Source: Phycisphaera sp. TMED9 (GTDB lineage: Bacteria; Planctomycetota; Phycisphaerae; Phycisphaerales; SM1A02). Taken from it: a stretch of 40,218 bases of DNA. Both the position numbers and the translations under genes were made by a program. Below are positions 1 to 40,218 of the stretch, piece after piece. Position 1 is the first letter of the stretch. The number at the start of each line of letters is the position of its first letter. The stretch spans positions 1-40,218 of the forward strand of contig NHBO02000091.1 of the NCBI GenBank assembly GCA_002167845.2, given 5' to 3'. A model generated the notes under the pieces. That model was not told the DNA's origin, ran no database searches, and saw only the letters and a list, made by a program, of their open reading frames with translations.

Positions 1-94
1 CGACCGATACCGCATTCAAACGCCCGCCGTGATTCATCGACCGTGATGAAGTCCGCTGGGAACCAGGAAAGGCGATCGAAAGGCTGGAGTTCAG

Positions 95-757
95 ATGTCG
101 AAGGAAGATCGCGTTCCGAAATCCGAGAACCCGGTTCAGGAAATCGGTGCCGAAGGCGTCGTTCATCAGGTCTTTCATGACGCCTATCGCGAGTCGAAGG
201 CGGCCTGGGTGACCGGCCGGCCGCAACCGGCGGTGATGACCGCGTTGTCGAGAGGTTGGTTCGATGCCGGGCCGCTGCTCGATCTCGGCTGTGGTACTGG
301 AGAGAACGCCGCGGCCATCGCGAAGGAACGGCCCGAACTGAGGATATTGGCGGTCGATGCGGTCCCGCAGGCCGTCGAGCATGCGAGAACGCTGATGTCA
401 GCGGCGGCGATCGATGAGCGTGTTCAAGTCGAGGTCGGAGATCTTCGTGCTTTCGAACCTTCGGAATCGTTCGGGACCGTCCTCGACGCCGGTGTGCTTC
501 ACGTGTTCTCCGATCATGACCGAACCGTCTATCTGGACATGATCGCTCGAGCGGTCCGGCCGGAAGGCACGGCGATCTTCATCGAATTCAGTGATGCGGA
601 GACTCGTCCTCGCGGGCCTCGGCGTCTCGCCCGCGAGGAAATCTGCTCCGTGGTGTCGGAAGCCGGTTTCGCGGTCGACTCGATCGAGGCGACCAGATAC
701 GAGACCACCGCCCATCCCGGGGGCGCCGCCGCATGGATGGTGAGGGCCATTCGCTGA
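95..757 (+). CDS. Class I SAM-dependent methyltransferase
   Basis: ORF with motif I LLDLGCGTGENAAAIA, then AVDAVPQAVEHAR and a DAGVLHVF segment. Confidence 0.85.
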   Translation: MSKEDRVPKSENPVQEIGAEGVVHQVFHDAYRESKAAWVTGRPQPAVMTALSRGWFDAGPLLDLGCGTGENAAAIAKERPELRILAVDAVPQAVEHARTLMSAAAIDERVQVEVGDLRAFEPSESFGTVLDAGVLHVFSDHDRTVYLDMIARAVRPEGTAIFIEFSDAETRPRGPRRLAREEICSVVSEAGFAVDSIEATRYETTAHPGGAAAWMVRAIR

Positions 758-853
758 TTTTCCGCGATCGGAACACGCCCCCGGCTGAATCGTTCGGCGT
801 TCAGGAGGCGAAAAGGGGATCGCACTGACCGTCCCCTGACATAGGATCAACGC

Positions 854-2320
854 ATGCCGAATCCCCTCCGAGCACTTGCAGTTCTCTCCTTCTCGATGTC
901 CCGTCGATGTTCGAACTTCCCGTTCTTCTCGCTGGTGGCGATGGTGGTTCTTCTCGGAGCGTGCAGCAATCGTCAGGTCAAGGTGGAGATGCAGGCCGGA
1001 ACGGAAGGCCCGGAGCGGATCTTCGAGACCAATCGGGCGGACCGAGACGAGATCGGGCGGCTGTCCGAAACCTATGAAGCCGCACCTTCGACGCGGGCGG
1101 GTGGCAAGGACGGCGTCCGCTTCGAAGGCGTGTTCGCGGAGCGTGACCTGCCCAGTGAGGTCGGAAATCGCAATGGGTGGTCGTCGCTGCCGGGAGCCTT
1201 TGGAACGTCCTATCTCTACGTCGAGCAGTTCGGAGCCGCGCGTGACGACTGGGGCGCCTTCCGGGACCGAATGAACGCGGGAGAACTCTGGATCCGCATG
1301 GCAATTCGATTCTTCGAGTCGCGCATCGAAGGTGAAGAAGCCCGGGCGGAGTGGAGACGAATCGCCAATGAGGAACTGCTCCCCGATGCGATGAGCGCTT
1401 TTCTCAGGTTCAACGCCGGTGGCTACGTTCAACAGGGCCAGCGAGTCGACACGCGTTTTCGTCCACCCGAGGAACGAGGTCCGCGAAGCGAGGACGAGTG
1501 GTTCCAGTTGCAGGTCTTCGCGCCGTTGGTCGCGTTCGCGGTGGAGCGCTCCTGGATCGAGCCGTGGGAGGCGCAGCTCGTTCTCCTGTCCGGCATCGAT
1601 GGATGGGTGTCGGCCGGCGAACGGGCGTGGTCTCGCAAGGAACTTGCGGATCCGATCGTGAAACGAACCGTTCAGAAGTTCGTCCCCGGGGCCGACCCCG
1701 GTGAGATCGGCCCGAGCAATCAGAAGTTGATCCTCACCGGGCTCTCCTTTCTGTGGTGGGTGAATACGTCCAAGGAGGCGGTCGAGGTCATGCTCTCCTC
1801 GCCCGCCATCACCGTCGCCGACAAGGAAAAACTACGGTCCGGCAATCGGTCGATCGATCTTCCGGGTCCCTTCGGCATTCCGATCGGCGGTGGTGAACAA
1901 CCATTGGAGAGCGAGGTGGTCCTGCGAACCGATGCGGCGCCGTTTCTGACCAACGGAAACTGGGACGAAAGCATGGGGACGGTGAGTTTCGGCACCCGGA
2001 TCTATCCAGCGGACCAACGCCGTCGCATGACGCCACCGGTCTTCCATGCGAGTTGGGCGGTTCCCGACGAGGGCGTTCAGACTTCGATCTTCGGCGAGGT
2101 CGTCTTCGTCGGCCAGGACCTCGGCGAGTGTGTCTTCTGGGAGCGAACGCTCGACGAAGAGACCTCGGCGGAGTGGACGGCGGCGGTCGAGGCGGCCAGA
2201 CTCGGGGCGTCGCCGATTCCGCTTCGCGAAATCCTTGATCGGCTGGAGGGTGAAACCGCGTCGGACCGGCCGGCCCCGACGGCACTTCGAAATGCCGTCT
2301 TTGAGGCGCCCGGCGCATGA
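854..2320 (+). CDS. Putative secreted lipoprotein of unknown function
   Basis: N-terminal hydrophobic segment followed by lipobox-like VVLLGAC; stop overlaps the next ATG by 4 bp (ATGA). Confidence 0.75.
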   Translation: MPNPLRALAVLSFSMSRRCSNFPFFSLVAMVVLLGACSNRQVKVEMQAGTEGPERIFETNRADRDEIGRLSETYEAAPSTRAGGKDGVRFEGVFAERDLPSEVGNRNGWSSLPGAFGTSYLYVEQFGAARDDWGAFRDRMNAGELWIRMAIRFFESRIEGEEARAEWRRIANEELLPDAMSAFLRFNAGGYVQQGQRVDTRFRPPEERGPRSEDEWFQLQVFAPLVAFAVERSWIEPWEAQLVLLSGIDGWVSAGERAWSRKELADPIVKRTVQKFVPGADPGEIGPSNQKLILTGLSFLWWVNTSKEAVEVMLSSPAITVADKEKLRSGNRSIDLPGPFGIPIGGGEQPLESEVVLRTDAAPFLTNGNWDESMGTVSFGTRIYPADQRRRMTPPVFHASWAVPDEGVQTSIFGEVVFVGQDLGECVFWERTLDEETSAEWTAAVEAARLGASPIPLREILDRLEGETASDRPAPTALRNAVFEAPGA

Positions 2321-4758
2321 TGTCGCGCCAGGAGATGCGGACTCATCGGCGGATGCGCCGGATTCGAGGAGTCTGGCTTCTCGCGTTGTCCGTCTTCCTG
2401 GTGTTTCCAGTGCTGGCGGTCGTCACGCCTCCCCGGGCCGCTGATGCCCCCGCCGAGATCGTCGAGATCGCGTCATCGGATCGCTCGGCATTCGCCGAAG
2501 TGGTGGACATCCATTGCCTCGAATGCCATCGGCGAGCCGACGACGAGGGCGGTCTCGATCTTCGGGAACTGGCCAGGGCCGACAAGATCGCATCCGCCGA
2601 CCCGGCCCTTCTGCTTGCGGTACGAGATCGACTGCGGGCCCGCGACATGCCGCCCCGAAAACCCGCCGTTGATGCGAACCGGAGTCTCGGGCCACCGACC
2701 GAGGCCGAGTATCAGCACGGTGTCGGCGTCCTCGGGGAGTTGCTCGCGTTTCAGGCGACGGGTGCAGGCGTTCCCGGCGTGGTCCTGAGGCGGTTGAACC
2801 GGTTCGAGGTCGCCAATGCGATCGAGGACGTGTTCGAGATCACCGTCGATGTGTCATCACTCCCGGCCGACGACGTCGGTCATGGGTTCGACCATCTTGG
2901 CGAGGTGCTCGCGACCTCGCCGTTGCTCTTCGAAAAGATCGTGGATCTCGCGGAGTCCGTGGCTCGGCGTTCGATCTTCGATGCCGATACCGATCTCCCC
3001 GACATCCAGCGCATTGCCGCCCGAGCGCTCGACGGTGGCCGGGCGATGCGAGGGGGTCGATGGCTGTCGACCCGCGGCGAGATCTCCGGTCAGGTCCAGC
3101 TTTCTCGACCCGGGCGCTATCGAGCGGAGTTCGATCTCGCCGGGCAGCAGGCGGGCCCCGATCCGGTGCGGTTCGAACTTCGACTGGATGGAATCGCCAT
3201 CGAGCGGGTGGAGGTACCCGAGTCGCCCTCGAACCCGGCCACCCACGTCTTCGAGTTCGAGCACGTGGGACATGCCGCGAGGCTGTCCGCGTTCTTTCTC
3301 AACGACTACTACCGGAAGAACGACCCGGATCCGAAGAATCGGGATCGAAACGCGATGGTCGCCGAGATTCGGTTGGTGGGTCCGCTTGATGCGGGGGAAC
3401 CCAGTCGGATGCAACGGGCGCTTGAGGCGAGGATGAATCGAGGCGGTCGCCGCACGGGACTGGCACGAGCGGCGCGATGGCTTCTGGAGCGGTGCTGGAG
3501 TCGGCCGATCGAATCGGAGGAAGCCCTGGCGGTCGCTGATGTGGCCCTTGGTTCCGTCGGGTCCGATCAAGACGACGGCGGTGACGCCAAGGCTCACTTG
3601 ATGCAGGCGTTGATCGTCTACGCCATCGCCAGTCCGGAGTTTCTTTTCCGAATCGAACGTCCGCAAGCCGATGCGGAATTCGCCGATGACGAGTCGATCC
3701 CGCTCGATGGTCACTCCGTGGCCGGTCGACTGGCGGCCTTCTTGACGGCCAGCATCCCCGATGAAGCCTTGCTCGATTCGGCCAGAGGGGGTCGGCTTGA
3801 TTCGAGGCGTGGCATCCTTCGGGAGGTGGATCGTCTCCTTCGTCAAGGAGGCGCGCGGTCGTTGGCCGAGCGATTCGCGACCCAGTGGCTGCACGTGGAA
3901 GGGTTGGAGCGACTCGAGCCGGACCCTGCGAGGTTCGGGGACATCTCCGTCGCATTGCTCGCCGACATGAGGGAAGAGACGATTCGCGTCTTCGAGGAAC
4001 TCGTCGAACAGGACCGGAGCATCCCGTCCTTGTTTCAGGACTCGACTTCCTGGTGGTCTCCCGCGCTGGCGACTCATTACGGACTCGATCCGATCGAACT
4101 GGACCTCAGGCCTTCAGGATTCAGCAGAGTGGATCTGTCAGAGGTCGGATTCCCACAAGCCGACCTGGGGATCCTCCGTCATGCGAGCGTGCTCTCGGTC
4201 ACGAGCAACCCGACCCGAACCTCTCCCGTGAAGCGAGGAAAATGGGTGATGGAGTCGTTGTTGGACTGCCCACCACCACCACCACCGCCCGGGGTGGCGC
4301 AACTGCCGGACGACCTCGCCTCGGAGAAGGAGGCGCAATCGCTCCGAGAGATCCTTGAAGCCCATCGAAGGGATCCGGACTGCGCGTCCTGTCATCTTCG
4401 CATGGATGCGCTCGGATTCGCGTTGGAGCCGCTCGATGCGGTGGGTCGTTGGCGAGTGGAAGAGGAAGGACGTCCGATCGATGCGGCCGCCACGTTGCCG
4501 GACGGCAGACGCATCGATGGGCCTCGCGGACTCCGGGACGTTCTCGTGCAAGACCCGGCGTTGCTTCGTTCGTTCGCAAAGCACTTGCTGATCTACGCGC
4601 TCGGTCGAGGCCTCGAGTGGCGGGACGAGCCGCTGCTCGATGGTCTGGCCGCCGAGCTGCAGGCTCGGCCGACGGTCCGGGCCGCGATCGACTTCATCGT
4701 GGTCAGCGACGCGTTTCGTCGAATGCCCCGCTCCGTGGGCAATGAGCAGCCCGACTGA
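2317..4758 (+). CDS. DUF1592/DUF1588/DUF1585-type planctomycete cytochrome c protein
   Basis: CLECH and CASCH heme motifs; RRLNRFEVANAIEDVF (DUF1587-like); FATQWLHVEGL (DUF1592-like); TSNPTRTSPVKRGKWVMESLLDCPPPPPPPGV (DUF1588-like). Confidence 0.9.
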   Translation: MMSRQEMRTHRRMRRIRGVWLLALSVFLVFPVLAVVTPPRAADAPAEIVEIASSDRSAFAEVVDIHCLECHRRADDEGGLDLRELARADKIASADPALLLAVRDRLRARDMPPRKPAVDANRSLGPPTEAEYQHGVGVLGELLAFQATGAGVPGVVLRRLNRFEVANAIEDVFEITVDVSSLPADDVGHGFDHLGEVLATSPLLFEKIVDLAESVARRSIFDADTDLPDIQRIAARALDGGRAMRGGRWLSTRGEISGQVQLSRPGRYRAEFDLAGQQAGPDPVRFELRLDGIAIERVEVPESPSNPATHVFEFEHVGHAARLSAFFLNDYYRKNDPDPKNRDRNAMVAEIRLVGPLDAGEPSRMQRALEARMNRGGRRTGLARAARWLLERCWSRPIESEEALAVADVALGSVGSDQDDGGDAKAHLMQALIVYAIASPEFLFRIERPQADAEFADDESIPLDGHSVAGRLAAFLTASIPDEALLDSARGGRLDSRRGILREVDRLLRQGGARSLAERFATQWLHVEGLERLEPDPARFGDISVALLADMREETIRVFEELVEQDRSIPSLFQDSTSWWSPALATHYGLDPIELDLRPSGFSRVDLSEVGFPQADLGILRHASVLSVTSNPTRTSPVKRGKWVMESLLDCPPPPPPPGVAQLPDDLASEKEAQSLREILEAHRRDPDCASCHLRMDALGFALEPLDAVGRWRVEEEGRPIDAAATLPDGRRIDGPRGLRDVLVQDPALLRSFAKHLLIYALGRGLEWRDEPLLDGLAAELQARPTVRAAIDFIVVSDAFRRMPRSVGNEQPD

Positions 4759-4868
4759 ATGCCGTGCAGGTCGATCAGCCGTGGTGATCGGCGACTTCGT
4801 CATTGCCTCGTGCGAATCGGGTCGATACTGTCGGGGTAAGGCCCGATTCCCAGACGGAGATTCACCAG

Positions 4869-6233
4869 ATGGCGAAGACGCTTCATCGACGAACGGTTCT
4901 CCGTGGTATCGGGACCGCCATCGCGCTCCCCTGGCTCGAAGCGATGTCCCCCGGGACGATCACTCGGGCTGCTCGAGCCGCCGCTCGAAGCACCAAGCCC
5001 ACTCGCCTCGCATTTCTCTTCGTTCCGAATGGAGTCCATGCGCCCGAGTGGCTTCCGTCCCCGGGAACACCCGGAGCATCCGCCATGCCGGTGGACTTGC
5101 CACCGCTGCTCCGTCCACTCGATCGGGTTCGTGAGCACATCACGCTCCACAGCGGGCTCTCTCATCGAAATGCGACGGCGCTCGGTGATGGCCCGGGTGA
5201 TCACGCTCGAAGCGCGGCGTGCTTTCTGACCGGAACCCATCCTCGGAAGACCGCGGGAAGTGACATCGTCAACGGAGTTTCCATCGATCAGGCGGTCGCC
5301 GCCGGCAATCGAGGCCGCACCAGATTCGACAGTCTGGAGCTCGGGTGTGATCCGACCCTCACCGCGGGCAACTGCGACTCTGGATACTCCTGCGCCTACA
5401 GCGCCAACATCGCGTGGCGATCACCAAGAACGCCGGTGGCGAAGGAGACGAATCCTCGGGCGGTCTTTGAACGGCTCTTCATGGCGGGTCCGCTGGGTGA
5501 GTCGAAGGAGGCAAGGACTCGTCGTTTGAGCCGCCGCCAGAGCATCCTTGATGCCGTACGCAGTGATGCCGTCCGGCTGTCCAGAGATCTCGGCGGACGC
5601 GACCGCGCGAAACTCGAAGAGTATCTGGATGGCGCGAGAGAACTCGAGCGCCGCATCGAGCAGGTCGAACGTTCGGAGCAGGACTCATCCGATTGGGGAA
5701 TCGAGCATCTCCCGGACGGCGTTCCCGGTGACTACGGGGAACACCTTTCCTTGATGGGTGATCTGATGACGCTGGCGTTTCGTCTCGACCTGACCCGCGT
5801 CTGCACGTTCATGTGGGCCAATGAAGGGTCCAACCGGACCTTCCCGATGGTCGACGTCCGAGCAGGGCATCATCACTTGTCACACCACGCCGGCGACGAG
5901 GCGAAGATCGACTCGATTCGGCGCATCAACCTCTGGCAGAACGAGCGATTCGCGGATCTGGTATCGCGTCTGGCGGCGGTGGAGGGTGAAGACGGCGGGT
6001 CTCTTCTGGACGACACGCTCGTTCTCTACGGTGGTGCCATTTCTGACGGCAATCGTCATAACCACCATGATCTTCCGATCGTGGTCGCCGGTGGTGGTGG
6101 AGCGGCGAGGCCTGGTCGGCTCATCTCGCACGCGCCACGGACGCCTCTCTGCAATCTCTACCAGTCGATGGCATCGGCCGCCGGCACGCCGATGGGAAGC
6201 TTCGGCGATTCCAACGGCTCCGCGATGCTCTGA
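4869..6233 (+). CDS. DUF1552 domain-containing protein, Tat-type signal
   Basis: The track ORF opens at TTG 4803; ATG 4869 gives MAKTLHRRTVLRGIGTAIALPWLEAM, a Tat-like leader followed by FLFVPNGVHAPEWLP, typical of DUF1552. Confidence 0.88.
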   Translation: MAKTLHRRTVLRGIGTAIALPWLEAMSPGTITRAARAAARSTKPTRLAFLFVPNGVHAPEWLPSPGTPGASAMPVDLPPLLRPLDRVREHITLHSGLSHRNATALGDGPGDHARSAACFLTGTHPRKTAGSDIVNGVSIDQAVAAGNRGRTRFDSLELGCDPTLTAGNCDSGYSCAYSANIAWRSPRTPVAKETNPRAVFERLFMAGPLGESKEARTRRLSRRQSILDAVRSDAVRLSRDLGGRDRAKLEEYLDGARELERRIEQVERSEQDSSDWGIEHLPDGVPGDYGEHLSLMGDLMTLAFRLDLTRVCTFMWANEGSNRTFPMVDVRAGHHHLSHHAGDEAKIDSIRRINLWQNERFADLVSRLAAVEGEDGGSLLDDTLVLYGGAISDGNRHNHHDLPIVVAGGGGAARPGRLISHAPRTPLCNLYQSMASAAGTPMGSFGDSNGSAML

Positions 6234-6270
6234 TGCTCTGAAGTCACCGAGGTCGTGGATGGCCTTCGAT

Positions 6271-6861
6271 TCAGATCGGCTTGAGAAGGACTTTGGCACC
6301 CAGATCTGCGATCTCGTCCACGTAGTTGGACGCGGGGCCGGGGATCCTGCCCAGGTGGATGTCTGACGGAGGTCCGAGCAGCAATCCGCGGAACGCGGAG
6401 AAGCTCGCTTCCGTGAGATTGATGGTGTATCCCTCGGGCGGCGTGATGTTCCTCAAACATGAGGCGCACAATTCGGAGTTGGCATTGAGGGCGGCGTTCT
6501 CGGTCGGGATCACGGGGGGGAACGTGAGCAGGACGAACGCGAAAGCGTTCGGCCGTTCGTCGTAGAAGCGGTAGCTCGCCGCCACCCAGGAATGGATGAA
6601 TTGAATCGGATCCGTCTCCCTCGCGGCGGATTCGCGGCGGGTCTCGGCCAACTCGAGCACGAGGCTCACGAAGACCTCCTCCTGCATCGCATTCTTGTTT
6701 TCGAAGTGGTGGTAGAGCACGGCTTCGTTGCAGCCGGCCTCGCGAGCGATCGCTCGAACGCTTGCGTTCTCCATGCCGTCAGTTCCCACAACCTTGATCA
6801 TGGCGTCCATCAGCCGTTGTTTCGTGCGGATGCGGGTGGGGGAATTGCTGGGTTGAGTCAT
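6271..6861 (-). CDS. TetR/AcrR family transcriptional regulator
   Basis: TetR N-terminal HTH: TKQRLMDAMIKVVGTDGMENASVRAIAREAGCNEAVLYHHFENKNAM. Confidence 0.92.
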   Translation of the reverse strand: MTQPSNSPTRIRTKQRLMDAMIKVVGTDGMENASVRAIAREAGCNEAVLYHHFENKNAMQEEVFVSLVLELAETRRESAARETDPIQFIHSWVAASYRFYDERPNAFAFVLLTFPPVIPTENAALNANSELCASCLRNITPPEGYTINLTEASFSAFRGLLLGPPSDIHLGRIPGPASNYVDEIADLGAKVLLKPI

Positions 6862-7051
6862 CGGAGGTCATTCTCGGGGAGGAAGAGGTTTCAGGGGCTG
6901 GTCGGTCGCGGGGGACGGGTCCGGGGGCGATCCCTCTTATTCGCTTCGCGATCCGGATGGTTTCAGGGTCAAAAATCGTCCAGAAAACACGCTTTTTTGG
7001 CGTCTGCGGGGAGATAAGTCTCTGAATCAGGCGGTTTTTGGCGGATTCAAC

Positions 7052-7079
7052 TTTACAGAGGCATGACGGGGAATATTAT
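7052..7079 (+). promoter_or_regulatory. Putative sigma70-like promoter (TTTACA-N16-TATTAT)
   Basis: TTTACA at 7052-7057 and TATTAT at 7074-7079 in the intergenic gap; faces an intrinsic terminator ~100 nt downstream. Confidence 0.5.
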
Positions 7080-7085
7080 TCTTCG

Positions 7086-7216
7086 GTCAGGGTTAGGTTT
7101 GACCCCCTGATGCCCCAACTTTTCGACTCTTTCGTCCGGGGTCTTAGTCGGCGTTTCGACTCTTGCTGAGGCCCCTTTCAGAACTCTCTCGGAAGTCCGA
7201 GAGAGTTCTATTTTTT
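7086..7216 (+). ncRNA. Candidate small RNA or structured leader (unclassified)
   Basis: Promoter-like element upstream; hairpin TCAGGG/CCCTGA (7087-7092/7105-7110); 10-bp stem with two GU wobbles GGGGUCUUAG/CUGAGGCCCC (7138-7147/7166-7175); 14-bp perfect terminator stem plus T-run; no credible CDS on this strand in the interval. Confidence 0.45.
7180..7216 (+). terminator. Intrinsic terminator
   Basis: AGAACTCTCTCGGA (7180-7193) AG TCCGAGAGAGTTCT (7196-7209) followed by ATTTTTT. Confidence 0.85.
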
Positions 7217-7304
7217 GTCGGCGAGTCGACTTCCTGGTCGTGGCCAACTTGAAAATGGGCGTCGTTCTCCACGAGTGATGCCGACATTCGCCGATGGAAT
7301 GCGA

Positions 7305-8462
7305 ATGAAGCAGGTCGATGTGATCGTTCTCGGGCTCGGCGGGATGGGCGCGTCCGCGATGGCGTCGCTTGCGGGCCGCGGGGTCGAGGTCCTTGGAATC
7401 GACCAGGAGCCGGGACCGCACGCCCGGGGGAGTTCTCACGGAGGAAGCCGGATCATCCGGCGGGCGTACTTCGAGCACCCCGATTACGTCCCGCTTCTCA
7501 ACGAGTCGTTCGAGGGGTGGGAACGGTTGGAACAATCGTCGGGTTCGTCGCTTCTTCATCGAACCGGAGTGCTTCTGGTCGGTCCGTCCAGTTCGTCGAT
7601 CCTTGGGGCATCGCGAGTCAGCGCTGAAGATCACGGGGTTCCGGTCGAGTGGCTCGATCCGAATCGCATGCGGGATCGATTCCCCCAGTTTTCGCCGGCT
7701 TCGGAATGGTCCGGCCTGTTCGAGCCCGGTGGTGGGATCCTCAATCCGGAGGCCGGCGTCCGGGCGCATCTCGATGTCGCTCAACGCGCGGGGGCGTCGA
7801 TCCGAAGACCGGAGAAGGTGCTCTCGATCGACGGGGACGACGATTTCGCCGTGGTGAGGACGGGCCGGGAGGAGATTCGGACGCGGCGGCTCATCATTGC
7901 CGCCGGGGCATGGACCGCTCCGCTGCTCGGTGATCATTTCGGGGTGCCGCTGATCCCGCATCGGAAGGCGATGGTCTGGTTCGAGGCGGCTGATTCCGCA
8001 GCCTGCTCATCCAGCCGAATGCCGGCGTGGCTCATCGACGATGGCGACCCCGCGGGCAACTATTACGGGGTTCCGACCTGGCCGGGGCAGCCGCCCCCGG
8101 GCGGCGTGAAAGTCGGTTTTCACGGCTTCGGGACCGTGGTGGACCCCGATGATCCGGGTGAGATCCCGGCCGACGTGGTGGAGCGATTCGCGGCGGATCT
8201 CGCGACCCGGATGCCGGGCGTTCTGGGTCGGCCGGTCGCGGCCCGTTCGTGTCTCTACACCATGAGCCCGGACCAGAATTTCGTGATCGATCATCTGCCG
8301 GGACGTCGTTCGATGGTCGTCGTGGCCGGGTTCAGCGGTCATGGGTACAAATTCGCGCCGGTCGTCGGGGAGATCGCCGCCGATCTGGCGATCGACGGAA
8401 ACACCCTCCGCCCGGCCGGGTTTCTCGGTCTTGCCAGATTTGGAACCGGAGCGGAGTCCTGA
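7305..8462 (+). CDS. FAD-dependent oxidoreductase, monomeric sarcosine oxidase / N-methyl-L-tryptophan oxidase family
   Basis: MKQVDVIVLGLGGMGASAMASLAGRGVEVLGIDQ Rossmann motif, then GPHARGSSHGGSRIIRRAYFEHPDYVPL, characteristic of the SoxA/SolA family. Track ORF starts at TTG 7215; ATG 7278 is an alternative start. Confidence 0.88.
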   Translation: MKQVDVIVLGLGGMGASAMASLAGRGVEVLGIDQEPGPHARGSSHGGSRIIRRAYFEHPDYVPLLNESFEGWERLEQSSGSSLLHRTGVLLVGPSSSSILGASRVSAEDHGVPVEWLDPNRMRDRFPQFSPASEWSGLFEPGGGILNPEAGVRAHLDVAQRAGASIRRPEKVLSIDGDDDFAVVRTGREEIRTRRLIIAAGAWTAPLLGDHFGVPLIPHRKAMVWFEAADSAACSSSRMPAWLIDDGDPAGNYYGVPTWPGQPPPGGVKVGFHGFGTVVDPDDPGEIPADVVERFAADLATRMPGVLGRPVAARSCLYTMSPDQNFVIDHLPGRRSMVVVAGFSGHGYKFAPVVGEIAADLAIDGNTLRPAGFLGLARFGTGAES

Positions 8463-8535
8463 TTCCGCTATTTTAGCAATCGACCTCTCCGCCCAGTGAT
8501 ACGTCGGGCCATCATTCGCATCGGAACTGCCACCC

Positions 8536-9414
8536 ATGAATCTGATTCACCGTCTTGTCGGTCGTCGAGTACTTCAGTCGTTCTGGTCTCGATTGATCCT
8601 GTTTCCATTCCTTGCGACTCCGGCCTTCGCGCAGCTGGACATGGACTTTTCGCCTCGAACCTTTCAGGGAACTCCGTTGGTGGCGAGTGTTCAGGCGGAC
8701 TCGACCCAGCCGGGCGGGCCGATGATCTTTCGAAACTATCGGTTCGATTCCGAGGGGCGACTCCTTCAGATCGAACAAGGATCAGAGACGCTCGGAGTCA
8801 CCTTGGAGGTCGGTTTCGAATCCGATGCCGAGGGCAGACCCGTCAAGGTGTCCGCGGTCTTCATGGGAAATCTCGGTTGGATCGAAACCTACGCCTACGA
8901 CGACGCCGGGCGAATCGAGTCCTGGACGAAACTGAATCCTCGGACTCAGGTCGAAACCGTCTCCCGGAGGCATGTCTACGACGAGGAAGGTCGTCAGGTC
9001 AAGACGGTCTTCGTTCAAGCGGGTCGAACCCCCGAAGAGACGACTCGGACCTTTGATGCGTCGAATCGCGTGCTTCAGGAAGAAACCACTTCGGATGGAA
9101 AGATGACCCGTCGCATCGACTTCGAATACGACGCTTCGGGGTGCCTGGTGAAGCAGGTGACGCTTCTCGGTCGGGGCCCGGTCGAGGTTCGAGAGTGGGA
9201 ACACGGCAAAGACTGCCGACCCGACCGGCTGAAGATCAGAACCTTCGCGGGAAAGATCACCACGGTCACGATGACCTATGACGGCAAGGGGAATCTTCTC
9301 ACCGAGTCGACGCTCCGGGAGGGCAAGCCCGCCCCGACGGTGCAGCGATGGACATATGAGTTTCCCAAGCCCGCTTCCGATTCCGCCGTCAAAGAGGACG
9401 GGAAGACCGAGTGA
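8536..9414 (+). CDS. Secreted protein with RHS/YD-like repeats
   Basis: Signal-like N-terminus ending ATPAFAQ; repeated YDDAGRIESW, VYDEEGRQVK, FDASNRVLQEE, FEYDASGCLVKQ, TYDGKGNLLTES. Confidence 0.65.
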   Translation: MNLIHRLVGRRVLQSFWSRLILFPFLATPAFAQLDMDFSPRTFQGTPLVASVQADSTQPGGPMIFRNYRFDSEGRLLQIEQGSETLGVTLEVGFESDAEGRPVKVSAVFMGNLGWIETYAYDDAGRIESWTKLNPRTQVETVSRRHVYDEEGRQVKTVFVQAGRTPEETTRTFDASNRVLQEETTSDGKMTRRIDFEYDASGCLVKQVTLLGRGPVEVREWEHGKDCRPDRLKIRTFAGKITTVTMTYDGKGNLLTESTLREGKPAPTVQRWTYEFPKPASDSAVKEDGKTE

Positions 9415-9554
9415 TCACGTCGGTCGCGACATCGCACCACGGGTGTCGAGACATGATTCAAGCAGGGCGGTAGCATCACGAATTCAATGCCGACGGCGGG
9501 CTTCGTCGTATCGGTGATCACGCCTCAGACGCACTTCAGGAAGAGATCTGATCC

Positions 9555-9989
9555 ATGAGCAGGAACCTGCCCCTTCGCCGCCTCCTCGGCGCTCTCGTTC
9601 TCCCGGCGGCTCTCATCGGTGGCTGCAACATGGGAACCCCGAGTTCCCGAGAGGGTCGGGTGGAGTCGCTTCATCCGGACGCCCGGAATGAGGTCGCCGA
9701 GAAGGTGGGGGTGCCTTTCACGCTGACGCTTCCCGGAAATGCGGGGACGGGGTACGAGTGGGTGATCGCCGGCGATCTCCCTCCTTTTCTCAGCCAGCGG
9801 GGAACGCCCCGATTCGTTCCCGCCGACTCGAACAAGGTCGGCGCGGGTGGGGACTCCGAGTTCGTGCTCGTCGCGAGTGAAGCGGGAAAGGGAGTGATCC
9901 GCTTCCACTATCTCCGTTCCTGGAAGAAGGACGCTCGTCCCGCTCGGTGGGCGGAAGTCGAAGTGACGGCGAACACCGGCGATCAGTGA
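9555..9989 (+). CDS. Chagasin-like (I42 family) protease inhibitor lipoprotein
   Basis: Lipobox-like ALIGGC; LTLPGNAGTGYEWVIA matches the chagasin NxTTGY-type loop; C-terminal GVIRFHYLRSWKK. Confidence 0.72.
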   Translation: MSRNLPLRRLLGALVLPAALIGGCNMGTPSSREGRVESLHPDARNEVAEKVGVPFTLTLPGNAGTGYEWVIAGDLPPFLSQRGTPRFVPADSNKVGAGGDSEFVLVASEAGKGVIRFHYLRSWKKDARPARWAEVEVTANTGDQ

Positions 9990-10124
9990 TCGCAGCGACA
10001 GTCTTGTCGTCGTGGTGGAATCCAACGCGATCCACGGGCAGGTCCGAAAGGATCAGCCTGGTTCTTGATTCGCTCTCAGGATCTTCTGATCCGGATTCGG
10101 AACCCAAGACAGAAAGGGTGGGCG

Positions 10125-10340
10125 ATGCCGTTGTTCGACGTACTTGGAAGCGAAGTCGATGGTCCCGAGGGGCCGGTGCTGGTCGAAGCGACCTTTGCAT
10201 CCCTCCCCCCCGACCACGGTGGCCCCGCCCTGTGCACTCGAGAACGATTCCTCGGTGAAGTGGTCGATCGCCACGGACGCCGATGGCATGCCATGATCGA
10301 GAACAAGCACGCGCGATACCTCGGGCCGGCGGACGAGTGA
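10125..10340 (+). CDS. Small hypothetical protein (71 aa)
   Basis: Internal ATG 10125 of track ORF 10065-10340: MPLFDVLGSEVDGPEGPVLVEATF... No family recognised. Confidence 0.5.
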   Translation: MPLFDVLGSEVDGPEGPVLVEATFASLPPDHGGPALCTRERFLGEVVDRHGRRWHAMIENKHARYLGPADE

Positions 10341-10372
10341 TCGTTCGAATTGATGAGTCTTGAGCGCCGGGC

Positions 10373-10888
10373 TCAATCGGAATCCACGATCCCCGCCGGC
10401 TGGCCGGGATCGACGGCGCCGAACCAATAGACCAGTTTTCCGCCCTGATTCGCGACGTGCATCGTCCAGACGACGGTTGCAAGAGTGAGCGCGAAGGCGA
10501 GGATTCCCGCGCCCGACCGGATCAGAGGTCGAGGAATGGCGGAGACCAGGATCATCGCGGCGATCGCCGTGAGGAGCAGTGGAATGCGTTCGCCATCGTC
10601 GTGGTGATCTTCGAGCAGGGCGACGCCGGCCTCGTTGAGATTGACGCGGGCCAGCGACTCGGCCGCCTCGCCGGCTTCGCCCGACTGCCACGCGATCACG
10701 CCGGTGGCGAAGATCGCGGTCGCGAGAAGAAGGCGATAGGCGAGTGCTCGGCGGCGATACAGGAAGGGCAGGACGAGGGTGAAGGGGATCGCGAGCACGC
10801 TGAAGGCGATCGGGAAGTGGACCAGCATGGCGTGCCGGGTCTGTGGATCCGCCAGCGAGAGTCGAATGTTCTCGAACAGTTCGGTCAC
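10373..10888 (-). CDS. DUF2231-like membrane protein
   Basis: RHAMLVHFPIAFSVLAIPF plus four hydrophobic segments; resembles DUF2231 (HPxLVHFPIAL). Confidence 0.7.
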   Translation of the reverse strand: MTELFENIRLSLADPQTRHAMLVHFPIAFSVLAIPFTLVLPFLYRRRALAYRLLLATAIFATGVIAWQSGEAGEAAESLARVNLNEAGVALLEDHHDDGERIPLLLTAIAAMILVSAIPRPLIRSGAGILAFALTLATVVWTMHVANQGGKLVYWFGAVDPGQPAGIVDSD

Positions 10889-11016
10889 CGGGTGGGTCTC
10901 CAGTCGTCGAGCGCGATCGGGTCGATGCCCTTGATGGACGGTACGCTCCCTGTCGTCGCCGACTCGTCAGGCCACGATACGTGATGTATTCCAGACCCGT
11001 TGCGGAGAATCAGCAT

Positions 11017-12078
11017 ATGAACCCGCCCAGATTTCATCGTCGAAGATCATGCTTCCTGCTCGCCACGGCATTCCTGGCGGGAATCGCTCAAGCCCAGGAT
11101 CAACCATCACCGGATCATCCGTTCGTGTTCGCCAGAGAGATCTGGCGGAGTCCGGTGACCGCGGCTGCCTTGCGGGACGACTCGACCTTCACGCGGCTGC
11201 CGGATCGGGTTGAGATCGTCTCACAGCCCGTCGGTGCGGATGATGCCGGGGATCACTTCGTGCAACGGATTCGTGGTTGGATCGAGGCGCCCCGGACCGG
11301 TTCGTATCGGTTCTCCATTGCCTCGGACGACGACGGAGTGCTCTTCATTTCACCTTCGTCGGATCCCGACGAGCGAGTCTTGGTGGCGGAAGTGGCGGGT
11401 TTCACGGGGCCGGGGGAGTTCGATCGTCAGAAGGCGCAGACCTCGAGGCCGTTGATCCTGATCAAGGGCCAGCGGTACTACCTCGAAGCCCGACACCGTG
11501 ACCAGGATGGCCTCGACCACCTCTCGATCGCGTGGCGGGGGCCCGGAATGCCCTCGGGCGGCGTCGTCCCGATCGGGATGACTCTGGACCCGGAATTCAC
11601 ACTGGAGGTCTGGGAGGGTGTTGCCCGGGGTGCGCCATCGAGCCTGGAAGTCTTCGCCACGCCTCCGGATCGGGTTGAACGCCTCTTCGCGATGGGCTCC
11701 GCGAGCGTTGGGGTGAATGTCGCCACCCGGCTTCGAGGACGGTTCGTACCGCCCCAGGACGGCGAGTACCGGTTTCTGGTGACCGCAGATGACCTGGCGG
11801 AGCTCCGAATACTCGATCCTGATGCCACAGATGGCGTCCGCAAGCTTGCAGAACTGACCGGATGGACGGCGCCAAACGGCTGGGACGAGCGATCAGAGCA
11901 GATTTCATCGCCTCTGCGGCTCAAGGCCGGGGTTCCGGTCCTTCTTGAAGCGATCCACTGGCAGGGCTCCGGTCCCGGCCATATCGGGGTCGGCGTCCTT
12001 GGGCCTGAGGGGCTTGATCATCGTCCGATCAAATCGACTCCGAAGCCTGCGAAAGCGATGGAATCCGGAACCCGGTGA
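11017..12078 (+). CDS. Secreted protein with two PA14-like domains
   Basis: ATG 11017 gives a signal peptide (MNPPRFHRRRSCFLLATAFLAGIAQAQ) with an upstream GGAGA. Two copies of the pattern RIRGWIEAPRTGSYRFSIASDDDGVLFIS / RLRGRFVPPQDGEYRFLVTADDLAELRIL. Confidence 0.75.
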   Translation: MNPPRFHRRRSCFLLATAFLAGIAQAQDQPSPDHPFVFAREIWRSPVTAAALRDDSTFTRLPDRVEIVSQPVGADDAGDHFVQRIRGWIEAPRTGSYRFSIASDDDGVLFISPSSDPDERVLVAEVAGFTGPGEFDRQKAQTSRPLILIKGQRYYLEARHRDQDGLDHLSIAWRGPGMPSGGVVPIGMTLDPEFTLEVWEGVARGAPSSLEVFATPPDRVERLFAMGSASVGVNVATRLRGRFVPPQDGEYRFLVTADDLAELRILDPDATDGVRKLAELTGWTAPNGWDERSEQISSPLRLKAGVPVLLEAIHWQGSGPGHIGVGVLGPEGLDHRPIKSTPKPAKAMESGTR

Positions 12079-12246
12079 ACCGGCGAACCACTTCTTCGTA
12101 GCAATTGCGAGGGGGCAACCGCCCCGAAATCCGTCGGTACTCTTGGAAGCCCCGCTATCCTCTCAGCAACGGATGCCGGCAGCGTCTCAGGTCGTGCAGC
12201 GCGTCTGCCGTCAAACAATCATTTTCCGCTTAGGAGATTCGAACCC

Positions 12247-15027
12247 ATGGTTCATCCTCGAACCCTCGTCCTCGCCGGTGTGACCGGCCTTGCGGCCCTC
12301 GTCACCTCGCTTCCGGCCACCGCGATGCAAGGTCCGCCTGCGTCGGCCAGGTCCGGCGCCAGCCAGGACTTCCCCCCCTTCGACAAGATTTCCGAGGGTT
12401 TCACCGAAGTCGCTCCGGCGGACGGCAAACGCGGTCTCTATCGACTCTGGGTCAACAAGAAGACCCAGAAGACGCTTGCGGAGCTGCCTCGGAACTTCGA
12501 GAAGCAGGACCTCTTCCTCGCCTGGACCGTCGCGGCCGGTGTTCAGACTTCGGCCGTTCAGACCGGCGATCAGTATGCGAAGTGGAAGCGATTCGGCAAG
12601 CGACTCGCGTTGATCGAGCCCAACTTCGCGGTCGTCTCGACCGGTGACAAGCAAAGTCAGGATGCGACGCAACGAGTCTTCACGGACCGCGTCATCCTCG
12701 AAGTCCCGATTCTCGCGATGGGTCCGAGTGGTGGACCGGTCATCGATCTGAACAGCCTCTTCGTCAATCAGGCGACCCGCTTCTTCGGTGGTGTGGCCGG
12801 TGGCGCGAACACCAGGCTCGTGACCGTCGAGAAGGCCAAGACCTTCCCGGAGAACGTCGAGCTCTGCTATCAGATGCCGCTCAGCAGCGGTCGATTCGCG
12901 AAGCTCTACTACTCCATCGCGGCGATTCCCGGCAACACCGGATACCGACCCCGCAAGGCGGACGACCGGGTCGGTTACTTCACCACCAGCATCCAGGATC
13001 TTGGTGACCCCTCGGCCGATACGTCGTGGAAGCGTTACATCAATCGGTGGCATCTCGAGAAGGCCGATCCGAGCCTCAAGATGAGCCCGCCGAAGAAGCC
13101 CATCGTGTTCTACATCGAGCACACCGTCCCGGTCAGGTACCGACGGTGGGTTCGCGATGGGATTCTTGAATGGAACAACGCCTTCGAGGAAATCGGCATC
13201 GTGAATGCCGTGGAGGTCTACCAGCAGGACGCCAACACCGGCGCCCACATGGAGAAGGACCCGGAGGACGCTCGCTACAACTTCATGGTCTGGACCAACG
13301 CGAACATGGGCTTCGCGATCGGGCCAAGCAGAGTGCATCCCCGCACCGGCCAGATCCTCGACGCGGACATCGTCATGGACGAGGGCTTCGTGAGTTCATG
13401 GGTCGACGCCTGGGAACGCCAGGTGCCACACGCCGCCATGGAGAGTCTCGGCGCCGAGACGATCGAGTGGCTGGTCGACCATCCCGAGTTCGATCCTCGA
13501 GTCATCCTCGCCGCTCCGCAGGACCGTGCGCAGATCGCCGAGGACATCGCCAGCCGTTACGAAGAGCTGCGTGGCAAGGGGCTGCGATCGATGCATCCGA
13601 GCCTCGACGGCCCGGGCAAGCTCATCGCAGGTGCCGGCCCTGACGGAATCGCGATCGAAAGCAACTCGCATTCCTGCACCGCATGCCAGAACGCCATGCG
13701 AAAGTCGACCGACGTCGCGTTCATGCGGATGAACGCGGAACTGCTCGGATTGATGAACAGTGACGATCCGGACGGTCAGAAGCTCGACGGAATCCCCGAA
13801 GAGTTCATCGGTCCCCTCCTCAAGGAGGTGATCATGCACGAGGTCGGCCACACGCTCGGGCTTCGGCACAACTTCGTCGGCTCCGAGCTCGTCTCCTACG
13901 AGGAGATGAACAGTGAAGGCTTCGACGGTCCGATCTCTTCATCGGTGATGGATTATCTGCCGGTCAACATCGCCTTCGGCGATGACGTCGTGCAGGGTCC
14001 CTGGACCACGATGGAACTCGGCCCCTACGACGTCTGGGCGATCTCCTACGGTTACACCCCCGGCAAGACGGACGCGGTTCTCGCCCGTTGCGGCGAACCG
14101 GAGCTTCGATACCTGACCGACGAAGACACCATGGGGCCCGACCCCATGGCACGTCGCTTCGATCATGCGAAGAACCCGCTCGACTACGTCGACGCCCAGT
14201 TGGCGATCGTCGAAGAGCTTCGCGGTCGAATCCTCGACGACATGGTCGATGACGGTGAAAGCTGGTCGAAGGCTCGTCAGGGGTATCTCATGCTCCTCTC
14301 GAAGCATCGGAGTGCCGTCGGAACCGCCGGCAACTGGATCGGCGGAAGCACCATCAATCGCGTGAAGAAGGGTGCGGAGCTCGATCCGATCCAGGACATC
14401 CCGGCGGATCAGCAGCGTCGAGCCCTCGCGGTCGTTCTCGATGCCACCATGCCTGATGCGGCGTACGGTCTGAATCCGGAACTGCTCCGGAAGATGACCG
14501 TCGAGAAGTGGTTCGACGGTGGTGGCATGCGGGCCACGATGACGGATCCCACCTTCGACGTGCACAACCGGATCAACGGCATCCAGGAGACGGCGTTGAC
14601 CCTGATCCTCAATCCAACCACTCTGAATCGGATGTATGACAACGAATTCCGAGCGGATGAAGGTCAGGACGTGCTCACCATCCCCGAGACGATGGACGGT
14701 GTGAAGGCTGCGGTCTGGACGGAGCTCGACGCTCGGCCGGACGGCAAGCAGAGCAACACCGACGCGTACATCTCCAGCCTTCGACGGAATCTGCAGCGAT
14801 CTCATCTGGAACGACTCGTGTCGCTCGCAGGTGGGAGCAGTCGCTTCGGACCATCCAAGGCAGCCGTCGCGAGTCTCTCGCGGCAGCAGCTTCGCGAGCT
14901 CGATGAGCAGATCGGTGAAGTTCTGAGTCGGGATGGAAGCCGGCTCGACACCTATTCGAAGGCTCACCTCAGTGATGCCAAGGCGATCATCGATCGCGTG
15001 CTCAACGCGGATTACGTCTACAACTGA
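12247..15027 (+). CDS. Secreted zinc-dependent metalloprotease (DUF5117/DUF4953-like)
   Basis: Zinc motif VIMHEVGHTLGLRHNF, downstream SSVMDYLP; upstream VPVRYRRWVRDGILEWNNAFEEIG typical of this family. Confidence 0.88.
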   Translation: MVHPRTLVLAGVTGLAALVTSLPATAMQGPPASARSGASQDFPPFDKISEGFTEVAPADGKRGLYRLWVNKKTQKTLAELPRNFEKQDLFLAWTVAAGVQTSAVQTGDQYAKWKRFGKRLALIEPNFAVVSTGDKQSQDATQRVFTDRVILEVPILAMGPSGGPVIDLNSLFVNQATRFFGGVAGGANTRLVTVEKAKTFPENVELCYQMPLSSGRFAKLYYSIAAIPGNTGYRPRKADDRVGYFTTSIQDLGDPSADTSWKRYINRWHLEKADPSLKMSPPKKPIVFYIEHTVPVRYRRWVRDGILEWNNAFEEIGIVNAVEVYQQDANTGAHMEKDPEDARYNFMVWTNANMGFAIGPSRVHPRTGQILDADIVMDEGFVSSWVDAWERQVPHAAMESLGAETIEWLVDHPEFDPRVILAAPQDRAQIAEDIASRYEELRGKGLRSMHPSLDGPGKLIAGAGPDGIAIESNSHSCTACQNAMRKSTDVAFMRMNAELLGLMNSDDPDGQKLDGIPEEFIGPLLKEVIMHEVGHTLGLRHNFVGSELVSYEEMNSEGFDGPISSSVMDYLPVNIAFGDDVVQGPWTTMELGPYDVWAISYGYTPGKTDAVLARCGEPELRYLTDEDTMGPDPMARRFDHAKNPLDYVDAQLAIVEELRGRILDDMVDDGESWSKARQGYLMLLSKHRSAVGTAGNWIGGSTINRVKKGAELDPIQDIPADQQRRALAVVLDATMPDAAYGLNPELLRKMTVEKWFDGGGMRATMTDPTFDVHNRINGIQETALTLILNPTTLNRMYDNEFRADEGQDVLTIPETMDGVKAAVWTELDARPDGKQSNTDAYISSLRRNLQRSHLERLVSLAGGSSRFGPSKAAVASLSRQQLRELDEQIGEVLSRDGSRLDTYSKAHLSDAKAIIDRVLNADYVYN

Positions 15028-15061
15028 TCACGAGCGGTCGATCTCGGCCGCCGCGAACATC

Positions 15062-15121
15062 GATCAAGAAGAATCAGGGGACCGTCTTTGGACGGTCCCC
15101 TGTTCTATTTCATTCTTGATC
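15062..15121. terminator. Two-tier hairpin between convergent genes, likely bidirectional terminator
   Basis: Inner perfect 12-bp stem CAGGGGACCGTC (15075-15086) TTTG GACGGTCCCCTG (15091-15102); outer perfect 9-bp stem GATCAAGAA (15062-15070)/TTCTTGATC (15113-15121). Confidence 0.7.
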
Positions 15122-15157
15122 AGACGTGCTTCGATCGAGGCTCGCGTGTGATCGCGA

Positions 15158-15589
15158 TCACGGTTTCTTGACGGGAAGGTTCGCGTAGAAGACCGCTTCG
15201 AACTCGTACCACTTGATGGCTTTCTCGCCGAGTGCGGGGCCGAAGGCGGGAGTCGATCCGACTTTGCCGTTCCCGGCGCCCATTCTCGCCGACTCGTTCG
15301 CCGCTGAAAACGTCGGCGCGTATCGCCACCAATAGGCTTTGGCGCCGACTTCCTCCGCCGCGGCCATCGCTTCCTTGTCGCCCGGAAGCTGCCCGGCGTC
15401 GATCTGCTTGGTGAATCTGCTGACGCCGAGGCGAACGGACTTGATCTCGGCCTGCACCCGCACCGGCGTGTCGTCGGATTCCTGACGGCTGCCGACGTAG
15501 TTTTCCATGAATGGATTGGCGCACCCCGCGAGCAGCACTGTGGAGACGACGAGGAGCGTGCGAAGGCTTTGGATCGGTTTCGGTCGCAT
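15158..15589 (-). CDS. Hypothetical lipoprotein
   Basis: MRPKPIQSLRTLLVVSTVLLAGCANP lipobox. Confidence 0.7.
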   Translation of the reverse strand: MRPKPIQSLRTLLVVSTVLLAGCANPFMENYVGSRQESDDTPVRVQAEIKSVRLGVSRFTKQIDAGQLPGDKEAMAAAEEVGAKAYWWRYAPTFSAANESARMGAGNGKVGSTPAFGPALGEKAIKWYEFEAVFYANLPVKKP

Positions 15590-15637
15590 GTTCTTGAGTT
15601 CTCTTCTTCTGGTCGCGAGCGAGGTGGCCTGAGCGGG

Positions 15638-16036
15638 TCAAGTCGACGGGCGGAGGATCCAGAACATCGCTCGGCGTTGTTCCGGCGTGATCGATTCATC
15701 GTACAGGAGGGCGTTGAGTCGATCTCGCTCAGCGCCACTCTCGGCCTCGAGGGTTCGCCATGCCTCGACTTCGGGTTCGGTGATCGTGCGGTCAGAGAAC
15801 TTCCGTTCGAACGGCCGCAGGCCCGCCCGCATGGCGAGATAGTCGGTGGCTTCAGCCTTGAATCGGGCGACCACCGGGTCATCGTCCATCGTGGTCGGAG
15901 CGCCGGCGCGACCAAGTCCGTCATCAGTTCCTTGCGGCACCGGTGGCGAGGTCTTCTGGTCACATCCTCCCAAGGAGCATGCTGCCAGAATCAGTGCGGC
16001 GGCACCGAACGCCGATCGAGGGTTGGTCTTTCCCAT
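15638..16036 (-). CDS. Hypothetical lipoprotein
   Basis: MGKTNPRSAFGAAALILAACSLGGCDQ lipobox-like leader. Confidence 0.65.
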   Translation of the reverse strand: MGKTNPRSAFGAAALILAACSLGGCDQKTSPPVPQGTDDGLGRAGAPTTMDDDPVVARFKAEATDYLAMRAGLRPFERKFSDRTITEPEVEAWRTLEAESGAERDRLNALLYDESITPEQRRAMFWILRPST

Positions 16037-16045
16037 ACGGCGGGC

Positions 16046-16846
16046 TCACCAATCGCCGTAGAGTGCAACGCTGCCGGGGAAGAGTCGCTGGGAGACCCAG
16101 TCCCAGTCCGGGCCGGGGTAGTAGACATTCGTGAGCTGGTTGGGATCGTTGAAGGCGACTTCGATGGGGTCCGGGTCGGTGTAGCTCTCGCCCGCCCATT
16201 TGTATCGCTCCACGTGTCCGTCGGCGAAGGCGAAGTTGAAGTAGCCGGTATCCCAGATCATCAACTGGTCGATCCAGTCCGGAGTGTAGGGATTGATTCC
16301 CCAGCCATTGATGTTGTGGCCACGGCGATCATGCTCCGCGACCATGGAGATCGTCTCGCTGGGCTTGGGAATTCTGCTTCGGGTTCCGATGCTCCAGCTC
16401 GGCGGTCCGTTCCAGTCGCTCGTTCCCTCTCCGTCGGTGAAGAAAGCGCTCAGCGAGTAGGTTCGGACGTGGTCCGATTCGTCGAAGGGTGACCGATAGA
16501 GGCGGACATCACCGACGTAGGGAAACAGCCGGCCTTCGGTCAAGGCTTCAATCTTCTCAGTGTTGCCCGGCCCCAGGTTGTTTCCGACGGACCTGACCCA
16601 GTCCCAGGCATGTCGATTGGTGTCGGGCGCCACATATCGTCCGGCGTTGTCGGTCGCGTAGCCATCCCAGGCCAGCATCATCTGTCGCTGGTTCGAAAGA
16701 CAGGTCATGCCCTTCGACGTCTGGCGGAAGATGCCGGCCGCGTAGATGACGAGACTGATCAGGACGGCGATCATGGCGATCACCACCAGAAGTTCAACGA
16801 GGGTGAATCCTTTGGATTCTCGGGTCCGGGGGGTTCTGGTCGGCAT
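16046..16846 (-). CDS. Type II secretion/prepilin-like protein with H-X9-DG type C-terminus
   Basis: MPTRTPRTRESKGFTLVELLVVIAMIAVLISLVIYAAG N-methylation motif; C-terminal FNFAFADGHVERYKW. Track ORF extends to 17038, but ATG at 16846 (or 16861) is the likely start. Confidence 0.88.
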   Translation of the reverse strand: MPTRTPRTRESKGFTLVELLVVIAMIAVLISLVIYAAGIFRQTSKGMTCLSNQRQMMLAWDGYATDNAGRYVAPDTNRHAWDWVRSVGNNLGPGNTEKIEALTEGRLFPYVGDVRLYRSPFDESDHVRTYSLSAFFTDGEGTSDWNGPPSWSIGTRSRIPKPSETISMVAEHDRRGHNINGWGINPYTPDWIDQLMIWDTGYFNFAFADGHVERYKWAGESYTDPDPIEVAFNDPNQLTNVYYPGPDWDWVSQRLFPGSVALYGDW

Positions 16847-17034
16847 CTTGAACAGCTCCATCGAGGCGGCGGGGGGTGGCCGCTCGATGTCGGCGCTATC
16901 CCGGAGAATCTTCTCCGTAACACGATACCCCGCAAAAGGGCGCTTCGGTAGCAGGAACTTGATGGGAGAAGGGTGATTTACCCACTCGGGCCGGTTATCG
17001 ACGGGCAGATCTGGCCGGCCTGAAGGATCTCGGG

Positions 17035-18099
17035 TCACTCGGGAGCGACCTGATCCTTCTTCTGCATCGGCTCGTCAGGCTTCGGCCGTCGATTTGGTCT
17101 GAAGTTTCCAATGCCGGAGTTCGGAGGTCGCCAATCTTCGGTCCGCCCGATGGCGATGCCTTCGGGCGGGATGGACTCATCTTGACCCAGAGCCCAGAGA
17201 ATCCCTTGAAGCGCCAGTCGCCGACAGGATGTGGATCGAAAGTCGTAGGGATGGCCGAGCGTGGTGAAGAAGACCCTTGATGGTCTGCCGGAATTCGAGT
17301 CATGCTCGTAGATCCACGCGACCGGATTCGAAGCGGGGAAGCGATCGTGCCGTTCGGCGTGGTAGGACTTCAGCGTCGTGCCGATCGCGAGCGGGGTCGG
17401 TTCGCCGGAAAGGGCGTCTTCGCCACCCTCGACGTGATAGAGCCAGGAGTAGGCGTCGAACGGGCTGACGCCTCGGAGAATGGGATGGGTCGAGTCCTTG
17501 ACCGGATCGACATGGGTCAGCGGTGACTTGCCGTCATCGAAATGACCGTGGTGCGTGATCCATCGTTGTCCGAAGAGTTCACGTGGCCAATCCCGGTTGA
17601 GCGACGCATGTTCGAGATCCTCATCGGGATAACGGAACGCATGCGTGGCGGTTCGGAATCCCACGACCGGCTTGCCCGACTTCGCGAATTCGAGAATCGG
17701 CGCGAGTTGCTCGTCCGGGAGCGCTCGGAACCTCGTGAACATCACCAGCATGTCCGCGGTCGCCAGGATCTCGGTGCCGGGAATGTTCTCCAACGCGTTG
17801 GGGTCGATTCGCCCTTCCTCGTCGAGGCTGTAAAGGACGGTGGTTCGAATGCCGTGATCCCGGGAGAGGATCGATGCGAGCATTGGAAGCGATTCTTCGC
17901 TTCGATACTCTTCGTCTCCGGCGATGAACACGACGTGCGGTGGGTCGGGCTCGGCCGGGGGGTTGGCCACCGTGGTCGGCGAAGCCGGGATCAGCAGGAT
18001 CGCGGCGAGAATGACGATGGGGATGGTGATCACGCTCCGGAAAATATCCGATGACGGCCGCCATCGCTGGATGAACCATGAAAAGGGCGGGGTCTCCAT
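17035..18099 (-). CDS. ThuA-like domain protein, secreted
   Basis: PHVVFIAGDEEYRSEESLPMLASIL; HHGHFDD; SRVFFTTLGHPYDFRS, matching the ThuA (glutamine amidotransferase-like) pattern. Confidence 0.82.
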   Translation of the reverse strand: METPPFSWFIQRWRPSSDIFRSVITIPIVILAAILLIPASPTTVANPPAEPDPPHVVFIAGDEEYRSEESLPMLASILSRDHGIRTTVLYSLDEEGRIDPNALENIPGTEILATADMLVMFTRFRALPDEQLAPILEFAKSGKPVVGFRTATHAFRYPDEDLEHASLNRDWPRELFGQRWITHHGHFDDGKSPLTHVDPVKDSTHPILRGVSPFDAYSWLYHVEGGEDALSGEPTPLAIGTTLKSYHAERHDRFPASNPVAWIYEHDSNSGRPSRVFFTTLGHPYDFRSTSCRRLALQGILWALGQDESIPPEGIAIGRTEDWRPPNSGIGNFRPNRRPKPDEPMQKKDQVAPE

Positions 18100-18190
18100 T
18101 CTCCGAGAGGTGGCGGGGCTCGCCGCGTAGGATGGGGATCGACCGACCGATTCATGGACCCCCCTTGTTCATTGATGGAGCACACCCCCG

Positions 18191-20647
18191 ATGCCATCCG
18201 TTGCCGCGATTCGTCGATTTCTCGCCCTGGGAGTATTCGCCACGTCGATGCTCGCCTTCGGTTCGCCGCCGCTCGCTGATCCGGAGCCGATGGATTCCCG
18301 CTCGATCACCATCGACCAGGTCGACGCTCGTCGGTGGATCGGGTCGGCGTGGCAACCGAGCCGCCTTCAGGATTGGCGACTGGAGTCCGGGCGACTGATC
18401 AACGACGACAGTCGGCTTCCGGTCCGCACCGCCCACGTGCTTCCGCTGCGGATCGAACCGTCGTCACCTGATTCAGCGCTGATCATTCAAGCCGACCTTC
18501 GTCCGATCGGCATGCCGGTCGAAGCCGGCGCCTTCGCCGGCGTTCTCATCGGGGCGGGGAATTCCGGCGTCGATCCGAGATTGTCCGCGCTGGTACAGCA
18601 GGTTCCGGCGCCGGACGGAGGGCTTCTCGCGGTCGTCGACGCCTCGACCACGCCGCGATTGCTCGACTTCTCCACCGAGAAGAAGGGCGGATTCAGTTGG
18701 TCCCTCCCCAAGAAACTCAAGTTCACGGATCTCAAGCCCGTGACCAACGAAGAGATCGACTTCGCTTCCGGTGTCAAGACGCAGGGGCGTCTGACGCTTC
18801 TGCTTCGGGTCACGCCTCGCAAGGGCCTCTTCGACCTCGATCTCGAGATTCGAGATGGCGATGCGATCCTCGGCACGACGTCGGCCAGCGGGTTGAGTCC
18901 GGATCAGATCGACGGCGGTATCGCGCTGGTGTCACATCGAGAGGTCCGAAAGGACGGAATCGGCTGGGAATTCGATGGTCTCGAACTTCGCTCTCGCGAT
19001 CTTGATCGCTGGATCGACGAGACCGATCATTCCTGGGGGCCGGTGCTCGGAGTCACCTACACGTTGGATCGGAACGACGACGGGATTCACGCATTGAGAC
19101 TCAATGCGTTGTTTCCACCCGTCGCGTCGGAAGATCTCGGCGAAGTGGCTCTGGAATTCCAGACTCGTGATCACGCATGGCGGCGGATCGCGGAAGGAAA
19201 ACTGGAGGACCTGAGTTTCACCGTGCCCTTCGAGGTCGAGGACGTCGAGGAGTATCTCGGGCGTCGGTATCGCGTGCTGGGAGAGATGAATGGAACGCCG
19301 TACGAATGGATCGGTGAACTCCACGAGCCGCCGGCGGATCGCGACCTTCGAATCGCGAGCCTGAACTGTGTGAAGAACGTCACGGCCCACTCCGCCTGGA
19401 ACCGGGCCGGCGTCTGGTTTCCCCACGAAGATCTGACCGAACGCGTCGCGGCGCATGACGCCGACTTCCTCTTCTTCGCCGGAGACCAGATCTACGAAGG
19501 CGACATCAACGGCGTGGACCGCCGGAAGATCATTCTCGACTATCACACCAAGTACCACCGTTGGTTGCGGGCGTTCGGGGAGTTGGTGCGCGATCGACCG
19601 TGCGTCATCATCCCCGATGACCACGACGTCTATCACGGGAACATCTGGGGAGCCGGAGGTGTCCTTGCGAAGGCGAAGGACGGGCTCACGGTTCAGGATG
19701 CCGGCGGTTACAAACTCTCGGCGGAAGTCGTCAATGCGATTCATCGGACGCAGGTCGGGAATCTCCCCGCCCGGATGATCCCCGGTCCCATCGGGCAGGG
19801 CATCGAGCCCTATGCGACTCGGATTCGCTACGGCCCGGCGGATTTCGCGGTGGTCGCGGATCGAATGTGGAAGGACTCGGCGAGCGTCATGGTGCCGGAG
19901 GGCGAGGTTCGAAACGGGTGGTTCCGAAATCCCGACTTCGATCCGAAGGACGCCGACGTGCCCGACGCGATGTTTCTCGGCCCGACCCAGGAGGCGTTCC
20001 TCTCTTCGTGGGCCGCGGATCGTGACCCGGCGAGCCCGAGGAAGATCGTGCTGTCTCAGACGCCCTGGGTCAACGCCGCCACGCTTCCGCCGGGGAAGGA
20101 CGACGGGGTGGTTCCCGGGTTGCGGATTCACGCCAAGGGCGAGTACGCCGAAGGAGACATGCCGGCCGCGGACACCGATTCGGGTGGTTGGCCGCAGTCC
20201 GCGAGGACTCGGGCGGTCCGTTCGATCACGGATGCGGATGCCATTCATCTCGCGGGCGACCAGCATCTCGGTTCGCTCGTGCAGTACGGGGTCGATGACC
20301 ATCGAGACGGTGGATTCGTCTTCACACCACCGGCGGTCGCGAACACCTGGCCACGTCGTTGGATGCCGATCGAACCCGGCGCGAACCACGTCGAAGGCAT
20401 GCCTCGGTACACGGGGGACTTCGTCGACGGTTTCGGCAATCTGATGACCGTCTGGGCGGTGACCAATCCCGAGGATCGCCGGCTCGAGCCACGGCGGCTG
20501 TTCGATCTCTCGCCGGGATACGGCATCGTGAAGATCGACCCGAGGACTGGAGATGCGATTCTGGAAGCCTGGCCACGGTGGGCGGATCCTGAGATGCCGA
20601 ACACGCAGTATGTCGGATGGCCCTTCGAGGTCCCGTCACGTCGCTGA
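18191..20647 (+). CDS. Secreted PhoD-like alkaline phosphatase / metallophosphoesterase
   Basis: FLFFAGDQIYEGD; VIIPDDHDVYHGNIWG; AIHLAGDQHLGSLVQYG metallophosphatase motifs. Confidence 0.85.
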   Translation: MPSVAAIRRFLALGVFATSMLAFGSPPLADPEPMDSRSITIDQVDARRWIGSAWQPSRLQDWRLESGRLINDDSRLPVRTAHVLPLRIEPSSPDSALIIQADLRPIGMPVEAGAFAGVLIGAGNSGVDPRLSALVQQVPAPDGGLLAVVDASTTPRLLDFSTEKKGGFSWSLPKKLKFTDLKPVTNEEIDFASGVKTQGRLTLLLRVTPRKGLFDLDLEIRDGDAILGTTSASGLSPDQIDGGIALVSHREVRKDGIGWEFDGLELRSRDLDRWIDETDHSWGPVLGVTYTLDRNDDGIHALRLNALFPPVASEDLGEVALEFQTRDHAWRRIAEGKLEDLSFTVPFEVEDVEEYLGRRYRVLGEMNGTPYEWIGELHEPPADRDLRIASLNCVKNVTAHSAWNRAGVWFPHEDLTERVAAHDADFLFFAGDQIYEGDINGVDRRKIILDYHTKYHRWLRAFGELVRDRPCVIIPDDHDVYHGNIWGAGGVLAKAKDGLTVQDAGGYKLSAEVVNAIHRTQVGNLPARMIPGPIGQGIEPYATRIRYGPADFAVVADRMWKDSASVMVPEGEVRNGWFRNPDFDPKDADVPDAMFLGPTQEAFLSSWAADRDPASPRKIVLSQTPWVNAATLPPGKDDGVVPGLRIHAKGEYAEGDMPAADTDSGGWPQSARTRAVRSITDADAIHLAGDQHLGSLVQYGVDDHRDGGFVFTPPAVANTWPRRWMPIEPGANHVEGMPRYTGDFVDGFGNLMTVWAVTNPEDRRLEPRRLFDLSPGYGIVKIDPRTGDAILEAWPRWADPEMPNTQYVGWPFEVPSRR

Positions 20648-20665
20648 AGCGGATCTTCGTGAAGA

Positions 20666-21637
20666 TCAGGATTTCATCTCTGTTGTATGTCGGCTGGTGC
20701 GCCATGCATCGGCGGCGTACAGGATGACGGCGATCCAGATCAGCACGAATGCCGCGGCCTTGAACGTCGTGATCTCCTCGCCGAAGAAAAGGATGGCCAG
20801 AAGGAACTGGCACGTCGGCGCGATGTACTGAAGAATCCCGATGGTCGTGAGTCGCAATCGTCGGGCGGCCGCCGCGAATGCCACGAGGGGGAGGACCGTG
20901 ACCACGCCGCCGGCGATGAGCAGGAGGTCGGTCCGGAGATCGACTTTCAGAAAACTCGTGTCACCCCGTCCGGCCAGGAAGAGCTGCAAGGCGAGCATGA
21001 AGGGCAGGAGGAGCATCATCTCGATCGTCAGACCGGAGATCGCGTCCGCCCGCATCTTCTTGCGGCACAGGCCGTAGAGACCGAAGGAGATCGGGAGGAC
21101 GATCGAGATCCAGGGCAGATCGATGAGCGAACCCCCCGTTCCGGTCGCATCGGGCCGGAGGTTGGAGATCGTCGACCAGATGAAGACGATGACTCCGAGC
21201 CCGGCGATTCCGATCGCGAACTTCTGAAGCGACGTCAGGCGTTCGCCCAGGAAGAGACGACCGAGGAGCACCGAAACGAGTGGATTGATGTAGTAGCCGA
21301 GACTCGCTTCGACGAGCCGCCCGCTTACCACCGCGAAGATGAACGTGAACCAGTTGACGGTGATCAGGATCGTCGACGTGGTGAGCAGCAGCGTGGCGCC
21401 GCGGCCTCGGAATGCGTCGCGGATCCGACCGTATCCGGGAGGAAGCGCCAGCAGCACGAGCATGACCGGAAGTCCGGCGAGCACCCTCCATGCGAGCAAC
21501 TCGAAGGCGTTGACCTCATCGAGAAGTTTGAAGTAGATCCCGGTGCCGTATCCCCAGAAAAGATAGGCGATGAGTGCCTGACCGACGCCGATGGAACGGC
21601 TCCGTGCGAGTGATTGGTCGGTCGGCGTGGGGTCCAT
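20666..21637 (-). CDS. rarD: EamA/RarD-family transporter
   Basis: GVGQALIAYLFWGYGTGIYFKLLDEVNAFELLAWRV and FFGEEITTFKAAAFVLIWIAVILY; about ten hydrophobic segments. Confidence 0.83.
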   Translation of the reverse strand: MDPTPTDQSLARSRSIGVGQALIAYLFWGYGTGIYFKLLDEVNAFELLAWRVLAGLPVMLVLLALPPGYGRIRDAFRGRGATLLLTTSTILITVNWFTFIFAVVSGRLVEASLGYYINPLVSVLLGRLFLGERLTSLQKFAIGIAGLGVIVFIWSTISNLRPDATGTGGSLIDLPWISIVLPISFGLYGLCRKKMRADAISGLTIEMMLLLPFMLALQLFLAGRGDTSFLKVDLRTDLLLIAGGVVTVLPLVAFAAAARRLRLTTIGILQYIAPTCQFLLAILFFGEEITTFKAAAFVLIWIAVILYAADAWRTSRHTTEMKS

Positions 21638-21676
21638 GACGAGTCGGAAGACGCTGGGTCGATCCAGGTTCCGTGT

Positions 21677-23134
21677 TCAGCCCTTGAGGGTGATTTCGAT
21701 GAGGGCCTGATCAAGAGCGCGTCGAAGGGACGGGGTGAGCGGCTGGTTCGGATAAGCAAGGTCCAGGCCTCGGCCGATGCCGGTGAGTGCTTCGGCTTGT
21801 GCCGCGGCCGATCGGAGTCGTGCCACGGCCTCGACGAGGGGAACCCAGTCGTCGGCCGGTGCCTTCGCCATCGCGAACGCGTCGCTCAGGAGTCCGATGC
21901 GGTCTTCAAACCAGGAATCACCGCCCGTGTTGGGGGCCATGTCGTTCGGATTGAGCAGCATGAGCGCGATTCCAGTCCGCCCGCTTCGCACGAGGTCGGC
22001 AAGCACGCGAACCATGCTGGTTCTCGCTTGCGGATTGCGAATCAGGAATTCCTTCCACTGCATGGGCCGCACGAGCCGCATGGAAGTGAGGCCTTCGAGA
22101 GTGCTCGCAGGGTCGGTCCGCGACGTACGGACGGGGTCATCCAGAATCATTCGGGCGAGAATCTGCGTATCGCCTCGATTGAGCTTCTTCATGACGGCGG
22201 CCGAGCGGGCGCGATCACCGGCCTCCATGGCGGCCACCGCCATGCTCACGCGAATGCCGCCACTCGAACTCGCGGGGAGGCTGTCGAGTCCTTCCTCACC
22301 CATGAGGAGTTGCATGGTCTCGTCGAGCCGACCGGATCGTGCCAGTCCTTCCGCAGCGGCGGCGCGGATGCCGACTCGCCCGAGGACTTCGGGACGTCGG
22401 GCGATCAAGGCGAGCATCGCATCAGCCGAGGCTCGTTCCGCGAGTTCGATGAGCAGTGCGGTTTCGAAGTCCAGACTCGGCGACGTCGTGTCGAGAATTC
22501 GGGTGCGAAGATCCGGACATCGCCCGCCGTGCAGGATGGCCGCCGCGATGGTCGGGCGGGTGATGGAGTCCGAACCGTCGAAGATTTCGGCGAGGTCCCT
22601 GCAATCAAGGACATCGGCGAGTCGGTCGATCACCGGTGGATGTGTCGGACCGAGTCGGAAGAGCGGGTCGAGCTCGGGGCAGCCGTCGATCTGCGATGCC
22701 GGGAGTTCGAGAATGCCCTCGATGGCGATTCTCAATTCGCACCCGTGGTCCCAGTCCTCCGGGACGGTCGAGGCCGCTTCTGCCGCGAGTGGCCCGACGA
22801 ATCTGGCGGTCAGGGATTCCGCCTCGAAGCGGGCGTCGAGATAGGCCTTCCAGATCGCGAGATCATCGAACTCCGCGAGGCGATCGCTCAAGGGAGTCGG
22901 CGTATCGGTGAGTGAATCAAGCCAGCCCATCGCCATGGCGTTGGACCGGCGGTTTGGTCGGCTGCCCTTGAGCAGTTCGGCACCGATCCTCCGGAGCGTG
23001 TCCCGAGCGGGGGGTTGATCGGAAGCCGTGGTCCCTCTCAGGAGCAGGTCTTCGGTCGGGGACGTCCCAAGGTCCTGTGGCATGGATGCCAGGGCCGGGA
23101 GAAGGAGGAGCAGACACAGCGGGAGCGAAATCAT
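21677..23134 (-). CDS. Secreted hypothetical helix-rich protein
   Basis: Track ORF to 23314; ATG 23134 begins MISLPLCLLLLLPALASMPQ, a signal peptide; remainder is Ala/Leu-rich and helical. Confidence 0.7.
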   Translation of the reverse strand: MISLPLCLLLLLPALASMPQDLGTSPTEDLLLRGTTASDQPPARDTLRRIGAELLKGSRPNRRSNAMAMGWLDSLTDTPTPLSDRLAEFDDLAIWKAYLDARFEAESLTARFVGPLAAEAASTVPEDWDHGCELRIAIEGILELPASQIDGCPELDPLFRLGPTHPPVIDRLADVLDCRDLAEIFDGSDSITRPTIAAAILHGGRCPDLRTRILDTTSPSLDFETALLIELAERASADAMLALIARRPEVLGRVGIRAAAAEGLARSGRLDETMQLLMGEEGLDSLPASSSGGIRVSMAVAAMEAGDRARSAAVMKKLNRGDTQILARMILDDPVRTSRTDPASTLEGLTSMRLVRPMQWKEFLIRNPQARTSMVRVLADLVRSGRTGIALMLLNPNDMAPNTGGDSWFEDRIGLLSDAFAMAKAPADDWVPLVEAVARLRSAAAQAEALTGIGRGLDLAYPNQPLTPSLRRALDQALIEITLKG

Positions 23135-23348
23135 GTCTCGCAATCCTATTCGACGGACCTCGTTTCGGGAGCCCGCGGTGGCCACGGGCGGACTGAATTG
23201 CAGCCGCGGATGAATCTCACGGAATCGGGAGGCCGTTCGGTCAGTGTTCGGGAGTGGGCCTGTTCGTCTGCATGGGCCATGACGGTCCGTTTCCGGCCAG
23301 ATGGCCGGCTTCAAATGGCCTCGCTTTCCTGATCAAGGATGATGACTC

Positions 23349-23981
23349 ATGACGCTCCCCACTCCCTTCCGGACGCTTTCCAACGAGATCACCTCCCGAT
23401 TCTGCAGGTTGGATTCCGATCCGTCCCTCTCGGTTGTCTCGCAGGACCTCGAATTGGAGTCGGGTCATGGTGCGGATTCTCGAGGCGCCCGAATTGCCGA
23501 ACTGGTCGATGGCCGGCTGAACTTTGATGGCCCTCTGGTCTCGCTGGCCGAGCCGCTGCTCGATCTTCATCGTCGAATCGTCTCCGCGATCGTGGAGACG
23601 CAACCTCTTCCAGACGCCTGCTTGTTCATGCCTGAGCTTGATCACTTCGTCGCCGAATGCCAGGCGAGCTGGACAGCGATGGCGGAGGGCGTTCGAGTCG
23701 ATCCGGATCTCGAAGGTTGGCAAGGCGTGCTGCTTTCGGAAACGGAGGGGGCGTTCATCGGATGGTGCTTCTCGTGTCTGTGCGAGATCTCCGGTGGAGG
23801 GCTGGTGCGGATCGACGAGATCGACGCGGACGATGACGCATGGTCCGAGCAGGAGGCCGCCGAATCCTGGATCACCCCGGAACCCGAGCTCCTTGCCGCG
23901 GATCTTCGGTTGGCACTCGAGGGCGGGCCGGTGGTGATGGCGGTGGATCCGCTTCGCCAACGCTTCAAATCAGCGATCTGA
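23349..23981 (+). CDS. Hypothetical protein (210 aa)
   Basis: Complete ORF in a divergent arrangement with 21677-23134; no family recognised. Confidence 0.65.
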   Translation: MTLPTPFRTLSNEITSRFCRLDSDPSLSVVSQDLELESGHGADSRGARIAELVDGRLNFDGPLVSLAEPLLDLHRRIVSAIVETQPLPDACLFMPELDHFVAECQASWTAMAEGVRVDPDLEGWQGVLLSETEGAFIGWCFSCLCEISGGGLVRIDEIDADDDAWSEQEAAESWITPEPELLAADLRLALEGGPVVMAVDPLRQRFKSAI

Positions 23982-23999
23982 TCCCCGAAAGAGGGGGTC
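23980..23999 (+). terminator. Weak terminator-like hairpin overlapping the stop codon
   Basis: GATCCCC (23980-23986) GAAAGA GGGGGTC (23993-23999), one GU; no strong T-run. Confidence 0.35.
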
Positions 24000-24178
24000 C
24001 TTGATTGTCAGCTCCGTTTTGTCGTCGCTCATGGGTCGATGCAGGCGATTTTCTGGCACGTCTCTTCACGCACTGGATGTCCACGTTCGCCGCACAATCG
24101 GGTGGCGTCGGCGTGGCAGGCTTCCTGAGCCGTCGTACACTCGGGGATCGTGATCAGCCGTCTCTTCTGGAGGAACGC

Positions 24179-25252
24179 ATGAACGACCAACGCCACCCCG
24201 CTCGAACCCGCCATTCCCTCTTCATGCATGTCCTCCTTCTCGCGGGATGTCTGGTGATGCAACCGTTCGCGTCGGCGAACGCTCAGGACGTCGCGCTTCC
24301 GGGTGATGATGCGATGCGGGCATTGGGTCGATTCGTGGGCGAATGGCGAATGGAAGGCGTCACCAACGAAGGCCGAGCAGCCGTCCCCGGTGGGCAGACG
24401 TTCTCCGCCAGGCAGTCGGTGAAGTGGCTCGACGCAGGTCGGTCACTCGGAATCTCCTGGACCGTCACGATGGATGACGGCACCGAGGTTTCCATGGGTC
24501 GCAGCAGAATCGAGCTCGATGAGGCCGCCGGGGCGGTCCTCAACGTCTATTCCGGACGGGAGAGCGGTCGTCCCTTCACCGGGAGCGCGACCTTGATCGG
24601 ATTCGATGGCGTCGCATTCGACTGGCGTGGTCATGAGACCTCGGGAAGTGGTTCTTCCGTGAATTACGAAGTGACCTACCTGACCAGTACGACCGACGCG
24701 TGGGTCGTGGATTTCATTCCCACCTGCATTGATGGCACCGCTGGTCCGGTGCCGGGAAGATTCACTTGGGAACGAGTCAACCCGTTCACGGAGCGATTCG
24801 CCATGGCCGCGGATCTGATCGGTGGCTGGACCGGCACGTATCAGGATGAGCAAGGACGCACCGTCATCTCCACGATGGAGGTCACCCCCGGACCGGGGAA
24901 GCGGTCGCTGCGGATGCAGATCACAGACGAAGTCGACGGCGTGCAGACGCTGGTCGGTGGTGAGAACATCTGGTTCGACGCCGCCGCGGATGCGATCCGA
25001 AGCCGATACTTCGGGGCCGACGGAATCGTGGTGGCCGGCACCATGTCGCTGGTCGAGCGAGACGGTCGGGCCCAGCTTCGTGATGACTGGTCGGGAAGCG
25101 ACGAGTTCGGCACCCCCCGCCATGGTGTGAGTTGGATGGTGATCGACGGGGATCGGCTGGTCATTTCATTCTCAGAGATCATCATCGACGGGACGCCCCT
25201 CGATGCGGATGCTCGTGCTGACTGGACGATGGAGTACGACCGTCGAGATTGA
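24179..25252 (+). CDS. Secreted hypothetical protein (DUF1579-like composition)
   Basis: ATG 24179 gives MNDQRHPARTRHSLFMHVLLLAGCLVMQPFASANAQ; internally similar FVGEWRMEGVTNE... and DLIGGWTGTYQDEQGR... segments. Track ORF begins at 24005. Confidence 0.72.
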   Translation: MNDQRHPARTRHSLFMHVLLLAGCLVMQPFASANAQDVALPGDDAMRALGRFVGEWRMEGVTNEGRAAVPGGQTFSARQSVKWLDAGRSLGISWTVTMDDGTEVSMGRSRIELDEAAGAVLNVYSGRESGRPFTGSATLIGFDGVAFDWRGHETSGSGSSVNYEVTYLTSTTDAWVVDFIPTCIDGTAGPVPGRFTWERVNPFTERFAMAADLIGGWTGTYQDEQGRTVISTMEVTPGPGKRSLRMQITDEVDGVQTLVGGENIWFDAAADAIRSRYFGADGIVVAGTMSLVERDGRAQLRDDWSGSDEFGTPRHGVSWMVIDGDRLVISFSEIIIDGTPLDADARADWTMEYDRRD

Positions 25253-25369
25253 GTATCAGTCCGTCACCGATTCGCTCGCGTGAATTCGGGAGAGGGGTTT
25301 TCAAAGAGGCTTGAGGCACCGTGAAAGTCGGACGTCGAGATTCCCAACCCTGAACCGGAGCAGTCAAGC

Positions 25370-25933
25370 ATGAACGACGTACCCTCGGACCCTTCGGAGA
25401 AGACCTGGTGGTACCGCTCGCCGAGCGGTGAGATCTACGGTCCATACGACGACGCTGAGTTCGATCGCTATGCCGGCGAGGGTCGATTCGACCCCGTCGG
25501 CAGTCTGCGTCATGGCGAAGATCCCTCGCCGTGGGAGTCGGTGGATTCCGTCATGTCCTCACGGGGGGCGCCTTCGTCTTCAGGGGCGAGGGCTGAAGAG
25601 GCGCCGAAGGCGACCCCGCCCCTGGAACGTCCGGTGGAGAGCACGACCGCGGTCTCCTCGATCTCAAGAACCGCGTTCATTCTGACGGCTTTGCTTCCCG
25701 GGGTCTTGCTTTCGATCTTCGGTGTTCACAATCTCATTGCCGGGTACACCGGGAAGGGTGTGACGCAGCTCGCCTTGAGCCTGGTGCTGGTCTGGGGAAT
25801 GGGCTGTGTCAGTGTGGTGCTGCCGCCTTCGATCTGTCTTTCGGCGGTGGTATGGATCGGCCTTCTGATCTGGACGATCGTCGAAGCCTGCACGGTGACG
25901 CATGATCAGCAGGGCCGCCGCTTCGCGGGATGA
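25370..25933 (+). CDS. GYF_2-like domain plus C-terminal transmembrane segments
   Basis: WWYRSPSGEIYGPYDDAEFDRYAGEGRFDPVGSLRHG resembles GYF_2; two to three hydrophobic segments at the C-terminus. Confidence 0.72.
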   Translation: MNDVPSDPSEKTWWYRSPSGEIYGPYDDAEFDRYAGEGRFDPVGSLRHGEDPSPWESVDSVMSSRGAPSSSGARAEEAPKATPPLERPVESTTAVSSISRTAFILTALLPGVLLSIFGVHNLIAGYTGKGVTQLALSLVLVWGMGCVSVVLPPSICLSAVVWIGLLIWTIVEACTVTHDQQGRRFAG

Positions 25934-25975
25934 TTTCTGGCAGCCCGGGTCCGGCGGTGCAGCAACCCGCCACGG

Positions 25976-26035
25976 TTCGGTGTCATACGGTTCGGTGCCA
26001 TACGGTTCGGTGCCATACGGTTCGGTGCCATAGAT
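25976..26035. repeat. 15-bp tandem repeat, 4 units (TTCGGTGCCATACGG)
   Basis: Units 25976-25990 (one mismatch), 25991-26005, 26006-26020 (identical), 26021-26035 (last 3 bases diverged). Confidence 0.95.
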
Positions 26036-26046
26036 AGAGTGAACGC

Positions 26047-27180
26047 ATGTTCGTATCGATCATCTCGGCATTTCTGGTTGTCGCATCCATCGCTTCGACG
26101 GTGGGAGTCTCGACCGACTCCCATCCCGATCCGCGCCGTCTCGATCTGGTGTCGATACCCGCCGGGACTTTTGTGATGGGTGGCGTGGGGCCGGAGGCCC
26201 GTCCGGATGAGTTTCCGCGGCATCGGGTGCGTCTCGACGCGTTCCGAATCGGCCGCCGGGAAGTGACCAATTCGGAGTTCGCCGCGTTCGTCGCTGCGAC
26301 GGGGTATCGCACGGTGGCCGAGCGGCCGGTTGACTGGGAAGAACTCAAGACGCAGGTTCCGCCGGGAACCCCGAAGCCCGATCCGGAGCTGCTGGAACCG
26401 GGATCACTGGTTTTTCGTTCGACCGACCAGCCGGTCACCCTCGACGACCACGCACAGTGGTGGGCTTGGATCCATGGTGCGGACTGGCGCCACCCCGAGG
26501 GACCGAAGTCATCGATCGAAGATCGCATGGATCATCCCGTGGTTCAGGTCGCTTTTGAAGATGCGGTTGCGTATTGCGAGTGGGCAGGTGGTCGTCTTCC
26601 GACCGAGAGCGAGTGGGAATTCGCGGCGCGAGGTGGATTGAGCGAGCAACCCTTCATCTGGGGTTCGGAACAGATCGACACCACGCGAGCCAACACCTGG
26701 GATGGCCGGTTTCCGGATCGCAATGATGGCGAAGACGGTTTTCTTCGGACGGCTCCGGTCGGGAAGTACCCCCCCAACGGGTACGGGATTCTCGACATGG
26801 CGGGAAACGTCTGGGAGTGGTGCAGCGACTTGTATCGCGCGGACGAGTATCGCCGTCGGGCCGAAGCGCTTGTCGAAGAGTCTGGTGATGAAGGTGCGGT
26901 GGTCAACCCCGGGGGGCCATCGAGCACTCGAGATCCTCGGAATCCCCATGCTCCCGAGACGCGGGTTCAACGAGGGGGTTCCTTCCTCTGCAATCCGAGT
27001 TACTGCTCGAGCTATCGCCCGAGCGCCCGCATGGCGACGACGCCGGATTCAGGCGCGAGCCACGTGGGCTTTCGAATCGTCATGACGCCGGCACAATGGA
27101 CGGCGGCCGTGGATCGGTTCGATCGGAATTCCCGGCCCCAGAAGCCCGGGCCGGATCCGGACGAGGCTGCCGGGGAATGA
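26047..27180 (+). CDS. Formylglycine-generating enzyme/SUMF1-family protein, secreted
   Basis: IPAGTFVMGG...PRHRVRLDAFRIGRREVTNSEFAAFVAATGY; RLPTESEWEFAARGG; GYGILDMAGNVWEWCSD; RVQRGGSFLC; HVGFRIV. Confidence 0.92.
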   Translation: MFVSIISAFLVVASIASTVGVSTDSHPDPRRLDLVSIPAGTFVMGGVGPEARPDEFPRHRVRLDAFRIGRREVTNSEFAAFVAATGYRTVAERPVDWEELKTQVPPGTPKPDPELLEPGSLVFRSTDQPVTLDDHAQWWAWIHGADWRHPEGPKSSIEDRMDHPVVQVAFEDAVAYCEWAGGRLPTESEWEFAARGGLSEQPFIWGSEQIDTTRANTWDGRFPDRNDGEDGFLRTAPVGKYPPNGYGILDMAGNVWEWCSDLYRADEYRRRAEALVEESGDEGAVVNPGGPSSTRDPRNPHAPETRVQRGGSFLCNPSYCSSYRPSARMATTPDSGASHVGFRIVMTPAQWTAAVDRFDRNSRPQKPGPDPDEAAGE

Positions 27181-27193
27181 TCATTGACCGCCC

Positions 27194-28339
27194 TCAGCCG
27201 TTTCGGCGGGCGAAGTCCTTCATGAAGTCCACGAGGATCTCAGCGCCCTTGACCGGGAATGCGTTGTACATCGAGGCCCGCATGCCACCCACGCCCGCGA
27301 GTCCCGCAAGATTCTCGAGACCAGCCGTCTTCGCTTCCATGAGAAAGACGGCGTCAAGCTCGGCTGACTTCGTCTGGAAGGTCACGTTCAGTCCGCTCCT
27401 CGCCGCACGCGAGGCGCGGCTTCGGTAGAAGCCGCCGCTTTCATCGACGGTGTTCCAGACCATCGAAGATTTCAGTTCGTTTCGAGCGGCGATGGCGACG
27501 GGTCCACCCTGGGCTTCGGTCCATTCCGCCATCAGGCCGATCACCCGGACCGCGAAGGTCGGCGGGGTGTTGAGAATCGATTGGGCGTGTTCGTGGTCTG
27601 CGAATCGAAGGATCGGTCCGATCGACTTCGAACCCCGTTCGATGAAGTCACGCCGAGCGACGATGACCGAGCAGCCCGCAGCACCGAGATTCTTCTGGCC
27701 CGCAGCGATCGTCATGGCGTGATCCGCAAACGGCCAGGGGCGTGAGAAGATGTCGCTGGTCAGGTCTCCGATCAGCGGCAGGTCGCTTCGCGGGGGCTCG
27801 GTGAACCAGGTTCCTTCGCCGGTGTTGTTGGCGCAGTAGAAGAGGTATGCCGCATCCGAGGGGGCGTCGATATCGGCGCCAGCCTTCGTCGGATCGGGGC
27901 AGGAGAATTCATCGCCGCCGCGCCCGCTGAATCCGACATGGATCTTTCCCACTGGCCTGGCTTCCTCGATGGCCTTCTGCGCCCAGACGCTGGTGTCGAG
28001 GTAGACCCCGGTGCCTCCCTCCGAGAGGAAGTTGAGCGCCAGGAACGCGAAGTTCACGGTGGCGCCGCCCGGCATGAAGATCACTGCGTGTTCCTCGCCG
28101 ATGCCGGTGAGCCTGCGAATGACCGCCTCTGCTTCGGCGGAGGCATCCATGTAGGCCGGTCCGCGATGTGAATGCTCGATCAATCCGATGCCGGTCTCTC
28201 CGAGATCCAGCAGTTCCTCGCGAATGCGATCGACCACTGCGAGCGGCATGTGCGACGGGCCCGCCGAAAAGTTGTAGATCCCGTGCCGTGGCGGTTTCGG
28301 TGAGTCGGCGAACTCGGAAGGTGGGTTGGGACTGGTCAT
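27194..28339 (-). CDS. serC: Phosphoserine aminotransferase
   Basis: YNFSAGPSHMPLAVVDRIREELLD; IEHSHRGPAY; AGQKNLGAAGCSVIVAR; GGMRASMYNAFPV. Track ORF to 28561; ATG 28339 (MTSPNPPS) is the likely start. Confidence 0.93.
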   Translation of the reverse strand: MTSPNPPSEFADSPKPPRHGIYNFSAGPSHMPLAVVDRIREELLDLGETGIGLIEHSHRGPAYMDASAEAEAVIRRLTGIGEEHAVIFMPGGATVNFAFLALNFLSEGGTGVYLDTSVWAQKAIEEARPVGKIHVGFSGRGGDEFSCPDPTKAGADIDAPSDAAYLFYCANNTGEGTWFTEPPRSDLPLIGDLTSDIFSRPWPFADHAMTIAAGQKNLGAAGCSVIVARRDFIERGSKSIGPILRFADHEHAQSILNTPPTFAVRVIGLMAEWTEAQGGPVAIAARNELKSSMVWNTVDESGGFYRSRASRAARSGLNVTFQTKSAELDAVFLMEAKTAGLENLAGLAGVGGMRASMYNAFPVKGAEILVDFMKDFARRNG

Positions 28340-28521
28340 TCGGGAAGCGTACGCGGAAAATCCACGGGCGTGAACGGGCGAGACCTCAATTCGTCGTGGT
28401 TTGCGATGTCCGATGCTGGTTCTCTTTCGCCATCGCCATTTTCGTTCTAGGATCCGGCCTTCGGGAACGTCCTCGCCGTCGCGCTTCGTGAGCGGCTCAC
28501 CTGCGACACAGGAGTCAAGGC

Positions 28522-29046
28522 ATGTCGGTAGTCGGACTGGTTCGGTGCACCATCGCGCCATTCGTGGGCCTGCTGGTCTTCATTCTCGCGGTCATGGCGC
28601 TCGAAGCGATCGGCCATGCGGTGTATCCGCCGCCGGCCGACATCGTGGCGCTCTCCAAGGCTCATGGCGAAGCGATGGTCTCCGGTGATCCGGAACGTTA
28701 TGAACAAGCGAGTCTTGAACTGGCACCCGCGGTGGAAGCATGGCTTGCCACGGCGCCGATCGGTCCACTCTTGGCGGTGGTGATCGCCTGGGTGGGTGGG
28801 GGATTGCTGGGAAGTCTCGCGGCGGCGGCGGTCGCCACGGCGGGACGGATGTGGTTCAGCCTGCTGATCGGGGCGGTGGATGTGATCGGCATTCTCATGG
28901 CCACGGATCAGTTTTCTCATCCCACATGGATGCCGGTTCTCGGAATTCTCGGGGTCATCCTCGCGTCGCTTCTGGCCGGGCGACTGATGACTCGGGGTCG
29001 ATCGGCTCCCGCGCTGGCTCCGGCGATCGAGAAGGCTCTCGACTGA
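28522..29046 (+). CDS. Hypothetical integral membrane protein
   Basis: Four hydrophobic segments in 174 aa. Confidence 0.65.
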   Translation: MSVVGLVRCTIAPFVGLLVFILAVMALEAIGHAVYPPPADIVALSKAHGEAMVSGDPERYEQASLELAPAVEAWLATAPIGPLLAVVIAWVGGGLLGSLAAAAVATAGRMWFSLLIGAVDVIGILMATDQFSHPTWMPVLGILGVILASLLAGRLMTRGRSAPALAPAIEKALD

Positions 29047-29067
29047 TTCCTGATCAGTGGATGTGAA

Positions 29068-29112
29068 ACGCCCCCGACCGCAGGCGTGCCTGCGATCAGG
29101 GGCGTCTTGTTT
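29068..29112. terminator. Hairpin between convergent genes
   Basis: ACGCCCC (29068-29074)/GGGGCGT (29099-29105) enclosing CGCAGGC GT GCCTGCG (29079-29094), then CTTGTTT. Confidence 0.7.
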
Positions 29113-29136
29113 CCATTCGCCGGAGCTGTGGGCCTC

Positions 29137-29544
29137 TCAGGAATCCTGGGGTGGCGTCCACTGCGCCGATCCGAAGCCCAGAATGCAGAAGAAGATCGGC
29201 TTCAAGAAGAGGAGTCCAAGGACGGTTCCGACGCCACGCCCGAATCGCTCGGCGATCGCCATGTAGGTCAGAATGAGGAAGACGATGTTGACGAACGGAA
29301 CGAAGAAGAGGATCGCCCACCAGATGGGCTTCCCGCCGGCCTTCGGGAGGAAGAAGATGTTCACAATCGGAATGATGGCGATCCATCCGGGAATTCCAGC
29401 CTTCGCATACATCTTCCAGAGACCGATGATCGAGATGATCGCCAGCACCAGGAAGAAGAGAAGGAAACCGGTTCCAAACACGGCGGCGGCCTCTTGCATC
29501 TCAGCAGCCTGTTGGTTCATCTGCAAGCTGGGGTCGTTCTGCAT
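29137..29544 (-). CDS. DUF5684-like membrane protein
   Basis: WKMYAKAGIPGWIAIIPIVNIFFLPKAGGKPIWWAILFFVPFVNIVFLI...ILGFGSAQW. Confidence 0.75.
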   Translation of the reverse strand: MQNDPSLQMNQQAAEMQEAAAVFGTGFLLFFLVLAIISIIGLWKMYAKAGIPGWIAIIPIVNIFFLPKAGGKPIWWAILFFVPFVNIVFLILTYMAIAERFGRGVGTVLGLLFLKPIFFCILGFGSAQWTPPQDS

Positions 29545-29834
29545 TTTTGGTTCTCCAAGATCTGATTGCGGTGACTGCTAGAAGTGAGGGCATCGACCAT
29601 TCAGCATGATTCTTTGAATTTCCCGAGCAATTGGTCGGTGGTAGCCGGTCCGCCATCCCCTAAAGTCGATTTTGCACGGCGAGAGTCGGAATCACATGTC
29701 TGGGATCCCCCCCATTGAAGGCTCTGAAACAGGCATTCTTCGCTCGCTTTTCGGACCGTGCCTCTTCGTTGAATAATCAGGAACTTGAATTGCCTTCGAC
29801 CGTACATCGGGCAGTAGGATCACAGGGGACGTTG

Positions 29835-32534
29835 ATGGTCGACGGGCCGAACAAGAATCTGGAACACCTCGCGATGCCCCAACTCAAGACTCGATCAGTT
29901 CATACTCGCAGCCAGACGCGCGGTATCGCATGGTTGGCCGCGCTTTCGACGATGCTTCTGCTTCCGCAGGGAGCTGCGATCGGTGACTGTCCGGCCGACC
30001 TCGATGGGTCCGGAGAAGTGGGCGGCGGCGACATCGGGCTTCTTCTGGCGCAGTGGGGGCCCGGAAGCGGTTCCGCGGATCTCAATGGAGACGGACTCGT
30101 CAACGGCGCGGACATCGGCGCGATGCTCGGTGCATGGGGTTGGTGTCCATGTGAAGAGAGCCTCGTGTTCGATCCGATCCACGATGGTTCGGAACCGCTC
30201 GAGCCGGCGATCGTCGAGCACACCCGTGACGCCATGATCACGCGGATTGCGGATCGCGCTCGCGATCGGCACGCTCGGGAGGACATCGTCAACGGCATTC
30301 CCTATCGAACCTACGACCACTGGCTTCCCTTCTATTGGGAACAGCGAGTCGCCGAGATCGAGATCATCGATCGGGCCGCGATGGGCGGCGAGGGGCTGAC
30401 CTTCAACTTCGCAACGCTGGATCGCTTGAACCCGGCCGAATTCCGGACGTTCTACGCCTCCGGATTCGCGGGTTACCACAACAACATGTCCGACTTCCTC
30501 AACGCGGGAGTCACGCTGGTCTCGATCGAGCCATCGGAGCGGTACCCCGGAGAGACGGAATACCACTACACCGCGGAGATCGAGAACAAGTGGCCGGAGC
30601 AGACCCCGCTCGCCATCGGCGATCGGATGGAGATCGAACTCAGCCAGTTTCTCACGGCGCCGCGGAACGGCCGTCTGAACTACTACGGGACGGCGATGCT
30701 CTACGTGGTCGGTGAAGGGATCGTCCCGTGGTATGCGAAGGCGAAGGAAGAGGCAAGCACGCCCGAGGAACGTGAGGCGGCGTCCTTCGATTCCTTCCCG
30801 CTTCCCGAACACGCCTGGCTCGGCGGGCGAACCACGCTTCCTTATCAGTACTCCAACGAGCCCGATGACCGTTTCAAGCAGATGGCGGGGAACATCTCGC
30901 ACGCAAGCGGGCACGCTTTCACGGTCGGTCGTCGTCTGCACCACACGGACTTCGGCACCGGCGTTCATTCCGAAGATGGCAATCCGATCTTCGCCGACCA
31001 CATCGGCAAGGCCGGGCCGCGATTCGTCAACACCAGTTGTGTCGCGTGTCACATCGGAAACGGCCGGGCCCTTCCGCCCGAGGTGGGCGGGGCGTACAAC
31101 GAGGCCCTCATCCAAGTGGGAAGTGACGCGGACGGAACGCCGCATCCGATCCTGGGAGAAGTGCTTCAGCCAAGCACCGGTTCGACACCGGGAGGCGGCG
31201 GCGGAGGCGGTGGCGGCGGCGATACGTTCATCCGCATCGAAGCGGAAGACTTCTCGGTCATGAGTGGCGTCGAGACGGAAACATGCTTGGACGAAGGCGG
31301 TGGACTCAACGTCGGCTTCATCGATACCGGCGACTGGATGGCCTACGTCGATCATCCGGTGATGATTCCGACGACCGGGATCTACCTGGTCGACTTCCGT
31401 GTGGCCAGCGGCAGCGGTGGCGGCACGCTTCGATTCGAAGAGGTCGGTGGGTCACCGCTTCATGGAACCATCGACATCCCCGCGACCGGCGGCTGGCAGT
31501 CCTGGATCACCGTCACGCTTGAGGTTCAGCTCACCGAGGGTGAACATCGGTTCGGCATCAATGCCGCCTCTGGTGGATGGAATCTCAACTGGTTCGAGGT
31601 CCTCGAGCCGGACGGCTTCCAGGGCGGCGACGCCGACGACTCCGAGGGTTCGATGCTGCTTGCCGGATGGGACGAGATCCCCGGCACCTACGGTGATGGT
31701 TCGGCGTACATCCTTCGCCGTCCCGTCTACGAATTCACGGGCCCGGTCCCGGAGTTCTACTCGCTTCGGCTCGCGCCCCAGCTCGTCGGTGTCGGCCTGC
31801 TCGAGGCCATCGACGAAACGACCCTGCTCGAACTGGCGGATGAATGCGATCTCGACGAAGACGGAATCTCCGGACGGCTTCGGACGGTTGAGAATCCCGC
31901 TGATCCGGACCGAAGCCGCATCGGTCGATTCGGCGCCCGCGGTTCGACTGCATCGGTGCGGGAGCAGATCGCCTATGCGATGAACCGCGACATGGGCGTT
32001 TCGAGCGAGGTCTTCCCCGTGCTCGATGGGGACGTCAAGCCGTCACCGATCGAGATCGCGAACGAGGATCTCGATCTGATGGATCGCTACACGTCGCTGC
32101 TCGGTATCGCGGCACGACGGAATCTCCTCGATCCGGCGGCCCTCGAAGGCGAAGCGCTCTTCGCGGCGGCGAACTGCACGGCGTGCCACGTGCCGACGGT
32201 GGTGACCGGCTCGACCCACCCCTACGCGGAACTCCGAAACCAGACGATCCACCCGTACACCGACATGCTGCTGCACGACATGGGACCCGGGCTCGCCGAC
32301 AACATCGGTGATCACGGGGTCAGTGGTGCGGAATGGCGAACGCCTGCATTGTGGAACATCGGCCTGACCGAAGGCGTCAGCGGTGGCGAGGCATACCTGC
32401 ACGACGGTCGCGCTCGAACCATCGAAGAAGCGATTCTCTGGCACGGCGGCGAAGCCGAGGCTTCCAAGGAAGCCTTCCGCACCATGTCGGCGCAGGATCG
32501 AGCTGCGATCGTGGCGTTCCTGAAATCACTGTGA
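29835..32534 (+). CDS. Dockerin + di-heme oxidoreductase (DUF1111/DiHOR-like) with CBM6-like module
   Basis: Signal then DLDGSGEVGGGDIGLLLAQWG / DLNGDGLVNGADIGAMLGAWG; CVACH (31038-31052) and CTACH (32175-32189); RIEAEDFSVMSG...GFIDTGDWMAYVDHPV CBM6-like; C-terminal EWRTPALWNIGLTEGVSGGEAYLHDGRARTIEEAILWHGGEA typical of DUF1111. ATG 29835 or 29874; track ORF from 29715. Confidence 0.87.
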   Translation: MVDGPNKNLEHLAMPQLKTRSVHTRSQTRGIAWLAALSTMLLLPQGAAIGDCPADLDGSGEVGGGDIGLLLAQWGPGSGSADLNGDGLVNGADIGAMLGAWGWCPCEESLVFDPIHDGSEPLEPAIVEHTRDAMITRIADRARDRHAREDIVNGIPYRTYDHWLPFYWEQRVAEIEIIDRAAMGGEGLTFNFATLDRLNPAEFRTFYASGFAGYHNNMSDFLNAGVTLVSIEPSERYPGETEYHYTAEIENKWPEQTPLAIGDRMEIELSQFLTAPRNGRLNYYGTAMLYVVGEGIVPWYAKAKEEASTPEEREAASFDSFPLPEHAWLGGRTTLPYQYSNEPDDRFKQMAGNISHASGHAFTVGRRLHHTDFGTGVHSEDGNPIFADHIGKAGPRFVNTSCVACHIGNGRALPPEVGGAYNEALIQVGSDADGTPHPILGEVLQPSTGSTPGGGGGGGGGGDTFIRIEAEDFSVMSGVETETCLDEGGGLNVGFIDTGDWMAYVDHPVMIPTTGIYLVDFRVASGSGGGTLRFEEVGGSPLHGTIDIPATGGWQSWITVTLEVQLTEGEHRFGINAASGGWNLNWFEVLEPDGFQGGDADDSEGSMLLAGWDEIPGTYGDGSAYILRRPVYEFTGPVPEFYSLRLAPQLVGVGLLEAIDETTLLELADECDLDEDGISGRLRTVENPADPDRSRIGRFGARGSTASVREQIAYAMNRDMGVSSEVFPVLDGDVKPSPIEIANEDLDLMDRYTSLLGIAARRNLLDPAALEGEALFAAANCTACHVPTVVTGSTHPYAELRNQTIHPYTDMLLHDMGPGLADNIGDHGVSGAEWRTPALWNIGLTEGVSGGEAYLHDGRARTIEEAILWHGGEAEASKEAFRTMSAQDRAAIVAFLKSL

Positions 32535-32583
32535 GGCGGTGATCCGGCACTTCGCGTGTCAGCCGATTCGGATCGAGACCATG

Positions 32584-32697
32584 GCAGATCTCGTCTCATT
32601 CGACTTCACAGCATGAGGGTTGGATGCAGCAGGCCATCACTTCGCAAGTGAGGCTTTCACATTCTGGATTCTCGTTCGCGACGCGACAGGTGTTGCA
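32584..32697 (-). pseudogene. Decayed Cys-rich 'CCxxxWD' domain remnant
   Basis: Minus-strand reading CNTCRVANENPECESLTCEVMACCIQPSCCEVE*DEIC; stop TGA at 32598-32596 where Trp is expected; out of frame with the adjacent dockerin CDS. Confidence 0.55.
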
Positions 32698-32782
32698 GCT
32701 GGAAAGCTCGGTGAAGTCCCGCTTCGCCGAGCAGGCCCGCGTCGATGGTTCGGGAGTCAACGTCGTCACCCTCGACGCCGGA

Positions 32783-33598
32783 TCATGGGGCGTCGCCGCA
32801 CGTCCCCCATTCGACGAGCAGCAAGCCGATGTCGGCTGCGTTGACGACGCCATTGGCATCAAGATCTGCGAAGCAACCGGGGCCGGCCTTGCCGCACGAT
32901 CCCCAGGCGGTGAGGAGCAGGCCGAGGTCGGCGGAGTCGACCAGTCCGTCGTCGTTGAGGTCGCCGGCACACGGTTCGGGGGGAAGCGCTCCGACGACGA
33001 TCGGCGCGCCGCTGTCGTCATACGCCCAGGTCGTGATCTCGAGTGTGCCCCAGCCTGAACCGTCCATCTGAATCCAGCCGAACACCGGGGTTTCGTCCGT
33101 GAGCGCGGTGAAGCCCACATGGAATCTTCGGGTTCGGTAGCAGTCGTCAAAGCCTGATGAATCCGCTTCTCCGCAGGCGATCAGGGTCTGGTTCGAGAAT
33201 GAGCAGAGAAAGGTCGACGCCCCGCAGCCTTGTGGGCCATCGATCACGGCGCCGAGCTCGGTGAAGCGGACTCCTTCGAGACCTGAGTCGCAATTCACTT
33301 GGAGCCACTTCGACCCGCGGTAGGTGGTCTCGTAGACCTGGTCGTACTTGGCACACTTGTCGTTGATGTACGTGCAACACGTCGTCCAGCCGCCACCGCC
33401 GTTGAAGGAGGTGTTGCTCTCTCGGTAAACGCCCAATTCGATCTGGAAGTCGCTGAGACTCAAGGTGACGCTCCCGCTCCCGCCGATTCCGATCGGCGGC
33501 CCGTCGTACACCTGAATGTCCGCCATGGCCATGGGCGCCGCGCCCGCCGCAGTCGCGTACATCATGAGTCGAGACTGTCGGTTCGGAAGAGTTCTCAT
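32783..33598 (-). CDS. Secreted dockerin-repeat protein
   Basis: Signal-like N-terminus; C-terminal DLNDDGLVDSADLGLLLTAWG and DLDANGVVNAADIGLLLVEWG repeats. Confidence 0.8.
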   Translation of the reverse strand: MRTLPNRQSRLMMYATAAGAAPMAMADIQVYDGPPIGIGGSGSVTLSLSDFQIELGVYRESNTSFNGGGGWTTCCTYINDKCAKYDQVYETTYRGSKWLQVNCDSGLEGVRFTELGAVIDGPQGCGASTFLCSFSNQTLIACGEADSSGFDDCYRTRRFHVGFTALTDETPVFGWIQMDGSGWGTLEITTWAYDDSGAPIVVGALPPEPCAGDLNDDGLVDSADLGLLLTAWGSCGKAGPGCFADLDANGVVNAADIGLLLVEWGTCGDAP

Positions 33599-33697
33599 GC
33601 AGCTCTGCTCCAGCGCAATCGGATTGAATCAGCAGTCCATCAAGGATACTTCAGGATTTGTCCCTGCCATGTGAAGAAATGGATTTTCGGGCCACTT

Positions 33698-33717
33698 GCT
33701 CATCAGGGGTGATGAGC
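33698..33717. other. Perfect 8-bp stem hairpin in intergenic region
   Basis: GCTCATCA (33698-33705) GGGG TGATGAGC (33710-33717). Confidence 0.5.
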
Positions 33718-33980
33718 GGCCTCGTCCAACCGAAGGTGATGCTGGAAGCGGCGGTCCATGGTCTCGATTCGGGGGCTGGGCTCCATTTCCGGATCGATTT
33801 GCTGAAAGGTAGGATCTTCCACGATCAAATTCAGGTCCGCGCTTCCTGATCGAGGTCGAGGAAGGAGCCTGCGATCCACGCCGTCGCCCGATTGCCGCGT
33901 GACGTGTTTCCACAGATCGTCGATCCCTCGGTCGAGAGGTCGGCGACGCGCTGGAATCCGAGATGCGCGGCCCGAACGCA

Positions 33981-34011
33981 GAAGCCCCCGGAGCGAGACT
34001 CCAGGGGCTTC
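33981..34011 (-). terminator. Hairpin just 3' of tRNA, likely terminator
   Basis: GAAGCCCC (33981-33988)/GGGGCTTC (34004-34011) with inner GGAG/CTCC. Confidence 0.65.
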
Positions 34012-34014
34012 AAG

Positions 34015-34088
34015 TGGGCGATAAAGGACTCGAACCTTCGACCTCTGCCATGTGACGGCAGCGCTCTAGCCAGCTGAGCTAATCGCCC
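34015..34088 (-). tRNA. tRNA-Val(CAC)
   Basis: Minus strand GGGCGAT TA GCTC AGCTGGCTA GAGC G CTGCC GTCACAT GGCAG AGGTC GAAGG TTCGAGT CCTTT ATCGCCC A; full cloverleaf, anticodon CAC, CCA not encoded. Confidence 0.95.
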
Positions 34089-34117
34089 GAACCGTCGTCG
34101 CACGCGACGAGGGAAGG

Positions 34118-34145
34118 AGTATATCCGACCCTCCGCCGCCTACAA
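34118..34145 (-). promoter_or_regulatory. Putative tRNA promoter (TTGTAG-N16-TATACT)
   Basis: On the minus strand, TTGTAG (34145-34140) and TATACT (34123-34118), 16-bp spacer, ~30 nt upstream of the tRNA 5' end. Confidence 0.5.
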
Positions 34146-34171
34146 CACGCATGATTGGCTTCTGGCGTCGG

Positions 34172-35599
34172 TCAGCCGTCGAAATGGCGGCTCATCGAGG
34201 TCGCGATTCGCAGGGCGAGGCTCGCTCGCGGGTGACGGCCAGCCCGCCAATGATCCGGCCTCGAAAGCCGGCTCCACGTCGGATGGCCACGAGCTTCGGT
34301 CAAGAGCTTCTCGGACTCATCATCGGTTCGAGCGGTGAAGGTCTCCGAGACCGTCGTCTCGATTCGCGCCGGTTCGATGGCGGCGTGTCCTCGCTTCAGG
34401 AAGGCGTCGATGGTGGCACGTTGGCGGAGATGGAGGAGCGTCAGGCCGGTCTCGCCGATCCGGACTTCATCCTGCCCCCGAAGTCGGCGGAGTATCTTCG
34501 AGCCGCTCCCGCCGATGGCGCCGATCGCCGCGCCGACGGCGCCGAGCGCGGTGAACCCACCCAGTGAAATCCCGCCGACCGCAAGGTCCACGATCGCGCC
34601 TGCCGCCACGAGGCCGGTCCCGGTGCCCGCCGCCCAGAGGCCCGCTCGCTCGAGGCTTGCGGTGTCCGCGAAGTCCACTCCGCCCATCGCATCGGTGATC
34701 TCCAGGAGAGCGGCATCAGCTTCTCGGCCGGAGAATCCGAAGATGTCGGCGATTCGGTGCATCGCGCGGGCTTCATGTTCGCGGAGCCCGTCGAGCAACG
34801 TCGCGGTGGCCGCATCGAAGGCGACTTCGCGGTCGGTGGCGTCTCGGCTCGTGGGCTCGGTCACGATGATGGCGGCGGCCGCGTCGATGAGGAAGTCCGC
34901 CGCGACATCACTGGCCCCGGCGATGGCGTTGGTCCGTTCGGATCGCCGGAGTCTGCGCCAGGCATCGATCGCGTCATCTCTTGCGGGCGCGAGGGTGCGG
35001 ATCGCGTCGAGCAATCGAGCTTCGCCGGCATCATCGAAGACGATCGCATCAAAAGAGACCGTGGCGTGAAGTCCTTGCCGGGCACAGGCATCTCGCCATG
35101 CGTCGGCGTCGGCTTCCGGCCGTGCCGTGAAATTCAGCAGGGGAATCAAGGGCCGGGCGGTCATCCCGAGGACCGCCAGTTCATCGAGATGGCGAGGTTG
35201 TGGCTCGTCGCGTGCATCGATGGCATAGAGCAGCACATCGGCATTCATCGCGGCTTCCAGAGACGAGGCTTCCATCGCAAGTTCGTTGGAGTCGCGAGCG
35301 GCGGGCGAGGCGAGGAATCGGTCGAGCAGGCTTCGAGGGTCCTCCCGCCGATCGGTACGCGACGATTCGATCATGTTCCGAAGGTTGATCGAGTCTTCGA
35401 GTCCGGGAGTGTCGAGGATGATCGCGAGGACTTCCTCTTCATCGAGGATCTCCCCGGCCGTGACGCTTCGGGTGGTGCCGCCGGTCGGACTGACGGTCCC
35501 GAAGTCACGGCGTCGAAGCAGCGTCTGCAGCAAGGAGGTCTTGCCGGTGTTGGCATGTCCGACGACCGCGATGCGAAGGGATTCGGGAGAATCGTTCAC
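34172..35599 (-). CDS. DUF3482-like GTPase
   Basis: G1 GHANTGKTSLL, G3 DTPGL; C-terminal Ala/Gly-rich membrane-like hydrophobic stretch as in DUF3482 proteins. Confidence 0.82.
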   Translation of the reverse strand: MNDSPESLRIAVVGHANTGKTSLLQTLLRRRDFGTVSPTGGTTRSVTAGEILDEEEVLAIILDTPGLEDSINLRNMIESSRTDRREDPRSLLDRFLASPAARDSNELAMEASSLEAAMNADVLLYAIDARDEPQPRHLDELAVLGMTARPLIPLLNFTARPEADADAWRDACARQGLHATVSFDAIVFDDAGEARLLDAIRTLAPARDDAIDAWRRLRRSERTNAIAGASDVAADFLIDAAAAIIVTEPTSRDATDREVAFDAATATLLDGLREHEARAMHRIADIFGFSGREADAALLEITDAMGGVDFADTASLERAGLWAAGTGTGLVAAGAIVDLAVGGISLGGFTALGAVGAAIGAIGGSGSKILRRLRGQDEVRIGETGLTLLHLRQRATIDAFLKRGHAAIEPARIETTVSETFTARTDDESEKLLTEARGHPTWSRLSRPDHWRAGRHPRASLALRIATSMSRHFDG

Positions 35600-37671
35600 T
35601 CTTCACCGCCGTTCGCAGCCACGATGGTCCGTCGTGCCTCGGCGAGCCACCGTCGCGCGGCGTCTTCATCTGCAAGGCGTGGGGGACGGCCGTCGGATTT
35701 TCGCAGTTGAAGCAGGTTCGACAAGGCGGCGGAGATCGCCGACTCGCGCTCGCCCTGCATCCACCAGAGCACCGACACGGTGGCGGCGCCCAGAACCGCC
35801 TCGCCGAGTCGTTCGTCGGTCCCGGGTGTCTGATCCAACGCCGTCGGAGTATCTGCGGGTCGGGTGCCTCGCCAGATCTTCAAGATGCCGGCGACCCCGG
35901 CACCGGTACCCGCCCAGGCGGGAAGCGAGACGAGAGCCGCGGGCGCGGCGACGGCGGCGGCGGCGCACGCGGCTGCGCCGAGTATTCCGCCGATGCCGAT
36001 CCATCCTGCCTGGCTTCGAAGTCCTGCGGGCAGCAATTCAAGGCCGCGAGTCGTGATCATCTTGAGTCCGTCCGCGGTGTCGGATGGATCAAGTTCATGA
36101 AGGCGAGTTCCCCAGGCCCGCCACCCCTGAGACGACTGGTCAAGCCGGGCGGAGTGAATGCGGGCGATCTCGTTCAGGCAGGTCGCGAGGGCCTGGTCAT
36201 CCGGAAGTGAGGGTGTCGCCGAGAGTTGTCGCCCGATCACTGCGAACGATTCGTCGAGCGTCCGCGGGTCGCGTGGCGATGGGTCGAAGCCGGAGGGATC
36301 AGTCCCTTTCAGTCGGCCGACCAGCTTGCTTCGGCTGGTCTCGGTCAGGTTCGCGAGATCACACTCGAGCGCGTCGATGCCGAGCTCGGAAGCGAGGGTT
36401 CGCCAGTCCGTCAGGCGGGTCGTCGTGATCGCGGATGACTCGCGTCGGCGCAGGGTCTCTCCGCCGTCGAGCACGAGCAAGGGTGTGATGCCGGTCGCCT
36501 TCTGGAGTTCGTTGATTCGTCGTCGGACCCCGCGGTCCGGGGTGGTGGGAAGCCAGGCGACGATGGCGATCCGATGTGACGGCGATCCGGTGTGCGAGAT
36601 CACCGCCGCCATGGAATCTCTCGAATCAAGATCGCCGAGATCTTCGAGGTCGGTGATGGCCGGCGGAAGCGGTGAGGCGTTGCCGGGCCGATCGAGACGC
36701 ACGAATCGATCGCACGGAACCCCCATGTTCTTCATGTTTCGATCACCTGTCGAAAGGGCGGGGTCGATCTCGGGTGGTGCGATGTCCGCTTCGGTGCGAG
36801 TGATTCTCGAGGTCTGTGGCCGATTTCGGACCCGGGGTCGCCAGCGGGCGGCGGCGAGGTGTCCGCCGGCGGCCTGCAGAATCGTCCAGAGCAGCATCGG
36901 AATCAGGAGATAGACGCCCAGTCCCGCCGAGAGAAAGAGGATCCATTCCCGTCGAGCGGCCAACGCCTGCGGGTCGTCCGCCGCCGCCATGGGGGGGCCG
37001 GCGACCGGCTCCAGCACCGGACTCCCGAGGATCGGCGTGAGCGGGGCGGAAGTGAGTTCGACGATGGTCTTGCCGAGCTCTGCCGGAAGCCAGGAACTCT
37101 CCCATCCGAATCCCAGCGCGACGCGAGCGGTCACGAACCAGATCGTGATGATCGAGATGAATGCGTAACCGCTCCAGAACGTTCCCGAGCCGACGGCGGC
37201 AAGCCGTCTACCCGAGCCAGCCGCCAGCATCGAAGCCGTCCGGCCGGCCACCGCGGCGCTGAGATCGGGATCACCGGTGGAACGAGCGATCATCCAACCG
37301 AATCCCGCGGGGACGAGCCGGCCGAGCAGGGGGCCGCTTCGCTTGCGGATGACGAGCAGGAGAATGGTTCGAATCAGGATGAAACACCAGGGGCCTCCGA
37401 CGAGGATCATGAGCATCGCGGCGGCGTGTACGGGACCACCATCCTGCGAGAGAAGTTCGCCGGTCGCGGAGCCGCCAGCGATGCCGCCGAGCACGCCGAG
37501 GATGAAGATGGAGAACATCGCTCCCGCCACGCCGCGGTCCACCATCTTCTGGGCGCGGAGCGTGACGTCGTCATCTCGAGGCAGACCGGCGTCGTCGACG
37601 GCCGCGTCGGCAATGCGATCGCGCCAGTGCGAAGGTTCCGGATGATTCTGGGGCCGGGATGATTGACTCAC
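35596..37671 (-). CDS. DUF2868-like membrane protein
   Basis: Overlaps the GTPase CDS by 4 bp; several TM segments (e.g. GSGTFWSGYAFISIITIWFVTARVALGFGWESSWLP); the DUF2868/DUF3482 pairing is a known gene neighbourhood. Confidence 0.8.
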   Translation of the reverse strand: MSQSSRPQNHPEPSHWRDRIADAAVDDAGLPRDDDVTLRAQKMVDRGVAGAMFSIFILGVLGGIAGGSATGELLSQDGGPVHAAAMLMILVGGPWCFILIRTILLLVIRKRSGPLLGRLVPAGFGWMIARSTGDPDLSAAVAGRTASMLAAGSGRRLAAVGSGTFWSGYAFISIITIWFVTARVALGFGWESSWLPAELGKTIVELTSAPLTPILGSPVLEPVAGPPMAAADDPQALAARREWILFLSAGLGVYLLIPMLLWTILQAAGGHLAAARWRPRVRNRPQTSRITRTEADIAPPEIDPALSTGDRNMKNMGVPCDRFVRLDRPGNASPLPPAITDLEDLGDLDSRDSMAAVISHTGSPSHRIAIVAWLPTTPDRGVRRRINELQKATGITPLLVLDGGETLRRRESSAITTTRLTDWRTLASELGIDALECDLANLTETSRSKLVGRLKGTDPSGFDPSPRDPRTLDESFAVIGRQLSATPSLPDDQALATCLNEIARIHSARLDQSSQGWRAWGTRLHELDPSDTADGLKMITTRGLELLPAGLRSQAGWIGIGGILGAAACAAAAVAAPAALVSLPAWAGTGAGVAGILKIWRGTRPADTPTALDQTPGTDERLGEAVLGAATVSVLWWMQGERESAISAALSNLLQLRKSDGRPPRLADEDAARRWLAEARRTIVAANGGEE

Positions 37672-37814
37672 GAGGTGATCTGATCCGAGTCGCCGAAGCG
37701 ATGAACTGGGGCGGAATCCGGGGAAGCCCGGAAAGTGATCCGGAATCGAGGATGCGTTCTTTCAGCGTCCCAGCGAAGAAGGTCGTGTTCCCGGCCGATG
37801 GGTGGCGAATGCGA

Positions 37815-37841
37815 ACGCCGCCGCGAGGGTCGCGGCGGCGT
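37815..37841. terminator. Strong GC hairpin 3' of tatA
   Basis: ACGCCGCCGCGA (37815-37826) GGG TCGCGGCGGCGT (37830-37841), perfect 12-bp stem, no T-run. Confidence 0.55.
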
Positions 37842-37889
37842 GTCGTTCATCGGTGAGTCGTCGCGGCGTCGGGTTGGCCGAGACGGTTT

Positions 37890-38216
37890 TCAGTCAGCCT
37901 TTTCGGGCGAATTCTGTTCAGCGTGATAGGGGCTCTTCTCGCCACCGGTCTCCGGATCATGCCGGGCCGAGTACGTGGTCGACTGGTCGATCTGGGCCGG
38001 CGTCGAGGATGACTTCCGTGACTCCGTCTCGATCTCTTCGTCGATTCCCTTGATGCCCTTCTTGAACTCCACGATGCTGGAGCCGAGAGAGCGGCCGATC
38101 TCGGGGAGCCGACGTCCGAAGACGAGGAGGCCGATCACGAGGACGACGATCATCTCCCAGCCGCCGGGCATGCCGAACAGTCCGAGAGTGAGATGGGTTG
38201 AGCTGAGAGGCAGCAT
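37890..38216 (-). CDS. tatA: Twin-arginine translocase TatA/TatE family subunit
   Basis: LGLFGMPGGWEMIVVLVIGLLVFGRRLPEIGRSLGSSIVEFKKGIKG; ATG 38216 rather than the 38312 track start. Confidence 0.9.
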   Translation of the reverse strand: MLPLSSTHLTLGLFGMPGGWEMIVVLVIGLLVFGRRLPEIGRSLGSSIVEFKKGIKGIDEEIETESRKSSSTPAQIDQSTTYSARHDPETGGEKSPYHAEQNSPEKAD

Positions 38217-38393
38217 GTACGACTCCGTCGAGTGGTCGTGAGGGGAATTCCAGCGGTCCGTGGATTGTAGCCGGGCGAACGCCCAAAGCGTGGCACCCCA
38301 GTGCGAACTCATCGATGGGGGTGCCTCTTGGCGCCTCCAATCACTGGATTCGTCGATTTCTGCATGCGATATCCGGACGCTGGGACCGGATGT

Positions 38394-39203
38394 TCATTGA
38401 AGTTCGGGGTGTCGGGGTCTCGGGATGCCGTCCAGCGGGCTTCCTCGGCCGCCGCGGCCGAGTTGATTCCATGGGTTCTCGGCACGCAGCAAGGCGTCGA
38501 CGATCGCCCGGGTCGTGGAGTCCGCGGCCCTTTCACGCCCCGCCTGGGTCAGTTGATGACCGTCCGACTCCAGGTGCTCGGGTTCGGTCGCCGAGCGATC
38601 GATGGCCTGATCCCATCGGTCGACCAGAACATCGCGTCGCTGTCCGACTTCGCGGATCACCACGTTCAACCGATCGATGTCGTCGTCTCGAACCAGATCT
38701 TGAAGATCATCCCGCACGGGGGGTGCCGTGGCGAGCACGAGATCCGTGTCCGCGGAGATCTTGGCCGCATCGACCACGCGGTTCAGGTCACGGCGAATGT
38801 CCACGAGCCCGCGTGCCGGGTAACTGTTCCCATCCGGTTCGACGGTTCGTCGCAGATCAGTGCTCCCGACCGATACATGGGCGACATGCGGGCGAAACTT
38901 CAGGATCAGCTCGCTGATCTGCTCGGCGACCGGCTCGAATCCCTGAAACGGATCATCGCAGCCGATGACCGCAGGCTGGAACGGTACGTCAGCCTCCTCC
39001 AGGCGTTCCACCACGAGGCGGCGAAGCAATCGTCCGGTCTCGTCGCCGATCAGGAGCACCAGTCGCTGGTCTTCGTGGGGTCGGATCTGCACTCCGGAAT
39101 TGTAGATCGAAAAGAGCTGGAATCGAAGGGGCTCTGCTCGATTCGTGGCGGCGGGACATCTTGGTCGGGATCCGGTACCGTCATCGCATGATTCAACCGC
39201 CAT
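38394..39203 (-). CDS. SGNH/GDSL-like hydrolase fold protein (motifs degenerate)
   Basis: LVLLIGDETGRLLRRLV (block I position), VSVGSTDLRRTV (block III-like), DGHQLTQAGRERAADSTTRAIVDALL (block V). True start may lie inside 39203 because the track start overlaps the divergent MltA start. Confidence 0.55.
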   Translation of the reverse strand: MAVESCDDGTGSRPRCPAATNRAEPLRFQLFSIYNSGVQIRPHEDQRLVLLIGDETGRLLRRLVVERLEEADVPFQPAVIGCDDPFQGFEPVAEQISELILKFRPHVAHVSVGSTDLRRTVEPDGNSYPARGLVDIRRDLNRVVDAAKISADTDLVLATAPPVRDDLQDLVRDDDIDRLNVVIREVGQRRDVLVDRWDQAIDRSATEPEHLESDGHQLTQAGRERAADSTTRAIVDALLRAENPWNQLGRGGRGSPLDGIPRPRHPELQ

Positions 39204-40218
39204 TCAAGTCGTTGACCAGCCTTCTTCGCCCTTTTCTCGTGGTTGCGGCCGTTGGTTGCCTCCAACTGGGTTGTGCGCCGGATGCCGCATCCAAGCCTGA
39301 TTACGAACGGCCGCTCCTGCCCGGAGGCGTCGCGCTCAGACCCGCGGCACCAGAGAGCATTCCCAACCTCGAACAGGCCTGGCGTCAGCGTGATGCGGGC
39401 TTGCTCGATGCCATCGAGCGCAGCCTCGCCTGGTTCGAGATGCCGAGTTCGCGTCGGTCATTTCCCTATGCGACCTCCGACCGAGAGATCACCCATGAAG
39501 AGGCTCGTCGTTCACTCTCCAGATTTCGTGATCTCCTCGAGGGTGCGAGCAGCAGCGACGACTTCCGGCGCCAGGTGCTTGATGAGTTCAGGATCTACGA
39601 GTCGATCGGTTGGGATGGAACCGGAACGGTGCTCTTCACGGGGTACTACGCCCCCGACTTCAACGCGAGTGAAACGAGAACGGAGAGATTCGCTCATCCA
39701 CTCCATCGGCGGCCCGCGGACCTCATCACCGACCCCCGCGACGGAACACCCATCGGCCGTCGGATGCCTGATGGTTCGATCGAGCGGTATCCGACTCGAG
39801 CCGAGATCATGGCGACCGGCCTGCATGACGGAAATGAACTCGCCTGGTTGGAGTCGCCACTGGACGTCTACGTCGTGCAGGTGAACGGGAGTGCTCGGTT
39901 GAACTTTCCCGATGGGCGCCAGAGTTTCGTGGGCTATGCCGGGAAGACCGATCGCCCGTACAGCGGGCTGGGTGTTCGCCTGGTCGAAGCAGGCCATATT
40001 CCCAAAGGAGGATTGAGCCTTCCGGCGATTTACGAACTCCACGAGTCCCGTCCGGAAGTGGTCGAGGATGCCATGTTCGCGAACGAGAATTTCGTCTACT
40101 TCCAAAGCTACGACGGCGCTGAATGGCCTTCAGGAAGTCTTGGATTCAAGGTGAATTCGAAGGCGTCGCTGGCGACCGACAAGGACGTCTATCCTCCCGG
40201 ATGCATCTGTCTGGTCGA
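39188..40218 (+). CDS. mltA: Murein transglycosylase A (MltA-like), partial at window edge
   Basis: Own translation from ATG 39188: lipobox-like CLQLGC, VLFTGYYAPDFNASETRTERFAHPLHRRPADLI, YAGKTDRPYSGLGVRLVEAGHIPKGGLSLPAIYELHESRPEVVEDAMFANENFVYF, ASLATDKDVYPPGC. Absent from the ORF track because no stop lies in the window. Confidence 0.88.
   Translation, partial: MIQPPFKSLTSLLRPFLVVAAVGCLQLGCAPDAASKPDYERPLLPGGVALRPAAPESIPNLEQAWRQRDAGLLDAIERSLAWFEMPSSRRSFPYATSDREITHEEARRSLSRFRDLLEGASSSDDFRRQVLDEFRIYESIGWDGTGTVLFTGYYAPDFNASETRTERFAHPLHRRPADLITDPRDGTPIGRRMPDGSIERYPTRAEIMATGLHDGNELAWLESPLDVYVVQVNGSARLNFPDGRQSFVGYAGKTDRPYSGLGVRLVEAGHIPKGGLSLPAIYELHESRPEVVEDAMFANENFVYFQSYDGAEWPSGSLGFKVNSKASLATDKDVYPPGCICLV

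What the first reader, a model, noticed from the sequence alone, without database searches (positions are those of the whole stretch)
7023..7216. Candidate unannotated sRNA or attenuated leader between tetR and the sarcosine-oxidase-like gene
Seen directly: TTTACA-N16-TATTAT (7052-7079), then ~130 nt with a TCAGGG/CCCTGA helix, a 10-bp helix 7138-7147/7166-7175, and a 14-bp perfect terminator stem with ATTTTTT (7180-7216). No credible CDS on the + strand precedes this terminator back to the divergent tetR start, so it must end something unannotated. I see no obvious upstream segment complementary to the terminator 5' arm, which slightly favours a discrete sRNA over a riboswitch or attenuator, but the oxidase gene starts only ~60-90 nt downstream, so regulated read-through remains possible. 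I cannot match it to a known RNA family.
Basis: partly seen in the sequence, partly recalled or inferred. Interest (0 to 1): 0.72.

Follow-up and report, generated by a model that had tools for sequence, protein, structure and literature searches.

The report
Conserved small RNA in marine Phycisphaerae
Between a regulator gene and an oxidase gene of a marine planctomycete lies a real, previously uncatalogued small RNA of about 130 bases, with an unusually strictly conserved core found only in two related genera; what it regulates is not yet shown.

Summary
The locus encodes a conserved structured RNA. Its core (window 7125-7178) occurs once in each of 10 related genomes, in two genera of one family of class Phycisphaerae, at 72-80 bits. 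It is absent elsewhere in that family, in 397 genomes of the class, and in Rfam. The first 17 nt (GACTCTTTCGTCCGGGG) are identical in all ten, although four-fold sites of the neighbouring gene are saturated (30-37% identity) towards the distant members. The helix and its apical stem covary (6 pairs changed on both sides, none broken). A second hairpin with unrelated sequence but intact pairing follows in 9 of 10. No antiterminator and no shared open frame were found.

Best reading: a discrete, intrinsically terminated sRNA (about 7086-7216), probably acting in trans through the invariant GAC-UCUUUC-GUC element. These genomes show CsrA but no Hfq. A serious rival is a 5' leader of the oxidase gene: the order tetR-RNA-oxidase is kept, and in one genome the RNA abuts the oxidase start. 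A TGGCGG-N4-TGGCGG box at the RNA promoter (5 of 10) also precedes an ECF sigma factor gene (7 of 7), hinting at shared control. The target is unknown.

The parts
7029..7044 (+). AGGCGG-TTTT-TGGCGG direct repeat (10-bp period) just upstream of the -35; putative regulator site
   Evidence: Within one mismatch of TGGCGG-N4/5-TGGCGG at the RNA promoter in 5 of 10 genomes (chance 0.0025-0.0045 each) and before an ECF sigma gene in 7 of 7 orthologues examined
7052..7079 (+). Promoter TTTACA-N16-TATTAT, predicted start of transcription about 7086
   Evidence: equivalent hexamers with N16 in G004 (TTTACA/TAAACT), G005 (TTTGAG/TATTAT) and G049 (TTGATT/TATCTT)
7087..7110 (+). 5' hairpin TCAGGG/CCCTGA inside the variable 5' segment; not conserved
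   Evidence: Folds; sequence and length of this segment differ in all relatives
7125..7137 (+). Invariant GACUCUUUCGUCC; predicted 3-bp mini-hairpin GAC-UCUUUC-GUC with a pyrimidine loop; likely interaction site
   Evidence: Identical in 10 of 10 genomes; loop unpaired in most predicted ensembles
7138..7175 (+). Hairpin 1: 11-bp stem 7138-7148/7165-7175 capped by a short apical stem (UUCG-like loop)
   Evidence: 160 of 160 cells paired, 6 pairs with changes on both sides, 0 of 500 shuffles as high
7180..7216 (+). Hairpin 2 and U-run: intrinsic terminator, 13-bp stem
   Evidence: same place with different stem sequence but intact pairing in 8 of the 9 relatives, lost in G048
6271..6861 (-). Divergent TetR-family regulator (neighbour)
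   Evidence: PF00440, 6.3e-11; best NCBIfam similarity to BetI, far below cut-off
7305..8462 (+). FAD-dependent N-methyltryptophan/sarcosine-oxidase-like gene (neighbour, possible cis target)
   Evidence: PF01266 6.2e-55; NF008425 N-methyl-L-tryptophan oxidase 374 bits, over its cut-off of 257

Best explanation
The element is a small RNA gene. RNA polymerase starts near 7086 from the promoter at 7052-7079 and stops at the intrinsic terminator at 7210-7216, making an RNA of about 130 nt. The RNA has a variable 5' segment, a strictly conserved pyrimidine-rich element (GACUCUUUCGUCC, probably a tiny stem with an exposed UCUUUC loop), a conserved hairpin and a terminator hairpin. Shown by computation: conservation, covariation, confinement to two genera, a promoter and a terminator of its own in the window. 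Inferred: that it is transcribed, and that it acts in trans by pairing its exposed CUCUUUC segment with purine-rich mRNA sites (or by binding a protein), without Hfq. Also inferred: that its promoter shares a regulator with an ECF sigma factor gene, so that it may belong to that stress or signal regulon. The oxidase gene would then have its own, nearly leaderless promoter.
For: Single copy in 10 genomes at 72-80 bits, next best 21-25 bits. 17 invariant leading nt against 30-37% four-fold identity in the oxidase towards the distant members. Covariation in stem and apical stem with slide controls. Terminator hairpins of unrelated sequence at the same place in 9 of 10. No pairing of the terminator arms with upstream sequence that is kept across genomes, so the terminator looks unconditional. 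No shared start or frame, and third codon positions are invariant, so not a leader peptide. A -10-like hexamer with 4-5 of 6 matches 12-13 nt before the oxidase ATG in 3 of 9 genomes (chance 0.03 each) suggests a separate oxidase promoter.
Against: No expression data. The RNA always lies directly upstream of the oxidase gene, and the two co-occur. In G048 the second hairpin is missing and the oxidase ATG lies about 25 nt after hairpin 1. No conserved extended target of the seed was found. The promoter match is poor in several relatives.
Confidence: 0.6

Rival explanations
1. A 5' leader of the oxidase gene: the conserved core senses a small molecule or a protein and sets how much transcription passes the terminator into the oxidase gene (riboswitch-like or protein-dependent attenuation).
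For: tetR-RNA-oxidase order kept in every genome where both sides are assembled, over 48-93% oxidase identity, while outer genes change. RNA and this oxidase orthologue co-occur; more distant oxidases lack the RNA. In G048 the core runs straight into the oxidase ribosome-binding site.
Against: No antiterminator pairing in any consistent form. Conserved residues form one contiguous 17-nt block plus a plain hairpin rather than a junction or pseudoknot pocket. 60-130 nt of mostly unconserved sequence and a possible separate promoter lie between terminator and oxidase in 9 of 10.
Confidence: 0.3
2. The conserved 13-17 bp is a DNA operator of the divergent TetR regulator and the hairpins are only the terminator of a short aborted transcript.
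For: A TetR operator is expected in this intergenic region; AGACTC...GGGTCT is a weak imperfect palindrome (by eye).
Against: The block is not a clear palindrome and lies about 39 nt downstream of the predicted start, next to a covarying RNA hairpin; it is always followed by that hairpin.
Confidence: 0.07
3. Not a functional RNA: a chance promoter and terminator between genes.
For: A single window has many chance promoter- and terminator-like sites.
Against: Conservation, covariation and terminator replacement in nine other genomes.
Confidence: 0.02

Closest known systems
Intrinsically terminated intergenic trans-acting sRNAs with C/U-rich seeds (e.g. staphylococcal RsaE type; from memory)
   Same: Own promoter, about 130 nt, invariant exposed pyrimidine-rich stretch, terminator hairpin, single copy
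   Different: No Rfam match; no Hfq found in these genomes; no target known; always beside the same gene
Transcription-attenuating leaders and riboswitches
   Same: Structured RNA with a terminator upstream of a metabolic gene, strict synteny
   Different: No alternative antiterminator helix; conserved residues are one contiguous block; terminator 60-130 nt away from the gene in 9 of 10
ECF-sigma-controlled sRNAs (RybB, MicA of the sigma-E regulon; from memory)
   Same: The RNA promoter shares a sequence box with an ECF sigma factor gene
   Different: The box may be a regulator site rather than the sigma's own promoter; spacing to the -10 is 29 nt at the RNA and mostly 21 nt at the ECF gene

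Membership tests
Any Rfam 15 family | Score above a family's gathering cut-off | tested here: not met
   Only a tRNA elsewhere in the window; best match over 7040-7320 is 16.2 bits, E 0.75
Discrete intergenic sRNA | Promoter and intrinsic terminator of its own, no coding frame | tested here: met
   (by sequence; transcription itself not shown)
Discrete intergenic sRNA | Observed transcript ending at the terminator | not testable with these tools
   No RNA-seq available
Discrete intergenic sRNA | Conserved trans target pairing | tested here: inconclusive
   No shared gene among 13-mer seed complements with at most 1 mismatch that points to a target at mRNA starts; no consistent pairing with tetR or oxidase mRNA starts; short seeds not tested
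Transcription attenuator / riboswitch | Mutually exclusive antiterminator and terminator pairing | tested here: not met
   No consistent upstream or downstream partner for either terminator arm in 9 genomes
Transcription attenuator / riboswitch | Constant position upstream of one gene | tested here: met
   10 of 10 before the oxidase gene
Hfq-dependent sRNA | Hfq encoded in the genome | tested here: not met
   PF17209 in 0 of 11 genomes, controls ring
CsrA-sequestering RNA (CsrB/RsmY type) | Repeated GGA motifs in loops | tested here: not met
   CsrA is encoded in 11 of 11 genomes, but the conserved core has no GGA (read from the alignment)
Leader peptide attenuator | Conserved short open frame with start codon | tested here: not met
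   No shared in-frame start; frame ends differ

The most novel reading that the evidence does not exclude
The founding case of a new RNA class in planctomycetes: either a new ligand- or protein-sensing leader for methylated-amino-acid oxidation, or an Hfq-independent sRNA of an ECF sigma regulon that acts through an invariant GAC-UCUUUC-GUC mini-hairpin.
Probability: 0.3. Interest if true: 0.65.

Novelty: new member of a known kind. Interest (0 to 1): 0.45.

Why it matters
My literature searches turned up no small-RNA study of Planctomycetota. A covariation-supported RNA with a strictly invariant element, in genomes without detectable Hfq and with a possible tie to an ECF sigma factor, gives a concrete handle on RNA-based regulation in this phylum. 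It is lineage-restricted and its function is unproven, so the interest is moderate.

Tried and rejected
Rfam at gathering and lax thresholds: nothing. Class-wide model scan: only weak chance-level matches. Exact-pattern scan of 84,980 species: the nine relatives plus two matches (Bacillota, Smithella) that lack the helix; viral collection: one match without the RNA. Antiterminator search: none consistent; in the four genomes G000, G004, G005 and G006 the seed can pair with the terminator 3' arm (p 0.04-0.14), but not elsewhere. Seed complements of 13 nt in 10 genomes: no conserved target at gene starts. Pairing with tetR or oxidase mRNA starts: not consistent. Leader peptide: rejected. Hfq partner: absent. 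CsrA sponge: no GGA in the core. G007 (same genus, no RNA found): its contig ends 169 nt upstream of the oxidase match, before the expected RNA position, so its absence is not informative. The TGGCGG box as a large regulon: not seen.

Full report
What is there. The window belongs to a 3.3-Mb, 94-contig assembly. The promoter match alone is not above chance for 20 kb, so the single sequence could not settle the case.

Conservation. blastn of 7023-7260 against the genus and family found the segment 7125-7214, or part of it, in genomes G001-G006 (same genus) and G047-G049 (another genus of the same family). A covariance model of the 55-nt core (R1) finds exactly one strong copy per genome, 72-80 bits, in these 10 of 181 family genomes, with nothing else above 22 bits. 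Among 397 genomes of the class no further copy exceeds 25 bits. An exact-pattern scan of 84,980 species returned the nine relatives plus two matches without the helix. That they are marine is my reading of some isolate names, not a tested point.

Constraint. The block GACTCTTTCGTCCGGGG is identical in all ten. The same genomes show only 30-37% identity at four-fold sites of the neighbouring oxidase between the window and the distant members (the G048 value rests on only 10 sites), which is saturation. One caution: the first set was found by sequence similarity, but the model scan of the family and class added no diverged members. The hairpin is supported by covariation: 160 of 160 pair cells are standard, six pairs have changes on both sides (including both apical pairs), no shuffle equals this, and slid controls collapse. 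RNAalifold independently predicts the same fold, including the invariant 3-bp GAC/GUC mini-hairpin with loop UCUUUC; since it never varies, that mini-hairpin is not tested by covariation.

Terminator. In nine of ten genomes a second strong hairpin follows, with unrelated stem sequences (ACTCTCTCGG, CCTCTCGGTTC, CGACCCCGCC, CCGGCTCCGCC) but near-complete pairing. U-runs are good in the window, G002, G004 and G006, and weaker in G003 and G047. In G048 the second hairpin is missing and hairpin 1 itself is followed by TTTTTCGTTTT, so it could serve as the terminator there.

Not coding. No reading frame through the block has a shared start or end, and third codon positions are invariant.

Cis or trans. 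The order tetR - RNA - oxidase is kept where assembled (tetR is off the contig in G003), while outer genes differ, for example in G048. More distant oxidases have other neighbours and no RNA. This favours a leader or at least a functional link. Against a switch: neither terminator arm has a conserved alternative partner, the constraint is one contiguous block, and 60-130 nt separate terminator and gene in nine genomes. In three of nine genomes a -10-like hexamer (4-5 of 6 matches) lies 12-13 nt before the oxidase ATG (chance 0.03 per position), as for a leaderless mRNA. I put about 0.6 on a discrete trans-acting sRNA and 0.3 on a leader.

Partners and targets. Hfq was not found in any of 11 genomes while control genomes rang; CsrA is present in all, but the core carries no GGA. 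Complements of the 13-nt seed with at most one mismatch show no conserved site at gene starts, and pairing with tetR or oxidase mRNA starts is not consistent.

Control of the RNA. A direct repeat close to TGGCGG-N4/5-TGGCGG lies just upstream of the RNA promoter in five genomes (window, G004, G005, G006, G049; at most one mismatch; chance 0.0025-0.0045 each). The same box precedes an ECF sigma factor gene (TIGR02999) in seven of seven orthologues examined, followed in most by a TATTAT-like -10. The window genome has both. Spacing to the -10 differs (29 nt at the RNA, mostly 21 nt at the sigma gene), so the box is more likely a regulator site than the sigma's own -35. Five genomes lack the box at the RNA, so this link is a lead, not a result.

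Verdict. A real, new, lineage-restricted RNA family of a known general kind; function open.

Noticed in passing
L174, L148, L170, L162, L177, L179, L152 (upstream of ECF sigma gene); window 7029-7044: TGGCGG-N4-TGGCGG direct repeat followed mostly 21 nt later by a TATTAT-like hexamer is conserved upstream of a TIGR02999 ECF sigma factor gene in 7 genomes and recurs at the RNA promoter: a possible planctomycete regulator site.
   Followed up: partly
7265-7305 and the equivalents in G001-G004: A TTCTGCC-like segment lies 40 nt before the oxidase ATG in G000-G003 (TTATCC in G004), and CATAAT lies 12 nt before it in G005 and G006: possible leaderless promoter of the oxidase.
   Followed up: partly
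15075-15102: A 12-bp inverted repeat CAGGGGACCGTC/GACGGTCCCCTG that scores as a terminator on both strands, one of the strongest in the first 20 kb.
   Followed up: no
8536-9414: RHS/YD-repeat protein gene downstream of the oxidase gene, kept in synteny in most relatives.
   Followed up: no
L130 and L064 (G007, end of contig C114): Short tandem repeats (CATGTCATCG-like) sit near the contig end just upstream of the oxidase gene in G007 and probably broke the assembly where the RNA is expected.
   Followed up: partly
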